From NCBI GenBank assembly GCA_947624835.1, contig CANQLX010000003.1:1-63528 (forward strand): a stretch of 63,528 nucleotides of DNA. Direction: 5' to 3'. Within the stretch, counting starts at the first letter, position 1. Each line of letters opens with the position of its first letter. A program made the position numbers and the translations under genes. The notes under the pieces are model-generated. The model saw only the letters and a list, made by a program, of their open reading frames with translations, did not search any database and was not told where the DNA came from. The stretch is from an uncultured Clostridia bacterium (GTDB lineage Bacteria; Bacillota; Clostridia; Oscillospirales; Acutalibacteraceae). Positions 1 to 63,528 of the stretch are shown here, in pieces.

Positions 1-132
1 TGGATTACGAAGAATGATGACGGAAGCATTTTATTTGTTTATCCGAATATATGCCTGATTTATTCAACGGGTAAAAAAACGGAGTATTGGACAGAAATAG
101 AAGAAAATTGGTATTATACCTCTGAATTTTAG
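1..132 (+). CDS. C-terminal fragment of an unidentified protein (cut by window edge)
   Basis: An open frame enters from the left edge in frame 1 and ends at TAG 130-132, giving 43 residues. It is rich in aromatic and acidic residues (ends ENWYYTSEF) with no motif I recognise. Codon composition looks like real coding sequence. Too short to assign a function. Confidence 0.5.
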   Translation, partial: WITKNDDGSILFVYPNICLIYSTGKKTEYWTEIEENWYYTSEF

Positions 133-158
133 TTTATCTGTCGGACAGGATACGATAG

Positions 159-311
159 ATGATAACAGGTGCAAGATTTTACGGTATAAGTGTTATCATG
201 CTTAATTGTTACTATGACGGTATAGTTGATATATGGGGAAGCTGTGATTTCTATGATGAACTCACATACATTACAAGGGAAGAATTACGGCTTTCATTCG
301 GATTTGCATAA
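159..311 (+). CDS. Small hypothetical ORF, 50 residues
   Basis: ATG at 159 directly follows an in-frame TAG and runs to TAA 309-311. The product (MITGARFYGI... REELRLSFGFA) is not low complexity, but there is no clear ribosome binding site. It may be a small gene, or a decayed piece of the gene that ends at 132. No family recognised. Confidence 0.25.
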   Translation: MITGARFYGISVIMLNCYYDGIVDIWGSCDFYDELTYITREELRLSFGFA

Positions 312-390
312 TATATTCGAACTGTGAAATGTTTACAGATAACGGTATTATGCTTTTTGCAAAAAATATATGGTGTGTTAATTCGTAATA

Positions 391-427
391 AAAAATTCAG
401 GTCAAGCCCTTTTAGACTCGACCTGAA
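391..427 (-). terminator. Rho-independent terminator for the CAP-domain gene
   Basis: An 8-bp inverted repeat (396-403 TTCAGGTC with 420-427 GACCTGAA) is followed, read on the minus strand, by TTTTTATTA. It lies about 150 bp beyond the stop of the minus-strand CAP gene. The stretch between (428-574) holds no convincing gene. Confidence 0.6.
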
Positions 428-574
428 ATTGCTTTATTGAAACTTCTTATCGTGGGGTAACTCCACAGAACCGCTCACGACGTTCTACCTATTCACCCCC
501 ACAGGTAAACTTACACTGTGTGAACGTACTTGCTATTGAAAAATCATAGCGAACAGGACAGCGACAATACTTTG

Positions 575-1366
575 TTATGATATGAACATTTGTGTCCAGT
601 AGTTGCCGTCGGCTACATAGCCTACACCGATCTGTGTGTATGTGGAATTGAGAATGTTGGCTCTGTGACCGCTTGAATTCATCCATGCTGTCATGACGGT
701 TTCGGGGGTTCTCTGTCCCATTGCAATATTCTCTCCGGCTGTGCGGTAGCTTATGCCGAATTTTTTCATCATATCAAAGGGACTTCCGTATGTCGGTGAG
801 GTATGACTGAAATATTTATTGTCCTTCATATCCTGAGATTTAAGCCTTGCAACCTTGGATAACTCCGTATTCAGGGTAAGGGGCTTAAGTCCGTTTTCTG
901 CACGGTAACGATTTACAATCTCTACAACCTGCTTCTCATACTCCGATACGTTGCTGTCAACGGACGGTGTCTGTGCATCCGAACTTTCGGACTGCTCCGG
1001 CTTGCTCGGTGCTGCTGACTGCTCCGGTACCGACGGCTTGGAAGATTCTCCGTTTTCACAGTCTGTGCATTGGCTGTCATCCGGAAGAATACCATATTTT
1101 GAAATTAAATCATTGATATCAATGCCTGCTTTTGTACATTGATCTGTGATAGTCTTTATATCACAGCTTCCACTGCAGTTTCCGATAATGTCCTTTATCT
1201 TTGACATATCTGGAGTTGTGCAGCTACCGTTGCTGATAACATAAGCTTTGACATTACCGCAATCGGGAAGAGCTGACCGGTCAGCTGCACCTGCGGAAAT
1301 TACTGCACATGAAGCTAACGCTGCAACCATAAATAAAGACGTTGAAAAACGTAACATTTTTTTCAT
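575..1366 (-). CDS. Exported CAP-domain (SCP/PR1-like, YkwD-type) protein
   Basis: A 263-residue exported protein. I chose ATG 1366 because GGAGG stands just upstream; the longer frame reaching 1450 has no comparable site. Residues 1-27 form a signal peptide with a lipobox-like LASC ending at Cys20, and an alternative signal peptidase I site follows AGAA. Residues 28-100 are cysteine-rich with no recognised domain, 105-140 are a Ser/Pro/Glu linker, and about 142-263 are a CAP domain: VNRYRAENGLKPL, the FSHTSP histidine, GENIA, and SGHRANIL near the end. Bacterial CAP proteins of this type are secreted or wall-associated and their activity is usually unknown. It is monocistronic and ends before the terminator at 391-427. 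Confidence 0.88.
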   Translation of the reverse strand: MKKMLRFSTSLFMVAALASCAVISAGAADRSALPDCGNVKAYVISNGSCTTPDMSKIKDIIGNCSGSCDIKTITDQCTKAGIDINDLISKYGILPDDSQCTDCENGESSKPSVPEQSAAPSKPEQSESSDAQTPSVDSNVSEYEKQVVEIVNRYRAENGLKPLTLNTELSKVARLKSQDMKDNKYFSHTSPTYGSPFDMMKKFGISYRTAGENIAMGQRTPETVMTAWMNSSGHRANILNSTYTQIGVGYVADGNYWTQMFIS

Positions 1367-1496
1367 AAGAAAAAACCTCCGTGTAATAATTTCAGCGGTT
1401 ATCTCCACTGCAATTAGTATTATAACGCTACTTCGGTGAAATTTCAACACTCATTTTTTTGAAAATTTTCAATTATAAGGAAAATTATCTAATAAA

Positions 1497-1525
1497 TTGA
1501 CACTAAGCCGATTTTATGCTATTAT
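1497..1525 (+). promoter_or_regulatory. Sigma-A promoter of the DJ-1/folate/mltG operon
   Basis: TTGACA at 1497-1502, a 17-nt spacer and TATTAT at 1520-1525. It lies about 35 nt before the proposed GTG start of the DJ-1 family gene. Confidence 0.8.
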
Positions 1526-1561
1526 CATAGTATATGTTTACATTTGAAAGGACGGATTATT

Positions 1562-2107
1562 GTGGTATATGTATTTCTTGCAGAGGGTTTTGAAGAAATA
1601 GAAGCACTTACTCCCGTTGATATATTGAGGAGGGGTAAGGTTGATGTGGAAACGGTAGGAGTTGGGAGCAAAACCGTTGTAAGCTCACACGGTATCCCGG
1701 TTACGGCGGATATCACTGCAGATGAGCTTACCGAGCTTGACAGTGCAGAGGCTGTGATACTACCCGGTGGTATGCCCGGAACACTTAATCTTGAAAAAAA
1801 TGAAGCCGTTATTAATGCGGTGAAATATTGCTGTGAAAATAACAAGCTTATAGGAGCGATATGTGCTGCACCATCTATACTCGGACACCTCGGCATACTT
1901 AAGGGAAAGAGAGCGACCGCTTTCCCAGGTTTTGAAAAAGCACTGGACGGTGCGGATTTTCGAAATGATTATGTATCGCATGACGGAATGATTATAACGG
2001 CAAGGGGAATGGGTGTATCCGTGGATTTTGCCCTTGAACTGCTTGCTTCTCTTAAAGGCAGGGAAACGGCAGATAATGTAAAGAGTTCGATTCAATGCAG
2101 GGAATAA
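1562..2107 (+). CDS. DJ-1/PfpI family protein
   Basis: A 181-residue single-domain cytoplasmic protein of the DJ-1 family, whose members include protein/methylglyoxal deglycases and stress proteins. The nucleophilic elbow AICAAPS carries Cys at about residue 101, and the acid partner sits in GFEEIE (Glu14), matching human Cys106 and Glu18. GTG 1562 is preferred because AAAGGA lies nine bases upstream; a TTG at 1544 would overlap that site. The gene overlaps the next one by 13 nt, so the two are probably translationally coupled. The family assignment is firm; the substrate is not deducible. A methylglyoxal synthase is encoded elsewhere in the window, so aldehyde repair is a reasonable guess only. 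Confidence 0.88.
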   Translation: MVYVFLAEGFEEIEALTPVDILRRGKVDVETVGVGSKTVVSSHGIPVTADITADELTELDSAEAVILPGGMPGTLNLEKNEAVINAVKYCCENNKLIGAICAAPSILGHLGILKGKRATAFPGFEKALDGADFRNDYVSHDGMIITARGMGVSVDFALELLASLKGRETADNVKSSIQCRE

Positions 2108-2703
2108 CCGAAAAAAAGGCAGAGCTGAGGAGAGAATGTAAGAAGCTGCGTCTTGATATGGATAGGCAGGAAAGAGATTATGCAGATAGGGAAATATTTC
2201 TTCTTGCACGTAGACTTATTGACGTTCTTAAGCCCAAACAGGTATTTTGTTATGTATCGTCGCCTTTGCTTGAGGTTGATACTGTGCAGTTGATTGAATA
2301 TCTGCTTTCTGAAAATATTGATGTTGCCGTTCCGAAATGTACAGACAATAAAGGAAATATGCAGTTTTATTTTATAAGAAATTTTGACTGTCTTGCAGTC
2401 GGTGCGTACGGCATATCGGAGCCTGACAGCAATTTGTGCCGTAGGGCTTATCCGGGTATCGAGGCATTGTGTATTGTGCCGGGACTTTCATTTGATAAAT
2501 CCGGAAGAAGGATGGGATTCGGCATGGGCTACTATGACAGATTTCTTGGGGGGTTCAAAGGAATATCTGTTGGGTTATGCTACGAATGCTGTATGAGAGA
2601 TGAGATACCGCATGAGGATCATGATGTTTTGATGGATTATGTCATTACCGAAAATAATTGTATTATAATCGGAAATAAGAAGAAGGTGTTTAGTTGTGAG
2701 TGA
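2095..2703 (+). CDS. 5-formyltetrahydrofolate cyclo-ligase
   Basis: A 202-residue cytoplasmic enzyme of the MTHFS/YgfA family, which converts 5-formyl-THF to 5,10-methenyl-THF using ATP. N-terminal ELRRECKKLRL is the usual basic start, and GRRMGFGMGYYDRFL (about 140-154) is the family's ATP/substrate loop with the conserved G-G-YYDRFL. IVPGLSFD just before it is also typical. Length is normal. It starts inside the end of the DJ-1 gene and overlaps the following mltG by 8 nt, so the three form a tightly coupled operon. Confidence 0.93.
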   Translation: MQGITEKKAELRRECKKLRLDMDRQERDYADREIFLLARRLIDVLKPKQVFCYVSSPLLEVDTVQLIEYLLSENIDVAVPKCTDNKGNMQFYFIRNFDCLAVGAYGISEPDSNLCRRAYPGIEALCIVPGLSFDKSGRRMGFGMGYYDRFLGGFKGISVGLCYECCMRDEIPHEDHDVLMDYVITENNCIIIGNKKKVFSCE

Positions 2704-4144
2704 TGAGCTGGACGAAAAGAGAAAAGAAAAAATTGAAAATTTTAAGCTTCAGTTTAATGATGATTTTGACAAAGAGTTTGAGGACACGGACAGTACTTCC
2801 GGAGATGTTCCCGCAGAGGAAGAAAAGGCAGAGGATTTCAGCATAGATTTGCAAAGCGGCAGGGCGATAGATGATGAGTCGAATGACTATTTTACCGATG
2901 AGCTTTCGAGCTACAGCGATGAGCCGCAGGAGCATATTGCACAACAACCTGAAAGACATGAAATGAAAACAGCTAAAAGGCTCGACAAAAAGCGGCGCAG
3001 ACTGAAAGCGAAAAAGAACAGGGTTATTTTCCGTACAGTCTGGTTTACGATGATAGTGTTTGTATCTATAATGATAGGTCAGTACATTATGGTGGGTGTG
3101 AATGATATGCTCGCTGTCGGTAGAGAGGGGGAAAAAACGGTTGAGATAAATATACCGGAAAATGCGACCCTTGACCGGGTGACGGATATACTTTTTGAAA
3201 ACGGTCTGATAAAAAATAAAGGCTTTTTTAAGCTTTATGCTACCATTACAAAATCTACCTCGGGCTTTGAAAAGGGTACATTTGAGGTTCAGACAAATAA
3301 GGATTACGAGTCACTTATAAACAAGCTCCAAACAGTTGAAAACAGAACAGATGTAGTTAATATACGCTTCCGTGAGGGTATTTCCATACTTGAAATGTCG
3401 GAATTGCTTGAGAAAAATAAGGTTTGTACTGCTGAGCAGTTCCTTGATAAGTGCAATTCGGATGAGTTTGATAAGGATTTTGAGTTTCTTAAAAATGTAA
3501 AGAATAAAAGTGACAGATATTATAAGCTTGAGGGATTTTTATTCCCGGATACTTATGATTTCTATGTTGGTGAAAATCCGTATTCGGTAGTATATAAATT
3601 TTTGAGTAATTATAATGATAAGCTATATCATACAAAAATACGGTTTGTGCAGGGGGAGAAGAAATCTACTGTTGCAAAGAGGGCCGAAAAACTCGGAATG
3701 AGCATGGATGAGGTTATTACCATTGCATCATTGGTAGAGGCAGAGGCGGCTAATGAGGATGATATGTATATCATTTCCTCAATTTTAAAAAATCGTCTTG
3801 ATACAATACCGAATGACGGACGGAATGAGTTTGGTGAGGGAGGATTCAAGAAATTACAGCTTGATTCCACTGTTTACTATCCCTATAAAACACAGAACCG
3901 GGTTCCGGCAGCCTTAAGAAAGGATTATGTCAGCAAATACGATACCTATAAAATTGACGGTCTTCCTGCTGGACCTATATGTAATCCGGGTCTTAGCGCA
4001 ATAGAAGCAGCTGTAAATCCGACGGATACGGATTATTATTACTTCTGTCATAAGGCGGCTGACGGTGAGGTTGGTGCTATTCCGTATTATGCTAAGTCAG
4101 AAGAAGAACACCTCGCTAACCGTAAGGAAGCAGGATTGATGTAA
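2696..4144 (+). CDS. mltG: Endolytic murein transglycosylase MltG (YceG-like)
   Basis: A 482-residue membrane-anchored enzyme that cleaves nascent glycan strands and so sets their length. It starts at GTG 2696, overlapping the folate gene. Residues 1-105 are acidic then basic and probably cytoplasmic; a transmembrane helix covers about 112-132 (VWFTMIVFVSIMIGQYI). A LysM-like region follows, then the YceG domain with the catalytic glutamate region IASLVEAEAANEDD (around 343-356), LQLDSTVYY and the signature GLPAGPICNPGLSAIEAA near the C-terminus. The long charged N-terminal extension is common in Clostridia. Two hairpins with T-rich tails follow. Confidence 0.95.
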   Translation: MSDELDEKRKEKIENFKLQFNDDFDKEFEDTDSTSGDVPAEEEKAEDFSIDLQSGRAIDDESNDYFTDELSSYSDEPQEHIAQQPERHEMKTAKRLDKKRRRLKAKKNRVIFRTVWFTMIVFVSIMIGQYIMVGVNDMLAVGREGEKTVEINIPENATLDRVTDILFENGLIKNKGFFKLYATITKSTSGFEKGTFEVQTNKDYESLINKLQTVENRTDVVNIRFREGISILEMSELLEKNKVCTAEQFLDKCNSDEFDKDFEFLKNVKNKSDRYYKLEGFLFPDTYDFYVGENPYSVVYKFLSNYNDKLYHTKIRFVQGEKKSTVAKRAEKLGMSMDEVITIASLVEAEAANEDDMYIISSILKNRLDTIPNDGRNEFGEGGFKKLQLDSTVYYPYKTQNRVPAALRKDYVSKYDTYKIDGLPAGPICNPGLSAIEAAVNPTDTDYYYFCHKAADGEVGAIPYYAKSEEEHLANRKEAGLM

Positions 4145-4201
4145 AGCCGACATGACCTCAGATAAATGTTCCCCGACTTTAAGGTGGCGGGAATATATTG
4201 G

Positions 4202-4255
4202 GTTCGGTATGGGTAAAAATCTTAATGAGCCGTACTGCCGAACGTATAGTTTTTT
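4202..4255 (+). terminator. Candidate terminator after mltG (first of two)
   Basis: GTTCGG at 4202-4207 pairs with CCGAAC at 4238-4243 around a long loop with partial internal pairing. It is followed by GTATAG and a run of six T. Confidence 0.55.
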
Positions 4256-4263
4256 ATAATTAC

Positions 4264-4295
4264 AAGAACAGTCGGATTATTTCGGCTGTTCTTTC
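4264..4295 (+). terminator. Terminator after mltG (second of two)
   Basis: An 11-bp stem, 4264-4274 with 4283-4293 (one G-U pair), has a loop of eight bases. A short T/C tail follows. Confidence 0.6.
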
Positions 4296-4352
4296 TATAA
4301 CAGAATTGGTTGGGTATATTTTGTGAATTAAATACGAATAGTTAAAAAAATA

Positions 4353-4381
4353 TTGAAAAATATAGTTTATTTTGTTATAAT
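4353..4381 (+). promoter_or_regulatory. Promoter of the GGDEF gene
   Basis: TTGAAA at 4353-4358, a 17-nt spacer and TATAAT at 4376-4381. The promoter lies inside the longest open frame, which argues that translation starts later, at 4407. Confidence 0.8.
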
Positions 4382-4406
4382 AGTAGGTAAGATTGGAGGT
4401 TTTAAT

Positions 4407-7400
4407 ATGGAATCCTGTACGCAGATATATACAAAAAAAATTGTTGACTCCATAGTACATGGACTTGATCAGAACCATAGCAGTATTCTGTTCGTGAAGC
4501 ATTACAATAATCTTAATATTTCAATGGACTCGATACAGGAGGCAGTTGAAAAAAGTAACGTTGATGTTGAGTTTCTGTATCATGAATTTTCTGCAATGAG
4601 AATGCAGGAGGCATATGAGCCGTTTCTCAGCTGGATAAAACAACTGTATTTTAAATATTACTACCGTATGTCCCTTGATGATTTTCTTGAGGAAACAGAT
4701 GTATACTATCTCAGCCGTTCCACAATAAAAAGCTATATTATGCAGGGGGAATGTGAGAGGACAGAGGATATCATTGTGGTTGAGGTGGACTATGAGCGGA
4801 AACAGTTTATAAATTCGCTTATAAATATTTTGAGCTATATATCCAAGGAGCATACGCTGTTTGTGATATTGAATAAGCTGCATCTTGCGGAAGAGGGAAC
4901 CGTGAATTTTCTCTGTCACTTTATTAAAAAAACATATGATAATATTTCACTTCTTGCAAATTACAATGAAGCATATGAAATGCCGACTTATATGTCAAAA
5001 ATCTGGTCAGAGCTTGTACATAAGATTGATGAGCTTAACTATATGCTTGATTGGAATATTCAAGATTCACAGGCAGAGGTCAATATTATGGAGAGCTTTG
5101 AGCCGACATTGTCGGACTTCCCCAAGTATCTTACAAAAATAAATAATATGATTCTGACACTATCTACGAAGCAGGCGTTGTATTATCTTGACTTGATATA
5201 TAACAGACTGATAACAGAGAGGGTGGGAATAAGCACAAAGAATCTTGTGCGTTTTTATATTCTCTATACAAATGCCGCTATTTATGAGGGTAATTATACC
5301 GCTGCCCTCAGTATGTGTGATAGACTGAAAAATGTTAATAACAGGCATCCAAATATAAAATATACTTTCAAATATTATTACCTTCTTACGGTATGTGAGA
5401 TTTACGGAGGACAGCCGAGCCTTGCAAGAAAAAATTCAGGGAGATGCATGAAGATAGCACAGAAGAGCGGTTCCGAAAAATGTCTTTTGTATGCACAAAT
5501 TCTTGATTATATGTGTGTGCTTGACGGTTGGATGTCATATATGCTGTGGCACGGTATAGATGAAACCGAAAGTATAGATGATTTCAAGGAAAAATGCATC
5601 AAGTATAAGCTTTATAATCATCTTGCACATATTATGTTTTATGTATGCGGCAACAGGAAAAGCTATTTTTCGGGTGATGCGGAAAAGTGTGAAAACCAGC
5701 AGAATTTTGTTGAGGCAATGAATCTGGCAAAAATGCTTAAGAATGAAAGACTGATGATTTCGGCATGGAAGAAAAATGTTTTCCTTGCACAGGGCTACGG
5801 ATACTTTTCTTTTGTTGATTATTATTATAAAAAATGCCTTGATATCATTGAAAACCAGAATGATAAGTCTGAGGAGGCTTCTATCTATAACGGTCTTGGA
5901 TTTAACAGAATTGTAAGTGAGCAGTTCACTCAGGCAAATGACTATTTTAACAGGTCACTTGAACTGTTCTATAAGCTTAAGGATGCATACAATGTTGCTG
6001 AGACTCTGTATAATATGGCAACAAATGCTATACTTTCCTTTAATTATGATGTTGCGTACAACAGTCTCCTTCAGGTTCTTAAGCTTCTTGATTCGGTAAA
6101 GCTTTACCGTATGAGAGTCTGCAATATATCAAAGGTGTACGGTATGATAGTATACTGTAGCTATAAAATGGGAATTGAGTATAATGCCCATTTTTATCTT
6201 AATAAGATGGAGAGGGTGCTTTATCATCTTCTGCATTGCGACGGTGAACCCAACTATTATCTGTGGGACGATGATATGTTCTTCTATTACTTTTGCAGTG
6301 CATTGCTTGAAAAAAATGATAATGTCCAAAAGGCTCAGGAATATATGGATAAGGCAAGGATACATATGTACCGTTCTGAGGGACTGCAATTCTTTGTTTA
6401 TGCGATGTTTGCGGAGGAACAGTATGATATGTATGCGGAGCAGGGGGAAATAGAAAAGGGAGAAGAAATTCTCAATACCTGCATAGAATTTTGTAATAAA
6501 AACGGCTATAAATATAAGGAAGAAAGGCTTTTTGCCAAGCTTCATAAAAAGTCTTATATTGAAAAGCATATTCCCATTCATGTTCAGAAAATTGATAAAT
6601 ATCAGATAGATGAGCTTGCACAGATTTCGGAAATGAAGGTAATGCTTGCCGACAGAACAAAGGGTATCAATTTCCTTCTTTCATGGCAGGAGCTTCTTAA
6701 CAAGGCTAATATGACGGTTGAATCAATAATAGATGACTCTATGGTTATGCTTCAAAATAACTATAATGTCGACTATATTCTTTATGTTGATGTTATTGAC
6801 GGTGCCCCGGTTGTTAAGTATAACAGCAGTGATGTTAATATTACCAATGAGGAGCTTACAGAGGTTGCACAGTATCTGAGAAAACACAAGAAGGAATTTG
6901 TATCCTCAAGGTTCGACAGAGAGTTTTATGAATATACACCCGTCCTAAATATATACGGAGTGAACAATATTATATCATTTGCCTGTGTTCCCGTAACGAC
7001 TAACGATGAACTTTCGGGCTTTATGATAGCCTGCATAGAGCTTCATGAAAATATGAGCTGCAGCATTACCACTCTTGACAGGAATGATCTTACAATATTC
7101 AAATTTGCCGTTCGCCAAATGACAGATACAATTTACCGCCTTAAAGCAAGAGATGAGATAAATGCGATGAACGATAAGCTGCAGAAGAGTGCGGTTACCG
7201 ACCTGCTTACCGGTCTTTATAACCGACAGGGCTTTACAAAAAGGCTTGATGATTACAGAAATATGGTTGTTTCCGGTAAGAAGGAGGATACCGAAGCAGC
7301 TGTCATATATCTTGACCTAGACAATTTTAAGTACTATAACGATACCTTTGGTCATGATATAGGTGATGAGGTTCTTATAGCATTTTCAAGATTGTTTGAA

Positions 7401-7766
7401 AAGGTTGTAGGAACAAACGGATATATTGTCCGCTACGGCGGAGACGAGTTTGTTATCGTACTCCCCGGTCACAATGTGGAAACGGGTGAGCAGATAGCGA
7501 AGGATATATATAAGGGTATTGAGGACAGTGACCATTTCGCGTGGATTACAAAGGATGTCGCTGATACGGATACCGGAATAGAGGAAAAGAATAAGGTATC
7601 CTGCTCTATGGGTATAGCCGGCATGGATATTTATGATGCGGCTCACATGAATGACGCACTCAAGCGTGCGGATACTATGCTTTATGCTATAAAGAAGAAC
7701 GGAAAATCAAATTATATGGTTTGGACGGAGGAGCATGAAAAAAATCCTATTCTTCTTGAAGAATAA
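4407..7766 (+). CDS. Diguanylate cyclase with degenerate STAND/AAA-like N-terminus and helical repeats
   Basis: A 1119-residue soluble protein. ATG 4407 follows TTGGAGG. The N-terminus resembles STAND/AAA_16 signalling ATPases: EPFLSWIKQLY near 70 and a Walker-B-like LFVILNKLHLAEEG near 150. I see no P-loop GxxxxGK. Residues about 280-700 are TPR-like helical repeats (for example YNGLGFNRIVSEQFTQANDY), about 750-900 look GAF-like, and about 945-1110 are a GGDEF domain with LDLDNFKYYND and RYGGDEF at about 1008-1014, so c-di-GMP synthesis is expected. The position of the inhibitory I-site RxxD reads GTNG, so product inhibition may be lost. No transmembrane segment was seen. It is monocistronic. 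Confidence 0.9.
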   Translation: MESCTQIYTKKIVDSIVHGLDQNHSSILFVKHYNNLNISMDSIQEAVEKSNVDVEFLYHEFSAMRMQEAYEPFLSWIKQLYFKYYYRMSLDDFLEETDVYYLSRSTIKSYIMQGECERTEDIIVVEVDYERKQFINSLINILSYISKEHTLFVILNKLHLAEEGTVNFLCHFIKKTYDNISLLANYNEAYEMPTYMSKIWSELVHKIDELNYMLDWNIQDSQAEVNIMESFEPTLSDFPKYLTKINNMILTLSTKQALYYLDLIYNRLITERVGISTKNLVRFYILYTNAAIYEGNYTAALSMCDRLKNVNNRHPNIKYTFKYYYLLTVCEIYGGQPSLARKNSGRCMKIAQKSGSEKCLLYAQILDYMCVLDGWMSYMLWHGIDETESIDDFKEKCIKYKLYNHLAHIMFYVCGNRKSYFSGDAEKCENQQNFVEAMNLAKMLKNERLMISAWKKNVFLAQGYGYFSFVDYYYKKCLDIIENQNDKSEEASIYNGLGFNRIVSEQFTQANDYFNRSLELFYKLKDAYNVAETLYNMATNAILSFNYDVAYNSLLQVLKLLDSVKLYRMRVCNISKVYGMIVYCSYKMGIEYNAHFYLNKMERVLYHLLHCDGEPNYYLWDDDMFFYYFCSALLEKNDNVQKAQEYMDKARIHMYRSEGLQFFVYAMFAEEQYDMYAEQGEIEKGEEILNTCIEFCNKNGYKYKEERLFAKLHKKSYIEKHIPIHVQKIDKYQIDELAQISEMKVMLADRTKGINFLLSWQELLNKANMTVESIIDDSMVMLQNNYNVDYILYVDVIDGAPVVKYNSSDVNITNEELTEVAQYLRKHKKEFVSSRFDREFYEYTPVLNIYGVNNIISFACVPVTTNDELSGFMIACIELHENMSCSITTLDRNDLTIFKFAVRQMTDTIYRLKARDEINAMNDKLQKSAVTDLLTGLYNRQGFTKRLDDYRNMVVSGKKEDTEAAVIYLDLDNFKYYNDTFGHDIGDEVLIAFSRLFEKVVGTNGYIVRYGGDEFVIVLPGHNVETGEQIAKDIYKGIEDSDHFAWITKDVADTDTGIEEKNKVSCSMGIAGMDIYDAAHMNDALKRADTMLYAIKKNGKSNYMVWTEEHEKNPILLEE

Positions 7767-7782
7767 TATTTAACCCTATATA

Positions 7783-7831
7783 AAGGGAGCTGTCATACAG
7801 GCTTAATTTTTGCCTGTATGGCGGCTCCCTT
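7783..7831 (+). terminator. Strong terminator after the GGDEF gene
   Basis: A long inverted repeat (7783-7802 with 7812-7831, few mismatches) begins 17 nt after the stop codon. Its core CTGTCATACAGG recurs in the terminator near 36.7 kb. Confidence 0.85.
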
Positions 7832-7854
7832 AAAAATAAGTTATACAAAATTGC

Positions 7855-7895
7855 GGGATCGTATCATCATGCTGATAGCACAATAATGCGATCCC
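7855..7895 (-). terminator. Terminator of the aldolase gene
   Basis: GGGATCG at 7855-7861 pairs with CGATCCC at 7889-7895, with an inner smaller hairpin. Read on the minus strand, GCAATTTTG follows. It lies 45 bp past the aldolase stop. Confidence 0.6.
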
Positions 7896-7939
7896 ACGGG
7901 AATCTGTTTTTTGAACTTTTACAAACTGAAAAGCCGAAA

Positions 7940-8806
7940 TTATGCTTTATTTACTGAGCCGAAAAGCTCCATTTTTTCCTTAACGGTTGCCTTTATTGCC
8001 TCGAAGCCGGGAGCGAGAAGCTTTCTCGGATCAAAGCCCTTGCCCTGGAGATCCTTGCCCTCTTCTATGTACTTTCTTGTTGCTTCCTGGAAAGCAAGCT
8101 GACACTCCGTATTTACGTTGATCTTTGAAACACCGAGTGAAATAGCCTTCTTTATCATGTCAGCCGGGATACCTGTGCCGCCGTGAAGAACAAGAGGCAT
8201 AGCACCTGTAAGCTTCTGAACGGCATCAAGAGTTTCAAAGCTGAGTCCCTTCCAGTTGTCGGGATATTTGCCGTGAATATTTCCTATACCTGCTGCAAGC
8301 ATTGTTACACCGAGGTCCGCAATCTGCTTACATTCATTAGGATCTGCACATTCACCCATGCCGATAATGCCGTCTTCCTCGCCGCCGATTGAACCGACCT
8401 CAGCCTCAATAGAAAGACCCTTTTCTTTGCAGATAGCAACAAGCTCCTTTGTTTTCTCAATGTTCTCCTCTATCGGGTAATGAGAGCCGTCAAACATGAT
8501 TGAAGAAAAACCTGCCTCAATACATTTCTTTGCACCCTCATATGAGCCGTGGTCAAGGTGAAGTGCAACGGGAACGGTAATGTTAAGTTCCTCAAGCATA
8601 CCGTTTACCATGCCGACTACAGTCTTGTAGCCTGCCATATACTTTCCTGCACCCTCGGATACACCGAGAATAACAGGGGAATTAAGCTCCTGAGCTGTCA
8701 GAAGGATAGCCTTTGTCCACTCAAGATTGTTGATGTTGAATTGACCTACTGCATAGTGGCCTGCTTTTGCCTTTGTAAGCATTTCTGCTGCATTTACCAA
8801 TGGCAT
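7940..8806 (-). CDS. fba: Class II fructose-1,6-bisphosphate aldolase
   Basis: A 288-residue cytoplasmic glycolytic/gluconeogenic enzyme that cleaves fructose-1,6-bisphosphate to DHAP and glyceraldehyde-3-phosphate using a zinc ion. The zinc and substrate signatures are present: HLDHGSYEGAKKCIEAGFSS near 85-104, EAEVGSIGG near 137, GNIHGKY near 180 and VLHGGTGIP near 210. MPLVNAAEML is the usual start; a GTG three codons earlier (8815) is also open, but the GGAG spacing favours ATG 8806. It is monocistronic with its own promoter and terminator. Confidence 0.93.
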   Translation of the reverse strand: MPLVNAAEMLTKAKAGHYAVGQFNINNLEWTKAILLTAQELNSPVILGVSEGAGKYMAGYKTVVGMVNGMLEELNITVPVALHLDHGSYEGAKKCIEAGFSSIMFDGSHYPIEENIEKTKELVAICKEKGLSIEAEVGSIGGEEDGIIGMGECADPNECKQIADLGVTMLAAGIGNIHGKYPDNWKGLSFETLDAVQKLTGAMPLVLHGGTGIPADMIKKAISLGVSKINVNTECQLAFQEATRKYIEEGKDLQGKGFDPRKLLAPGFEAIKATVKEKMELFGSVNKA

Positions 8807-8896
8807 TAAAATCACGCTCCATTAAAAATATAATTCAAGGTATAAATCCAAAAGGGAATACAACATTCTCCCTGACAAAACATACCTGTCACTCCT

Positions 8897-8925
8897 ATTA
8901 TACAGCAATCAAAGGAAAATATAAA
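8897..8925 (-). promoter_or_regulatory. Promoter of fba
   Basis: On the minus strand: TTTATA (8920-8925), a 17-nt spacer and TATAAT (8897-8902). The -10 is perfect and the -35 weak. The implied leader is about 85 nt. The rest of the 8816-9152 gap is AT-rich; the only other element I see is the promoter at 9089. Confidence 0.6.
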
Positions 8926-9088
8926 GACCAATTTTTCTATTTTTAAAATTTTTTTCATCTTAAGTCAATGATTCTATATAATTTACCAAAACTCTCTTAC
9001 AAAATTATTTATTTTGTATAATAATAAAAATATTTTCCTGTAATTATTGAATTAATTGACTGTGTATATAAATTAGTTGGTGAAAATC

Positions 9089-9117
9089 TTGACTTTTCAT
9101 CAAAAAAGGGGTATTTT
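9089..9117 (+). promoter_or_regulatory. Promoter of the threonine ammonia-lyase gene
   Basis: TTGACT at 9089-9094, a 17-nt spacer and TATTTT at 9112-9117, about 35 nt before the ATG at 9153. Confidence 0.6.
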
Positions 9118-9152
9118 TATATAGTACAGTAAGTTATAAAGGAGATATATAG

Positions 9153-10349
9153 ATGCTGACGTTAGACAAAATATATCATGCCTCCTATGTACTTAAGGAG
9201 GTTATCCGCCCCACGGATATGATAAAGGCAAAGAATCTATCGGACGAATGTGAGATTTACCTTAAAACGGAGAATTTACAGGTTACAGGTGCATTCAAGG
9301 CGAGGGGAGCCTATTATAAGATTTCTCAGCTTACAGAGGAAGAAAAGAAAAAGGGTGTTATAGCCTGCTCTGCCGGTAATCATGCCCAGGGAGTCGCACT
9401 TGCTGCCGCTCACCACAACATAAAGGCCCTTATATGTATCCCAAATTCCGCCCCCATATCCAAGGTTGAGGCAACAAAAAGCTACGGTGCTGAGGTTTGT
9501 CTTGTCGAGGGTACTTATGATGATGCTCATGACAAATCGGTTGAGCTTCAAAAGGAAACAGGGGCCACATTTATACACCCCTTTGATGATGAGATGGTTA
9601 TTGCGGGTCAGGGTACCATAGGGCTTGAAATTCTCGACCAGCTTCCCGATGTTGATGCGGTAATCGTACCTATAGGCGGCGGTGGTCTTATAAGCGGTGT
9701 CGCTTATGCAATAAAATCGCTTAATCCCGATGTCAAGGTTTACGGTGTTCAGTCCGCAGGTGCTCCGTCTATGTATCTTTCGCTTGCACATGACAGTATA
9801 GAAACACTTGATGCTGTCAATACTTTTGCTGACGGTATAGCAGTAAAGACTCCGGGAGAGCTTACATTTGACCTTTGTAAGAAATATGTTGATGAGATAA
9901 TCACAGTTACCGATGATGAGGTTGCAACTGCAATACTTACACTTATTGAAAAGCAAAAGCTTATTTCCGAGGGTGCCGGAGCTGTGTCCGTTGCAGCCGC
10001 CCTGTTCAGCAAGCTTCCCATAAAGGGCAAGAAGGTATGCTGCCTTGTATCGGGAGGAAATATTGATGTTACAATACTTTCAAGAGTAATTGACAGGGGT
10101 CTGCAAAAAACCGGCAGACTTGCCGAATTTACCATTGCTCTCACCGATAAGCCGGGTGAGCTTCAGACAGTGTCTAAAATAATATCAAGGCTCGGAGCGA
10201 ATGTTGTAGCTGTAAGTCACGACAGAGCGGATCTTAATACGGATATTAATTCCTGCTATCTCCGTCTTTCGCTTGAAACCAGAAACCATGAGCATATACA
10301 GAAAATTAAGGACGAGCTTGCCAAAAAAGGATACCGTATAGTTCAGTAA
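9153..10349 (+). CDS. ilvA: Threonine ammonia-lyase (threonine dehydratase)
   Basis: A 398-residue PLP enzyme that deaminates threonine (or serine) through an enamine to 2-oxobutanoate (or pyruvate). AAAGGAG precedes ATG 9153. The PLP lysine lies in FKARGA near residue 48, with SAGNHAQGVALAA and the phosphate-binding GGGGLISG downstream. Residues about 325-398 are a single ACT domain (ALTDKPGELQTVSKII), the short-regulatory form typical of Clostridia. The catabolic (tdcB-like) and biosynthetic roles cannot be separated from sequence. Downstream ridA removes the reactive enamine/imine this enzyme makes, with one other gene between. Confidence 0.93.
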   Translation: MLTLDKIYHASYVLKEVIRPTDMIKAKNLSDECEIYLKTENLQVTGAFKARGAYYKISQLTEEEKKKGVIACSAGNHAQGVALAAAHHNIKALICIPNSAPISKVEATKSYGAEVCLVEGTYDDAHDKSVELQKETGATFIHPFDDEMVIAGQGTIGLEILDQLPDVDAVIVPIGGGGLISGVAYAIKSLNPDVKVYGVQSAGAPSMYLSLAHDSIETLDAVNTFADGIAVKTPGELTFDLCKKYVDEIITVTDDEVATAILTLIEKQKLISEGAGAVSVAAALFSKLPIKGKKVCCLVSGGNIDVTILSRVIDRGLQKTGRLAEFTIALTDKPGELQTVSKIISRLGANVVAVSHDRADLNTDINSCYLRLSLETRNHEHIQKIKDELAKKGYRIVQ

Positions 10350-10402
10350 TTTATTGATTTGGATTTAATTAAAGACTCTATTGATTGTGCGGAGGTGGCG
10401 GA

Positions 10403-11506
10403 ATGGGAAAGGTCAGAAAGGGCATCGGAGTTTTTCTGTGGCTTATATCTCTTATTTCCGTTTGTGCGGTCGTATGCCGGAGTCTGTTTAATATTAATTT
10501 TTTCAAAGAAAAGGAAGAATCCGTGGAGGAAAGTATTCCCGACGGTGTGCCGACAATAGAATGGAACAACGTTTCTCCCGAAAAATCATATGAAGAATTA
10601 TCAGTGCTTCTCAGTAACATGGAGTCGGAAGTTGTTGTGTTGAACTGTGATGTGAATCCCGAATGGGAAGATGTATGTATGGAGAACTTTTGGGTCGACA
10701 GCTTCAATATCAGCGGAGTGAACGGTGGAAAAGTAAAAACCTTTAACTTTAAATTCAAGGATGATGCTGCCGATAACAAAGAGATGCAGGCACAGGTTGA
10801 AAAAGAAGCAGATGAGATAATTGCCCTTATTCCTGAGAATGCGAGTGATTATGAAAAAACACTCATAATTCATGATGAGCTTATAAAGAGAATAGAATAT
10901 GATGAGAGTGTAAGGCTTAAACACAGCCATGATATATACGGTGCCTTCGTTGACCACAGGGCGGTATGTCAGGGTTACACATATGCCATGGTGTATATTG
11001 CAAAGAGGATAGGTCTTAAGTGTGAAGAATTATCTTCGCAGACCCATATTTGGAACAAGATGCCCGGTTTTGACAGCGGTGAGTGTTATATTGATATAAC
11101 ATGGGACGATATTGACAGGTCGGATGCCAACGGTGACCCGTATGTGATACATGACAATTTCGGACTTTCAAAGGAGGAAATGGAAAGGCTTTCCGAACAT
11201 CAGCCTCTTGGAGATGAAAAGGATTCAACGGTAAAAGGCTCTGTAGGAGATAATTTTTTCAAAAGGAACGGCTGGTATATTCCCAAAGGTGACACGGCAG
11301 TATTGGAGCTTGCGGTAAAGGAACAGCTCGAAAGCGGAAGCAATACAGTTGAGCTGCGTTTTGAAGATAAAGCGGATTATGCTTCTGCAAGGGATACGGT
11401 TGAAGAAATGCTGAGAAGGATGGGATACAAGGACGCATATATTTCATGGCAAAATGAAAGTCTGCTTATATATACGGTGGGACTTAATCCGCCCACAGAT
11501 GAGTGA
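10403..11506 (+). CDS. Membrane-anchored transglutaminase-like protein
   Basis: A 367-residue protein. GGAGGTGG just upstream selects ATG 10403. One hydrophobic helix (about 7-28) acts as signal or anchor. The middle carries a transglutaminase/protease-like core with the expected triad in order: Cys in AVCQGYT, His in SQTHIWN and Asp in YIDITWDD (about 190-245). In Firmicutes such proteins are usually extracytoplasmic with unknown substrates. The C-terminal ~90 residues are unassigned. It sits between ilvA and ridA with 53-nt gaps and no terminator before it, so co-transcription is likely although no functional link is obvious. Confidence 0.82.
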   Translation: MGKVRKGIGVFLWLISLISVCAVVCRSLFNINFFKEKEESVEESIPDGVPTIEWNNVSPEKSYEELSVLLSNMESEVVVLNCDVNPEWEDVCMENFWVDSFNISGVNGGKVKTFNFKFKDDAADNKEMQAQVEKEADEIIALIPENASDYEKTLIIHDELIKRIEYDESVRLKHSHDIYGAFVDHRAVCQGYTYAMVYIAKRIGLKCEELSSQTHIWNKMPGFDSGECYIDITWDDIDRSDANGDPYVIHDNFGLSKEEMERLSEHQPLGDEKDSTVKGSVGDNFFKRNGWYIPKGDTAVLELAVKEQLESGSNTVELRFEDKADYASARDTVEEMLRRMGYKDAYISWQNESLLIYTVGLNPPTDE

Positions 11507-11553
11507 AAACAGCCGACTCTGTCGGATGTACATAAAGAAAGGAAATGATAATT

Positions 11554-11928
11554 ATGTTAGAGAAGATTTATACAAAGAATGCACCGGATGCTATAGGTCC
11601 GTATTCACAGGCTGTCAAAGTAAGCGGTATGGTCTATACCTCAGGTCAGATAGCAATTAATCCGGAAACGGGAAACGTTGAGGAAACAACCATAGAGGGT
11701 CAAACTGAGCAGGTAATGAAAAATCTTAAGGCAGTGCTTGAGGCTGCCGGTTCGTCACTCGAAAAGGCAGTCAAGACAGTATGCTTCCTTGCTGATATGA
11801 ATGACTTTGCAAAATTCAATGAGATATATGGGAATTATTTTACGGGAAAGCCTGCACGCTCTTGTGTTGCTGTAAAGACACTTCCAAAGAATGTACTTTG
11901 TGAGGTTGAGGTAATAGCTGAGTGCTGA
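11554..11928 (+). CDS. ridA: RidA family 2-iminobutanoate/2-iminopropanoate deaminase
   Basis: A 124-residue cytoplasmic enzyme that hydrolyses the reactive enamine/imine intermediates released by PLP dehydratases. Family features: AIGPYSQAVKVSG near the start, SGQIAINPETG, and the active-site arginine in PARSCVAVKTLPKN. The ATG at 11554 is better spaced from AAAGG than the ATG at 11545. It lies in the same orientation as ilvA, with the transglutaminase-like gene in between. This matches its known role of protecting against IlvA by-products. Confidence 0.93.
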   Translation: MLEKIYTKNAPDAIGPYSQAVKVSGMVYTSGQIAINPETGNVEETTIEGQTEQVMKNLKAVLEAAGSSLEKAVKTVCFLADMNDFAKFNEIYGNYFTGKPARSCVAVKTLPKNVLCEVEVIAEC

Positions 11929-11943
11929 TGTGTGTGGTCTTTA

Positions 11944-11984
11944 ACCCGACCGTAAAATGGGTTATGCAATCCATACGGTCGGGT
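11944..11984 (+). terminator. Hairpin after ridA
   Basis: A perfect 11-bp stem (11944-11954 with 11974-11984) is GC-rich at its outer part but lacks a T-run. It may be a weak or factor-assisted terminator, or an mRNA-stabilising hairpin. Confidence 0.45.
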
Positions 11985-12050
11985 ATATGCACCCTTACAG
12001 CGGAAAAATGATTTATGGCCGGTAGGTCTGTTCGGCACAGGGAGAAAATA

Positions 12051-12542
12051 ATGAAATTTTGTTATGAATGTGGAACGGAATTGGTGCTCAGAAAGCTTAA
12101 GGACGAGGGAATGGTACCGTTTTGCACATGCTGCGGAGAGTACCGTTTCCCTGTTTTTTCAACAGCGGTGAGTATGATAGTGCTTAACCGTGATAAAACT
12201 AAAATACTTCTGATTCAACAATATGGTACGAAGAATAATGTTCTTGTCGCAGGCTATGTTAATAAGGGAGAAAATGCCGAGGATGCCGCTGCAAGAGAAA
12301 TTTCGGAGGAGCTTGGTCTTGAGGTTAAGGAAATGGGATATTGCAAAAGTGAGTATTTCCCAAAAACCAATACACTTATGCTTAATTTCAGATGTACAGT
12401 TAATTCGGAAAGTCTTGATAAAATAAACCAAAAAGAAATAGATGAAGCAGAATGGTTTCCGCTTGAAAAGGCAAGGGAGGTAATTATGCCTGACAGTCTT
12501 GCAAAGCGTTTTTTATGCAATTTTCTGGATAATCTTCTATAA
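12051..12542 (+). CDS. Zinc-ribbon Nudix hydrolase (NudC-like)
   Basis: A 163-residue protein. GGGAG before ATG 12051 sets the start. Residues 1-30 form a zinc ribbon with two CxxC pairs (CYECG and CTCCG), followed by a Nudix domain. The Nudix box is complete: G at the start of GYVNKGENAEDAAA, then REISEELGLEV. Zinc ribbon plus Nudix is the architecture of NADH pyrophosphatase/NAD-cap-removing NudC, but this protein is much shorter than E. coli NudC (257) and lacks a clear SQPWPFP motif, so the substrate stays open. Confidence 0.85.
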   Translation: MKFCYECGTELVLRKLKDEGMVPFCTCCGEYRFPVFSTAVSMIVLNRDKTKILLIQQYGTKNNVLVAGYVNKGENAEDAAAREISEELGLEVKEMGYCKSEYFPKTNTLMLNFRCTVNSESLDKINQKEIDEAEWFPLEKAREVIMPDSLAKRFLCNFLDNLL

Positions 12543-12594
12543 ACGGGATTATCCGATTATTTTTTATAAAATAAATGATTAGAGGGTTAGATTA

Positions 12595-13968
12595 ATGATT
12601 ACGGATATGACTGTGGGAAAGCCCGCAGCGGTTTTATGGAAATTTTCATTTCCGATGCTGATTAGTTCAATGTTTCAGCAGATATACAATATAGCGGACA
12701 GTGCAATCGTGGGGCAGATATGCGGTGACGATGGACTTGCGGCAATAGGAGCATCATATTCAATTACCATGCTTTTTGTTGCGGCAGCACTTGGCTGTAA
12801 TGCAGGCTGTTCTGTTGTTATTTCTCAGTTTTTTGGGGCTAAGCAATATAGCAAAACCAAAACGGCTATCAATACTTCTTATATTTCGGTTTTGATTCTC
12901 AGTACCGTGCTTACGGTTGTGGGCTGTATATGCTGCCGTCCTGTCCTGAGCCTGATGAATACCCCGGAAAACATATTTGCAGACGGTGCTGCCTATCTTG
13001 ATATCTATACATACGGACTTATTTTTCTGTTCCTGTATAATATTTGTACAGGTATATTTACATCGTTGGGGGATTCCAATACTCCGCTTATTTTCCTGAT
13101 AATTTCCTCCGTCCTTAATATCGGATTGGATTATTTGTTTGTAGGTCCGCTCGGATTAGGGGTTGCCGGTGCTGCATGGGCGACATTTATCGCACAGGGA
13201 ACGGCAGGACTTGCGGCATTTTTTGTATTGAACAACAGGGTTAAAAAAACAATAAATAATGACGGACCGGTTAATCATTTTTCGTTTCCGATGTTTAAGA
13301 GAATATGTCTTGTTGCAATTCCGAGTATTTTACAGAACAGTTTTGTATCTGTCGGAAATCTGTTTGTACAGGTTGTGGTAAACGGCTTTGGTTCTGCTGT
13401 TATGGCGGGTTACTCTGCCGCAGTAAAGCTCAATACGTTTGCTGTAACGTGCTTTGCTACAATGTCAAACGGATTGTCTAACTATACCGCACAGAATATA
13501 GGTGCAGGGAAGCTTGCACGTATACACAAAGGCTATAAGTCATCAATTATTATGGTTTTGGCAATAACCGTACCGTTTATCGTTCTTTATGTATGGCGTG
13601 GGGATATTGCTATGGCACTGTTTATGAAATCAGACAGCCAAAAAGCACTGGAGGTAGGTGTTCAGTTCCTTAAAACAGTGTCGGTATTCTATCCTATGGT
13701 TGCAATCAAACTTATGACGGACGGAGTACACAGAGGGGCCTGTGCTATGATATGGTTCATGGCTTCAACATTTCTTGATCTTATTGCACGTGTTATCCTA
13801 TGCTTTTGGTTCTCAACTATATGGGGGGCAGCCGGAATATGGTATGCATGGCCGATAGGATGGATTTTGGCAGCTGTACTTATAGTTTGTGCGTATTTCG
13901 GTGGAGCATGGATACCGAAGCCGCTCAGAAAAAGAAGAAAAATAATTGCACATATGAATACGGAATGA
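12595..13968 (+). CDS. MATE family efflux transporter
   Basis: A 457-residue polytopic membrane protein with about 12 hydrophobic segments. The N-terminus MTVGKPAAVLWKFSFPMLIS and YNIADSAIVGQICGDDGLAA are typical of the Clostridia MATE subfamily (proton- or sodium-coupled drug/cation antiporters). The two halves show the usual repeat (for example VGNLFVQVVVNGFGSAVMAG in the second half). Start ATG 12595 with AGAGGG upstream. It follows the Nudix gene by 52 nt. The substrate is not predictable. Confidence 0.92.
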   Translation: MITDMTVGKPAAVLWKFSFPMLISSMFQQIYNIADSAIVGQICGDDGLAAIGASYSITMLFVAAALGCNAGCSVVISQFFGAKQYSKTKTAINTSYISVLILSTVLTVVGCICCRPVLSLMNTPENIFADGAAYLDIYTYGLIFLFLYNICTGIFTSLGDSNTPLIFLIISSVLNIGLDYLFVGPLGLGVAGAAWATFIAQGTAGLAAFFVLNNRVKKTINNDGPVNHFSFPMFKRICLVAIPSILQNSFVSVGNLFVQVVVNGFGSAVMAGYSAAVKLNTFAVTCFATMSNGLSNYTAQNIGAGKLARIHKGYKSSIIMVLAITVPFIVLYVWRGDIAMALFMKSDSQKALEVGVQFLKTVSVFYPMVAIKLMTDGVHRGACAMIWFMASTFLDLIARVILCFWFSTIWGAAGIWYAWPIGWILAAVLIVCAYFGGAWIPKPLRKRRKIIAHMNTE

Positions 13969-14073
13969 TTAATTATATTAGTAAAATTGACTATTCAATA
14001 TGCTGAAACATTGTATAAAATGTAAAAAATTAAATATTTTCAGATTTTACTTTTATTAATTTGTACTATATGT

Positions 14074-14079
14074 TATAAT
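14074..14079 (+). promoter_or_regulatory. Extended -10 promoter of the glucokinase gene
   Basis: TGTTATAAT provides an extended -10 (TATAAT at 14074-14079), about 37 nt before the ATG. No good -35 is visible at 17 nt. Confidence 0.6.
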
Positions 14080-14116
14080 AAACACGATAACTATTTTGTA
14101 TTGGAGGAATAAAACC

Positions 14117-15070
14117 ATGTATTATCTTGGAATTGACCTTGGAGGCACCAATATTGTTGCCGGAGTTGTTGACGAGGACGGCAGAATTATTTTAAAGGCA
14201 AAATGTAAAACTACAAGACCGTGTACTCAGGAAGCCTTATGTGATGATATGGCGGCTGTGGCTATGTCTGCACTTGAAAATGCAGGACTTACGGTTAATG
14301 ACATACAGTATGTGGGTATCGGTGCACCCGGTGCTGTAAACAGCAGCAGTGGGGTGATTGAGTTTGCGAATAATTTCGGTTTCCATAACTGGGAAATTGT
14401 CAGAATGATGAAGGAGCGGTTAGGTACTGAGGTATATGTTGAGAATGATGCAAACGCTGCAGCTTATGGTGAGTATTGTGTAGGTGCTGCAAAGGATGCT
14501 AATGATGCGGTTGTTATCACTCTCGGTACAGGTGTAGGCGGAGGAATAATTGTTGACGGTATGATATACAGTGGTTCCAACTTTGCCGGAGCTGAGGTAG
14601 GACATATGGTTATACAGCACGGAGGACGTCTTTGTACTTGTGGAAGAAGGGGCTGCTGGGAGGCGTATTCCTCTGCGACCGGTATTATAAATATGACAAA
14701 GGAGGCTTGTTCGATGCCCAATGCGTCGGAGTATCCTCTTTACCAGATGATAGACGGTGATCTTGACAAGATTGACGGAAAGACTGCTTTTGATGCGGCT
14801 AAGAAAGGTTGTCCTCTTGCAAAATCCGTGGTTGATGCATACATAGATTATCTCGGTTGCGGACTTGTAAATATAATTAATATATTTCAGCCTGAGATAC
14901 TTTGTGTAGGCGGAGGAATAAGCAAGGAAGGCGATTACATTCTTGAGCCTGTCAAAAAGATTATTGAGCGTGACCGTTACACAAAGCACAATGCAAATCA
15001 GACAAAGTTATGCATAGCACAGCTTGGTAACGATGCCGGCATAATCGGTGCAGCATTCCTTGGTAAGTAG
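14117..15070 (+). CDS. ROK family glucokinase
   Basis: A 317-residue cytoplasmic sugar kinase. GGAGGA before ATG 14117 sets the start. The ATP-binding signature DLGGTNIVAG is at residues about 7-16, the catalytic-region ENDANAAAYGE lies near 118, the phosphate loop ITLGTGVGGG near 143, and the ROK zinc motif CTCGRRGCWE near 180. Length and motifs match Gram-positive glucokinases (glucose to glucose-6-phosphate); other hexoses or N-acetyl sugars cannot be excluded. It is monocistronic. Confidence 0.88.
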   Translation: MYYLGIDLGGTNIVAGVVDEDGRIILKAKCKTTRPCTQEALCDDMAAVAMSALENAGLTVNDIQYVGIGAPGAVNSSSGVIEFANNFGFHNWEIVRMMKERLGTEVYVENDANAAAYGEYCVGAAKDANDAVVITLGTGVGGGIIVDGMIYSGSNFAGAEVGHMVIQHGGRLCTCGRRGCWEAYSSATGIINMTKEACSMPNASEYPLYQMIDGDLDKIDGKTAFDAAKKGCPLAKSVVDAYIDYLGCGLVNIINIFQPEILCVGGGISKEGDYILEPVKKIIERDRYTKHNANQTKLCIAQLGNDAGIIGAAFLGK

Positions 15071-15385
15071 CAGCGTGCCGCCGCTGTCCGGTCGCGTTTT
15101 CGCTCACTGCGTTCGCTTTGATTGTTTTGACGGTAGGTGTGTTTCCGCAATATGCCTGTCGTAAATAATGAGTGGATTTCGTGAGTGACCCTGTGAGCCA
15201 CTCCGCAGGTAGTAATTACGGAGATTTACTACGGTAATGCGAAAAATCGTCTGTACGATTGTTTCGAGAATATCGCTGATATCGTGTCTGTAAATGAAAA
15301 GTACATAGTTTTTAAGGCTGATTTATTTTGTTTGTGTCTGGGGATAGAAGATACAATATCCTTTAATTACTCATCAAAAAAGTAG
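15071..15385. other. Non-coding gap with several small inverted repeats
   Basis: No plausible gene. Several short inverted repeats are packed between 15170 and 15290, including GTAGTAA/TTACTAC, AATCGT/ACGATT and ATATCG/ATATCG. The segment is more GC-rich than other gaps in this window. It could be an untranslated structured region or a degenerate repeat element; I cannot match it to a known riboswitch. Confidence 0.4.
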
Positions 15386-15423
15386 GGCTGTCGCATATGG
15401 TTTCCAAAACCTATGTGACAGCC
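15386..15423 (-). terminator. Bidirectional terminator between glucokinase and cysK
   Basis: GGCTGTC (15386-15392) pairs with GACAGCC (15417-15423), with further pairing inside. On the minus strand the stem is followed by CTACTTTTTT; on the plus strand by ATTTTGAT. It mainly serves cysK. Confidence 0.75.
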
Positions 15424-15454
15424 ATTTTGATATTATTATTCCATTTTGTAAATA

Positions 15455-16384
15455 CTACGAGAACAGTTCAGTAGAAAGATATCTGTCGCCTGTGTCGGGA
15501 AGAATTACAACAATATGTTTCCCGTTGTTTTCGGGACGCTTGGAAAGCTCAAGCGCAGCGTAAAGAGCAGCACCGCTCGATATTCCTACAAGTATCCCCT
15601 CACTTTGTGCAAATGCTCTTCCGAATGTGAAGGAATCCTCATTACTTACGGCAATAACTTCATCATATATTCCCGTATCAAGTGTTTCCGGAACAAATCC
15701 TGCACCGATACCCTGAATTTTATGCTTTCCCGCCTTGCCCTCCGAAAGAACAGGTGAGGTTTTCGGCTCAACAGCAACTATCTTTATATCAGGATTTCTT
15801 TCTTTAAGATATTTTCCTGCACCGGAAATTGTACCGCCTGTTCCTACACCTGCAACGAAAATATCTACCTCTCCGTCTGTGTCCTCCCATATCTCGGGAC
15901 CCGTCGTTTCATAATGCGTCTGAGGGTTTGCAGGATTGTCAAACTGTCCGAGAATTACAGAACCCTCAATTTGAGCCTTAAGCTCGTCTGCCTTTTCTAT
16001 TGCACCCTTCATGCCCTTTGCTCCCTCTGTGAGGACAATTTCGGCACCGTATGCCTTGAGAAGATTTCTGCGTTCAATACTCATGGTTTCGGGCATTGTA
16101 AGTATGGCTCTGTATCCGCTTGCTGCTGCGGCTGCTGCAAGTCCTATTCCTGTATTTCCGCTTGTGGGCTCAATTATGGTTGCACCCGGCTTAAGTATGC
16201 CCTTAGCCTCCGCATCGGCAATCATGCTTTTGGCTATTCTGTCCTTTATCGAGCCTGCCGGATTGAAATATTCAAGCTTTACTATAATATCAGCTTCCGC
16301 CCCGTTTGCTTTGGAAAAATTATCCGCACGAAGCAGAGGGGTTCCTCCTACAAGTTCTGTCATGCTCTTATAAATTTTCGACAT
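15455..16384 (-). CDS. cysK: Cysteine synthase A (O-acetylserine sulfhydrylase)
   Basis: A 309-residue PLP enzyme that joins sulfide to O-acetylserine to give cysteine. AAGGAG precedes ATG 16384. The PLP lysine is in NPAGSIKDRIA (near 45), with PTSGNTGIGLA near 70 and GVGTGGTISGAGKY near 175 for phosphate binding. Full length for the family. It is monocistronic with its own promoter and terminator. It could supply cysteine to the cysteine desulfurase encoded at 54.3 kb. Confidence 0.94.
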   Translation of the reverse strand: MSKIYKSMTELVGGTPLLRADNFSKANGAEADIIVKLEYFNPAGSIKDRIAKSMIADAEAKGILKPGATIIEPTSGNTGIGLAAAAAASGYRAILTMPETMSIERRNLLKAYGAEIVLTEGAKGMKGAIEKADELKAQIEGSVILGQFDNPANPQTHYETTGPEIWEDTDGEVDIFVAGVGTGGTISGAGKYLKERNPDIKIVAVEPKTSPVLSEGKAGKHKIQGIGAGFVPETLDTGIYDEVIAVSNEDSFTFGRAFAQSEGILVGISSGAALYAALELSKRPENNGKHIVVILPDTGDRYLSTELFS

Positions 16385-16484
16385 ACTAATACAACTCCTT
16401 TTTATTTTACAGTATTATATGCTTATTTTATATGTTGCTATGAAAATAAAACATAGTAAATATATAGGTTTTTGGTTTATTAAT

Positions 16485-16513
16485 ACTATATCACCATATA
16501 TTTCATTTGTCAA
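16485..16513 (-). promoter_or_regulatory. Promoter of cysK
   Basis: On the minus strand: TTGACA (16508-16513), a 17-nt spacer and TATAGT (16485-16490), leaving a leader of about 95 nt. No clear operator was recognised. Confidence 0.8.
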
Positions 16514-16541
16514 GCTAATTTAGGGAATTTTTAAATATTTA

Positions 16542-17087
16542 TTATATAAAGGCTATTGAGGGTGTACTTTCAAAAAGCGGAGCGGAGGGGGGATAAAAGG
16601 TAAAGCCCACGAAAAGTATTGCAATACCTGTTATAAGAAGGAGTGCAGAAATTGTACGGGATATACCGGTTTTGATTTTTTTACCTATGTTGTTCGTGCT
16701 TATATGAAATGAGAGATATACAGCTATGAAAAAAAGAAGTATATCGGCTATAAAATAATTATTTCCTATAATGGCGGTATATGTGTAAAAGCCTGCCGGT
16801 ATAAAAACAAGACCGACAAGAAGTCCTTTTACCCTTGAAAACAGGAAGCCGTTTATGTGTCTGCCATAAATAAAATATTCTGTAATTGTATATAATATAT
16901 ACGGAAAAAACAGGAGCTTAAGGTGCTCCCATGTGCTTTCATTTACGGGAGTGACAGCGCCTGCAATAGGATTAAATCCGCTCAGCTTATATACGAAGTG
17001 GTTGATACATCCGAGTATCCCTACAACAAAAAATCCGACCTTGCCGCCGTAGACATAATTATCTGATCTGTTATTCAAGCAATACAC
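16542..17087 (-). CDS. Hypothetical membrane protein, DUF6512-like
   Basis: A 181-residue protein with about five hydrophobic segments. The motif VNESTWEHLKLLFFPY (about 46-61) with GxxNHFVYKLSG before it is characteristic of the uncharacterised DUF6512 membrane proteins of Firmicutes, as I remember that family. The start is uncertain: GTG 17087 is reported, but AAAGGCGGTG lies so close that the TTG at 17078 may be used. It is divergent from csoR with about 125 bp between. No function can be given. Confidence 0.75.
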   Translation of the reverse strand: MYCLNNRSDNYVYGGKVGFFVVGILGCINHFVYKLSGFNPIAGAVTPVNESTWEHLKLLFFPYILYTITEYFIYGRHINGFLFSRVKGLLVGLVFIPAGFYTYTAIIGNNYFIADILLFFIAVYLSFHISTNNIGKKIKTGISRTISALLLITGIAILFVGFTFYPPSAPLFESTPSIAFI

Positions 17088-17138
17088 CGCCTTTAGATAA
17101 TCTTGATTATTGTATGCGGAAAACCGACAAAAAATAAC

Positions 17139-17167
17139 TTGACATATACCCTATGGGGGTATATAAT
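17139..17167 (+). promoter_or_regulatory. csoR-copA promoter
   Basis: A perfect TTGACA (17139-17144), a 17-nt spacer and TATAAT (17162-17167). The spacer is occupied by the CsoR operator. Confidence 0.9.
17145..17163 (+). promoter_or_regulatory. CsoR operator
   Basis: The palindrome TATACC-N7-GGTATA fills the promoter spacer and overlaps the -10. It matches the G-tract-containing CsoR box form (TACCC...GGGGGTA). Binding would exclude RNA polymerase until Cu(I) releases CsoR. Confidence 0.85.
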
Positions 17168-17212
17168 GTTTTTATAGAGAATAGGACGATATAAATACAG
17201 AGGTGTGGTGTG

Positions 17213-17539
17213 ATGGATAAAAAAATTGACAGTAAGGAAAATTGTGAGGTATGTATGTGCAGATATAAGACTAAACCAAGAACCGCAGAAGAAATGACCG
17301 CACTTAAAAACAGAATTAACCGGATTATCGGGCAACTCGGCGGTATAGGTAATATGATAGATGATAACAGATACTGCGGTGATATACTTATCCAAATTTC
17401 AGCGGTAGAAAAGGCATTGCAGTCACTTGGCTGCATTATAATGAAAAATCATCTCGAAACCTGTGTGACAGAGCAGATAAAAAGCGGTAATGAGGAAATT
17501 ATGGACGAGGTTATGGAATTATTCAAAAGGCTTTCATGA
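17213..17539 (+). CDS. csoR: Copper-sensing repressor CsoR
   Basis: A 108-residue all-helical DUF156/CsoR-family repressor. ATG 17213 is preferred to the GTG three bases earlier, with GAGGTG upstream. The Cu(I) ligand set Cys-His-Cys is visible: Cys in YCGDILIQ, His in KNHLETC and the following Cys. The N-terminal extension carries additional cysteines (CEVCMC). The operator in its own promoter and copA directly downstream make autoregulated copper control very likely. Confidence 0.93.
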   Translation: MDKKIDSKENCEVCMCRYKTKPRTAEEMTALKNRINRIIGQLGGIGNMIDDNRYCGDILIQISAVEKALQSLGCIIMKNHLETCVTEQIKSGNEEIMDEVMELFKRLS

Positions 17540-17554
17540 GGTTGGTGAGAAAAT

Positions 17555-20089
17555 ATGAAACAAAAATTTGATGTTATGGGAATGACCTGTGCAGCCTGCA
17601 GTGCAAGAGTCGAGAAAAGTGTATCTGTTCTTAACGGTGTGAAAAGTGTTACCGTAAACCTTCTTAAAAACAGTATGTCAGTGGAATATGACGAGAAAAC
17701 TGTCAGTTCGGACGAGATTATAGGAGCTGTGGAAAAAGGGGGGTACGGTGCGTCTGTAAGCGGGGGAAACAATTCGGTAAAAAATAAATCCTCAGGCGGT
17801 GAAGACGCCGGGAACAGTGCGGAAAATGAACAGGCTAAAATGCTTAAAAGGCTTATTATATCCGCAGTATTTGCCATTGCCCTGTCCTATATTGCAATGG
17901 GGCATATGTTTAATTTACCGTTGCCGATGTTTTTCTTAGGACATAAGAATATGGGAATATTTGCCCTGACACAGCTTTTATTGACTCTGCCTATTATGGC
18001 TGTTAATTATAAATATTACCAAAATGGCTTCAAATCCTTGCTGCACGGCTCTCCGAATATGGATACGCTTATTGCTGTGGGTTCGGGTGCGTCGTTTGTT
18101 TACGGAATTTATGCATTATACGGCATAATGTACGGATATTCGATAAATGACCTTTCGGTTGTGCATAGCTTCGGGGAAAATATGTATTTTGAAACCGTCG
18201 GAATGATACTTGCACTTATAACCCTCGGGAAATATTTTGAATCAAGGGCAAAAAGAAAAACAACGGATGCAATTATGGGTCTTATGGATATGTCGCCAAA
18301 GACAGCTACGGTTATCCGTGACGGTAAGGAGTACGAAATTGCCGCAGATAATATACAAATAGGGGACATTCTGTCAGTCAAGGCAGGAAGCACAATACCG
18401 GCAGACGGTATTATAACGGAGGGAAATGCTGCCGTTGACGAATCAAGTCTTACGGGTGAAAGTATCCCGGTTGAAAAAGGTGTTGGTGACAGCGTTATCG
18501 GGGCAACCGTCAGCAAATCAGGTTATTTCAAAATGAGGGCGGAAAAGGTCGGCTCGGATACTGCACTTTCACAAATAATTCAGTTGGTTGATGAGGCTAC
18601 CTCCTCAAAGGCACCTATTGCAAAGCTGGCTGATAAGGTTGCCGGAATATTTGTTCCTGTTGTTATGGTTATATCTGTTATCACAGCGGTAGTATGGCTT
18701 CTGCTTGGCTTTGGTGTTTCCCATGCATTTACTGCGGCGGTATCGGTGCTTGTAATATCATGCCCCTGTGCTCTCGGTCTTGCAACACCTACCGCCATAA
18801 TGGTAGGTACAGGAAGAGGTACCGCCGGAGGAATATTGATAAAATCAGCCGAAGGCTTAGAGCTTGCACATAAAACCGACACGGTAGTTTTAGATAAGAC
18901 GGGGACGGTAACGCAGGGAAAGCCTGATGTTACGGATATTATTCCCTTGGGGGGAACGAACAGCGATTTTCTTTTGAAATGTGCATATTCACTTGAAAGG
19001 CTTTCCGAGCATCCGCTTGCAGAGGCTATTATACGATATGCAGAAAAGGAGAATATTGAATATTTTGAAATATCCGATTTTACGCAGACACCGGGCAGGG
19101 GTATTTCGGGAAATGCCGACGGAAGGCTTTACAGTGCGGGAAATTATGCGGCGGCGGAAAAGCTTATTGATGAAAAAATCTCGGAAACTGCAAAAAAGCT
19201 TGCAGATGAGGGAAAAACTCCTATGTTCTTTATGTGTGACCAAAAGCTTATAGGTATAATAGCAGCAGCGGATAAAATCAAGCCGACAAGTGCCGAGGCT
19301 GTCGGAGAGCTCAGGAAAATGGGAATAGATGTAATCATGCTGACCGGAGATAATAAACGTACTGCTCAGGCAGTCGGAAAATCCGTGGGCATTGAGCATA
19401 TTGTGTCAGAGCTTTATCCGGGGGATAAGGAAAAAGAAATTTCCGCACTTATCGACAGCGGCAGGTGTGTGGCTATGGTTGGCGACGGTATAAACGACGC
19501 CCCTGCACTTGCAAGGGCAAATATAGGGATTGCGATTGGTGCAGGTACTGATATAGCTATGGAATCATCCGACATAGTTCTTATGAAAAGCGATCTGTAT
19601 GATGTTGTCAATACAATACGGCTGAGCCGCGCGGTTATGCGTAATATTAAGCAAAATCTGTTTTGGGCATTTTTTTATAATGCTATAGGCATACCGATAG
19701 CGGCAGGTGTATTTTACAGTTTTGGATTAATGCTTAATCCTATGATAGGGGCTGCGGCAATGAGTCTGAGCTCTGTATGTGTTGTTTCCAATGCACTCAG
19801 GCTTCGCCGTTTCAAAATGAAAAAGCCGGTCGGTATTGAAAAAAATGTTGAGGATAAAGAGGAGGTGAAAACTATGGGAAATAAGACCGCACTTACAGTT
19901 GAGGGAATGATGTGTATGCATTGTGTTTCTCACGTTAAGGAGGCACTTGAAAAGCTTGAAGGTGTAACAGCAGCAGAGGTAGATCTTGATAAGAAGACAG
20001 CTGTTGTTACTTTAAGCGGTGATGTTCCGACAGATACTCTTATTGCTGCGGTAGAAGGTGCAGGATATAAGGCAAAGGCTGTTGAATAA
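17555..20089 (+). CDS. copA: Cu(I)-exporting P1B-type ATPase with C-terminal CopZ-like domain
   Basis: An 844-residue membrane pump that exports Cu(I). Order: N-terminal heavy-metal domain with MTCAACS (about 5-11), eight expected transmembrane helices, the TGES actuator, the SCPCALG transport motif, DKTGT phosphorylation site, SEHPLA and GDGINDAP. The late-helix residues FFYNAIG and MSLSSV favour Cu(I)/Ag(I). Residues about 774-844 form a second, C-terminal heavy-metal domain with MMCMHCVSH, an unusual place. GGAGGTG at 19861 and an in-frame ATG at 19874 sit just before it, so this part may also be made separately. It starts 15 nt after csoR. Confidence 0.95.
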   Translation: MKQKFDVMGMTCAACSARVEKSVSVLNGVKSVTVNLLKNSMSVEYDEKTVSSDEIIGAVEKGGYGASVSGGNNSVKNKSSGGEDAGNSAENEQAKMLKRLIISAVFAIALSYIAMGHMFNLPLPMFFLGHKNMGIFALTQLLLTLPIMAVNYKYYQNGFKSLLHGSPNMDTLIAVGSGASFVYGIYALYGIMYGYSINDLSVVHSFGENMYFETVGMILALITLGKYFESRAKRKTTDAIMGLMDMSPKTATVIRDGKEYEIAADNIQIGDILSVKAGSTIPADGIITEGNAAVDESSLTGESIPVEKGVGDSVIGATVSKSGYFKMRAEKVGSDTALSQIIQLVDEATSSKAPIAKLADKVAGIFVPVVMVISVITAVVWLLLGFGVSHAFTAAVSVLVISCPCALGLATPTAIMVGTGRGTAGGILIKSAEGLELAHKTDTVVLDKTGTVTQGKPDVTDIIPLGGTNSDFLLKCAYSLERLSEHPLAEAIIRYAEKENIEYFEISDFTQTPGRGISGNADGRLYSAGNYAAAEKLIDEKISETAKKLADEGKTPMFFMCDQKLIGIIAAADKIKPTSAEAVGELRKMGIDVIMLTGDNKRTAQAVGKSVGIEHIVSELYPGDKEKEISALIDSGRCVAMVGDGINDAPALARANIGIAIGAGTDIAMESSDIVLMKSDLYDVVNTIRLSRAVMRNIKQNLFWAFFYNAIGIPIAAGVFYSFGLMLNPMIGAAAMSLSSVCVVSNALRLRRFKMKKPVGIEKNVEDKEEVKTMGNKTALTVEGMMCMHCVSHVKEALEKLEGVTAAEVDLDKKTAVVTLSGDVPTDTLIAAVEGAGYKAKAVE
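19874..20089 (+). CDS. Possible internally initiated CopZ-like copper chaperone
   Basis: An in-frame ATG inside copA is preceded by the best ribosome binding site in the region (GAGGAGGTG, seven bases before the start). It would yield a 71-residue heavy-metal-associated protein with MxCMHC, the size of CopZ. Whether it is a separate product, only the tail of CopA, or both is inference from the sequence. Confidence 0.5.
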   Translation: MGNKTALTVEGMMCMHCVSHVKEALEKLEGVTAAEVDLDKKTAVVTLSGDVPTDTLIAAVEGAGYKAKAVE

Positions 20090-20096
20090 TGTGATG

Positions 20097-20137
20097 ACGG
20101 AGATCAGCGGTGATGAATAATCGTCGAAGATCTCCGT
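20097..20137 (+). terminator. Terminator of csoR-copA
   Basis: ACGGAGATC (20097-20105) pairs with GATCTCCGT (20129-20137). TTCGTTTTACTTTT follows. Confidence 0.85.
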
Positions 20138-20174
20138 TTCGTTTTACTTTTAATTATAGTGAAGAAATTATTAA

Positions 20175-20203
20175 TTGACAGAATACTTATGTTATCGTAT
20201 AAT
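20175..20203 (+). promoter_or_regulatory. Promoter of the CotH lipoprotein gene
   Basis: A perfect TTGACA (20175-20180), 17-nt spacer and TATAAT (20198-20203). It lies inside the longest open frame, which supports the later start at 20258. Confidence 0.88.
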
Positions 20204-20257
20204 CGAATTGTAGGTATATCGGAATTTATTATAATTAAGAAGGAAGGCGTAATAATT

Positions 20258-21838
20258 ATGAAAAGGAAGTTGTCGGTCATACTTTCAATTATACTAACGG
20301 CACTTTCTGTTTCTGCCTGCGGTGGCTCGGATTCTTCTACCGCAAGCAGAACACAGGGTTCCGAAAGCAGTATAGGTTCTTCAGCACAGGAACAGGCGGA
20401 CGAAACTAAAAATGATGAGGGAAGTAAAGAGGATTCCGCTTCTGCTGAAAATACCGGGGATAACAGCGGTGTGGGTGATACATCGATAGGCGGTGAATCG
20501 GTGTATAGTGAACTTTTCAGTCTTGACAGTAAGGTTACAATAGAAATAACGATGTCAAAAAGTGAAATGGATAAAATGGACAGTGATTATTATAAATATA
20601 AAGAAAAAAATACAAAATCGCCGATTTACAGAAAAGCTAATGCTGTTATTACAGTTAATGGAAAAAGTTATACCGTAGAGGAAGTCGGAATACGTGCAAA
20701 GGGTAACCTTTCGATCCTTCCCGTTTATGAGGAGGATTCGGAAAATCTCAATCTTTCACATTATAAATTAAGCTTTAATGAAACATTTGATGATGAAAAC
20801 TATTACGGCAGCGACGTTAGGGTATGGAAGAGTACCGAAGAAAGAAATGCAAGAAAAAACAGACGCTTTGCGACTTTGAAGAAGCTTGACATAAAATGGA
20901 ACAGAAATTATGACAATACATACATACGAGAATTATATGCCTCGGAAATGTTCAGACAAAGCGGGGTTCTTTCACAGAAAATCGGTCTTTCACAGCTAAA
21001 GTTCAATGACAATAATTACGGTGTTATGACAATTTATGAACCGATAGATGAAATTTTCCTCGAACGTAATCTGCCCGCTTCGGCTCTCGGAGGGGATCTC
21101 TATAAGGTGGGATGGACGTATTCTCCCGCAAACTATGTAGAAAATCAGGTTACAATAGGAATAACAGATGAAGACAGTGGGTCAAAATATAATTTTGATC
21201 TTAAGACAAATGAGAAAACCTCCAATAATGAAAAGCTTGTAAATTTTCTTAAGGTTATAAATTCGGATCCAACACAATCTGAACTGGAGGCTGTGCTTGA
21301 TACGGATTATTTTGCAAAATTCCTTGCGGCGTATTATTTTGCAGGGGATCCCGATGATATAAGAAATAATTATAACAACCACTATATCTATTTCCGTAAG
21401 GATAATGGAAAGGCTGTATTTATCCCGTATGATAATGACCGGACTCTCGGAATTACAAAGGGATATAACCCTGACGGAACGGGAATGACAGGTCAGTCAC
21501 CGTATTCCAACCGTGCAGTGGGTGCAAGGCAGCTTCAAGCAAATCCACTTATAAAGCTTGCAATCAAGAACGGGAGTTTTCTTGAAAAAAAATATACCGC
21601 TGCCCTGAAGGAGGTTGCGGAATTGTCCGTATGGGATACGTCAAAATTTGAGGCAGAATACAATAAGGCTAAAACCAATTATGAGAGTTGTGTACAGCCG
21701 GGCATAACCTTTGCGAATGCAGACAATGAATTTAAATTCAGTCTTGACGGAGTATATTCGTCCGGCGATGACTCAAATATGTCCTTTTCGGATTATGTCA
21801 CACGGATAATGAGTACATATAAGAAATATGCAAAATAA
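20258..21838 (+). CDS. CotH kinase-family lipoprotein
   Basis: A 526-residue exported protein. AAGGAAGG precedes ATG 20258. A lipoprotein signal ends in the lipobox LSVSAC near residue 20, and a Ser/Glu-rich linker runs to about residue 85. The CotH domain follows: VGIRAKGNLS, KLSFNE, DNTYIRELYASEMFRQSG, YGVMTIYEPIDE and IPYDNDRTLG. CotH proteins are atypical protein kinases of spore coats; in gut Clostridia, CotH-domain proteins are also found on the cell surface, including in cellulosome-related contexts. The conserved Arg/Lys-Gly-Asn and Asp-Asn-Asp segments are kept. It has its own promoter and precedes the glycan operon, but is probably transcribed separately. Confidence 0.87.
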   Translation: MKRKLSVILSIILTALSVSACGGSDSSTASRTQGSESSIGSSAQEQADETKNDEGSKEDSASAENTGDNSGVGDTSIGGESVYSELFSLDSKVTIEITMSKSEMDKMDSDYYKYKEKNTKSPIYRKANAVITVNGKSYTVEEVGIRAKGNLSILPVYEEDSENLNLSHYKLSFNETFDDENYYGSDVRVWKSTEERNARKNRRFATLKKLDIKWNRNYDNTYIRELYASEMFRQSGVLSQKIGLSQLKFNDNNYGVMTIYEPIDEIFLERNLPASALGGDLYKVGWTYSPANYVENQVTIGITDEDSGSKYNFDLKTNEKTSNNEKLVNFLKVINSDPTQSELEAVLDTDYFAKFLAAYYFAGDPDDIRNNYNNHYIYFRKDNGKAVFIPYDNDRTLGITKGYNPDGTGMTGQSPYSNRAVGARQLQANPLIKLAIKNGSFLEKKYTAALKEVAELSVWDTSKFEAEYNKAKTNYESCVQPGITFANADNEFKFSLDGVYSSGDDSNMSFSDYVTRIMSTYKKYAK

Positions 21839-21851
21839 TATATATAAATTG

Positions 21852-21884
21852 CCCGACTTCATTCTTACCCGGAACAGAGTCGGG
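21852..21884 (+). terminator. Hairpin after the CotH gene
   Basis: CCCGACT (21852-21858) pairs with AGTCGGG (21878-21884). The tail is only moderately T-rich (TATTGAGTTT), so termination may be partial. Confidence 0.5.
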
Positions 21885-21912
21885 TATTGAGTTTGTCCGA
21901 ACAGTATAAATT

Positions 21913-21971
21913 TGCCAAAGCGTACATATATTTTCGGTATTTTGGCATTTGTATTGTTATGATACCGAAAA
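21913..21971. promoter_or_regulatory. Two interleaved inverted repeats upstream of the glycan operon promoter
   Basis: Repeat A pairs 21913-21919 (TGCCAAA) with 21941-21947. Repeat B pairs 21931-21940 (TTTTCGGTAT) with 21962-21971, ten perfect bases. They overlap, so they cannot form together as simple hairpins. They end 13 nt before the operon's -35, which suits an operator. They could also act as alternative RNA structures in read-through from the CotH gene. Confidence 0.5.
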
Positions 21972-21984
21972 TGAACTATATTGA

Positions 21985-22013
21985 TTGACAAAGTGCACTT
22001 TTGAAATTATAAT
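21985..22013 (+). promoter_or_regulatory. Promoter of the surface-glycan operon
   Basis: A perfect TTGACA (21985-21990), 17-nt spacer and TATAAT (22008-22013). The first ATG with a sensible frame is at 22048, which implies a leader of under 30 nt. Confidence 0.9.
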
Positions 22014-22047
22014 ATTACTTAATTATGGTGTATTGGACTGTGTGTTT

Positions 22048-23133
22048 ATGACGGTTTCTTTATGTATAATAGCATATAACGAAGCAGAGGCTTTGCCCGG
22101 TCTTTTTGACGGTGTGATATCCCAGACCTACCCCAAGAGCAAGACGGAAATTGTTTTAGTTGATAGTGGCTCACAGGACAGAACGGGGGATATATTTAAA
22201 CAATTTGCAGAAGCTAATAAAAACACCTATATGAATATATCCGTGCTTGATAATCCGAAAGTATTACAGGCGGCGGGTTGGAATACAGCTATAAAATCCG
22301 CAAAAGGAGATATTATTATAAGGATTGATGCTCACGCTTCCATACCTTATAATTTCATAGAAAACAATGTGAAAATAATCTCCGGGGGTGAATATGTCTG
22401 CGGCGGGGCAAGACCGAGTAATATTCTGGAGCCTACACCATATAAGGAAATGCTGCTGCTTGCAGAAAGCTCTATGTTCGGCAGCTCTTTTGCAGGATAC
22501 CGCAGGCAGACGGAAGGGAAAAGGTATGTTTCCTCACTTTTTCACGGAGCGTACAGGCGGGAGGTTTTTGCAAATGTTGGCGGATTTAACGAGGATTTGG
22601 GCAGGACTGAGGATAATGAGCTCCACTGGAGGATAAGGCAGAATGGTTATAAAATATGTCAAAGTGACGAAATAATATCGTATCAGAATATAAGACCGAC
22701 ACTTATGGGAATGTTGAAACAAAAATACGGCAACGGCAAATGGATAGGACTCACGCTGGGGGTATGTCCGAAATGTCTTTCGCTTTTTCATTTTGTACCC
22801 TTTTGCTTTGTCGGTGCAATAATATGTTGTTTGGTATTGCTTATAATTGGAATATTCTGCGGTAATTCACTTTTTTATATCCCTATTACGGCTCTCGGTA
22901 TTTTATATTCTGCAGCAGATATTCTTATGACTTTTGCGGCAATTATTACTTCCGAAAGGAAAAATGTCTATATGCCGCTTCTTATATTTGTATTTCCGCT
23001 TTTACATATCGTATACGGTATAGGAACATTAGTGGGGATAATTGAATTGCCGTTTTGGAAGAGGGGTCTTGACGGCTCAGCACAGAGGGAAATTGAAGAG
23101 GTAAAAAAATGTGTGGCTGAATGTCCACGGTAA
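22048..23133 (+). CDS. Family 2 glycosyltransferase with C-terminal membrane helices
   Basis: A 361-residue inverting GT-A glycosyltransferase. The start MTVSLCIIAYNEAEALPGL is typical of GT2. A longer frame back to 21985 lies inside the promoter and is rejected. LVDSGSQDRT and IRIDAHA provide the nucleotide-sugar/metal (DxD-like DAH) region, and GRTEDNELHWRIR resembles the acceptor-binding ED/QxxRW motif. Hydrophobic segments at about 255-330 anchor it to the membrane, as in ExoA-like exopolysaccharide transferases. First gene of the operon. Donor and acceptor sugars are unknown. Confidence 0.87.
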   Translation: MTVSLCIIAYNEAEALPGLFDGVISQTYPKSKTEIVLVDSGSQDRTGDIFKQFAEANKNTYMNISVLDNPKVLQAAGWNTAIKSAKGDIIIRIDAHASIPYNFIENNVKIISGGEYVCGGARPSNILEPTPYKEMLLLAESSMFGSSFAGYRRQTEGKRYVSSLFHGAYRREVFANVGGFNEDLGRTEDNELHWRIRQNGYKICQSDEIISYQNIRPTLMGMLKQKYGNGKWIGLTLGVCPKCLSLFHFVPFCFVGAIICCLVLLIIGIFCGNSLFYIPITALGILYSAADILMTFAAIITSERKNVYMPLLIFVFPLLHIVYGIGTLVGIIELPFWKRGLDGSAQREIEEVKKCVAECPR

Positions 23134-23146
23134 TGGAGGTAATTTT

Positions 23147-24049
23147 ATGACAAATACTGAACTTGTGCCGGAGAAGGGAAGCAGAGTCTCACAGTTTTTT
23201 AAGAATATGTGGGCAGGAATAATGCAGATACCGAGAGAGCATAAGGGATTTGCAAAACAAACCTTTATGCTTGCAAAGGAAGACCTTATAAAAACATATA
23301 AGGGTGCTATACTTGGTCCTTTCTGGGCTGTTATGAAACCGCTCTTTCAGCTATTTGTATATTGGTTTGCTTTTACAATCGGCTTCAGGTCGGCAGACAG
23401 AACGGAAATGGGTGCACCGTATTTTATTTTTCTTATGGTGGGCTTTATACCATGGGCGTTTATGAGTGATGCAGTGAGCAGAGGCTCAAAGTCAATAGCC
23501 GATAACCGACAGTTTGTAACGAAGGTTTCATTTCCTGTTTCGGTTATAATGACATACACTACAATTTCAAAATTTTATGTTCATATATTCCTGTTTTCAC
23601 TGGGATATATCTACCTTATGATTATGGGGTACCAACCGAGCCTATACAATTTGCAGGTGATTCCGCTCGCACTTATTATGTTTATATTCTTCCTTGCCCT
23701 TCAATGGTCGCTCGCCCCTATGTGTGCATTCAGCAAGGATTTTTCAAGCTTTATAAACACAATTATGTCCGGTCTTTTCTGGCTTTCGGGTGTATGTTAT
23801 GATTCCTATACTATCAAAGATGACACAATCCGTATGGTACTTCTTTGTAATCCTATGACTTATTTCTCCAATGCATACCGCAAGGCACTTATATGCGGCA
23901 AGTGGGTATGGGAGGCTCCCGATTACGGTGCAGGTATGAGGTATGCATTGCATCCCTTGTGGGAAAATGCGATATTCCTCGCGGAATTAGCTCTTGTTGT
24001 AATATTGGGCATCTATAATTACAACCGTCTCAGAAAGGAACTCCCCGAC
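23147..24049 (+). CDS. ABC-2 type polysaccharide export permease (TagG/Wzm-like), coordinates to the stop codon at 24056-24058
   Basis: About 303 residues with six hydrophobic helices; the stop codon is TAA at 24056-24058. GGAGGT upstream selects ATG 23147. The conserved GPFWAVMKPLFQLFVYWF loop, FIPWAFMSDAVSRGS and the terminal NYNRLRKELPDVL mark the permease half of a wall teichoic acid or O-antigen exporter. No TagH/Wzt ATPase gene occurs beside it or anywhere in this window, so it must use one encoded elsewhere. It follows the GT2 by 13 nt and would move the lipid-linked product of this operon across the membrane. Confidence 0.9.
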
Positions 24050-24083
24050 GTTCTGTAATATACTTTTGGTATGGTGTTTAAGT

Positions 24084-25283
24084 ATGGAGGAAACATTTTT
24101 TCAAAAGCTTCAGCGTGTTAAGCCCGGAGATATAGGTCATATATTCCTGTTCATATTTGCATTGCCGATATCATTTGTTTACAGACTTTTCCGAAAGGAT
24201 TTGTGGCTGATTTGTGATAATAAAAACGAGGCAAGGGATAACGGGTTTTATCTTTTTAGATATATAAGACAGAATTATCCCGAACAGGATGTGGTATATG
24301 CCATAAATAAGCACTCGCCTGACTGTGCAAAGGTCAAGTCTTTGGGCAGGGTTGTAAATTACGGCAGCTTTTTGCATTGGATACTGTATCTTGCCGCTAA
24401 AAAAAATATAAGTTCACAAAAGGGCGGAAAGCCTGATGCGGCAGTATGTTATTTTCTTGAAGTAAATCGGATTCTGAAAAATACACGTATTTTTTTGCAG
24501 CACGGTATTATAAAGGATGATATGCCATGGCTGTATTATGAAAATACTATGATGAGGATGTTCGTATGCAGTACACAAAGAGAATGGGAATATGTCAGCG
24601 AAAAATACGGATATCCTGATGGGTACGTTAAAAAACTGGGTATTTGCAGACTTGACGGACTGCATGATATAAAAATAAGGGAAAATCAGATTTTGCTTAT
24701 GCCAACATGGCGGAGCTGGATAGCAACCCCGACCTCGGCATCTTATGACATTGAGGATATATCGGATTTTACAAGCACAGAATATTTTAGGGGCTGGAAT
24801 GAATTTCTGAGCAGCGAAAGACTGCATGATATACTTGCGGAAAATAATCTTAAGCTTGTGTTTTATCCTCATAGGGATATGCAGCCTTTCTTGAAATATT
24901 TCAACATAAATGATGATAATATAACAGTGGCAAAATGGCCGGAGTATGATGTTCAGCAGCTTTTGAAGGAGTCAGCCTATCTTATTACCGATTATTCAAG
25001 TATAGCTATGGATTTCGCATATATGAAAAAAAGACTTATGTATTATCAGTTTGATTATGAGGATTTTCGCAAAGGGCAATACCCTGAGGGATATTTCAGT
25101 TATGAGGATGACGGCTTCGGTCCCGTTTGTTACAGTCTTAGCGATGCACTGAGCGAGATCGAAACAGCAGTAAAAGAAAAATTTGCAAACAAAGAAAAAT
25201 ATCTGAAAATGCATGATGAGTTTTTTGATTTATATGATAAAAATAATTGTGAGCGTAATTATAGAGCTATTAAGGGGTTATAA
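24084..25283 (+). CDS. CDP-glycerol glycerophosphotransferase family protein (TagF/TagB-like)
   Basis: A 399-residue, probably peripheral membrane enzyme that transfers polyol-phosphate from a CDP-activated donor to a teichoic-acid-like acceptor. The family's histidines appear in FLQHGIIKDD and VFYPHRDMQPF, with LMPTWRSWI between and the donor-binding LITDYSSIAMDFAYMKK near the C-terminus. YSSIAMDF and YPEGYFSYED-DGFGP match the C-terminal half of the fusion protein at 28.7 kb. ATG 24084 has only a weak ribosome binding site, so the start is uncertain. It argues for a phosphate-containing polymer. Confidence 0.9.
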   Translation: MEETFFQKLQRVKPGDIGHIFLFIFALPISFVYRLFRKDLWLICDNKNEARDNGFYLFRYIRQNYPEQDVVYAINKHSPDCAKVKSLGRVVNYGSFLHWILYLAAKKNISSQKGGKPDAAVCYFLEVNRILKNTRIFLQHGIIKDDMPWLYYENTMMRMFVCSTQREWEYVSEKYGYPDGYVKKLGICRLDGLHDIKIRENQILLMPTWRSWIATPTSASYDIEDISDFTSTEYFRGWNEFLSSERLHDILAENNLKLVFYPHRDMQPFLKYFNINDDNITVAKWPEYDVQQLLKESAYLITDYSSIAMDFAYMKKRLMYYQFDYEDFRKGQYPEGYFSYEDDGFGPVCYSLSDALSEIETAVKEKFANKEKYLKMHDEFFDLYDKNNCERNYRAIKGL

Positions 25284-25286
25284 TAT

Positions 25287-26297
25287 ATGTCAGAAGAAAA
25301 AATTGATTTTGTTATCGCTTGGGTAGACGGTAATGATCCTTTGTGGCAGGCTGAAAAGGCAAAATACGATAATTCTGCGGTAATGAAAGACAGTAATACG
25401 ACCGTAAGATACCGTGATTGGGATAACCTCAGATATTGGTTCAGGTCGGTGGAAAAATTTGCTCCGTGGGTGAACAAGATACACTTTATAACATGGGGGC
25501 ATATACCTCCATGGCTTGATGCCGGACACCCTAAGATCAATATTGTAAATCACCATGATTATATCCCTGAAAAATATCTCCCGACCTTCAGTTCGCATAC
25601 AATAGAGCTGAATATTCACCGTATAGACGGTCTTTCGGATAAATTTGTTTATTTTAATGATGATATGTTTATAACTAAGCCTGTAACGTCCGAGGATTTC
25701 TTTAAGGACGGACTGCCGTGTGATACATTTGGACTTAACTGTATTTATTTTGGGCGTAACAGTGCGGGGCATTTCAATGGCTCAAACATGGAGGTTATAA
25801 ATACCGAGTTTGAAAACGAAAAAAGTAAGATAATGAAACGTGATTTTTCAAAATGGTTCAGTGTTAAAAACGGTCCGAAAAATGTTATGAAAAGTTTTCT
25901 TCTTGCAGCGTGGGAATGGTTTCCGGGTTTTAACTATGATCATCTGCCTTCGGATCTTCTCAAAAAGACCTATGAGAAAGTATGGGATAAATACTATAAT
26001 ATCCTTGACAAAACCTGTATGGATAAATTCAGAAGGGAATCCAATGTAAACCAGTGGCTTTTTAAATATTGGCAGTTTTGTGAGGGAAATTATAAGGTTC
26101 GTTCATATAAATTCGGTAAGGTGTTCCATATAGAGGAGGATAACTTTGAAAGTGCCTGCAGAGCCATTACCGGACAGAAATATAAAATGATTTGTATAAA
26201 CGATACATCCGATACAAAAAATTTTGAAGAAAAAAGGTTAAGGATAAATGAGTGCTTTAATTCGATTTTATCCTGTAAATCTTCGTATGAAATTTAG
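25287..26297 (+). CDS. Stealth family phosphotransferase (first copy)
   Basis: A 336-residue cytoplasmic protein of the Stealth family, whose characterised members (for example meningococcal CsaB) are hexose-1-phosphoryltransferases that build capsules with phosphodiester links. The conserved regions are in order: CR1 KIDFVIAWVDGNDPLW (5-20), CR2 VRYRDWDNLRYWFRSVEKFA and WGHIPPWL, CR3 IHRIDGLSDKFVYFNDDMF with the NDD acids, and CR4 SNVNQWLFKYWQF. It begins three nt after the previous stop. About 60% of residues look shared with the second copy at 27.6 kb (visual estimate), so the pair probably arose by duplication and makes two different linkages. Confidence 0.92.
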   Translation: MSEEKIDFVIAWVDGNDPLWQAEKAKYDNSAVMKDSNTTVRYRDWDNLRYWFRSVEKFAPWVNKIHFITWGHIPPWLDAGHPKINIVNHHDYIPEKYLPTFSSHTIELNIHRIDGLSDKFVYFNDDMFITKPVTSEDFFKDGLPCDTFGLNCIYFGRNSAGHFNGSNMEVINTEFENEKSKIMKRDFSKWFSVKNGPKNVMKSFLLAAWEWFPGFNYDHLPSDLLKKTYEKVWDKYYNILDKTCMDKFRRESNVNQWLFKYWQFCEGNYKVRSYKFGKVFHIEEDNFESACRAITGQKYKMICINDTSDTKNFEEKRLRINECFNSILSCKSSYEI

Positions 26298-26310
26298 GAG
26301 GACATAAAGG

Positions 26311-27462
26311 GTGACAGACGTTTTTTCAAAAAAGGATACACTGACGGTTAAGGGTGTAGCTATAATATTCCTTGTATTTTATCACTGTTTTTCATCTGTT
26401 GACAGACTTTGCGGATATAATGTTGACTTCGGTTTACTTTCGCAAAAAAATGCAATGTATATATTTGAAAGTATGAATATATGTGTTGGAATGTTCGCTT
26501 TTCTGTCGTCGTACGGTCTTACAAGGGGAATTATACAAAAATATAAATCCTTTGATCTGAATAAGAATGATATTTCGGTTTTTTTGGTAAAAAGAACCGT
26601 GTCCCTTCTGGGATCGTTCTTTATACCGTATATTATTTGCGTTGTTCCGACTTTGCTGTTGACTTCTTATAATCCGTACGGTGACGGTATAGGATTTGTT
26701 CTTAACCTCGCCGCTGATATGTTTGGTATTGCAGGACTTATAGGCTCGAAAATGATGATAGGAACATGGTGGTATATGAGCTTTGCTTTTGTAATAATTT
26801 TCCTTGTTCCTTTTACGATAAAGCTTTATAAGCATTTTGGCATTTTTTGTACGGTTCCGTTTATTCTGGTACCGATACTGTTAAATCAGGATTTTTTCTC
26901 GGCGGGCGGTCTTCAAAATATGACAAGGTGGCTGCTCACTATACCGTTAGGTGTAATTATGGCGGATCTCGAAATATTTGAGCGTCTGAAAAAATGCAGT
27001 GTGACTCACAATAAATATGTAAGTAAGCTGATAAAGTTTGTTGTTTTAACAGTGCTGCTTGCAGCCTTGGTAATTTTCAGAAGATCGGACTGGTGCAAAA
27101 GCTATTTTTATTATTTTATCAGTTCACTTCTTCCGGTATTTTTTATATATTGGCTTTACGAGTTTATATGCGGAGTACCTGTTATAAACCATATACTTGG
27201 TTTTTTGGGTAAACATTCGTCAAATATATTTTTTATTCACACATTTGTCAGACTTGTATGGTTTAAGGATGCAGCATACTCCATAGGTAATTGTTTGGCA
27301 ATATTCGGCTTTGTGTTTGGTATTTCTTTAGTGCTTTCATTTTTTGTTTTCTTTCTCCAATGGTTTATACGGTGGAATAAATTTACAAAATTCCTTTCCG
27401 ACAGACTGTCAAAATTTCAGGGCAGGCTTTATGGGGGCAGTGAGGCAGCAACCGATACCTGA
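26311..27462 (+). CDS. Membrane acyltransferase, acyltransferase-3 family
   Basis: A 383-residue integral membrane protein with about ten hydrophobic helices. AGGAGG precedes GTG 26311. The N-terminus TLTVKGVAIIFLVFYHCFSS carries the catalytic-type histidine of the family after the first helix; FIHTFVRLVWFKD lies near the end. Acyltransferase-3 proteins O-acetylate or O-succinylate surface polysaccharides from the cytoplasmic side or across the membrane. It stands between the two Stealth genes. It is a different mechanism from the downstream MBOAT, so the operon seems to carry two acylation routes. Confidence 0.88.
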   Translation: MTDVFSKKDTLTVKGVAIIFLVFYHCFSSVDRLCGYNVDFGLLSQKNAMYIFESMNICVGMFAFLSSYGLTRGIIQKYKSFDLNKNDISVFLVKRTVSLLGSFFIPYIICVVPTLLLTSYNPYGDGIGFVLNLAADMFGIAGLIGSKMMIGTWWYMSFAFVIIFLVPFTIKLYKHFGIFCTVPFILVPILLNQDFFSAGGLQNMTRWLLTIPLGVIMADLEIFERLKKCSVTHNKYVSKLIKFVVLTVLLAALVIFRRSDWCKSYFYYFISSLLPVFFIYWLYEFICGVPVINHILGFLGKHSSNIFFIHTFVRLVWFKDAAYSIGNCLAIFGFVFGISLVLSFFVFFLQWFIRWNKFTKFLSDRLSKFQGRLYGGSEAATDT

Positions 27463-27602
27463 TACGGGACAGCAATGCTGAAAGGGGACTGCGGACAGAG
27501 GATAAAAGATTGTTCTTTTGGCGAAATTTGTCGTAAATGTTTTTTTACAGTAGATATTTTGATTTTTTTTTCGGGAATAAAAAAGGAAGGGCTGTGCCAT
27601 AT

Positions 27603-28601
27603 ATGGATAAAATTGATTTTGTTATGATATGGGTTGATGGAAACGATCCGGAATGGCAAAAAGAAAAAAATTTGTATGACGCCTCAAATGATAAGGGGGA
27701 CAGCACAGAGATACGTTACAGAAGCTGGGATAATTTACAGTATTGGTTCAGAGGGGTAGAAAAATTTGCTCCTTGGGTGAATAAGATACATTTTGTTACA
27801 TGGGGACATCTTCCGCCGTGGTTGGATAGGAATAATCCTAAGCTTAACATTGTAAACCATAAGGACTATATTCCGGAAAAGTATTTGCCGACGTTTAATG
27901 CCAATACCATAGAGCTGAATCTTCATAGAATAAATGGACTTGCAGAACAGTTCGTCTATTTTAATGATGATATGTTTGTGACAGCACCTGTAAGGCCGGA
28001 GGATTTTTTCAAAAATGGCCATCCTATGGATACCTACGGCTTGGACTGTATTTTCTTCGGTAAAAAAAGTGCCGGATTTTTCAACGGAAATGATTTGGAG
28101 ATTATAAATACCTATTTTGATAAAAATAAAGTGTTTAAAACAAATGTGAGAAGTAAATGGTTCAGCCTAAAAAACGGTGTTAAACGGGTTATCAAAACAT
28201 CAGCATTGAATATGTGGCCATGGTTTCCCGGGATTTATTATAATCATCTTCCGAGCAATTTTCTGAAAAGTACATTTGAAAAAATATGGGAGCTTGAGGG
28301 TGAAACACTTGATCTTACCTGTATGGACAGGTTCAGGACAAAATCGAACTGTAATCAGTGGCTTATGAAATTCTGGCAGCTTTGTGAGGGAGAGGCAATT
28401 CCGAGAAGTATAAAAATCGGCAGGTGCTTTCATATAAAGGATAATATTTTTACAGAAATGCTGGAATCTGTTTCAACCGGCAGGTATAAGCTTATATGTG
28501 TCAATGACACAGCAGGAACCAGTAATTTTGATTTGCAAAAGCAGCAGGTTATAGAGGCTTTTGATAGGCTGCTGCCTAAAAAATCAAATTTTGAACTGTA
28601 G
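27603..28601 (+). CDS. Stealth family phosphotransferase (second copy)
   Basis: A 332-residue paralogue of the protein at 25.3 kb. AAGGAAGG selects ATG 27603. All four Stealth regions are intact: KIDFVMIWVDGNDPEW, IRYRSWDNLQYWFRGVEKFA, LHRINGLAEQFVYFNDDMF and SNCNQWLMKFWQL. Changes between the copies concentrate after CR3 (for example HPMDTYGLDCIFFGKKSA against LPCDTFGLNCIYFGRNSA), which fits different sugar specificity. A 140-nt gap without a terminator precedes it. The presence of two copies suggests a repeating unit with two phosphodiester-linked sugars. Confidence 0.92.
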   Translation: MDKIDFVMIWVDGNDPEWQKEKNLYDASNDKGDSTEIRYRSWDNLQYWFRGVEKFAPWVNKIHFVTWGHLPPWLDRNNPKLNIVNHKDYIPEKYLPTFNANTIELNLHRINGLAEQFVYFNDDMFVTAPVRPEDFFKNGHPMDTYGLDCIFFGKKSAGFFNGNDLEIINTYFDKNKVFKTNVRSKWFSLKNGVKRVIKTSALNMWPWFPGIYYNHLPSNFLKSTFEKIWELEGETLDLTCMDRFRTKSNCNQWLMKFWQLCEGEAIPRSIKIGRCFHIKDNIFTEMLESVSTGRYKLICVNDTAGTSNFDLQKQQVIEAFDRLLPKKSNFEL

Positions 28602-28732
28602 TTTCCCGAATGGGATATATCAAAGCGGTTGTAATATTTTGAGTATTAAAGCAGGTAGAAATATTTGTGGATAGTATGCTTGCTTAATTAACATAAAACG
28701 AACGAAAACCCGATGGCAGGAGGATGTTATAA

Positions 28733-31429
28733 ATGGATTCTAAAATAATTAATCACTATGAGGCAGATGAGTATAAATATTTGTTTTCTGTTGTTATACC
28801 TGTATATAATGTCGAGAATTATATACAGGAAACGATTGAATCGGTGATTAATCAGTCAGTTGGATATAAAAATATACAGATAATTCTTGTTAATGACGGC
28901 AGTCCTGATAATAGTGAAAAGATATGTCTAAAATATAAACAAAAATATCCTGATAATATTGTGTATGTTAAACAGGAAAATGCCGGTGTCAGTGCCGCAA
29001 GAAATACAGGTATAAAGTATATAGAGGGAAAATATGTTAATTTTCTCGACTCGGATGACTGTTGGGAATCCTCAGCATTTGAATATGTTGCAAAATTTTT
29101 TGATGAGCATTATCAGGAAACCGACGTTGTCGGTGCCAGAAAAAAATTTTTTGATGCAAAGACAGGTTTTCATTATCTTGATTATAAATTTTCATATTCG
29201 AGAGTGATAGACCTTTTGGCAAATTATGAAATGATACAGCTTGATGTTACAGGAGCCTTTATAAAGTCTTCGGCAATCGGTGATCTGCGTTTTTCTACAA
29301 AATTGAAATACGGAGAGGACGGTCAGTTTGTCAATTCAATTATTCTTAATAAATGTACTCTCGGTGTAGTGAGAGAAGCTGTTCACCTTTACCGTAAGCG
29401 TCAGGATGAGTCTTCGGCACTGCAAAATGAGTTGAAGTCCTACAGCTATTATTTTGATTCACCTGAATATTTTCATAAGGATCTGATAAATCAGTCCAAA
29501 AAGAAATACGGAAGAGTGCTTGAGTTTATACAGTACATTGTGATGTATGATATAAAATGGCGTATGTCAAAAAATCTTGATGACGCATTGCCTCTTGATG
29601 AACTTACAAAATACAAAAATATTATAAACAGTATTCTTTTGGATATTGATGATAGGATTATTCTTACGCTAAAGGGATTGGGAATAGGTCAGAAAATATA
29701 TGCCCTCAATATCAAGTATAATTGTGATGTTACTCCCAAGTTCGCATATGATCACGGAAAACTTATCTTCAATAATATTCCGGTTATGAATATGCTGGAT
29801 TTTAAATCGTCATTGATTATCAGATTTATGGATTTTGCAGATGACGTTCTGTATATGGAAGGTAATGATAACCTTTTTATAAACTGGGACAGCTATAAAT
29901 TCTATGCCGTTGCGGACGGAAAAACTTATTATCCCGAATTGTTTGAAACGGATAAATATCAAATCAAAATACTGGGCTTCACCGCCTTTAAGAGTAAGGG
30001 ATTTAAATTCAGGATTCCGTTGGAAAAGGGAAAGGATCACAGTATAGAATTTTTTGTCTTATTTAATGATACCTATTGCACAAAAATTCATTTCTCAATG
30101 GGCAAATTTTCCCATATTCCCACATTAGGAGGAAATTACGGATATACCTGTATGAATGATTATATTATACAGAAAAATGGAAAAATGCTCGTATTTACCG
30201 GATACAGTAAAAGAAAACATTTCGACCGTGAAATGAAATATTGGAAATATCTCAGAAGCAGGAAAAGGGGATATCTGATAAAATCACGCTTGCTCTATTT
30301 TATGATGCGTCCGTTCAATAAAGGTGTATGGCTTATTTCCGACAGACCGAATAAGTCCGGTGATAACGGAGAACACCTTTTCAAATATATAAGCAGTGTG
30401 AAACATCCGGGAATAAAACCGTATTTTGTGCTTCAGAAGGATAGCGAAGATTATAAAAAAATGTCCGGAATCGGTAAAGTTATTGATTTTAACTCAGTTA
30501 AATTCCGTCTTATGACTTTGCTGAGCGAAAATGTGGTTTCTTCTCAGGCAAGTGAATATGTTCTCAATCCGTACGGTGGGGATATAAATTATATGTCGGA
30601 TTTGTACAACTACAATTTTGTATTTTTACAGCACGGAATAACCAAGGATGATATTTCAGGCTGGCTCAATAAAATCAATAAAAATATAAAGCTTTTCGTT
30701 ACTGCCGGAAGACCTGAATACAGGTCAATCCTTGACGGTGAGTATTTTTACGGTGAAAATGTAGTGAAGCTTACCGGGTTTCCCCGTTTTGATAATCTGA
30801 CAAGAATGTCAAAAAATGTTAAAAAAAGAGTTTTGATAATCCCTACATGGAGAAAGTCTTTGAGTAAATGTGTCGATCCTGCAACAGATACCAGCGTATA
30901 TTATGACGGATTCAAGGAGAGTGAATTTTTTAAATTTTATAACAGCCTTATAAATGATGAAAGGCTTAAATCATGTATGAAAAAACACGGCTATGAGGGA
31001 TTATTCTGTCTTCACCCCCTTTTCGCCCAACAATACGTTGATTTTGACGAAAACGAAGTGTTTAAGGTTAATAACGGTTATGTTGACTATCAGAAGCAGT
31101 TTGCAGAATGTGCATTGCTCGTCACAGATTATTCAAGCGTATTTTTTGATTTCGGATATTTGAAAAAACCTGTAATTTATTGTCAATTTGATAAGGAAAC
31201 ATTCTTTACGGAACATTCCTATTCCGAGGGCTATTTCAGCTATGAAAAGAATGGTTTCGGACCCGTTTGCTACGATCTTGAAAATACAGTTGATGAAATT
31301 GTCAGTGTAATTGAAAACGATTGTAAAAATGATCCTGAATATATTAAGCGTGTTGAAGATTTTTATCCTTATTTTGACGAGAACAGTTGCCGCCGTGTCT
31401 ATGAGGCTATTAAGGAGATTACGCAATAA
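28733..31429 (+). CDS. Fusion of GT2 glycosyltransferase and CDP-glycerol glycerophosphotransferase
   Basis: An 898-residue bifunctional enzyme. GGAGGATG precedes ATG 28733. Residues about 18-300 are a GT2 domain: FSVVIPVYNVENYIQETIES, LVNDGSPDNS, NAGVSAARNTGI and FLDSDDC (the DxD-type motif). About 300-510 is an unassigned, possibly beta-rich linker. Residues about 530-898 are a TagF-like domain with FLQHGITKDDISGW, LIIPTWRKSLS, FCLHPLF and LLVTDYSSVFFDFGYLKK. Such fusions make sugar plus polyol-phosphate repeats by one polypeptide, as in some teichoic acid and capsule polymerases. The gap after it carries a secondary promoter. Confidence 0.92.
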   Translation: MDSKIINHYEADEYKYLFSVVIPVYNVENYIQETIESVINQSVGYKNIQIILVNDGSPDNSEKICLKYKQKYPDNIVYVKQENAGVSAARNTGIKYIEGKYVNFLDSDDCWESSAFEYVAKFFDEHYQETDVVGARKKFFDAKTGFHYLDYKFSYSRVIDLLANYEMIQLDVTGAFIKSSAIGDLRFSTKLKYGEDGQFVNSIILNKCTLGVVREAVHLYRKRQDESSALQNELKSYSYYFDSPEYFHKDLINQSKKKYGRVLEFIQYIVMYDIKWRMSKNLDDALPLDELTKYKNIINSILLDIDDRIILTLKGLGIGQKIYALNIKYNCDVTPKFAYDHGKLIFNNIPVMNMLDFKSSLIIRFMDFADDVLYMEGNDNLFINWDSYKFYAVADGKTYYPELFETDKYQIKILGFTAFKSKGFKFRIPLEKGKDHSIEFFVLFNDTYCTKIHFSMGKFSHIPTLGGNYGYTCMNDYIIQKNGKMLVFTGYSKRKHFDREMKYWKYLRSRKRGYLIKSRLLYFMMRPFNKGVWLISDRPNKSGDNGEHLFKYISSVKHPGIKPYFVLQKDSEDYKKMSGIGKVIDFNSVKFRLMTLLSENVVSSQASEYVLNPYGGDINYMSDLYNYNFVFLQHGITKDDISGWLNKINKNIKLFVTAGRPEYRSILDGEYFYGENVVKLTGFPRFDNLTRMSKNVKKRVLIIPTWRKSLSKCVDPATDTSVYYDGFKESEFFKFYNSLINDERLKSCMKKHGYEGLFCLHPLFAQQYVDFDENEVFKVNNGYVDYQKQFAECALLVTDYSSVFFDFGYLKKPVIYCQFDKETFFTEHSYSEGYFSYEKNGFGPVCYDLENTVDEIVSVIENDCKNDPEYIKRVEDFYPYFDENSCRRVYEAIKEITQ

Positions 31430-31544
31430 TAAGGATTGGACCGTGTGCTCATGCCTGTTCCGATTTGAGTTTGCGGAAAATTACAATATGTCTAATTGTT
31501 GCGATTAGTTTTACAAAACTTTTACAGAAAAAAAATAAAAGACC

Positions 31545-31573
31545 TTGATATTATTCAATAGGTGGAGTAAAAT
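31545..31573 (+). promoter_or_regulatory. Internal promoter ahead of the MBOAT-DHHW-FkbH-ACP genes
   Basis: TTGATA (31545-31550), 17-nt spacer and TAAAAT (31568-31573), in a 183-bp gap with no terminator. The four decoration genes could therefore be expressed independently of the polymerase genes. Confidence 0.65.
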
Positions 31574-31612
31574 AAATTTATAAGGAATATTGTAGAATTA
31601 TGGAGAAGTGAA

Positions 31613-33034
31613 ATGGTATTTTCGTCTTTGTTCTTTTTGTATGTGTTTTTGCCGATTTGTCTTGTATGTTATTATTTGTGCAAGACAATCGAGCAGAAAA
31701 ATATTGTTCTTATTATATCATCGCTTGTATTTTACGCATGGGGAGAGCCTGTATGGGTTTGCTTGCTTGTTTTTAGTGCATTTGTAAACTGGTTTGCTTC
31801 AAGACTTATTGGTTTATTTGATGTGGAGTGGAGAAAAAAGCTCGTTGCGGCAGCTGCGATAATATTTGATCTCGGACTTCTTATCGTATTTAAATACAGT
31901 GGTTTTATTGTGGAAAATGTCAATGCTGTGACAGGACTAGGAATACCTGTTCCGAATATAGTTATGCCTATCGGTATAAGCTTCTTTACATTTCAGGCAG
32001 TATCATATATTATGGATTGCCTGTGGGGAACAGTAGAACCTCAGAAAAAATATATTAACTTCCTTCTTTATTTGTCGCTCTTTCCGCAGCTTGTCGCAGG
32101 ACCTATTGTTAGATACAGTGTTATCGCTGAAGAAATATCAAACAGAAAGATTAGGGTTGTTGATATCAGTGAGGGAGCAAAAAGAGCAATGCTCGGTATT
32201 GCCAAAAAGGTTATAATTGCAAATAATCTTTATGCTGTGGTTGAACAGTTCTTTGGGACAGATATAACAAATCTTTCATTCCTCGGAACATGGTACACCG
32301 TAATACTCTATTCGCTTTATGTTTACTTCGACTTTAGCGGATATTCGGATATTGCTATAGGTTTGGGAAGAATGTTTGGTTTCCATTTCAATGAAAACTT
32401 TAATTATCCGTTTATATGTAAGACTATAAGTGAATTTTGGCAGAGGTGGCATATATCCCTCAGCTCATTTTTCAGGGATTATCTTTTCTATGTACCTATT
32501 TTCGGTAAGCCGAGAAAGTATTTTAATCTGTTTCTTGTATGGTTCTGTACAGGTCTGTGGCATGGTGCTTCATGGAATTTTATTTTCTGGGGTCTGTATT
32601 TTGGAATATTCATTTTTATAGAAACAAAAATCGGCAAGAAAAGGCTTAAAAAATGGAATAAGGTATGGACACACATATACAGTAAAATTATTATTGTTAT
32701 AGGTTTTGGTATTTTCTATTTTACCGACTTGAGTCAACTTGGCAAATTCTTTATGAATATTTCGGGTATTAGTATGATAACTAATGGCAATGAATTTGCT
32801 GATGTTCTGACAAGGGATTCGATGCTTAATAATCTTTTCCTGATTATTTTCGCAATCGTTGTATCTATGCCTATTCTTCAGAAGATTAAATATTTCTTCT
32901 ATAAATGGGGAAACAATGTTGTATATGCAGTCGGACAAATCGGCGGAACGCTTATTTGTTGCACATTGCTGATGATATCAAGTATATTGCTTGTGGACAA
33001 TACAAACAATCCGTTTTTGTATTTCCGTTTTTGA
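31613..33034 (+). CDS. MBOAT family membrane O-acyltransferase (DltB/AlgI-like)
   Basis: A 473-residue polytopic membrane protein. The start is VFSSLFFLYVFLPICLVCYY, as in DltB, AlgI and PatA. ISFFTFQAVSYIMDC, the FRDYLFYVPIFG loop and the catalytic-type histidine in CTGLWHGASWNFIFWG (about 320-335) are all present. MBOAT proteins of this branch take an acyl group on the inside and hand it to an extracytoplasmic partner for transfer to a surface glycan; DltB uses an acylated carrier protein. A DHHW partner, an ACP and an FkbH loading enzyme follow immediately. Confidence 0.94.
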   Translation: MVFSSLFFLYVFLPICLVCYYLCKTIEQKNIVLIISSLVFYAWGEPVWVCLLVFSAFVNWFASRLIGLFDVEWRKKLVAAAAIIFDLGLLIVFKYSGFIVENVNAVTGLGIPVPNIVMPIGISFFTFQAVSYIMDCLWGTVEPQKKYINFLLYLSLFPQLVAGPIVRYSVIAEEISNRKIRVVDISEGAKRAMLGIAKKVIIANNLYAVVEQFFGTDITNLSFLGTWYTVILYSLYVYFDFSGYSDIAIGLGRMFGFHFNENFNYPFICKTISEFWQRWHISLSSFFRDYLFYVPIFGKPRKYFNLFLVWFCTGLWHGASWNFIFWGLYFGIFIFIETKIGKKRLKKWNKVWTHIYSKIIIVIGFGIFYFTDLSQLGKFFMNISGISMITNGNEFADVLTRDSMLNNLFLIIFAIVVSMPILQKIKYFFYKWGNNVVYAVGQIGGTLICCTLLMISSILLVDNTNNPFLYFRF

Positions 33035-33049
33035 TAAGAGGAGTTTTAG

Positions 33050-34534
33050 ATGGATAATAAAGAGGCTCATACTGATACAGGACGTAAAAGAAAAAAGGGA
33101 CTTAATAATATTCCAAGGAAAGGTGTGGAGCATGGCTTCGCGGTTATATCGCTTATGATAACTGTGCCGATATTTTTCACAGCCGTTTTGCTTATGATTG
33201 TCCTGCCACGTCCCAAGGTATCGGAAATTGAAAAACGTAAGCTTGCGGAGATGCCTGAATTTACCTTTGATTCATATTTTTCAGGGGAATATACCGCTGA
33301 TGTTGCAGAGCATTATGACGACACTGTTCCGTACCGTGATGATCTGAAAAACGTTGGATATAGCTTTAAAACATCATTCGGAATACATACCGAGGACGAG
33401 GTTAAGGTTGTAGGTAAGCCATCGGTTGTTCCGAAGCCAGTTGATGATAATAAAAATGAACAGTCGGAAAATACAGTTCCTGATGCTGATGAAAATTCAA
33501 TAACCGAATCTCAGCAGGAAAATGAAAGTTCAGCTAAAGAAAGTCAGGCGGAACAGAGCAAGTCTGAGTCCTCTCAGGAATCCTCTGAGGAAGAGGAGGT
33601 TACTGTTGAGAACGGTATAATTGTTGTCAAGAGTAATGGTCACTACCGTGCACTTGAGCTTTTTGGCGGAGGAAGCGGAAGTACATATGCGGAAGCCTTG
33701 AATAATTTCCATAAGGATCTCGGTGACAGTGTTAAGATTTATTCAATGGTAGCACCTCTTGCAAGTGAATATTACACTCCGAGCAACTATTCTGATTTTA
33801 ATGCGAGTCAAAAGGACAGTATAAAGAGTATTGAAAGCAAGCTTGATAAGGATATAGTGTCAATAGATATTACGGATGTTTTGGGAGAACATAAGAGTGA
33901 AGAAATATATTTCCGCACCGACCACCACTGGACGCCCCTCGGAGCATACTATGCGGCAGAGAGCTTTGCGAAGGCAGCAGGAATAAGCTTCAAGGAGCTC
34001 AGTACCTATAAGAAGAATGATATGGAAGGCTTTGTAGGTACAATGTATGGTTTCACAGGGGATGCAAATCTTAATAATGATCCGGAGGTATTTTCGTATT
34101 ATACCCCCGATAATATTGATAAATGTATGACCTATTACTACTCTACGGATTTCACATACACCGGCAAGGGCAACTTCTTTAACGGTGTTGGAGATATAAG
34201 AAGTGCTTATCTCACCTTTATGGGCGGGGATGAGCAGGTGGTTAAGGTGAAAACAAATATAAAAAACGGCAAAAAGCTTCTTATTGTTAAGGATAGCTAT
34301 GGAAATGCCATACCCGGATATCTTTTTGGATCATATGAAGAGATATATGTTGTTGATATGAGGTACTTTAAGCTTAATCTTGTTGACTTTGTAAAGCAGA
34401 ATAATGTTACGGATATGCTTTTTGCCATGGTATCGTATTCTGCTGTTGGGGATAATGCGGATAATCTGGAAAATCTCAGAACTCAGGTCAAGGGTAAGAA
34501 AATTGTTGACGAAGGTCTGAAGGATGAGGATTAA
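33050..34534 (+). CDS. DHHW family protein, AlgX/AlgJ- or DltD-like acetyl/acyl transfer partner
   Basis: A 494-residue membrane-anchored protein with its main domain outside the cell. One transmembrane helix (about 29-52) follows a basic N-terminus. A low-complexity Ser/Gln/Glu linker covers about 125-185. The C-terminal SGNH-like domain has the family signature FRTDHHWTPLGAYYA (about 285-299) and KDSYGNAIPGYL (about 422-433), with the catalytic-type serine in DSYG. Proteins of this family accept the acyl group from MBOAT proteins and place it on an exported polymer. It lies 15 nt after the MBOAT gene. Confidence 0.9.
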   Translation: MDNKEAHTDTGRKRKKGLNNIPRKGVEHGFAVISLMITVPIFFTAVLLMIVLPRPKVSEIEKRKLAEMPEFTFDSYFSGEYTADVAEHYDDTVPYRDDLKNVGYSFKTSFGIHTEDEVKVVGKPSVVPKPVDDNKNEQSENTVPDADENSITESQQENESSAKESQAEQSKSESSQESSEEEEVTVENGIIVVKSNGHYRALELFGGGSGSTYAEALNNFHKDLGDSVKIYSMVAPLASEYYTPSNYSDFNASQKDSIKSIESKLDKDIVSIDITDVLGEHKSEEIYFRTDHHWTPLGAYYAAESFAKAAGISFKELSTYKKNDMEGFVGTMYGFTGDANLNNDPEVFSYYTPDNIDKCMTYYYSTDFTYTGKGNFFNGVGDIRSAYLTFMGGDEQVVKVKTNIKNGKKLLIVKDSYGNAIPGYLFGSYEEIYVVDMRYFKLNLVDFVKQNNVTDMLFAMVSYSAVGDNADNLENLRTQVKGKKIVDEGLKDED

Positions 34535-34580
34535 TTTAAAAATTAAATATAATTAAATGAATTTTAAATGTGGAGGATAT

Positions 34581-36377
34581 ATGAAAGAACTTGAATATCC
34601 GTTTGACAGTGACTGTATAATTAAAAAGAAAAGGTCAATTAAACGTACTCTTATTGCCGACGGCAAGGACAGGCTTAGGAAAAAAATAGCCGTATTCGGC
34701 GGATCAACCACACATGATATTGTTGTCTGTCTTGAACTGTTTTTGCTTGATCAGGGAATTGAGCCTGAATTTTATGAATCCGAATATGCACAGTATTGGC
34801 AGGACGCCATGTTTCCGAGTGATGAGCTTCTAAATTTTTCACCCGATCTTGTTTATATTCATACAACGAGCCGCAATATCGTAAATTATCCCTCAGTATC
34901 CGAAGACAGGGAACAGGTTGCTGAAAAGCTGGAGAGGGAATATGCAAAATTTGAGCAGATGTGGAAAAAGATAACGGAAACGTATCATTGTCCTATAATA
35001 CAAAATAATTTTGAAATGCCGTTTTACAGGCTTATGGGAAATAGAGATTGCTCGGATTACAGGGGACGCTCCAATTTTGTGAGCAGGCTGAACCAATTAT
35101 TTTATGAGTATGCGGAAAAAAATGAGGGTTTTTACATAAATGATATAAATTTTATTTCCGCTTCATACGGTCTGAGGCAGTGGAGTGACCCATCATACTG
35201 GAATATGTATAAATATGCCATGTGTACGGAGGCTATACCGGAATTTTCATTTAATCTGTCAAATATTATAAAATCTGTATTCGGAAAAAATAAAAAAGCA
35301 CTTGCCCTAGATCTTGACAATACCCTTTGGGGCGGTGTTGTAGGCGATGATGGTGTTGACGGAATACAGATAGGTCAGGAAACGGGTGTTTCACAATCGT
35401 ATTATGAGTTCCAGTGTTATGTCAAGTCGCTTAAAGATATAGGTGTAATCCTTACGGTATGTTCAAAGAACGACCGTGAAAACGCAATAGCTGGTCTTAG
35501 TCACCCCGAAGGGGCACTGAAACCGGAGGATTTCATTATAATAAAGGCGAACTGGGAGAATAAGGACAGAAATATAATAGAAACGGCAAATGAGCTTAAT
35601 ATTTTTCCTGATGCCATAGTATTTGCCGATGATAACCCGGCTGAAAGAGAAATTGTCCATACACAGGTTCAGGGAGTTGCGGTGCCGAAGATGGACAGTG
35701 TTGAAAATTATATCATAAATATTGACAGAAGCGGATATTTTGAAGTAACCAATTTCAGTACGGATGATATCAAAAGAAATGAGATGTATAAAGCGAATGC
35801 GGAAAGGACCGCTCAGCAGGCTTCCTTTGCGGATTACGGCGAATATTTATTAAGTCTTGATATGAAGGCTGTTATAGATGATTTTATACCTGTATATCTG
35901 CAAAGAATAACGCAGCTCACGAATAAGAGCAACCAATTCAATGTCACAACAAAGCGTTATACTGCAACTGAAATGGAGGATGTATATAAAAGCGATGAAT
36001 ATATACGCCTGTACGGTAAGCTTACGGATAAGTTCGGTGATAACGGTGTTGTATCGGTAGTTATAGGCAGGATAGACGGAGATATACTTAATATAGATTT
36101 ATGGATAATGAGCTGCAGGGTTCTGAAAAGAGATATGGAGCTTGCAATGCTTGACAGGCTTGTGGAGCGTGCAGCTGAAAGAGGTATAAAGAAGGTGAGG
36201 GGATATTATTATCCCACAGCCAAGAATAAAATGGTACGGGAGCTTTTCGGAGGTTTTGGTTTTGAAAAAATTAAAGAGGACTACGAGGGTAATACCGTAT
36301 GGGAGCTTAATATTGACGGATATGAGAAAAAGAATAATGTAATTACAGTTGAAGATAATTCTTCACTTACAAATTAA
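34581..36377 (+). CDS. FkbH-like HAD-IIIC protein with C-terminal GNAT-like domain
   Basis: A 598-residue cytoplasmic enzyme. GGAGGATAT selects ATG 34581. Residues about 30-200 form an SGNH-like region (IAVFGGSTTHDI). About 235-380 are a HAD-IIIC domain with LALDLDNTLWGGVVGDDG (Asp nucleophile near 243) and FADDNPAEREIV. The C-terminus looks like a GNAT fold with NQFNVTTKRYT and MSCRVLKRDMELAMLD. Characterised FkbH proteins take 1,3-bisphosphoglycerate, remove the phosphate and load D-glycerate onto an ACP. An ACP gene is next, 19 nt away. No polyketide synthase or later FkbI/FkbG-type enzymes are present, so the glyceryl-ACP would serve a different reaction here. Confidence 0.9.
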   Translation: MKELEYPFDSDCIIKKKRSIKRTLIADGKDRLRKKIAVFGGSTTHDIVVCLELFLLDQGIEPEFYESEYAQYWQDAMFPSDELLNFSPDLVYIHTTSRNIVNYPSVSEDREQVAEKLEREYAKFEQMWKKITETYHCPIIQNNFEMPFYRLMGNRDCSDYRGRSNFVSRLNQLFYEYAEKNEGFYINDINFISASYGLRQWSDPSYWNMYKYAMCTEAIPEFSFNLSNIIKSVFGKNKKALALDLDNTLWGGVVGDDGVDGIQIGQETGVSQSYYEFQCYVKSLKDIGVILTVCSKNDRENAIAGLSHPEGALKPEDFIIIKANWENKDRNIIETANELNIFPDAIVFADDNPAEREIVHTQVQGVAVPKMDSVENYIINIDRSGYFEVTNFSTDDIKRNEMYKANAERTAQQASFADYGEYLLSLDMKAVIDDFIPVYLQRITQLTNKSNQFNVTTKRYTATEMEDVYKSDEYIRLYGKLTDKFGDNGVVSVVIGRIDGDILNIDLWIMSCRVLKRDMELAMLDRLVERAAERGIKKVRGYYYPTAKNKMVRELFGGFGFEKIKEDYEGNTVWELNIDGYEKKNNVITVEDNSSLTN

Positions 36378-36396
36378 ATACAAAGGGGATTTTATT

Positions 36397-36639
36397 ATGG
36401 ATTCTAAGGCAATTTATGAAAGACTTAACAAGGTGTTCAGAGATGTATTTGATGATGACGATATCACGGTTAATGCAAATACGACTGCGAACGATATCGA
36501 GGACTGGGACAGCCTTGAACATATAACACTTATGGCAGCTGTTCAGAAGGAATTTAAGGTAAAGTTCTCAATGGGAGAAATTGCCTCAATGAAGAATGTA
36601 GGCGAAATGGTACAAATAATTGAAAAACGTGCTAAATGA
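36397..36639 (+). CDS. Acyl carrier protein of the glycan operon
   Basis: An 80-residue acidic four-helix carrier. AAAGGGG precedes ATG 36397; a longer frame from 36349 overlaps the previous gene and has no ribosome binding site. The phosphopantetheine serine is Ser39 in DWDSLEHITL. It differs from a fatty-acid ACP in its DSL context and Ser/Met-rich helix III (FSMGEIASMKN), as expected of a dedicated carrier. Last gene of the operon, followed by a terminator. It is the likely acceptor of the FkbH-like loading enzyme and the donor to the MBOAT protein. Confidence 0.93.
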   Translation: MDSKAIYERLNKVFRDVFDDDDITVNANTTANDIEDWDSLEHITLMAAVQKEFKVKFSMGEIASMKNVGEMVQIIEKRAK

Positions 36640-36652
36640 TTATTACTATGTT

Positions 36653-36689
36653 ACGGGATTTCCAATTATAAGGAAGTCCTGTATTTTTT
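36653..36689 (+). terminator. Terminator of the surface-glycan operon
   Basis: ACGGGATTTCC (36653-36663) pairs with GGAAGTCCTGT (36672-36682) with G-U pairs. ATTTTTT follows. Confidence 0.85.
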
Positions 36690-36706
36690 GGTATGTGTAA
36701 CAGTGG

Positions 36707-36754
36707 AAAATGACAGCCATACAGGTATAATATTCCTGTATGGCTGTCATTTTT
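36707..36754. terminator. Perfect bidirectional terminator between ACP gene and glgP
   Basis: A 19-bp perfect stem (36707-36725 with 36735-36753) with A/T-runs on both sides, so it works in either direction. It lies 13 bp from the end of the minus-strand phosphorylase gene. The core GACAGCCATACAGG is shared with the terminator at 7.8 kb. Confidence 0.9.
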
Positions 36755-36766
36755 CTATACTATTGA

Positions 36767-39178
36767 TTATTCAAGAATAACAGGCTTAGCATACCATATT
36801 GTATCGGCATAATCTCTTATGCTGCGGTCGGAAGCGAATCTTCCTGCCTTGGCAATATTTATAAGCGACATCCTGTTCCATGTATTCTTGTCCTCATAAA
36901 GACGTGATGCCTTCTGCTGGGTGTTTGCATAATCTGCAAAATCTGCAAGAACCATGTATTGGTCAACGGTTGAAAGAGAATGTGCTATCTCGCTGAAACG
37001 ATCGCCGAATTCTGCACATATGCCGTCAACGGCAGTCTTGATGATATGGTTGTTGTTATACGGAACGCCCGGATCGTAGCCCTGCCTTTTGAGCTGATTT
37101 ACCTCAGGTGTTGTCATACCGAAGATGAGGGAATTATCATCGCCTACTACATCATGAATTTCAACATTTGCACCATCAAGTGTGCCGAGAGTTATAGCAC
37201 CATTTATCATGAATTTCATATTTGAAGTGCCCGATGCTTCAGTACCTGCAAGGGATATCTGCTCGCTTATTTCTGCGGCAGGTATAAGCTTTTCGGCAAC
37301 CGATACACGATAGTCCTCAAGATATACTACCTTGAGCTTTTTGTTTACACGGGGGTCATTGTTTATTTTATCTGCAAGTGCTACGATAAACTGAATTATC
37401 TGCTTTGCAAAATAATATCCGGGGGCAGCCTTTGCACCGAATATATAAGTTTTAGGCTTATAATCCGCATCAGGGTTATCCCTGAGCCATTGATAGGTGC
37501 TAAATATATGCAAAGCATTAAGCAACTGACGCTTATATTCATGCAGACGCTTTACCTGTACATCAAAAATAGAGTTGGTATCGACCTTTATTCCGTTATT
37601 TTCAAGAATGTATTTTGCCATTCTTTCCTTATTCTTTTTCTTGATAACAGCAAGCTTTGCAAGAACTGCGGCATCATTCTTATATGCCATAAGACCCTCA
37701 AGGGCGTTTGCATCCTTTTTAAATTTATCTCCGATAAGCTCGGTTATGAGATCTGCAAGACCGGGGTTTGACTGATTGAGCCAACGTCTGTGTGCTATAC
37801 CGTTTGTTACGTTTTTAAATTTCTCCGGTGTTACGGTATAGAAATCGGTGAATACGGAATCCTTAAGTATTTCACTGTGGAGCTTTGATACACCGTTTAC
37901 GGAATGTGAAGCAATAACTGCAAGATTTGCCATTTTTACAATTCCGTCATTGATAACAGCCATTCTGCCGATTTTATATCCGTCAACATTTTGCTCATGC
38001 ATTTCAGCGCAGAATCGGCGATTTATCTCTTCAACTATCTGATAGATACGGGGGAGTCTTCTCTGAAAGAGCTCAACCTGCCAGCACTCAAGAGCCTCGC
38101 TCATAACCGTGTGATTGGTATATGCAATGGTGCGTGTTACGATATCCCATGCCTTATCCCAGTCATAGCCGCACTCGTCAAGCATTATACGCATAAGCTC
38201 GGGGATTGCAAGAACAGGGTGTGTATCGTTAAGGTGTATGGCGACAACCTCCGGAAGATTATCTAGCGAATTGTAATTTCTGAGGTGACGCTGAATTATA
38301 TCCTGAATTGTAGCCGATACAAGGAAATACTGCTGACTCAAACGTAAGCTTTTACCCTCGGAATGGTTATCCTCAGGATAAAGAACTCTTGTAATGCTTT
38401 CGGCAAGAGCCTTCTGCTCCATTGAGCGTACATAATCGCCGGAGTTGAACAGCTTCATATCAAAATTATCGGATGTTGCGGCCCAAAGTCTGAGTCTGCT
38501 GACACCCTTGCCGCCGTCGCCCGGAACAAGCATATCATATGGTGTTGCGATAATCTTTGTTGCATTTTCTATTGTTATTGCATGATGGTTGTCATGCCAT
38601 GTTTCTGTTACTTTTCCGTCAAAATATACGGGTATGCTCTTTTCGGGATGAGCCTGAAGCCATACCGCACCGCCGGGAAGCCAAAAATCGGGAAGCTCCG
38701 TCTGCCAGCCGTCAACAAGCTTCTGACGGAATATACCGTATTCATAGCGGAGGGAATATCCCATAGAGCTGTAGTTCTGTGTTGCAAGGCCGTCAAGAAA
38801 ACAGGCTGCGAGTCTGCCCAGACCGCCGTTTCCAAGACCTGCGTCGGGTTCCTGTTCATATATATTTTCAAGCTTAATATTCATGCTTTTGAGTGCCTGA
38901 CATACAGTGTCCTCAAGACCAAGATTATAGAGGTCATTTTTAAGTGAACGGCCCATGAGGAATTCCATGCAGAGGTAATAAACGGTTTTGCTTTGCTGTT
39001 TTACTGCGGCATCGCTGAAATCCTTATATTCCTGACGCATGATATCACGAAGAATGAGTGCTATCGCTTTGTAGTAGTGTTCGTCAGTTGCATCTGACGG
39101 TGTTACACCGAAATTATGGGAGAGTTTTGCTATTATTAGCTCCCTTACTTCACTCGGTGTGAGCTTTGACTTTGACAT
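36767..39178 (-). CDS. glgP: Glycogen/starch/alpha-glucan phosphorylase
   Basis: An 803-residue PLP enzyme that releases glucose-1-phosphate from alpha-1,4-glucans. AAGGGG selects ATG 39178; the longer frame to 39268 is leader. Clear motifs: YYLCMEFLMGRSL, GNGGLGRLAACFLDGLAT, HLNDTHPVLAIPELMR, and the PLP lysine in EASGTSNMKFMINGA near 650, followed by GTLDGANVEI. Normal length. It is monocistronic with a leader of about 160 nt that contains two hairpins. Confidence 0.95.
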   Translation of the reverse strand: MSKSKLTPSEVRELIIAKLSHNFGVTPSDATDEHYYKAIALILRDIMRQEYKDFSDAAVKQQSKTVYYLCMEFLMGRSLKNDLYNLGLEDTVCQALKSMNIKLENIYEQEPDAGLGNGGLGRLAACFLDGLATQNYSSMGYSLRYEYGIFRQKLVDGWQTELPDFWLPGGAVWLQAHPEKSIPVYFDGKVTETWHDNHHAITIENATKIIATPYDMLVPGDGGKGVSRLRLWAATSDNFDMKLFNSGDYVRSMEQKALAESITRVLYPEDNHSEGKSLRLSQQYFLVSATIQDIIQRHLRNYNSLDNLPEVVAIHLNDTHPVLAIPELMRIMLDECGYDWDKAWDIVTRTIAYTNHTVMSEALECWQVELFQRRLPRIYQIVEEINRRFCAEMHEQNVDGYKIGRMAVINDGIVKMANLAVIASHSVNGVSKLHSEILKDSVFTDFYTVTPEKFKNVTNGIAHRRWLNQSNPGLADLITELIGDKFKKDANALEGLMAYKNDAAVLAKLAVIKKKNKERMAKYILENNGIKVDTNSIFDVQVKRLHEYKRQLLNALHIFSTYQWLRDNPDADYKPKTYIFGAKAAPGYYFAKQIIQFIVALADKINNDPRVNKKLKVVYLEDYRVSVAEKLIPAAEISEQISLAGTEASGTSNMKFMINGAITLGTLDGANVEIHDVVGDDNSLIFGMTTPEVNQLKRQGYDPGVPYNNNHIIKTAVDGICAEFGDRFSEIAHSLSTVDQYMVLADFADYANTQQKASRLYEDKNTWNRMSLINIAKAGRFASDRSIRDYADTIWYAKPVILE

Positions 39179-39196
39179 TATAATAATCCCCTTCCT

Positions 39197-39211
39197 GCGG
39201 CGAAACGCCGC
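39197..39211 (-). promoter_or_regulatory. Hairpin immediately upstream of the glgP ribosome binding site
   Basis: A GCGGCG-AAA-CGCCGC stem (6 bp, all GC) lies about 20 nt before the start codon and two bases before AGGAAGGGG. It could modulate access of the ribosome. Confidence 0.5.
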
Positions 39212-39305
39212 TGCCCATTCGGAACTGTACTTGGATACTGTATGTAAGTATAGATAACCGAACGGCATTGTATGCAGTATTTTTTATACACACACAATTT
39301 TAACG

Positions 39306-39337
39306 GGAATTGTTTACCCTGAAAGGAAAACAATTCC
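39306..39337 (-). promoter_or_regulatory. 5'-terminal hairpin of the glgP transcript
   Basis: GGAATTGTTT (39306-39315) pairs with AAACAATTCC (39328-39337). The expected transcription start is about 39337, so the mRNA would begin with this stem, which usually protects against 5'-end decay. Confidence 0.5.
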
Positions 39338-39343
39338 AAATTT

Positions 39344-39372
39344 ATTATAACCCATTCTCAATAAATTTTCAA
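39344..39372 (-). promoter_or_regulatory. Promoter of glgP
   Basis: On the minus strand: TTGAAA (39367-39372), 17-nt spacer and TATAAT (39344-39349). Confidence 0.82.
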
Positions 39373-39419
39373 CCGCAATAAAGAATATTATTTTTGTTTG
39401 TTAAAATACATATTATAAT

Positions 39420-39878
39420 TCACATATTTGTCACAGTATTGCTGTCGGCAACTGAATTTTTGATTTTATTGGCAGCAGTTTGGTATTCGTTTAATAATTT
39501 TGATGATGTAATCAAATATGGGGTGTATGCGATAGCCGGGAGTGCCAACACAATAAGATCAACATCATATGAATCTCTGTAATATTTATTGTTGAGGTAA
39601 AAATTTAAACATATCAAAACAACGCTTATTAACAGCTCCAATGCACAATTAACAGTCTTGCCCCCTTATATGGCAGATATATTTCATCATATCAAAAACA
39701 ACAAACAATATTGCTGAAATCATAAATATAACCGAACCAATATTATTAACATATCCGTTTGTTTGTCCTATAATACGGGCAGCAATTATGGAAATAATTT
39801 CTGCAACAGCACAAATTAATATATGATATTTTTACTTGGTTTTGGTTTGTTTGGGATTAAAGTTTCCTCTCCCTTCAT
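39420..39878 (-). pseudogene. Frameshifted four-helix membrane protein gene
   Basis: A coherent protein of about 150 residues can be read on the minus strand only by changing frame twice. ATG 39878, with AGAAGGA upstream, gives MKGEETLIPNKPKPSK. It then hits a stop after a 5-A run (39829-39833), where one extra A would continue into HILICAVAEIISIIAARIIG. A second break lies at a 5-G run (39661-39665), where one fewer G joins CHIRGK to NCALELLISVVLICLNFYL. Four hydrophobic helices and a basic tail result. No family recognised. Both lesions are in homopolymers, so decay, sequencing error and slippage-based switching are all possible. Confidence 0.6.
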
Positions 39879-40174
39879 GCTGTTTATTCCTTCTGTCTGA
39901 AAAACACAAATATATTCGTTGGGTGAATTATAACATAAGGCAATAATAAACACAACAACTCATAGTAAGCTTTTATGACGGAAAATTACACCACCTGAAG
40001 GAGCTGGGGCAGAGCAGAAATTTGGCGGTATGATAAAGAGAAAATACAAGTCACAGATTAGGATATTGCAGTAGAAAAAAGACAATTTTTATAATTTTTC
40101 TCCCATTCTTTGTCCGTAATACTAAAAGTTTCCTAAAAAACTATATTTCGCTTTTATATTTGTCAAAAATGTAT
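39879..40174. other. Gap upstream of zapA without a recognisable gene
   Basis: AT-rich. On the minus strand TATAAT occurs near 39930 and may be the -10 of the pseudogene. A short open stretch at about 39998-40074 on the plus strand (…AEQKFGGMIKRKYKSQIR) looks like a coding remnant but cannot be assigned. Confidence 0.3.
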
Positions 40175-40180
40175 TATAAT
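40175..40180 (+). promoter_or_regulatory. -10 element ahead of zapA
   Basis: TATAAT at 40175-40180, about 37 nt before ATG 40217. No good -35 is visible. Confidence 0.5.
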
Positions 40181-40216
40181 ATTTTTGTATATTTATGAAA
40201 TCAGAGGTGTATTTTA

Positions 40217-40693
40217 ATGGAAGAAAAAACCAAGAACCGTATAAAAATAGATATTGCGGGGACGAGATTTACCGTACTCAGCGTTGAGGGGGAGGAATAT
40301 ACCAAGGCCGTGGCAGAAAGGGTAAACAGAGAAATTGAAGCGGTACGCAGAGCTGCTCCGGGACTGTCTATTACATCGGCTGTTATGCTTGCCTCGCTCA
40401 ATATATGTGACAGCATGACAAAGGCAGAGGAGGATTCGGACAGACTCCGCAGTCAGGTCAAGGAATATCTTAACGATGCCGCAAGATACCGTGCCGAATA
40501 CGACGCTGCTATAAGAGAGAACGAAAAGCTTAAAAAGGATGCGGAAACCTACCGTAAAAGACTGAGTGAAAAGGGCAGGGCAACAGAGCCTGCACCTGTT
40601 TCCCCGGCTGTAAGGACAGTACGCAAAACAAGTTCAAAAGAGGCAGAGGACGAGGAAAATCTGTCATTCTTTGATAACACGGATAAATCATAA
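40217..40693 (+). CDS. zapA: Cell division protein ZapA
   Basis: A 158-residue cytoplasmic FtsZ-ring stabiliser. The N-terminal globular head RIKIDIAGTRFTVLSVEGEE (8-27) and VAERVNREIEAVR are typical of ZapA; SITSAVMLASLNICDSM starts the long helix. Residues about 70-115 are a predicted coiled coil (ENEKLKKDAETYRKRLSEK). The C-terminal 40 residues are a disordered extension, making it longer than ZapA of model bacteria. AGAGGTG precedes ATG 40217. The next gene follows after two nt, an arrangement common in Clostridia. Confidence 0.9.
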   Translation: MEEKTKNRIKIDIAGTRFTVLSVEGEEYTKAVAERVNREIEAVRRAAPGLSITSAVMLASLNICDSMTKAEEDSDRLRSQVKEYLNDAARYRAEYDAAIRENEKLKKDAETYRKRLSEKGRATEPAPVSPAVRTVRKTSSKEAEDEENLSFFDNTDKS

Positions 40694-40695
40694 AA

Positions 40696-42756
40696 ATGAG
40701 GGCTCTTGAAATACTTGCACCTGCCGGAGGGATGGAATGTGTTTATGCTGCTGTAAGGTCGGGTGCAGATGCTGTATATCTCGGTGCAAAAAGCTTCAGT
40801 GCACGTTCATCGGCTCATAATTTTGATGATGAACAGCTCAGGGAAGCCGTAAGATATTGTCATATAAACGGAACCGCCGTGCATCTTGCCTGTAACACTC
40901 TTGTACACGACGATGAGATCAGAGATGCCCTAAGGCTTGTTGAATATGCCTGCAGTATAGGTGTTGATGCACTTATTATGCAGGATGTAGGGCTAATTTC
41001 CCTTGTTAGAAAATGTGCTCCCGATATGCCGATACATGGCTCGACACAGCTTTCGGTCCATACCCGTGCAGGTGTGGAAAGTCTGTATAAGCTCGGACTT
41101 ACAAGGGTTGTGCTTTCCCGTGAGCTTTCAAAAAATGAAATAGAGGAAATAGCGAGGGACTGTCCGGTTGAGCTTGAGGTATTTGTACACGGTGCACTTT
41201 GCATGAGCGTATCGGGACAGTGCTATTTCAGTGCAATGCTCGGTTCACGCAGTGGAAACAGGGGAGCCTGTGCACAGCCTTGCAGACTGCCTTTTTCCTA
41301 CGGCGGTTCGGGTCATGCTCTGAGCCTTAAGGATCTGTCGATTGTAGAACATCTTCGTGAGCTTAATGAAATGGGAATAGCATCGGCAAAAATCGAGGGC
41401 AGAATGAAACGCCCCGAATATGTTGCGGCAGCTGTTTCAGCGTGCCGTCAGAGTCTTGACAACGGGGAAATTTCTACTGAGCTTTCCGAAAAGCTTAGGG
41501 CTGTTTTTTCACGCTCAGGCTTTACGGACGGATATTACACCGGAAAGCGTGGGTCGGATATGTTCGGAATACGCTCAAAGGAAAATGTGATTGCAGCGGA
41601 CAGTAGGGTTTTTGCATCTATTCATGAAATGTATAAAAACGAACGCAGACATATACCTGTTAATTTTACGCTTGATATATGCGGTGAAGGAAGCAGTCTT
41701 ACTGTTGTCGACTGTGATAAAAACAGCTTTACTGCAAAAGGCTCAATGCCCGAAAAAGCCATAAAGCTTCCGCTTGATTATGACAGATGCAAAAAAAGCA
41801 TATCCAAAACAGGCGGGACACCGTATATTATGCAAAAGCTCCGGTGTAATATTTGTGAGGGTCTGACGATGCCTGTTTCCGCACTCAATGCCATGAGAAC
41901 TGAATGTCTTGGCGGTTTATCGGAAATAAGAGGAGCGGCAAGACCTGTAGAGTTTTCTTCAATCACTATTTCAGAGGTTGGCACAAGAGAAAATATCAAA
42001 CCGAAAAATTACAGGGTAAGATTTACCGACTGCGATATATCAGATAATTTTCTTGACAGCGAGCTTATTTATGTTCCTGTCAATACCGACAGCAAAAGTC
42101 TTAACGACCTTATGTACAGAGGCTTTGCCGTGGCTGTGGAAATACCGAGAGGAATGTTCGGAATTGAGAATAGCATATATTCTCATCTTAAAAGGGTAAA
42201 AGCACTCGGAATAAATGAGGTGCTTGCAAATAATATAGGTGCGGTTGAGATGGCGAAAAAACTTGGTATGGATATACACGGCGGCTTCGGTCTTAATCTC
42301 ACAAATACAGAGTCAATAAGATGGGCTGAGGACCGGGGAATAATTGATGCAGAGGTTTCCTTTGAGCTTACGCTTGAGCAGATATCAAGGCTTGGGGGAA
42401 TAATGCCGCTCGGTATAATTTCAATGGGCAGGCTTCCACTTATGCTTGCAAGAAATTGTCCTGCAAAATGCTCGGGCAGAAACTGTGAGCAGTGCAATAA
42501 AAATAAAGCCTGTATAAGGGACCGTAAGGGGATTGATTTTCCCTTATACTGTTACGGTGCCTGTGTGGAAATTCTTAACAGTGTACCGCTTGTTTTATCT
42601 GACAGGAAAAATGAAATAAAGGGAGTTGAGTTTGAGGTTTTACGCTTCAATGTTGAAAACTCTGTTGAAAAAGAGGAAAACTTACTTTTGTACAAGCATA
42701 ATTCGACACCGAAAGACGGCTTTACAAGGGGATTATACTATCGTGGTGTTGAATAG
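40696..42756 (+). CDS. Peptidase U32 family protein (RlhA/TrhP-like RNA hydroxylase relative)
   Basis: A 686-residue cytoplasmic protein. The N-terminal half begins ILAPAGGMECVYAAVRSGAD, and the U32 signature ELEVFVHGALCMSVSGQCYF carries the first conserved cysteines, with more in GACAQPCR; four cysteines of this sort bind an iron-sulfur cluster in RlhA/TrhP relatives. The C-terminal half has the second barrel and a cysteine cluster (CPAKCSGRNCEQCNK and CIRD). E. coli RlhA makes 5-hydroxycytidine in 23S rRNA and TrhP acts on tRNA; old collagenase annotations are doubtful. It lies two nt after zapA. Confidence 0.88.
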   Translation: MRALEILAPAGGMECVYAAVRSGADAVYLGAKSFSARSSAHNFDDEQLREAVRYCHINGTAVHLACNTLVHDDEIRDALRLVEYACSIGVDALIMQDVGLISLVRKCAPDMPIHGSTQLSVHTRAGVESLYKLGLTRVVLSRELSKNEIEEIARDCPVELEVFVHGALCMSVSGQCYFSAMLGSRSGNRGACAQPCRLPFSYGGSGHALSLKDLSIVEHLRELNEMGIASAKIEGRMKRPEYVAAAVSACRQSLDNGEISTELSEKLRAVFSRSGFTDGYYTGKRGSDMFGIRSKENVIAADSRVFASIHEMYKNERRHIPVNFTLDICGEGSSLTVVDCDKNSFTAKGSMPEKAIKLPLDYDRCKKSISKTGGTPYIMQKLRCNICEGLTMPVSALNAMRTECLGGLSEIRGAARPVEFSSITISEVGTRENIKPKNYRVRFTDCDISDNFLDSELIYVPVNTDSKSLNDLMYRGFAVAVEIPRGMFGIENSIYSHLKRVKALGINEVLANNIGAVEMAKKLGMDIHGGFGLNLTNTESIRWAEDRGIIDAEVSFELTLEQISRLGGIMPLGIISMGRLPLMLARNCPAKCSGRNCEQCNKNKACIRDRKGIDFPLYCYGACVEILNSVPLVLSDRKNEIKGVEFEVLRFNVENSVEKEENLLLYKHNSTPKDGFTRGLYYRGVE

Positions 42757-42863
42757 TTGAAAGCATATATGTTAAAACCTGTTGAAAGTGTTGAAAACAT
42801 ATTGTATTGCTTTCTATGAAAATTAATTAAATAAATACGTAATAAAAGAATGGGAGGAAAACC

Positions 42864-43307
42864 ATGAAGAAAGTAAAAATTAAAAAGCTCAGTGAAAATG
42901 CAGTTATACCCACAAAGGCAACAGCAGGTTCGGCAGGATCGGATCTATATGCCTGTATAGATGAGGCTGTAACAATAAGACCGGGGGAACCGGTAAAAAT
43001 TCCTACGGGAATTGCGATAGAGATTGGCGAAAGTGAGCTTGCGGCATTTATTTTTGCAAGGAGCGGACTCGGAGTAAAGCACGGTATATGTCTGTCAAAC
43101 GGGGTGGGTGTTATTGACAGTGATTACAGAGGGGAAATATGTGTGGGACTCTGCAACGTATCGAATAGGGAATATACGGTAATGCCCGGAGAACGTATAG
43201 CACAAATGGTGATAATGCCTGTGATTTGTGCAGAATTTGAAGAAACGGATATACTGAGTGGAACTGACAGGGGTGATGGCGGCTTAGGGTCAAGCGGAAA
43301 AATGTGA
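42864..43307 (+). CDS. dut: dUTP diphosphatase
   Basis: A 147-residue trimeric enzyme that hydrolyses dUTP to dUMP and so keeps uracil out of DNA. All five motifs are present: AGSDLYA, ARSGLGVKHGI, NGVGVIDSDYRGEI, GERIAQMVI and the C-terminal arm RGDGGLGSSGK. GGGAGGA precedes ATG 42864. Normal length. A 107-nt gap separates it from the U32 gene. Confidence 0.95.
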   Translation: MKKVKIKKLSENAVIPTKATAGSAGSDLYACIDEAVTIRPGEPVKIPTGIAIEIGESELAAFIFARSGLGVKHGICLSNGVGVIDSDYRGEICVGLCNVSNREYTVMPGERIAQMVIMPVICAEFEETDILSGTDRGDGGLGSSGKM

Positions 43308-43416
43308 TTATTGTCGTTTTTTCTGATGATATTAATACATTTTAACAAAATTAAGCGCAATAAAAACAGGTTTTTTTGTATTAAAGCAGAAGTTTTAAAT
43401 ATGACAGTTTTTTTGG

Positions 43417-43445
43417 TTGAGATTGATATATTTTGAGAGTATAAT
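43417..43445 (+). promoter_or_regulatory. Promoter of the mreB-mreC-mreD-PBP2 operon
   Basis: TTGAGA (43417-43422), 17-nt spacer and TATAAT (43440-43445), 73 nt before the mreB ATG. Confidence 0.85.
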
Positions 43446-43517
43446 ATATGATGTGGTATAGAGGAAATTTTTGGAAAAGTACAGATTTGAATACAGAAAG
43501 AAAAAGGGAGAGATATT

Positions 43518-44522
43518 ATGTTTTCAAAGGATATAGGAATAGATCTCGGTACGGCGAATACACTTGTGTATATGAAGGGTAAGGGTATAGTAATGCGTGA
43601 GCCGTCTGTAGTGGCTGTTGATATTCGTACAGACAGCGTCGTTGCCGTTGGTTCAAGGGCAAAGGATATGATAGGAAGAACTCCCGGTTCGATAGTAGCG
43701 GTCCGTCCGCTTAAGGACGGTGTTATAGCGGATTTTGATATAACTGCAACGATGCTTAACAGATTTATAAAAATGGTTGTTAAAACTTCGGCTTTCAGCC
43801 GTCCGAGAGTTATAGTATGCATACCCTCAGGTGTTACAGATGTAGAAAGAAGGGCTGTTGAAGATGCTGTACGCAGGGCCGGTGTAAAGCAGATTGAGCT
43901 TATTGAGGAGCCTATGGCAGCTGCTATCGGTGCAGGCTTGCCGGTTTCCCACCCTGAGGGAAGTATGGTTGTCGATATAGGCGGCGGTACGTCGGAGGTT
44001 GCGATAATTTCGCTTGATGATATAGTGACTGCCTGCTCGGTGAGAGTTGCAGGAGATAAGTTTGATGAATCCATAATTCAATATGTCAAAAAGAAATATA
44101 ATCTCCTTATCGGCGAGCGTACGGCAGAGGAAATAAAAATCGGAATAGGTTCTGCATATCCGTATGAGGGAGAAGGCAGTATGCAGATAAAGGGAAGAAA
44201 TCTTATTGACGGACTCCCAAAGGATGTTGTGATTAGTGCTGCGGAGGTCAGGGATGCCCTTGCGGATCCGCTTTCCGTTATTATTGAGGCAATAAAAACG
44301 ACACTTGAGCAGACTCCGCCTGAGCTTTCTGCCGATATTATAGATAACGGAATTATGCTTACAGGAGGTGGGGCACTTCTCAGAGGTCTGGAGCTTCTTG
44401 TTGCTCAGGAAACAAGTATGCCTGTTCATGTTGCGGAAAGACCGCTTGACTGTGTTGTTGACGGAACAGGAAAACGTCTTGAAAAGAATATGGGCTCGTG
44501 GGGACGTTCAAAGAGAAGATAA
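43518..44522 (+). CDS. mreB: Rod shape-determining protein MreB
   Basis: A 334-residue actin homologue that forms membrane-associated filaments directing lateral wall synthesis. Phosphate-1 [10 protein letters not shown] (9-18), phosphate-2 [12 protein letters not shown] near 153-164, and adenosine-binding [12 protein letters not shown]-like [11 protein letters not shown] near 287 are all present. A hydrophobic start ([11 protein letters not shown]) is normal. GGGAG precedes ATG 43518. First gene of a rod-complex operon. Confidence 0.96.
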
Positions 44523-44538
44523 TACATAAGGCTTAATT

Positions 44539-44585
44539 TACGGGTTTCGCTCGGTCTTTCCTCAAAGGCTTGAGCGAAGCCCGTT
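44539..44585 (+). promoter_or_regulatory. Long hairpin between mreB and mreC
   Basis: A 13-bp stem with one G-U pair (44539-44551 with 44573-44585) and no following T-run, so unlikely to terminate fully. It may be an RNA processing or stability element that lowers mreC relative to mreB. Confidence 0.55.
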
Positions 44586-44648
44586 GTCGGTAAGGATAGG
44601 AATTACGCTGCGTCTACGGAAGGGCAAAAAATAGGAGGAGGCTGAATT

Positions 44649-45536
44649 GTGAATAAGGTGACATCAGGCAAGGGATTTAAGGTACTCATTACGACGGTTT
44701 GTATACTGCTTGTTCTTGCTTTGATTACGGCAGGTAACAGTACCGTTGGAGGAATAGTTACAGGTTATATTCTAAATCCTCTCCAAAGGGTTGCTTCCGA
44801 TTTAACAAATTCGGCAGAAGAAACAGTTGCACCTCCTAAAAGTGTTGAGGAGCTTGAAAAGGAAAACAGTAAGCTTGAGGAAGAAAACCGTCGGCTTAAC
44901 GATATGCTTGTTGAATATTATGACCTGAAAAAGGAGAATGACGAGCTTTATAAATTTTATAATATAAGGAAAAATAACGAGGATTTCTCGGTTATACCCT
45001 CCACTGTCATATCAAGGGATCCTAATGAAAATTTTTACGGCTTTATACTTGATAAGGGCTCTGCCGACGGGGTAAAGCCGAATGACCCCGTTATGACAGA
45101 TAACGGACTTGTGGGTTATGTATGTGAGGTCAGCATGAAAACTTGCAAGGTTACTTCTATAGTTTCACCTGCTGCTCAAGTCGGAGCTGTGGATAAGAGA
45201 ACAGAGGATGAGGGAATTATCACAGGTTCCCCGGAATACAGTGACAGCGGCATTGTCGTTATGAAAAATATATCAGCACAAAATGCAATGAAGAGCGGCG
45301 ATATTGTGGTGACCTCCGGATATGGCGGAATGTATCCGAAAAATATAAAAATAGGAACGGTCAGTAAGCTGGATTATGACAGCTACACCGGTATGCCGAT
45401 TGCCGTTGTTAAACCGTTTGAGGATGTAAGGGATATAACCTCCGCAGCTATAATTACTAACTTCAGCGGAAAGGGAGATATTGAGGTGCTTGAGGAGTCA
45501 GGTAAAAGTAAGGAAAATTCCCAAAAAAGTAACTGA
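44649..45536 (+). CDS. mreC: Rod shape-determining protein MreC
   Basis: A 295-residue single-pass protein whose extracellular part links MreB to PBP2. GGAGG precedes GTG 44649. A transmembrane helix covers about 9-28, a coiled coil about 60-105 (KENSKLEEENRRLNDML), and the beta-domain has GFILDKGSADGVKPNDPV, VMTDNGLVGYV and the late GDIVVTSGYGGMYPKNIKIG. The last 20 residues are charged and disordered. It is followed by mreD 13 nt downstream. Confidence 0.94.
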   Translation: MNKVTSGKGFKVLITTVCILLVLALITAGNSTVGGIVTGYILNPLQRVASDLTNSAEETVAPPKSVEELEKENSKLEEENRRLNDMLVEYYDLKKENDELYKFYNIRKNNEDFSVIPSTVISRDPNENFYGFILDKGSADGVKPNDPVMTDNGLVGYVCEVSMKTCKVTSIVSPAAQVGAVDKRTEDEGIITGSPEYSDSGIVVMKNISAQNAMKSGDIVVTSGYGGMYPKNIKIGTVSKLDYDSYTGMPIAVVKPFEDVRDITSAAIITNFSGKGDIEVLEESGKSKENSQKSN

Positions 45537-45549
45537 GGGCGATTTGAGT

Positions 45550-46056
45550 ATGAACAGATATAATGTGGTAAAATATACAGCCTTTTGTCTTGAAATTTTG
45601 CTGTGCTACATAATCCAGAGTACACCGGGACTTACACTTGAGGTATTCGGCGGGAGACCGGTTCTGATGATTCCGATAGCGATGACGGTCGCTGTTTTTG
45701 AAGGAGAGATACCGTCTATAATATTTGGCGTAATATGCGGTCTTATGGCGGACTCGGGTTACAGCGGACCTATGGGATATTATGCAATTATGCTTTCCGT
45801 ACTTTGCTATATTGTGAGTATCCTTATGGAAAATTATATCCGTACAAATTTGCTGACTGCCGTATTGATTGGAGTTATCAGCATACCGATAATTATTGTT
45901 GGACAATTCCTTCTGTTTTACGTTGTTATGGGATACGGTTATGCCATGGAGTATTTTGTTGCACATTATATTTCAAGAATAATATATACCTTTGCATTTG
46001 TTCCCGTATTTTACGGTATAAACAGATTTATTGTATCAAAGACAATTTCCGAATAG
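45550..46056 (+). CDS. mreD: Rod shape-determining protein MreD
   Basis: A 168-residue integral membrane protein with about five or six helices, third component of the MreBCD complex. GAGGG before ATG 45550 sets the start. The aromatic/hydrophobic pattern and the motifs RPVLMIPIAMTVAVFEG, GVICGLMADSG and GPMGYYAIMLSVLCYIV match Firmicutes MreD. It is encoded between mreC and the PBP2 gene with short gaps. Confidence 0.9.
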   Translation: MNRYNVVKYTAFCLEILLCYIIQSTPGLTLEVFGGRPVLMIPIAMTVAVFEGEIPSIIFGVICGLMADSGYSGPMGYYAIMLSVLCYIVSILMENYIRTNLLTAVLIGVISIPIIIVGQFLLFYVVMGYGYAMEYFVAHYISRIIYTFAFVPVFYGINRFIVSKTISE

Positions 46057-46067
46057 GGGGTCATATC

Positions 46068-48062
46068 ATGGAGAACAGGGTCGGAAAGTGGCGTTATGCG
46101 CTGATTATAAGTATTGCTCTTATAATATTGGCAATATATTGTGCAAGACTCGTTCAATGGCAGTTTTTTCAGAATGATTTTTATGAGGATATAGCGCTGA
46201 CCTCAACAGAATATACAATAAAAACCGATGCAATAAGAGGAGAAATATACGATAAAAACGGAGTGCCGCTTGCAATAAATAAATCGGGCTACAGAATTGT
46301 GATAAATAAATTGTATATGCCCGACAGTGAACTTAATGAAAATATTGTCAGGCTTGTAAAGCTTCTTGAAGGCTGCAAGGGAAAATGGATAGATGAGCTT
46401 CCCATTAAAATTGACAATAAGGGTAATTATTATTTTGACGAAAAAAAGACTGAGGAGATTGAAGATCTTAAGAGTAAAGATAATTTAAATATGAATCCCT
46501 ATTCTACTGCTGCTGAATGTATGACAAAGCTCGTGGAAAAATATGACTGTGAGAAATTCGGCAAAAGCGAACAAAGAAATATAGTAAGTGTCAGATATAA
46601 TATGGACAGGCTCGGATACTCAAAAAGTACCCCTTATGTATTTGCAGATGATATAAGCCAGCAGGTCATGAGCATTATTTCGGAAAATATGCAGTCCGTT
46701 CAGGGGGTAGAAACAGAATCTACCGCCGTACGTGTATACGAAAACGGAACAGCAGCACCACATATGGTTGGTATTACAGGACTTATATCCGAAGATGAAT
46801 ATACTGAAATGAAAAATAAAGGCTATGACTATAATGATAGGATCGGAAAAAGCGGAATAGAAAGAGCATATGAAGAGGAATTGAGAGGAAGTCAGGGAAG
46901 CAGAACGTATGAGGTATCTGCTGACGGTACGACCTCACTGAAGGAAACAGTAGAATCCAAACCCGGCAATTCCGTTTACCTGACTATAGATGTCAATATG
47001 CAGAAGACGGCACAAAAGGCATTAAAGGAAGCGGTTCAGGAGGCAAAGGACCATGCCAAGGAGGTTGGCGGAAAATATAACGGAGAGGATTGTGTAGGTG
47101 CCGGGGTTGTAATGCTTGATATAAAGGATTTTTCAGTCATTTGTGCGGCAAGCTATCCATCGTATGATCTTACAAAGTATTATGAAAATTATGAAAAGCT
47201 TGTTTCCGACAAGAATCTGCCATTATTTGACAGAGCATTTATGGGTGCACTTGCACCCGGCTCAACCTTCAAACCGATGGTTGCTTCTGCTGCCCTGCAG
47301 GAAAAGGCAATAACAACCAAAACACATATTGAATGTGTGGGTGAATATACAAAGAACGGATTGCACCTGTGGTGTATGTCATATCACGGAAGTATAGATA
47401 TGTATCAGGGAATACGTGATTCGTGCAACTATTTCTTTGCCGAAACAGCAAGGCTCCTCGGTATAGAAAATATGAACATATATGCAAAAAGATGCGGACT
47501 CGGTGTAAAAACAGGGGTTGAGGTATCGGAAAGTTCAGGCACACTTGCAGGTCCGGAATACAGCCGTGAAGTTAATTCGGAGTGGTACCCGAGCTTTGTT
47601 TCACCGGCGGGGATAGGACAGTCGGATAACCAGTTTACACCGCTCCAGCTTGCAACCTATGTTGCGACGATAGCGAATGACGGAGTACGTCTGAGAACCC
47701 ACGTTGTAGATAAGGTGGTATCATATTCCGGAACGGATATCCTAAAAAAAACCGAGCCTCAGATTATGGACGATATGGGTGTAAGTACGGAAAATCTGAA
47801 AGAGGTAAAAAAGGCCATGAATATGGCTGCAAACAGCTATGTTGCACTTGACGATTTCGATATGCAGATAGCTGCAAAAACCGGTACAGCGGAAAATTCG
47901 GGATCGGACCATGCAAATTTTATATGCTATGCACCGTATGACAACCCACAGATTGCAATAGGAGTAATGGTTGAACACGGAACCAAAACCTCGGTTGCCA
48001 TAAATGTTGCAAAAAAACTTATGAATGAATATTTTGGGATGAATACGGATAAAGAAGAATGA
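46068..48062 (+). CDS. mrdA: Penicillin-binding protein 2-type transpeptidase (elongation)
   Basis: A 664-residue class B PBP that cross-links peptidoglycan in the lateral wall. AGGGGGT selects ATG 46068; the longer frame upstream runs through mreD. An N-terminal transmembrane anchor (about 9-28) is followed by the pedestal (TDAIRGEIYDKNG, GKSGIERAYEEELRG) and the transpeptidase domain with SxxK in APGSTFKPM (Ser near 399), SxN in DSCNYF near 452 and KTGT in AAKTGTAEN near 603. Last gene of the mre block proper. Confidence 0.94.
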   Translation: MENRVGKWRYALIISIALIILAIYCARLVQWQFFQNDFYEDIALTSTEYTIKTDAIRGEIYDKNGVPLAINKSGYRIVINKLYMPDSELNENIVRLVKLLEGCKGKWIDELPIKIDNKGNYYFDEKKTEEIEDLKSKDNLNMNPYSTAAECMTKLVEKYDCEKFGKSEQRNIVSVRYNMDRLGYSKSTPYVFADDISQQVMSIISENMQSVQGVETESTAVRVYENGTAAPHMVGITGLISEDEYTEMKNKGYDYNDRIGKSGIERAYEEELRGSQGSRTYEVSADGTTSLKETVESKPGNSVYLTIDVNMQKTAQKALKEAVQEAKDHAKEVGGKYNGEDCVGAGVVMLDIKDFSVICAASYPSYDLTKYYENYEKLVSDKNLPLFDRAFMGALAPGSTFKPMVASAALQEKAITTKTHIECVGEYTKNGLHLWCMSYHGSIDMYQGIRDSCNYFFAETARLLGIENMNIYAKRCGLGVKTGVEVSESSGTLAGPEYSREVNSEWYPSFVSPAGIGQSDNQFTPLQLATYVATIANDGVRLRTHVVDKVVSYSGTDILKKTEPQIMDDMGVSTENLKEVKKAMNMAANSYVALDDFDMQIAAKTGTAENSGSDHANFICYAPYDNPQIAIGVMVEHGTKTSVAINVAKKLMNEYFGMNTDKEE

Positions 48063-48129
48063 TTTGAAATTGAAAATTCTTTTACAAACAACAATCTGTT
48101 AAATTTGTATGAAATTTTTTTATTAACTC

Positions 48130-48156
48130 TTGACTTTATGTCTAATGTGTGATAAT
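48130..48156 (+). promoter_or_regulatory. Promoter ahead of the MinD-like gene
   Basis: TTGACT (48130-48135) and an extended -10 TGTGATAAT ending at 48156. The spacer to GATAAT is only 15 nt; TAATGT at 48153 gives 17. Confidence 0.55.
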
Positions 48157-48178
48157 GTTATTAAAGAGGTATATGAAA

Positions 48179-48913
48179 ATGGGAAAAGTGGCAGTGATTA
48201 CATCGGGAAAAGGAGGAACGGGTAAATCCACGCTTGCGGCGGGACTCAGTGCAGCCTTGGTAAGACGGGGCAACAGGGTTCTTGTGATTGATTGTGATGC
48301 AGGCATGAGGGGTGTTGACCTTATGCTTGGTGTGAGCGGAAAATTGGTGTTTGATATTGCGGATATCGTGCGGGGAAATTGTCCGCCGGAGAATGCAATA
48401 TATCCGTGCAGTACTGTCCCGGAGCTTTATATACTTCCCGCACCGCAGAATGTGAGAGATGAGATAAGTCCTTGCATTATGCGTCAGCTTGTCCGTGTAT
48501 TTGAGAAATATTATGACCATATCCTTATTGATTGCCCCGCAGGCATAGGTACGGGATTTGAGTCCGCAGCCGCAGCCGCAGGGTATGCGGTTATTGTAGC
48601 TAATGCAGAACCCCTTTCTGTAAGAGGCTGCGATAAGGTAAGGCAAAGGCTTATGCGAATGAATGTTCCGGAGATAAGATTGGTTATAAACCGTTTTAAT
48701 GAGAAGAAATTTAGAAGAATGGGTGTTTTTCCCGATCTCGACAGTGTAATAGATAAGGCGGGGGTGCGGCTTCTGGGTATTGTGCCTGAGGATAATGCTG
48801 CGGCAGCCGAGGCTCAGAGGGGGCAGCCGCCTGAGGGAAGGATGAAGGCTGTATATGCCTTTGACAGAATTGCAGCAAGACTTGACGGTGTTGAAGTGCC
48901 GCTTGAGATTTGA
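48179..48913 (+). CDS. minD: MinD/ParA-like P-loop ATPase
   Basis: A 244-residue ATPase. AAAGAGG spacing favours ATG 48179. The deviant Walker A reads GKGGTGKST (10-18), where canonical MinD has GKGGVGKTT. VIDCDAGMRGVDLMLG and ILIDCPAGIGTGF correspond to switch I and Walker B, and VRLLGIVPED is typical of MinD. A C-terminal membrane-targeting amphipathic helix is doubtful (AFDRIAARLDGVEVPLEI). The usual Clostridia order is mreBCD-pbp2-minC-minD-minE-rodA-mgsA; here minC, minE and rodA are missing between PBP2 and mgsA, so its role in division-site placement is uncertain. Confidence 0.8.
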   Translation: MGKVAVITSGKGGTGKSTLAAGLSAALVRRGNRVLVIDCDAGMRGVDLMLGVSGKLVFDIADIVRGNCPPENAIYPCSTVPELYILPAPQNVRDEISPCIMRQLVRVFEKYYDHILIDCPAGIGTGFESAAAAAGYAVIVANAEPLSVRGCDKVRQRLMRMNVPEIRLVINRFNEKKFRRMGVFPDLDSVIDKAGVRLLGIVPEDNAAAAEAQRGQPPEGRMKAVYAFDRIAARLDGVEVPLEI

Positions 48914-48943
48914 AATGATTTTTCATAACAGGGGGAGTTAATT

Positions 48944-49342
48944 ATGAATATAGCGTTAATAGCACATGATGCCAAAAAGGAGCTTATGGTTCAGTTCTGC
49001 ATAGCTTATTGCGGAATACTGAGCAGGCATAATCTTTGTGCGACGGGTACTACAGGAAAACTTGTATCTGAGGCAACAGGTTTGGAAATACAGAGATTTC
49101 TCGGTGGCTCACAGGGCGGGGATCAGCAGATAGCAGCAAGGATTTCCTTTAATGAAATAGATATGCTTATATTCCTTCGGGATCCGCTTAACCCGAAACC
49201 TCATGAGCCTAATGACATGAATCTTCTTAGGCTTTGTGATATGCATAATATACCCGTTGCAACTAATATAGCTACAGGAGAGGTGTTGATACACGGTCTT
49301 GAAAGAGGAGATCTTGATTGGCGTGATATTGTGAGATCGTGA
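48944..49342 (+). CDS. mgsA: Methylglyoxal synthase
   Basis: A 132-residue cytoplasmic enzyme that converts DHAP to methylglyoxal and phosphate, an overflow route when phosphate is short. [14 protein letters not shown] at the start, ATGTTGKLV for phosphate binding, and [13 protein letters not shown] with the catalytic aspartate are present, with [15 protein letters not shown] and [11 protein letters not shown] toward the end. GGGGGAG precedes ATG 48944. Downstream of the MinD-like gene by 30 nt. The DJ-1 family protein at 1.6 kb could deal with its toxic product, by inference only. Confidence 0.95.
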
Positions 49343-49373
49343 TTATAAAACACGGAAAAATTCAATTAGATGG

Positions 49374-49399
49374 CGGTTGGCTCTTGCCGACCGTTTTTT
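49374..49399 (+). terminator. Terminator after mgsA
   Basis: CGGTTGGC (49374-49381) pairs with GCCGACCG (49386-49393, one G-U). A run of six T follows. Confidence 0.88.
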
Positions 49400-49712
49400 G
49401 TATTAATGAGGAAACCGATTGAAGAATTACAATATCTCCGATAAAACAGGACTTTACCGGCAAATCGTGATTGCGGTATTAAGCCTGAATAGACTAAGGC
49501 AGCTCCTATTTATAAGAGTTGAATATTATGATAAATGAATGTAAGCAGCTTTTGCCATATGAATGACTCCTGATAAGCTCTTTTTATAATTGGGATTTTG
49601 TGGTTGCTGACTGCCATTGAAAAAGACCTTCTCTGAAAATGATTTATGTACGTTCTTCAACCATATTGAGTGCAGCAAAGCCATGTTTTTCTGTGGTTAT
49701 ATCATAGTAAAC
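49400..49712. other. Gap with broken coding-like stretches
   Basis: No intact gene. On the minus strand short open stretches such as YDITTEKHGFAALNMVEERT and AALVYSGLIPQSRFAGKVL look like remnants of one or more genes, in different frames and separated by stops. I could not identify them. Confidence 0.3.
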
Positions 49713-49713
49713 A

Positions 49714-49748
49714 AAAAAACTGACCGTGAATTTCTCGGTCAGTTTTTT
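49714..49748 (-). terminator. Terminator of the iscS-thiI-sortase operon
   Basis: A perfect 13-bp stem (49714-49726 with 49736-49748) with A-run and T-run ends, so it works in both directions. It is 44 bp past the last gene's stop. Confidence 0.88.
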
Positions 49749-49791
49749 ACTATATGTGTATAACAAAAATTATATGGAAAAATCAGAAATT

Positions 49792-50412
49792 TCATTGAGT
49801 CAAAAACAGATATGAAGCCAAACCAATCTGTACAGCAGCAAGAAAAAGAAGAATTGCTATCGTTGTCTTAAGAGCTGCAAGTCGGCTTTCAGTACGCTTT
49901 TCCGCAGTGCTCCCGGCGGGAGCTACACGGACACGTCTGGACTGTGCCATATTCTTTTCAATATTCTCAGGAATATTGTCGGGGAGGGTGGAATCATCAG
50001 ATCTTTCCTCAAGCTTATATATATCCGAAAGGTTTTTTTTCAATTCAGGTAAAACGGATATAATATCCTCCGTATTATCGGGAAGTATTACGATAGTCTG
50101 GTCCTTTGCACATTTTATGCTGCAAACTGCCCCGTTATCACCGTCAATCCTTTTTGATACAATATCGGAACTGTCAGAACGCAGTATCCTGTCCAGAAAA
50201 TCTTCCGTGCCCTGATCGCCCGTATTGCTGCTGACAATCAGTATCAATCTATTTCTCTTTATTGCCCGCCCGAGCATTTCCGTAAGCTCCTTGGAAGAAA
50301 CGGCTGCACAGGCTTCATTCAGTGAAAGTGAAATATCATGGAGCTTTCCGGAAAGAAAATTTTGAATTTCGGATGTTTTTCCGGATCTATAAAATATTAT
50401 CTCATAATTCAA
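49792..50412 (-). CDS. Hypothetical tail-anchored protein paired with the sortase
   Basis: A 206-residue protein. Residues 1-135 form an alpha/beta domain: EACAAVSSKELTEMLGRAI, then the strand-loop RLILIVSSNTGDQGTEDFL and later TIVILPDNTEDIISVLPEL. The same order of motifs occurs in residues 1-220 of the neighbouring sortase (MTKESVSEALKE, IDLVMIADALDSDSKDDA, MLIILLPTEAFAGQNF). The layout recalls MoaB/CinA-type MoCF domains but is too divergent to claim. Residues about 140-180 are a polar linker, and a single C-terminal helix (about 184-203) anchors it with the domain inside. It starts three nt after the sortase stop, so the two are translated together. Confidence 0.72.
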   Translation of the reverse strand: MNYEIIFYRSGKTSEIQNFLSGKLHDISLSLNEACAAVSSKELTEMLGRAIKRNRLILIVSSNTGDQGTEDFLDRILRSDSSDIVSKRIDGDNGAVCSIKCAKDQTIVILPDNTEDIISVLPELKKNLSDIYKLEERSDDSTLPDNIPENIEKNMAQSRRVRVAPAGSTAEKRTESRLAALKTTIAILLFLAAVQIGLASYLFLTQ

Positions 50413-50415
50413 GTA

Positions 50416-53028
50416 CTATTCCTCCGATTCGAGTGATGTCTCTTCGTCAACGGAGGATTGACCGGCGTCAACCTCCTCGGATGTCGGGATCGTATCAAGT
50501 TTTCTTTTTGCATCATTGATATAGTTGTCTATTTCATCTAAACTTGAAGAGTTGTTGATATATGATGTGTAATTATTTATAATGGCATATATTTCAACCT
50601 GTTGGTCCTCATAATACAAACTTATATCAAGATAGTCGGAAATTGTTTGTATTGCATTGTTCTTTTCCCGTGTAAGTTTTTCAGCATTTGAATCAACAGA
50701 CGGTTTGGAGTCGGATTCATTAGGATTGGAAGGATTGGTGCTTGAACCGCTTGGTGGGTTTGTCGGTGTGGATGAAGGACCGGAACTCTCATGCTTATTT
50801 GGTGTCGTCTGAGGCTTCTCAGATGGCTGTGACACCTTGGATGGCTGAGACACCTTGGATGGTTGAGGCTTACTAGAATTTTTGCTGCTCTGAGATTCTC
50901 TATCCTTTTCGGTGGAGGTTTTTATTTTGGAAATCTCGGATATATAATCCTTTTTAAACTGTTCAACTGCCTCAATAGTCTTTGCCGAGTCAATTTTGCT
51001 ATAGGCTTCCTGTATCAGTTTCTCCACACGTACCCTTTCGGCAGAATAGTATTTGTTACCGGCAATAGAATCTCTGATATCAGCCTTTGCACTGACCTTG
51101 TTGCTGCTCAATTCCTTTTCGGATGCTTCCTTATTGGAGTTTTCATTTTGTTTGGATATTTCCTCTGCAGTCTTTACCTTTCTGAGTTCCTTATATGCCT
51201 CCGCAAACAATTCATTTATTTCCTTGCCGCTTGTGGCATCATTGATGAGCTGCTTGTATTTAACAATTAATTCATCAACCTTTTTCTTTTCGTTCTCATA
51301 ATACTTTTGGGAGGAAAGAAATTCATCAAGCTCCTTGAGAGCATTTGCCTTGCCCTCCTTTAGTGATTTTTCAAGCTTTTCATCGTCCTTTTCGGACCAT
51401 TTGGAATTTTTTCCGTCATACCAGTCAATTTTACCGTTATTAAAGGCATCTTGGAAGGTTGTGACATCGGGCTTCACTCCGCCCCTGACATTATACCAAA
51501 CATCGGGATAAAGTGTATCGGGGTTGACTTTTGCCTTTGAAACATCAATATTTCTATTTTCTCCGTCCCTTACCTTTCTTGCAACAACAACAAACCTAAA
51601 TTCGGAAAAGTCATATGTGCAGGTCGAAAGCGTCAGGAGCGTATCATTTTCATTCACATCTACCGGACAGTCATACAGGGATCTTTCACGTATCTGATAG
51701 ACAAAGTTAAGAAAATCGTAGTCGTTCTCAAAATCTCCTCTCAGGTAATTGAAGAATTTTCCATGTGAATCAAGGGTATTTGTTTTGAGGACGGATATTA
51801 TTTTCCATTCGCTTTTTTCGTAAATTGTGTTGAATGTGATAGTTGGAGTCTTTTTGTAGAAGCTGAAATCCTCATAATTCAGTAGGTTTGCGAACATACG
51901 TCCGTCCTGCATATGGTGTCCGTGAAGAATATAATTCTTGGAATCAAGATGGCTTCGGTAATCCATGAATACAGTGCCGTAGGCATCGTAATTTCCGTAG
52001 AAATCCCTGTACAGATAATATTCGTGATCCTCTGTTTCGGGCGGCTGTACAACAACATAATCTATTCTTGTATTCGGTATTTTAATCCAACCGATTGTAT
52101 CCTTATTTTCTTTTAGGAGCTTGCTGAAATCCACAAGGGTTCCCTGAGAACCGTCAGTCGGCTTCTTTGTTATCTCATTTCCGTTTTCATCCGTTTCAGT
52201 GCTTGACACAAGGAGCTCCCTTATACTTCCCGTTGTATTATCGTTTATCGCAGGCCGTATCAAAAGTATATTTACAAGCATACTTGATGAAACGATAAAG
52301 GTAATTATGGCAATCATCAATATTACTTTTCTTATAACATCAAACGGAGTATCACCTGAGCAGGGAATTATACGTTTCCAAAATGCATTCCTTTTCTTGG
52401 GATTGAAGGCCGAGCTGCATACACTGTACAGTATTGTTTCAAAATTCTGCCCAGCAAAAGCTTCTGTAGGAAGAAGTATTATAAGCATCCCGTCATGCTC
52501 AGCCGAGAATGCACAAACGATATTGTTCTTTTCGATTTCCTCGTTCCCGTTCTCATTCCCATTTTCATTTACTTCTGTTTTGCCGTTGTTTTCATCGGAA
52601 TCCGATTCTGTTTCCGCCGCACTTTCTTGTTCATCCGCATCGATTGTCAAGGAGGAGGGTTCAATTATAATATCCCCGTCCTCATCTGTCATTTTGCCCA
52701 TTTTACTGCTATCGTTTTCAGCGGATACTACCTGTGCCTGAATTGTCTTTATTTTTCCGTTTATTCCAAGTGTTTCGAAGATCTTTTTTGCATCATCCTT
52801 ACTGTCCGAATCCAATGCATCGGCTATCATAACAAGGTCGATTTTATCCTCGCCTGTTTTGCTTTCCTTCAGAGCCTCCGAAACACTTTCTTTTGTCATG
52901 CTTATTTCTGTCTTGTATATAATATTTACATCCATGCTGCTGAGATACTTTACGGTTTCTTCAAAAGCATCATCGGACGTTTTCGCAAATGCCTTCCCGT
53001 CTTTAGGCAAATATAATTCGGCATTCAT
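50416..53028 (-). CDS. Giant class B sortase with cytoplasmic N-domain and C-terminal helical repeats
   Basis: An 870-residue protein; class B sortases usually have about 250. AGGAG precedes ATG 53028. Residues 1-220 are a divergent alpha/beta domain and an acidic linker, with a transmembrane helix at about 229-254. The sortase domain (about 290-500) has the catalytic His in YILHGHHMQDG, Cys in TLSTCTYDF and Arg in VVVARKVR, plus IGWIKIPNTRIDYVVVQ. After it come three similar ~60-residue helical modules, each starting with a SxxYY-type turn (SSQKYYENE, AGNKYYSAE, DISLYYEDQ); a Pro/Ser-rich linker separates the second and third. No LPxTG-like substrate was seen in this window. Gene order iscS-thiI-sortase is unusual. 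Confidence 0.88.
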   Translation of the reverse strand: MNAELYLPKDGKAFAKTSDDAFEETVKYLSSMDVNIIYKTEISMTKESVSEALKESKTGEDKIDLVMIADALDSDSKDDAKKIFETLGINGKIKTIQAQVVSAENDSSKMGKMTDEDGDIIIEPSSLTIDADEQESAAETESDSDENNGKTEVNENGNENGNEEIEKNNIVCAFSAEHDGMLIILLPTEAFAGQNFETILYSVCSSAFNPKKRNAFWKRIIPCSGDTPFDVIRKVILMIAIITFIVSSSMLVNILLIRPAINDNTTGSIRELLVSSTETDENGNEITKKPTDGSQGTLVDFSKLLKENKDTIGWIKIPNTRIDYVVVQPPETEDHEYYLYRDFYGNYDAYGTVFMDYRSHLDSKNYILHGHHMQDGRMFANLLNYEDFSFYKKTPTITFNTIYEKSEWKIISVLKTNTLDSHGKFFNYLRGDFENDYDFLNFVYQIRERSLYDCPVDVNENDTLLTLSTCTYDFSEFRFVVVARKVRDGENRNIDVSKAKVNPDTLYPDVWYNVRGGVKPDVTTFQDAFNNGKIDWYDGKNSKWSEKDDEKLEKSLKEGKANALKELDEFLSSQKYYENEKKKVDELIVKYKQLINDATSGKEINELFAEAYKELRKVKTAEEISKQNENSNKEASEKELSSNKVSAKADIRDSIAGNKYYSAERVRVEKLIQEAYSKIDSAKTIEAVEQFKKDYISEISKIKTSTEKDRESQSSKNSSKPQPSKVSQPSKVSQPSEKPQTTPNKHESSGPSSTPTNPPSGSSTNPSNPNESDSKPSVDSNAEKLTREKNNAIQTISDYLDISLYYEDQQVEIYAIINNYTSYINNSSSLDEIDNYINDAKRKLDTIPTSEEVDAGQSSVDEETSLESEE

Positions 53029-53056
53029 AAATAATCACTCCTGACAGTCGGAATAC

Positions 53057-54223
53057 TTAAATTTCCGTAATTTTAACGTTTTCAACCGCTTCATTTATAA
53101 GCGGCTCATAATCGATCCGGTTTTGCTCTGCTATTACATTCTCGAGTACCGGGCGTGTCCTGGGATGCTTAGGTGTAAATACTGTACAGCAATCCTCGTA
53201 GGGCTGTATTGAAATATCAAACGTATCTATTTTTCTTGAAATCTCTATTATTTCTCCCTTGTCCATACCGATAAGCGGTCTGAAAACAGGTATTGTACAG
53301 GCATCGTCCGTGCATGCAATCGCTCCGATTGTTTGGCTTGCAACCTGCCCTAAACTTTCACCTGTTATAAGTGCCTGACATTCATTTTTTTGTGCGATCT
53401 GTTGAGCTATAATCATCATAAACCGCCGCATTATTATAGTGAAATATTCTTCATGACATTTATCTCGGATTTCTTCCTGCAGCTTTGTAAACGGTACGGT
53501 ATACATTGTCATTCTGCCACTGTATTCGGATACCTTTTTTAACAGCTCCGCAACCTTTTCTTCGGCCCTCTGACTTGTATATGGGGGACTCGCAAAGTGA
53601 ATTGCCGTAAGCTCTATGCCTCTTTTTGCCATCATATATGCAGCAACCGGGCTGTCTATTCCGCCGGATATAAGTATTGCAGCCTTGCCGCCGGTACCGA
53701 CCGGTATACCTCCCGCACCCTTATGAACCTCGGAATGTATATATGCTGCCTCGTCCCGTATTTCAACTGTAACAACGGCATCGGGATTATGCACATCAAC
53801 GGCAACCTCAGGAAAAAGCTCTGCAAGATATCCTCCGACCTCTCTTGAAATCTCTGGGGAGGTAAATGGGAATTTTTTATCGGAACGTTTTGCTTCAACC
53901 TTAAAGCTTTTTATCCTCGAAAAATGCCCCTCAAGATATTTACCTGTTGTTTCCTTAATTTTTTCGATATCCTTTTCGCAGACGCAGGCACGGGAAAATG
54001 CGGCTATGCCGAATATTTTTGATATACAATCCGCAGCATCATCCATATCCGTATCATCAAATATCGGCATTACTGTAATAATAGACTGTGCATTTTTTAC
54101 CTTAAACGGTCCGATAGGGTGAAGACGGTGCTTGATGTTTTTAACAAGTCTGTCTTCAAAATTTTTTCGGTTAAGTCCCTTCAAAACTATTTCGCCGAGT
54201 TTTATTAATATTACCTCTTTCAT
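53057..54223 (-). CDS. thiI: tRNA 4-thiouridine synthase ThiI
   Basis: A 388-residue cytoplasmic enzyme that puts sulfur on U8 of tRNA (and in some species supports thiazole synthesis). An N-terminal ferredoxin-like and THUMP region is followed by the adenylation P-loop motif ILISGGIDSPVAAYMMAKRG near 185 and the cysteine-bearing CQALITGESLGQVASQT. The C-terminal rhodanese domain of E. coli ThiI is absent, as usual in Firmicutes. MKEVILIKLGEIVLKG is the normal start; a GTG at 54238 is also open. The adjoining cysteine desulfurase would supply sulfur. Confidence 0.93.
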   Translation of the reverse strand: MKEVILIKLGEIVLKGLNRKNFEDRLVKNIKHRLHPIGPFKVKNAQSIITVMPIFDDTDMDDAADCISKIFGIAAFSRACVCEKDIEKIKETTGKYLEGHFSRIKSFKVEAKRSDKKFPFTSPEISREVGGYLAELFPEVAVDVHNPDAVVTVEIRDEAAYIHSEVHKGAGGIPVGTGGKAAILISGGIDSPVAAYMMAKRGIELTAIHFASPPYTSQRAEEKVAELLKKVSEYSGRMTMYTVPFTKLQEEIRDKCHEEYFTIIMRRFMMIIAQQIAQKNECQALITGESLGQVASQTIGAIACTDDACTIPVFRPLIGMDKGEIIEISRKIDTFDISIQPYEDCCTVFTPKHPRTRPVLENVIAEQNRIDYEPLINEAVENVKITEI

Positions 54224-54266
54224 ACCCTTTCTTATCACCCTTTACACTAATACACAATAGATTTTA

Positions 54267-55409
54267 TCACATTCTGTTCGTTCTTGCAAGTGTCAAAAGA
54301 GCATCTCCCAAGAATTTTATAAGAATATCAATATCTTCCTTGGTATTTTCCTCCGAAAAGCTTATTCTTATTGCTGAATCCGTTATACTGTCCGGCAATC
54401 CGATAGATTTAAGAACATGGCTTTTCTGACCCTTGGCACAGGCGGAGCCGCTTGATACATAAATCCTTCTGTCAGCAAGAAAATGCAGAAGTGTTTCAGA
54501 CCTCAGACCGACGGCGGAAAAGTTTATTATATACGGCAGACCGCCTTCGTCCGAATTTATTACTATCCCCTCGGTTTCCGCAAGCTTTTTTCTGCAATAT
54601 GTATTTAACTCACTTATAAGCTCCGTCCGTTCTTTTCTTCTTTTAAGATCCTCAACCGCCGCACCCATCGCACATATTGCGGGACACGCCTCCGTTCCGG
54701 GGCGAAGCTTTTTTTCCTGAAGTCCTCCGAAATGTATAGGAAGTATTCGCACGCCCTTTCTGACATACAGTGCCCCAACACCCTTCGGTGCGTGTATTTT
54801 GTGTCCGCTTAGGGTAAGTAAATCTATACCGAGCTTTTTTGGGATTACGGGCATTTTCATAAATGCCTGGACCGCATCTGTATGAAACAGTGCGGGTGAA
54901 CCTGATGCCTGTATTGCATACCGTACACATTCTATAGGCTGAACAGAGCCTGTTTCATTGTTTACAGACATTATACTGACAAGTATTGTATCCTTTGTTA
55001 TTGCCGATTTTATGTCCTCGGATCGTACTTTCCCGCTTTTATCAGGAGTAAGGTACACTACCTCAAAGCCCTCTTTTTCTAGCCTTTGCATGGATTCCAT
55101 AACGGACGAGTGTTCTATCGCTGTTGTAACTATCCTGTTTCCTCTTCTTTTCAGAGCATTGGCGGCACCGAAAACGGCAAGGTTGTTTCCCTCTGTTCCC
55201 CCGGAGGTGAAATATATTTCTCCCTTTTCAGCTCCGAGCTCATCGGAAATTATTTGTCTTGCTTTTTGCATTTCGTGTTCGGCTTCAAGTCCCTTTGAGT
55301 GAAGTGATGAAGGGTTTCCGTATATTTTTGTCATCATTTCCACAGCTTTTTCGACAGATGCAGAGCATACCTTCGTTGTGGCACTGTTATCAAGATATAT
55401 CTCTTTCAA
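54267..55409 (-). CDS. Cysteine desulfurase (IscS/NifS-like, partner of ThiI)
   Basis: A 380-residue PLP enzyme that takes sulfur from cysteine as a persulfide. IYLDNSATTKV at the start, TSGGTEGNNLAVFG, the PLP lysine in LSGHKIHAPKG near 200, and the persulfide cysteine in SSGSACAKGQKSHVL near 325 are present. The start is TTG 55409 with AAAGG upstream. First gene of the minus-strand operon; together with ThiI it forms the s4U pathway. It resembles the NifZ-type dedicated partner seen in Bacillus. Confidence 0.92.
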   Translation of the reverse strand: MKEIYLDNSATTKVCSASVEKAVEMMTKIYGNPSSLHSKGLEAEHEMQKARQIISDELGAEKGEIYFTSGGTEGNNLAVFGAANALKRRGNRIVTTAIEHSSVMESMQRLEKEGFEVVYLTPDKSGKVRSEDIKSAITKDTILVSIMSVNNETGSVQPIECVRYAIQASGSPALFHTDAVQAFMKMPVIPKKLGIDLLTLSGHKIHAPKGVGALYVRKGVRILPIHFGGLQEKKLRPGTEACPAICAMGAAVEDLKRRKERTELISELNTYCRKKLAETEGIVINSDEGGLPYIINFSAVGLRSETLLHFLADRRIYVSSGSACAKGQKSHVLKSIGLPDSITDSAIRISFSEENTKEDIDILIKFLGDALLTLARTNRM

Positions 55410-55517
55410 AAAAACACAACCTTTGAAATTTAAAAATTTTATTTGTTTTTTATAGTGTATAAAAATCTTTTTGTATGGAAAAATAATTAAAAACCATATA
55501 AAAGGATGGTACTATAT

Positions 55518-55961
55518 ATGAATGTAACGATTGAAGAATATTCCTCAATGGTAAAAAAAGCTTCGCCGAACAGCCGTATCCTTCGGGACTGTCTGGGTGC
55601 TTTCCTTATCGGCGGTCTTATATGTGTCATCGGTCAGGCAATGACAGATAGCTACAGCCTTATCGGCTACGGTATCAAGGATGCTCGCTGCCTTACAAGT
55701 GTGACCCTTGTATTTTTGGGTGCATTGTTTACAGCCTTTGGATGGTACGATAATATCGCAAAGCTCGGAGGTGCCGGAACACTCGTTCCGATAACCGGAT
55801 TTTCCAATGCCGTAGCTTCGCCGGCTATGGAATTTAAGAGTGAAGGCTATATTCCGGGTCTTGGTGCAAAAATGTTTATCATAGCAGGTCCGGTGATAGT
55901 ATACGGTACTGTTGCCTCAGTATTGTATGGGTTGGTATTGCTTATTATAAAATCTGTATAG
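55518..55961 (+). CDS. spoVAC: Stage V sporulation protein AC (SpoVAC)
   Basis: A 147-residue membrane protein, one of the SpoVA components that form the dipicolinic-acid/ion channel of the spore inner membrane. EEYSSMVKKASPNSRILRDC, AFLIGGLICVIGQ, GWYDNIAKLGGAGTLVPITGF and EGYIPGLGAKMF are highly characteristic. AAAGGATGG selects ATG 55518. SpoVAD and SpoVAE usually follow, but a terminator-like hairpin and an unrelated gene come next, so it is an orphan here. Confidence 0.9.
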   Translation: MNVTIEEYSSMVKKASPNSRILRDCLGAFLIGGLICVIGQAMTDSYSLIGYGIKDARCLTSVTLVFLGALFTAFGWYDNIAKLGGAGTLVPITGFSNAVASPAMEFKSEGYIPGLGAKMFIIAGPVIVYGTVASVLYGLVLLIIKSV

Positions 55962-55988
55962 GAATAAATCGGAAGCAGCAGGGCAGCA

Positions 55989-56042
55989 GCAGACGGCAGG
56001 CGGAGTATAAAGTTCCGCTGCGGCTCTGCATCTTTTGTTTTT
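55989..56042 (+). terminator. Probable terminator after spoVAC
   Basis: Two stacked short stems (GCAGA 55989-55993 with TCTGC 56025-56029; GCGGA 56000-56004 with TCCGC 56014-56018) are followed by TTTTGTTTTT. Confidence 0.6.
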
Positions 56043-56073
56043 AGGATAAAATCTCCTCTTATACAAATTTTTC

Positions 56074-56102
56074 TTGTAAAATTATTCGAATTATGGTATT
56101 AT
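56074..56102 (+). promoter_or_regulatory. Promoter of the flavin reductase-rubredoxin gene
   Basis: TTGTAA (56074-56079), 17-nt spacer and TATTAT (56097-56102), 52 nt before the ATG. Confidence 0.7.
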
Positions 56103-56153
56103 ATAGCTAAGATTTATACGAAAGAGTAATTCTTTTGGGAAGGGGTCATTAAA

Positions 56154-56798
56154 ATGTATGATAAGATACTTTCTTCGCTCTCTTACGGTATGTTTGCGGT
56201 GGGCGTACGGGGGGACAAGGCACCCAATGCCTGCATAGTAAATACAGTGATGCAGATTTCGTCCTTACCTATGACGATAGCGGTAAGTATAAATCATAAC
56301 AACTATACTAATGAATGTATAAAGAAATATGGTGAATTTACCGTCAGCGTTTTATCTGAGGAAACCACGGGTACCGCTATCGGTGCACTCGGCTATACAT
56401 CAGGCAGGGATACCGATAAGCTTGCAAATGTTAAATATAAGATCCTTAGGGAGGGTGCTCCCGTTATTCAGGAAAACATTTGCTGTTGGTTTTTATGCAA
56501 GGTAGTAAATGTTGTTGAAACAGTGACTCATACTATTTTTATTGCTGAGCCGAGGGCAGGGAGCGAAAAAATTAACCGTAAGCCCATGACCTATGATTAT
56601 TATCGCAATGTTATAAAAGGAAAATCACCAAAGTATGCTCCTACCTACATTGAGGAGGAGGTTGAAAAAGCAGAAAAGTACGTATGTAACATCTGCAAAT
56701 ATGAATACAGTGATGAGCTTGTTCCTTTTGATGAACTGCCGGATGATTGGGTTTGCCCGATATGCGGGGCTCCCAAGTCAGTATTTAAAAAGGAATAA
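56154..56798 (+). CDS. Flavin reductase-like protein fused to rubredoxin
   Basis: A 214-residue cytoplasmic redox protein. Residues 1-155 are an FMN-binding flavin-reductase-like domain ([31 protein letters not shown]). Residues about 172-214 are a rubredoxin with both iron-binding CxxC pairs, [10 protein letters not shown] and [14 protein letters not shown]. The loop between them is shorter than in free rubredoxins. This is the architecture of the high-molecular-weight rubredoxin (Hrb) of anaerobes, which passes electrons from NAD(P)H to flavodiiron proteins for oxygen or NO reduction. AAGGGG precedes ATG 56154. Confidence 0.92.
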
Positions 56799-56837
56799 CT
56801 TTATTCCTCACTTAGTTTAGCATAAAGTTAAGCTGAT

Positions 56838-56880
56838 GTCAAGGAAACTTGTCAAATTTCATTTTAAACTTGTCATTTTT
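56838..56880 (+). promoter_or_regulatory. Repeated TTGTCA-type element upstream of nadA
   Basis: AAACTTGTCA occurs twice as a direct repeat about 23 nt apart, with a third related TGTCA just before. It could be an operator for a NAD-biosynthesis regulator or a promoter region. No clear -10 is paired with it. Confidence 0.35.
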
Positions 56881-56939
56881 ATATGGCAATGATAATGGCA
56901 GGCTTTCATTTAAATAAAAGGAATACGGAGAATGTGATT

Positions 56940-57857
56940 ATGACTGTAAGAGAAGTTCAGGATGAAATAATAAGGATTAAAAAGGAAAATGATGTGTGTA
57001 TACTTGCACACAGCTATATGTCACACGATATTGTCGAGGTTGCGGATTTCACCGGGGATTCGTATGCACTGAGCAAATTTGCGGCGACTGTTCCAAATAA
57101 AAATGTACTTATGTGCGGGGTAAGGTTTATGGCGGAAACGGTAAAAATGCTTTCTCCGGAAAAGAGAGTAATTCTTTCAAGTCCGATTGCAGGCTGTCCC
57201 ATGGCAGAGCAGATGGATAAGGAGCTTATTGAAGGAATAAAGGAAAAGTATTCCGATTATACTGTTGTTGCTTACATAAATACCACGGCTGAATTAAAGA
57301 CAGTATGTGACGTGTGTGTTACTTCGTCAAGTGCGGTAAAGATAGTAGGGGAGATAGAGAATAAGAACATTTTGTTCATCCCCGATTGCAATCTCGGTGC
57401 ATATGTTGCGGGAAAGCTTTCCAACAAGAATATAAAGCTCCTACAGGGAGGATGTCCCGTTCATGCGGCTGTTACGAAGCGTGATGCCGAAACCGCAAAA
57501 AAGCTCCATCCTAATGCGGAGATGCTTGTTCATCCGGAATGTATACCTGCAATCGTTTCAATGGCGGATTATGTTGGCTCGACATCAGGTATAATCAATT
57601 ATGCGAAAAATTCCGGGGGAAAAGAATTTATTATCGGAACGGAGAATAGTATTTCCGAACATTTGCAGTATGAATGTCCGGATAAGAGCTTTTATCCGTT
57701 GTCACAGGGACTTATTTGTAGAAATATGAAATCCACGACCCTGATTGATGTTCTTAACTGTGTCAGAGGCAACGGGGGAGAGGAAATTTTTCTTGACAGC
57801 GAAACTATATCAAAAGCAAGAAAATGCATAGATAAAATGATAGAAATGGGTGGCTGA
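56940..57857 (+). CDS. nadA: Quinolinate synthase A
   Basis: A 305-residue iron-sulfur enzyme that condenses iminoaspartate with DHAP to quinolinate, for de novo NAD synthesis. ILAHSYMSHDIVEVADFTGDS near the start (IxAHxY…vaDxxGDS), the cluster cysteines in VLMCGVRFMAETVKML and CTVxxSSxVK-like VCVTSSSAVKIV, and PDCNLGAYV and MLVHPEC are typical. Upstream in-frame ATGs are possible; ATG 56940 with CGGAGA is chosen. No nadB or nadC is seen within this window. Confidence 0.92.
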   Translation: MTVREVQDEIIRIKKENDVCILAHSYMSHDIVEVADFTGDSYALSKFAATVPNKNVLMCGVRFMAETVKMLSPEKRVILSSPIAGCPMAEQMDKELIEGIKEKYSDYTVVAYINTTAELKTVCDVCVTSSSAVKIVGEIENKNILFIPDCNLGAYVAGKLSNKNIKLLQGGCPVHAAVTKRDAETAKKLHPNAEMLVHPECIPAIVSMADYVGSTSGIINYAKNSGGKEFIIGTENSISEHLQYECPDKSFYPLSQGLICRNMKSTTLIDVLNCVRGNGGEEIFLDSETISKARKCIDKMIEMGG

Positions 57858-58181
57858 TGCCGTCGTAGGTACACAGTGACTTTATTTGGAGAAGCTAATT
57901 TGTACATGATAATACATTACACCAAACTGACAGGTATGTTGTTTGAGTCAAAAAATAAATAATTGTGTAGGGTTCCGCAGAAGTCCGCACAATACAGACT
58001 TACATATTCCTAAAGTAAGCTATGCTGCGTGAATGTACTTGACGCTTCTATTCCGGGCGAACACAGTGAGCGGAACGTTGATGGATAGCGGAGGTAAGCC
58101 GCCGACATATGTTAATATCATATAAAATTAAGAATTAATTGCCGTGTCTGCGGCTAAGTTCATGCATAAGGCGGTGAGGGA
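57858..58181. other. Gap between nadA and the VanY-like gene with inverted repeats
   Basis: No convincing gene. Short inverted repeats lie at about 57961-57990 (ATTGTG/CACAAT), 58050-58076 and 58088-58103 (GCGG/CCGC). The segment around 58030 shares a short stretch (GTGAA-GTACTTG) with the gap near 520, so a degenerate dispersed repeat is possible. Confidence 0.3.
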
Positions 58182-59006
58182 ATGAAAAGGGATGATATGA
58201 TTAAAGTCAAGTCTGCACCGGGCAGGAATAAACGTAAACCCGGAAAACAAAAAGGTGACTTGGTTATGACTCAGAGGGATCTCAGTGGTTTAAGAAAGGC
58301 AATGATTATATTGCCGATACTGATAATAGGAATAATCATTTTGGTACTTATAATAGGCATAAATCAATATAGCTCCATGTTTGATGATATTGATAGGGGT
58401 AGTTCTGTTGAAATCAGTAATACAGGGGAGGACAGTAGTTTTGATGAAAGTAAGCTGTTGCTCCTGATCTCACCTGACAGTCCGCTTCCCTCGGATTATA
58501 AAATGGATCTTGTTTCATACGGTAACTACCAATTTGACAGAAGTATTGTTGATTCCCTAGGTGAATTGATGGATGCGGCAAATAAGGAAGGAGTATCGCT
58601 GAAAATAAGTGGAGGCTATGTATCACCTGAGGTTCAGCATGAATTATATATGGATGAAGTAAGGCGGCTTATGGCCCGTGAAGGATATGTTGAGGCGAGG
58701 GCATTGGACGAGGCGGAAAAAAAAGTACCAATGGAGGATCATTCTGAATTTCAAAGCGGTCTGTCCGTTAAATTCGCATCATCAGACGGCGGAGATTTTG
58801 CCGAGAGTGATGAGTATCTCTGGCTTTATAAAAATTGTATAAAATATGGGTTTATATTGAGATATCCGCAGGATAAAGAAGGCGATACAGGTTTTGAGTT
58901 CGATCCCACGCATTTCAGATATGTCGGAAAGGAAAATGCCGCAAAAATGCGTTCAATGAATATGACACTTGACGAATATCTCATATATCTTGATTCAAGA
59001 GGATAA
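58182..59006 (+). CDS. VanY-like (M15B) D,D-carboxypeptidase fold protein with altered catalytic residues
   Basis: A 274-residue protein with a basic cytoplasmic N-terminus, one transmembrane helix (about 42-62) and an extracellular M15/VanY-type domain. The fold is recognisable from ISGGYVSPEVQHELY, NCIKYGFILRYPQDKEGDTG and DPTHFRYVG. Key positions differ from active VanY/LdcB: the zinc motif SxHxxGLAVD reads SEFQSGLSVK, so His is Phe and Asp is Lys; the catalytic Glu of EPWHxRYVG is Asp; and the substrate arginine of SGYRSxxxQ is Val. It is therefore probably not a peptidase, though it might bind peptidoglycan. GTGAGG precedes ATG 58182. Confidence 0.85.
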   Translation: MKRDDMIKVKSAPGRNKRKPGKQKGDLVMTQRDLSGLRKAMIILPILIIGIIILVLIIGINQYSSMFDDIDRGSSVEISNTGEDSSFDESKLLLLISPDSPLPSDYKMDLVSYGNYQFDRSIVDSLGELMDAANKEGVSLKISGGYVSPEVQHELYMDEVRRLMAREGYVEARALDEAEKKVPMEDHSEFQSGLSVKFASSDGGDFAESDEYLWLYKNCIKYGFILRYPQDKEGDTGFEFDPTHFRYVGKENAAKMRSMNMTLDEYLIYLDSRG

Positions 59007-59022
59007 AAAACCTAAAAAAACT

Positions 59023-59067
59023 TATAAAATCACGCACAGAGAGATGTTTCTGTGCGTGATTTTTATA
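59023..59067 (+). terminator. Terminator after the VanY-like gene
   Basis: A stem of about 18 bp (59023-59040 with 59049-59067) flanked by A- and T-runs, 17 nt past the stop. Confidence 0.9.
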
Positions 59068-59106
59068 ACCGCAGATAAATTTTACAATTCGAAAATGCAT
59101 TTTGTG

Positions 59107-59477
59107 TTATCTTTTACCGGAGGCATATTCGTTCATATTAATGTCGATAACCTCACGGTGAGTCTAAATAAGGGAATATTCATACTGATATTTTTTCCAT
59201 TGATTTCCCTGTCTTTTGTACAGTTTGTTGTATCCCCGGATTTTATAGGATTATTATTGTTAAGAATATATGGAGCTATATTATACACATGATATACCAC
59301 ACAATTTGGATCCATACTGTTAAAATGATATTGAATATCCGGCAGGAATATATTCATACCGACTGCATCCACAACTGCATCATCTGTTCCCTCAATTCTA
59401 AAAAATCGGTCATTGACACAGAAGTGTATGTGACGGTATTCGGTGATTGACAGCCATTTTATGATGCCTGTTGTCAT
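59107..59477 (-). pseudogene. Decayed gene, possibly DUF4261-like
   Basis: An open frame on the minus strand from ATG 59477 reads like a real protein (HIHFCVNDRFFRIEG, FLPDIQYHFNSMDPN, HVYNIAPYILNNNNPIKSGD). After SGD its sense is lost. In another frame coding sense resumes as WKKYQYEYSLI, meets a TAG, and goes on as THREVIDINMNEYASGKR to a stop at 59107. One frameshift and one CAG-to-TAG change would explain this. From memory the ending resembles DUF4261 proteins; a search is needed to confirm that. Confidence 0.6.
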
Positions 59478-59535
59478 AATATATGAGGCTTCCGTTTTGA
59501 AAATTTACTGTTTCCTTCTGTATAAGCCCCGTAAA

Positions 59536-59634
59536 TCAGATTTTCGGAACCTTATCAAACTCAAATACGTATCTTTCGATAAGCTGCTTTGCACGTTGTT
59601 TGTCCGCTATTGTACTGTAACCCCGTGTTGTCAT
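59536..59634 (-). pseudogene. Small ORF, possible upstream remnant of the decayed gene
   Basis: A 32-residue frame (MTTRGYSTIADKQRAKQLIERYVFEFDKVPKI) ends 58 bp before the pseudogene on the same strand. It may be the broken N-terminal part of it or of another lost gene. No ribosome binding site stands out. Confidence 0.35.
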
Positions 59635-59652
59635 TTTATGCTGATGCTTATT

Positions 59653-60531
59653 CTATATTGTGATTTTTGAACAGGCTATAGCAAGAGATCCGGGCCCTAT
59701 ATGACAGCCGATACTGAGTGAAAGAGGAGCCGTATGTACATCGTATCCCGGGAAAGCTTCAATGGTATCATTTTTCCAGCTTTCAACCTCAGAATACGGC
59801 ATATCGGAATAAGCAATATGCAGTGCCATACGTTTGTGCTTGCAGTATTTTGCAAATCTGCCTGAAAGGTCATTTTCCATAGCCTTTAACATTGACTTTT
59901 TTGCCGATGCGACTCCGCGGCATTTTGAATATGCATCCAGCTTATCTCCCTGTATCTGCAAAACGGGCTTAAGATTCATAACACTGGCTATAAGTGCTGC
60001 CGCAGCAGTTATTCTTCCGCCGCGCTTAAGAAAGCCGAGGTCGTTTACCATTATATAGATACTTGACTCGTCAGCATCCTTTTCAAGCTCCTCGTATATA
60101 TATTTTGCACTCATACCTCTGTCGGCCATTATTTTGGCATCAATGACAGACTGATATTGTGTGACGGATATTCTTCTGTTATCGACCGTATATACCCTGC
60201 CTTCATAATTATCGGTATGGGAAAGACCGATGGCAGTCTGACAGGAACTACTGAGACCCGATGACATGGGAATATAGACAACCTCAGCATATTTTTCAAG
60301 AGCCTTATCCCATAGCTGTGATATCTCGGCCAAAGACGGCTGTGTTGTTGATGCCCTTGTACCGGGCTTTTCTATTATTTTATAAAATTCCTCTTGAGTA
60401 ATATCAATTCCTTCCCTGTAGTTCGTTCCGTTTACTGTAAAGGACATGGGAAGGAGAAATATTCCGAGTGAATCAGCCTCGTCCTGTGTTATGCCGCTGT
60501 TGGTATCGGTAGCTATAGCTGTTCTTTGCAT
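59653..60531 (-). CDS. DegV family fatty acid-binding protein (FakB-like)
   Basis: A 292-residue cytoplasmic protein that binds one fatty acid and, with FakA kinase, presents it for phosphorylation. The start RTAIATDTNSGITQDEADSL, the lipid-site RASTTQPSLAEI, PMSSGLSSSCQTA and the C-terminal IGCHIGPGSLAIA are the family's signatures. Normal length. It is the last gene of the pyrC-pyrF-degV run, 33 nt after pyrF. No fakA in view. Confidence 0.93.
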   Translation of the reverse strand: MQRTAIATDTNSGITQDEADSLGIFLLPMSFTVNGTNYREGIDITQEEFYKIIEKPGTRASTTQPSLAEISQLWDKALEKYAEVVYIPMSSGLSSSCQTAIGLSHTDNYEGRVYTVDNRRISVTQYQSVIDAKIMADRGMSAKYIYEELEKDADESSIYIMVNDLGFLKRGGRITAAAALIASVMNLKPVLQIQGDKLDAYSKCRGVASAKKSMLKAMENDLSGRFAKYCKHKRMALHIAYSDMPYSEVESWKNDTIEAFPGYDVHTAPLSLSIGCHIGPGSLAIACSKITI

Positions 60532-60563
60532 ACTTCATGCCCCCTTGTATCAGTGGTTCGGAG

Positions 60564-61484
60564 TCAGCCTATACAGGAAACGATCTCATCTCTCATGTGG
60601 ACAGCTTCTCTTCTTGCTGCCTGTGCATATTCCGTTTGATCACAGTTTTCCTTCTTCCACGCACACATAATTCCCCTCGAGGAATTTACTATCGCACCTA
60701 TACCGTCTTCGTCAAATGCAGGAGCAACATCCTTTGCTCCGCCACCCTGGGCACCGTAGCCGGGAACAAGGAAGAAGGTGTGGGGGAGTGATTTCCTCAG
60801 TTCACCGAGCTGTTCGGGATATGTTGCACCTACAACAGCACCGACAGCAGAATAACCTGTCCTGCCTACTGTATCCCTGCCCCAATTTTCACACATATCT
60901 CCCATAGTGTGATATATTGTAAGACCGTCGTCAAGCCTTCTGTCCTGTAATTCTCCGGACGATGGATTAGAGGTTTTTACAAGCACAAAAATTCCCTTGT
61001 CGTCTGATTTGCATATTTCAAGTAATGGACTTATACCGTCCGTTCCGAGATATCCGTTTACAGTGAGAGCATCCGCACCGAAAGCTTCAGCCGTTTCATT
61101 CCCAATATCTGTTTTTCCGATATGGGCAGCGGAATAGGCCTGCATCGTAGCACCAATATCGTTTCGTTTGGCATCCGTTATTACAAACATACCCTTTTCT
61201 TTTGCATATGCTATTGTTTTTGCAAGTGTACGGACACCCTGCCAGCCGTACATTTCGTAATATGCAGCCTGCGGTTTGATTGCGGGGACTATATCATAAA
61301 GTGCATCTATAAGTCCTTTATTAAACTGTAACAATGCTTCCGCAGCACCATCAAGTGTCTTTCCGTATTTTTTATAGGCTTCCTCCCTGATATACTCCGG
61401 TATGTACTCAAGCTTCGGGTCAAGTCCCGCAACCGTTGGATTATTTTTTTCTCTGATTTTCTGAATAAGTCTGTCAAATGACAT
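60564..61484 (-). CDS. pyrF: Orotidine 5'-phosphate decarboxylase
   Basis: A 306-residue enzyme that converts OMP to UMP in pyrimidine synthesis. GGAGG selects ATG 61484; a longer frame overlaps pyrC. The catalytic DAKRNDIG lies near 95, with TVAGLDPKLEYIP at the start and FFLVPGYGAQGGGAKDV near 225. It belongs to the longer (type 2) OMP decarboxylase family. It is encoded next to pyrC, 26 nt away. Confidence 0.94.
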   Translation of the reverse strand: MSFDRLIQKIREKNNPTVAGLDPKLEYIPEYIREEAYKKYGKTLDGAAEALLQFNKGLIDALYDIVPAIKPQAAYYEMYGWQGVRTLAKTIAYAKEKGMFVITDAKRNDIGATMQAYSAAHIGKTDIGNETAEAFGADALTVNGYLGTDGISPLLEICKSDDKGIFVLVKTSNPSSGELQDRRLDDGLTIYHTMGDMCENWGRDTVGRTGYSAVGAVVGATYPEQLGELRKSLPHTFFLVPGYGAQGGGAKDVAPAFDEDGIGAIVNSSRGIMCAWKKENCDQTEYAQAARREAVHMRDEIVSCIG

Positions 61485-61509
61485 TTTGTTTTCCTCCGTT
61501 ACATTTTTA

Positions 61510-62772
61510 TTAAATTTCATTAAAAACTATTTTTCCCCCACAGACGGTAAGCTTTACCTTTGCACATAGAGTAAGTCCTTTAAAGGGGGTATTCTTGGAT
61601 TTTCCGTGCAGTTTGTCGGGATTAACAATCCAATCCTCTTTTTTATACAGCATAAGATCCGCAGACCTTCCTACAGTTATTGAGCCTGCCGGTATGCCGA
61701 GTATTTTCGCCGGATTGCAGGACATTTTCCTGATAAGTTCGTCCTCGCCCATGAAGCCTCCACAAACCAGCACAGTATATGCTGCCGCAAATGAGGTCTC
61801 CATTCCGATCGAGCCATTGGGGGCGGAAATGAAATCGGATTTTTCATCGGGTGTATGTGGGGCATGATCCGTTGCGATTGCATCTAAAGTTCCGTCGCAT
61901 AGTGCTTCTATCATTGCAAGTCTGTCGCGTTCGGTGCGAAGTGGAGGATTCATGCGATAATCCGCATCCCTCTTTAAAAGCTCGTTTTCCGTAAGCATAA
62001 TATAATGCGGAGCGGTTTCTGCCGTTACCCGTACGCCTGACCGCTTTGCAGCTCTTATCATATCGGCAGACGTATATGTGCTGACATGACATATATGTAT
62101 CGGTACGCCGTATGCCGCAGCGAGGGCAATTTCCCTCGCTGTCCCCGTATCCTCAGCTGCACGGGGCATACCCTTGACTCCAAGTTTTTCTGATATCCTG
62201 CCCTCGTTTATCTTGCCTCCGGCAAGATAGGGATCCTCACAGTGTGCCGTTACCGGTATGCCGAGCGTCGCCGCCTTCTTCATTGCCTCTGCCATAATTA
62301 CTGTATTTTCCACAGGTCTGCCGTCATCTGAAAGTGCGGATATACCTGCACGATAAAGCTCATCAATATCGGTAGCCTCATGGCTTTTCAGTCCCTTGGT
62401 TATTGCACCGACTACATAAACGTGTGCATCAGCACCTTGCGCCCTGTTAAGAATATATCTTACCGTTTCGGGTGTATCGACCGTTGGCTCGGTATTAGGC
62501 ATGGCAAGCAGGCTTGTTACACCGCCTGCCGCAGCAGCTTTACAGCCGGTTATTATATCTTCCTTATGCGTCTGACCGGGGTCACGCAGATGTACATGAA
62601 GATCTACAAGTCCCGGGGCGGCAAAAAGCCCTGTAGCATCAATAACCTGTGTATTTTCGTTTTCAGGTTCCAATGGGGCAAATATGCCGTCTTTTATGAA
62701 TATATCACCAATTTCGTTTCTTGAATTTTCCGGATCGATAATATGTGCGTTCCTTATAAGAATATTACTCAT
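61510..62772 (-). CDS. pyrC: Dihydroorotase
   Basis: A 420-residue class I, zinc-dependent amidohydrolase that closes carbamoyl-aspartate to dihydroorotate. The metal site DLHVHLRDPGQTHKED is near 57-72, with ITAHCED, HICHVST and ATDHAPHTPDEK as further ligand motifs. Standard length. It begins nine nt after the preceding (partly visible) gene, and pyrF follows, so pyrimidine synthesis genes are clustered here. Confidence 0.95.
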   Translation of the reverse strand: MSNILIRNAHIIDPENSRNEIGDIFIKDGIFAPLEPENENTQVIDATGLFAAPGLVDLHVHLRDPGQTHKEDIITGCKAAAAGGVTSLLAMPNTEPTVDTPETVRYILNRAQGADAHVYVVGAITKGLKSHEATDIDELYRAGISALSDDGRPVENTVIMAEAMKKAATLGIPVTAHCEDPYLAGGKINEGRISEKLGVKGMPRAAEDTGTAREIALAAAYGVPIHICHVSTYTSADMIRAAKRSGVRVTAETAPHYIMLTENELLKRDADYRMNPPLRTERDRLAMIEALCDGTLDAIATDHAPHTPDEKSDFISAPNGSIGMETSFAAAYTVLVCGGFMGEDELIRKMSCNPAKILGIPAGSITVGRSADLMLYKKEDWIVNPDKLHGKSKNTPFKGLTLCAKVKLTVCGGKIVFNEI

Positions 62773-62781
62773 TTTATCACC

Positions 62782-63528
62782 TTATTTTTCATCATCTGTA
62801 CCGGAGAATATTTTTCCGAAGGATCTCTTTAATCTGTCCTTCAGCTTTGGAGTTGTTTTCTTATCTATTTCCTTAAGAGTCATTTCTCCGCTGCCGGGGG
62901 CAAACGGGTCAAGTGTATCATCGTCATTGTTAGGGTAGTATGATGCCTGCTCATTAACAACGGGAGGCGGGACAACCTTTGATTGCGGTTCAGGAATAAT
63001 ATTTGATTGTTTATGCATTTCCTCTATTTTCTTGTTATAATCGTTCGCATTGACGCTTTCAAGTTTTGGTATAGAGGTAAGGGGAGTGATATTCCGTGTA
63101 AAATTATCCGCCGGCAAAATTGCTCTTTCAAATATAATTCCCGTATCACGCTCAAATACAAATTCCGGCTCTTTAGGCTCGGAAGCCTCGGCCTCTGAGG
63201 ATACTGCTTCCGAAGATTTTTCTTTCAGTACGTTTCTTTCCTCAGCAACGGCAACAACAAACGTATTTGATTTGTTTTCTTTTGCATTGTCTGCCACAGG
63301 CTTAACGGTTTTTTTCTCAGTCTTGGTATCTGCAGAGGTATTGTTCGGTATATTCACGGTTTGGGCGTCTGTCGGAATCTTTTCGGTCACCGAAGCTACC
63401 GCAGCCTTATTTGCAGCAATTCCATCCTTGTTACTTGCCGGGGTATTATCCGTAACCTTTTCGGTCGCCGAAGCTACCGCAGCCTTATTTGCAGCAATTC
63501 CATCCTTGCTGCCTGCCGGGGTATTATC
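62782..63528 (-). CDS. C-terminal part of an acidic/Lys-rich protein with tandem repeats, cut by the right edge
   Basis: The frame is open from the right edge to the stop at 62782, 248 visible residues. A GTG at 63390 is an internal valine codon, not the start, because the reading frame continues upstream without a stop. The visible N-terminal part consists of 26-residue repeats (ANKAAVASxTEKVTDNTPA). The rest is hydrophilic and probably disordered, with FVFERDTGIIFERAI, a proline-rich FIIPEPQSKVVPPPV-like segment and a basic end (KLKDRLKRSFGKIF). No domain recognised and no function can be given. Confidence 0.75.
   Translation of the reverse strand, partial: DNTPAGSKDGIAANKAAVASATEKVTDNTPASNKDGIAANKAAVASVTEKIPTDAQTVNIPNNTSADTKTEKKTVKPVADNAKENKSNTFVVAVAEERNVLKEKSSEAVSSEAEASEPKEPEFVFERDTGIIFERAILPADNFTRNITPLTSIPKLESVNANDYNKKIEEMHKQSNIIPEPQSKVVPPPVVNEQASYYPNNDDDTLDPFAPGSGEMTLKEIDKKTTPKLKDRLKRSFGKIFSGTDDEK
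63379..63528. repeat. 78-bp in-frame tandem repeat
   Basis: Two nearly identical copies with a period of exactly 78 bp (26 codons) are visible, for example TTTTCGGTC at 63380 and 63458. The array continues past the window edge. Copy number could vary by slippage or recombination without shifting the frame. Confidence 0.85.

Follow-up and report, generated by a model that had tools for sequence, protein, structure and literature searches.

A four-gene cassette that may carry a three-carbon acid from an acyl carrier protein to the surface of Ruminococcus-related gut bacteria

In polyketide pathways, FkbH proteins likely load glycerate onto an acyl carrier protein (ACP), according to the available part of one account (PMC7489565). 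What such a protein and its carrier might do beside a membrane-bound O-acyltransferase (MBOAT) and a DHHW/AlgX-like protein is the question raised by a locus in the window, the 63,528-nucleotide stretch of uncultured Clostridia DNA analysed here. The cassette looks built to move a three-carbon acid, probably glycerate, from sugar breakdown via an ACP onto the cell surface. We put at roughly 0.6 the probability that its four genes form a self-contained acyl-export system, Dlt-like in its working while made of other parts, in which a glyceryl group would pass by way of FkbH, ACP, MBOAT and DHHW protein. The gene set, its co-inheritance, the catalytic motifs and a loop signature tied to carrier proteins are observed.

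Composition of the cassette

The genes occupy positions 31613-36639 in the order MBOAT, DHHW, FkbH, ACP (Table 1), and all four Pfam matches (MBOAT, DHHW, FkbH_N, PP-binding) lie above cut-off. Open reading frames and domains confirm the initial annotation of four adjacent genes with gaps of 15-50 nt: the gaps are 15, 22 and 19 nt, the second becoming 49 nt if FkbH begins at the likelier start, an ATG at 34584 with a GGAGG site (597 aa). A terminator had also been placed after the ACP gene, and the 12-pair stem followed by T6 found there fits one. The internal promoter assigned to the cassette (31545-31573) fares less well: promoter-like matches number 23, this one included, against 21.3 +/- 4.2 expected by chance, so it is by itself no evidence.

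Table 1. Positions of the cassette genes and associated features in the window
Feature	Position	Strand	Size or basis
GT2 + glycerophosphotransferase protein, 5' of cassette	28733..31429	+	Pfam
MBOAT membrane O-acyltransferase, "type A"	31613..33034	+	473 aa; Pfam MBOAT, DltB chains in PDB, type-A group
MBOAT residues 293-303 (YVPIFGKPRKY)	codons 32489..32521	+	aligned with DltB helix HC; replaces PLGGN loop
DHHW/AlgX-like SGNH protein	33050..34534	+	494 aa; Pfam DHHW and ALGX
FkbH protein	34557..36377	+	606 aa; TIGR01686, invariant residues
Stand-alone acyl carrier protein (ACP)	36397..36639	+	80 aa; Pfam PP-binding
Terminator-like stem-loop, then T6	36652..36683	+	sequence scan

The window MBOAT matches the Pfam family with 70 bits (E 2.7e-19), carries the catalytic His317 in WHG (codon at 32561) and aligns with DltB chains in the PDB (E 5.7e-25 and 1.2e-24). 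On the NCBIfam DltB model it reaches 153 bits against a cut-off of 375, and an ACP-less paralogue in the same genome reaches 142. Because all seven MBOATs scanned, of every type, score between 138 and 161 bits, this model cannot tell MBOATs linked to a carrier from ordinary ones, and its score was dropped as evidence of carrier use. In the tree the window MBOAT falls among loop-bearing MBOATs, on the side that we take to be AlgI/PatA-type. By these comparisons it is not a DltB, nor DltB-like by descent.

The second protein (Pfam DHHW, 168 bits, E 5e-49; ALGX, E 5.5e-10) has a hydrophobic N-terminal stretch and a Ser/Glu-rich linker. Its motifs RTDHHW (DHHW codons 33920-33931) and KDSYGN (Ser codon 34295-34297) are conserved in an alignment. 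The Pfam scan returned no DltD match, and on family assignment the protein is not a DltD. The cassette thus holds an MBOAT and a DHHW/AlgX-like protein with catalytic motifs, as in MBOAT-SGNH O-acetylation systems.

Membership of the third protein in the FkbH family is indicated by Pfam FkbH_N (43 bits) and NCBIfam TIGR01686 (252 bits, cut-off 147). An FkbH_N domain is followed by a HAD domain (D252/D254, from 35310) and a C-terminal part; D252, D254 and Cys520 (codon 36114-36116) are invariant in a 24-row alignment, and a 43-row alignment bears this out. The Cys of the CSKND motif was considered as acyl acceptor and rejected, since it is missing in several rows (e.g. L078 and L088), whereas Cys520, in SCR, is invariant throughout the 24. 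The last gene provides a stand-alone carrier protein within an MBOAT operon: it matches PP-binding with 25 bits (E 3e-5), has its phosphopantetheine site at Ser39 in WDSLEH (codon 36511-36513), and has closely similar counterparts in relatives. The DltC model is absent from the NCBIfam matches of the cassette.

Co-inheritance and the loop signature

Gut bacteria related to Ruminococcus share the cassette as a conserved unit. Of 391 genomes surveyed in the class, 10 score above 700 bits with the type-A MBOAT profile (the next best score is 554), and in 8 of these 10, the window's included, the four genes are contiguous. In the ninth (G265) the MBOAT stands alone, with DHHW-DHHW-FkbH and an FkbH end plus ACP on other contigs; the tenth locus (G379) is cut off within the DHHW gene by the end of its contig. 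Among the 80 best named relatives by FkbH, an ACP gene directly follows FkbH in 64 and lies within 3 kb in 70. A same-strand MBOAT is found within 6 kb in 58 of the 80 and is lacking in 22 (in 14 even of the 46 loci whose flanks reach 6 kb or more on each side). The full order occurs in 22, including Ruminococcus flavefaciens 007c and two loci, L167 and L168, where a contig end cuts the MBOAT. This recurrence, in 8 class genomes and 22 named relatives, shows grouping beyond chance, and the survey of co-occurrence proposed in the initial annotation has come out in its favour.

Related loci vary in what surrounds the carrier protein. A second, distinct MBOAT lineage is joined to a like FkbH-ACP pair, and in other ACP-MBOAT loci a DltA-like AMP-ligase occupies the place of FkbH. 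Related FkbH-ACP-MBOAT loci add MaoC/HadB-like, FabG-like SDR and methylmalonyl-CoA-epimerase-like proteins, all of enzyme types whose substrates are acyl thioesters. The MaoC-like dehydratase and FabG-like SDR occur at, for example, L042, L188, L195, L217, L218, L219 and L241, and the epimerase-like protein lies between ACP and MBOAT at L035, L197, L214, L216 and L233; these were assigned by Pfam and NCBIfam scans for the accessory proteins of L035 and L042, and by phmmer with those two at the other loci.

Ordinary MBOATs keep a "PLGGN" loop that the window MBOAT has lost, its residues 293-303 standing in that position. In DltB the aligned helix HC contacts the carrier DltC, as described in the available part of PMC11035591. 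The loop is absent from 75 of 81 FkbH-linked MBOATs versus 2 of 75 unlinked ones, counts that exclude L117, which duplicates L063, as well as MBOAT frames below 430 aa, and that include in the linked set L037, L049 and L063, near short FkbH proteins of ~340-360 aa. It is kept in three FkbH-linked loci (L084, L227 and L234); L173 matches the loop pattern used for the counts, while a pattern tied to the RWH segment finds no loop there. The test counts related sequences, and on a 156-row tree four independent pairs agree, none disagree and six are uninformative (p 0.125). At fresh loci from genomes lacking FkbH, comprising 31 MBOATs, all 26 loop-less proteins have an ACP within 730 bp (14 of these loci also have an AMP-ligase), as against none of the five loop-bearing ones. 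For this check 34 genomes were chosen, of which G175, G206 and G347 were left out as yielding fragments or frames with stops only, and G068 and G389 entered without their secondary matches. An internal control comes from the genome itself, where another MBOAT-DHHW pair bears the PLGGN loop and has neither FkbH nor ACP alongside. ACPs were matched with a profile built from short ACPs.

These observations support the remodelled loop as a sequence signature of carrier-protein use, a simple rule for which bacterial MBOATs use a carrier; it lends itself to checking against enzymes already known and could change the annotation of many "O-acetyltransferases". A single clade of carrier-linked MBOATs is rejected (p-AU 1.3e-12), and since the window MBOAT is placed among loop-bearing ones, carrier use in its lineage probably arose independently. 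Taken together, co-inheritance, the loop rule on fresh MBOATs and independent carrier use make it very likely, as judged from sequence, that FkbH replaces DltA here.

Comparison with known systems

The Dlt system (DltA-DltB-DltC-DltD, teichoic acid D-alanylation) likewise combines a small carrier, an MBOAT, a further envelope protein and a cytoplasmic loading enzyme, and the carrier-facing segment of DltB chains, as in the window MBOAT, is not of the PLGGN type. The cassette differs in having FkbH where Dlt has the AMP-ligase DltA, an MBOAT of another lineage that scores below the DltB cut-off, and a DHHW protein in place of DltD; its expected glyceryl cargo has no amine and so would add no positive charge to the surface. 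The initial proposal of a dlt-like system built on FkbH and ACP stands in part, favoured by co-inheritance, the position of FkbH where other loci have an AMP-ligase, and the loop signature; its MBOAT and DHHW protein are not a DltB and a DltD.

PatA1/PatB1, which O-acetylates the secondary cell wall polymer of Bacillus cereus, and AlgI/AlgX also pair an MBOAT with a DHHW/AlgX-like SGNH protein, and the loop-bearing MBOATs among which the window protein falls are of the sort that MBOAT-DHHW pairs contain, L033 for example. AlgI carries the PLGGN loop, as do the Clostridia homologues of MBOAT-SGNH O-acetylation systems, whereas the window MBOAT has YVPIFGKPRKY. The available parts of the sources describe no dedicated carrier or loader for those systems, unlike the cassette with its FkbH and ACP.

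Tetronate and methoxymalonyl-ACP pathways share with the cassette an FkbH protein and a partner stand-alone ACP, with glyceryl-S-ACP the expected product (PMC7489565, available part), but there the unit enters a polyketide, whereas here FkbH and ACP stand beside a membrane acyltransferase and a DHHW protein. In Campylobacter jejuni an fkbH-domain gene, cj1302, lies in the flagellin glycosylation locus, and the species bears di-O-methylglyceric acid on pseudaminic acid, to which we infer that cj1302 is linked; the portions of these reports available mention no MBOAT or DHHW export step (PMC7099621, PMC3068675). In the literature searched, in which subscription journals are thinly covered, the matches listed include no MBOAT-DHHW-FkbH-ACP set and no paper that treats FkbH together with DltB; those joining FkbH with MBOAT concern natural products, and none links bryostatin, FkbH and lactate.

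Proposed route and alternatives

Going by the FkbH family, the loading protein would take 1,3-bisphosphoglycerate, its HAD domain removing a phosphate, and place glyceryl on the phosphopantetheine of the ACP; glyceryl as cargo would follow from that chemistry. Glyceryl-ACP would then dock from the cytoplasm onto the MBOAT, whose loop appears remodelled for a carrier. By analogy with MBOAT-SGNH pairs, the acyl group would cross the membrane from the MBOAT to the DHHW protein, which would esterify a surface molecule; cargo, direction of transfer and acceptor are in this sense inferred. If correct, the route would bring to bacterial envelope modification a chemical group and a means of activation that are both new, drawing in rumen and gut bacteria on a glycolytic intermediate. 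A broader proposal, for which the odds seem about even, is that this is a second, independently evolved carrier-dependent surface acylation: an AlgI/PatA-type MBOAT would have taken an ACP donor via loss of one cytoplasmic loop, FkbH would tie glycolysis directly to esterification of the envelope with no need of a ligase that spends ATP, and the related loci would be a family exporting C3 hydroxy-acids (glyceryl, lactyl, epimers) across gut Clostridia.

The carrier system could instead be as described but carry lactyl or a different C3 acid, which FkbH or enzymes encoded at other loci of the genome would produce. MaoC/SDR or epimerase-like genes, as seen in related loci, would fit a conversion of glyceryl-ACP to lactyl-ACP or its epimerisation, but the four-gene cassette has no such enzyme and its FkbH keeps the HAD aspartates, and a cargo other than plain glyceryl appears unlikely. 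It is rather improbable that the locus merely joins two separate systems, an AlgI/PatB1-like MBOAT-DHHW pair O-acetylating from acetyl-CoA and an FkbH-ACP pair feeding another cytoplasmic product. MBOAT and DHHW are indeed far commoner than FkbH (over cut-off in 252, 181 and 52 of the 391 genomes), the genome has its FkbH/ACP-free MBOAT-DHHW pair, and PatA1/PatB1 of B. cereus is such a pair (PMC9487903, available part). Yet the type-A MBOAT co-occurs with FkbH-ACP even when unlinked, as in G265, loss of the PLGGN loop largely coincides with the presence of a carrier protein, and a like FkbH-ACP pair accompanies a distinct MBOAT lineage. Nor was a polyketide synthase partner seen in the genome (85% complete), whose one ketosynthase match lies in a 413-aa frame, in keeping with the earlier statement that polyketide genes are absent. 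One phosphopantetheinyl transferase match is present. Open reading frames and Pfam reveal no AMP-ligase within the cassette, and no DltA exceeds the family cut-off of 560 bits in the genome, the best score (265 bits) belonging to a 1304-aa protein encoded elsewhere. This protein, AMP-ligase-like with a carrier domain, is a candidate other user of the acyl group and as such counts against the preferred reading.

With glyceryl export through the DHHW protein as that preferred reading, the acceptor deserves separate attention. The group held on the ACP might go from the MBOAT to a lipid of the membrane or to a protein, the DHHW protein trimming or relaying it and the wall polymer staying unmodified, and the fact that polymer genes adjoin the cassette in few relatives is on the side of this idea. 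It is nevertheless very improbable: PatB1, a characterised DHHW enzyme, acylates the secondary cell wall polymer (PMC9487903, available part), and the Ser/Glu- or Thr/Pro-rich linkers of DHHW proteins would suit reach into the wall. Transfer onto the neighbouring glycerophosphate polymer finds little echo in the relatives, since a glycerophosphotransferase-type gene lies 5' of the cassette in only 3 of the 22 with four genes (L166, L170 and L174), several flanks being short. Nor was a link to such polymer genes supported by open reading frames 5' of the MBOAT, picked mechanically in ten four-gene relatives, of which three have unrelated Pfam matches and seven none. In the window itself the GT2 and glycerophosphotransferase gene, outside the conserved cassette, may represent local polymer context.

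Gene content and inheritance of the cassette

The initial annotation's description of four adjacent genes with short gaps holds for the MBOAT-DHHW-FkbH-ACP cassette, whose ORFs are separated by 15-49 nt and belong to families scoring above curated cut-offs. A terminator-like stem is likewise found 3' of the ACP gene, where a terminator had been proposed; the match in front of the cassette, proposed as an internal promoter, is no better than chance. By sequence and alignment, the MBOAT keeps the WHG motif, the DHHW protein has both RTDHHW and KDSYGN, and FkbH has DLDNT and SCR; the ACP carries the expected WDSL motif.

Features of the window and of related loci (L-numbers)
Feature	Location	Strand	Length	Remarks
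MBOAT	first gene of cassette 31613-36639	+	473 aa	ORF, above curated Pfam cut-off
DHHW/AlgX-like SGNH protein	cassette 31613-36639	+	494 aa	ORF, above curated Pfam cut-off
FkbH	better start 34584	+	606 aa as listed; 597 aa with better start	curated Pfam and NCBIfam cut-offs passed
Acyl carrier protein (ACP)	last gene of cassette 31613-36639	+	80 aa	curated Pfam cut-off passed
CotH kinase-like protein	window 20159-21838			left edge of surface-polymer cluster
Polymer cluster	window 24066-31429			two glycerophosphotransferase proteins, two Stealth proteins
AT3 acyltransferase	window 26311-27462			within polymer cluster
MBOAT-DHHW pair, then lipoprotein-like protein	L033:5606-9260 (contig C1)			last protein rich in ESSKQ/ESSEQ repeats
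MaoC-like dehydratase and SDR reductase	L042:10216-11378			FkbH-ACP-MBOAT loci; also L195, L217, L241 and others
VOC protein	L035:10001-10414			between ACP and MBOAT; also L197, L214, L216, L233
ThrH (phosphoserine phosphatase/homoserine phosphotransferase)	L036:11721-12329			immediately 3' of MBOAT; above cut-off in L036; also L216, L228, L240, L242
Asparagine-synthase-like amidotransferase	L078:9559-11448; L188:8471-10366			close to FkbH and MBOAT

Across 391 genomes of the class, FkbH scores above cut-off in 52, MBOAT in 252 and DHHW in 181. The profile of type A, the MBOAT subfamily of the window, exceeds 700 bits in only 10 (next best, 554), and in eight of these (the window, L043, L080, L085, L086, L089, L090 and L092) the four genes are contiguous in the order MBOAT-DHHW-FkbH-ACP. 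In G379 (L254) the DHHW gene is cut by a contig end; in G265 the type-A MBOAT (L253) stands on its own amid unrelated genes, and two further contigs (L056, L060) carry DHHW-DHHW-FkbH and the end of an FkbH gene together with an ACP. The conserved co-occurrence that the initial annotation proposed to check is supported, none of the ten type-A genomes contradicting co-inheritance of the four genes.

The best 80 named relatives of the window FkbH among the matches listed, a non-random sample in which several contigs end early, have an ACP directly behind FkbH in 64 cases and within 3 kb in 70. A co-directional MBOAT lies no more than 6 kb away in 58, and 22 show the full four-gene order, including R. 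flavefaciens 007c. Where at least 6 kb is available on both sides of FkbH (46 loci), an ACP lies within 3 kb in 42 and an MBOAT is present in 32; the four-gene order occurs in 12, and 14 are without an MBOAT. Genes upstream of the four-gene cassette vary between genomes, so that the cassette resembles a portable module whose acceptor can hardly be read from the polymer genes adjoining it in the window. Because the polymer cluster includes an AT3 acyltransferase, the local polymer may be acylated by its own enzyme. Four loci (L184, L192, L202, L209) have DHHW-DHHW-FkbH-ACP with no MBOAT within 6 kb, resembling G265, where the type-A MBOAT sits elsewhere in the genome.

A carrier-protein signature in the MBOAT

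Horizontal helix HC of DltB (Met302, Val305, Ile306, Met309, Lys312) is described as contacting DltC (PMC11035591). Alignment to PDB DltB chains places the segment after RWH...RDY of the cassette MBOAT at this position, where ordinary Clostridia MBOATs have a [PS]LGG[NS]-like loop. The loop is present in the second MBOAT of the same genome (L033), which has a DHHW partner with neither FkbH nor ACP adjoining. Among 156 rows, it is missing in 75 of 81 MBOATs linked to FkbH (within 6 kb, same strand; L037, L049 and L063, near short FkbH proteins, included) versus 2 of 75 unlinked ones, and both of the latter (L200, L211) lie in FkbH loci slightly past the 6 kb limit. The six loop-bearing linked cases comprise two second MBOATs coexisting with a loop-less one (L177, L237), one whose loop is unconfirmed by a second loop pattern (L173), and three real exceptions (L084, L227, L234). 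A strict independent-pairs test on the 156-row tree of these related sequences gave four pairs in agreement, none opposed and six uninformative (p 0.125).

As the ordinary MBOATs were sampled by best Pfam score, a bias, an extra set of 31 low-scoring MBOATs was taken from genomes without an FkbH match. An ACP lies within 730 bp of all 26 loop-less members, 14 of which also have an AMP-ligase, and near none of the 5 loop-bearing ones; the same search found an ACP in 0 of 40 control loci (L126-L165). This distribution argues, at the level of sequence, that the helix-HC segment tracks carrier proteins, whatever the loading enzyme. Many MBOATs of the low-scoring loci from FkbH-less genomes (L291-L316, the 14 with AMP-ligase being Dlt-like) share an 'FYP(I/L)SVSKPMLK'-like segment; L312-L315 form a separate long-branched group with 'FMPLGKLL' and an ACP 0.3-0.7 kb away.

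Origin of the MBOAT and of the loader-carrier pair

In a tree of 78 MBOAT rows, from which the loop columns were excluded, type A is one supported group of 17 rows, including L183, amid loop-bearing MBOATs, and most FkbH-linked and AMP-ligase-linked MBOATs fall in a second group of 32. Support is good for the main split and moderate for the exact position of type A. A single clade of all loop-less MBOATs was rejected (p-AU 1.3e-12, a value to be read as a guide, a tree having been seen beforehand). Identity to the window FkbH is 61-71% in type-A loci and 54-64% in other aligned MBOAT-linked loci (L071, at 35%, is exceptional), and the ACPs of both sets are closely alike, which argues that one kind of FkbH-ACP pair has been joined to two MBOAT lineages.

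Proposed mechanism and accessory enzymes

FkbH proteins of polyketide pathways are described as forming glyceryl-S-ACP from 1,3-bisphosphoglycerate (PMC7489565), and the cassette FkbH would do the same; the MBOAT would accept the glyceryl group from ACP and present it outside, where the DHHW protein would esterify a surface molecule, much as PatB1, the characterised DHHW enzyme, with acetyl as its cargo, modifies a wall polymer (PMC9487903). By analogy, this route is the most likely mechanism. The cassette is Dlt-like in logic, yet lies outside the Dlt family. Phosphopantetheinyl transferase and ketosynthase each have one match in the window's genome, which also encodes a 1304-aa AMP-ligase/carrier protein elsewhere. 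PMC searches specific enough to show it gave no description of FkbH paired with an MBOAT export system, and their only account of FkbH and a surface glycan concerns C. jejuni flagellar glycans, cj1302 being an fkbH-domain gene (PMC7099621, PMC3068675).

Some related loci encode two further enzymes, a dehydratase resembling MaoC/HadB and a FabG-like reductase, and others a methylmalonyl-CoA-epimerase-like protein. Dehydratases, reductases and epimerases of these kinds work on acyl thioesters, and here they could convert glyceryl-ACP to lactyl-ACP or alter its configuration. The pairing of MaoC-like and SDR enzymes has the composition expected for the conversion to lactyl-ACP; the VOC protein between ACP and MBOAT, nearest in L035 to methylmalonyl-CoA epimerase, is a possible acyl-ACP epimerase.
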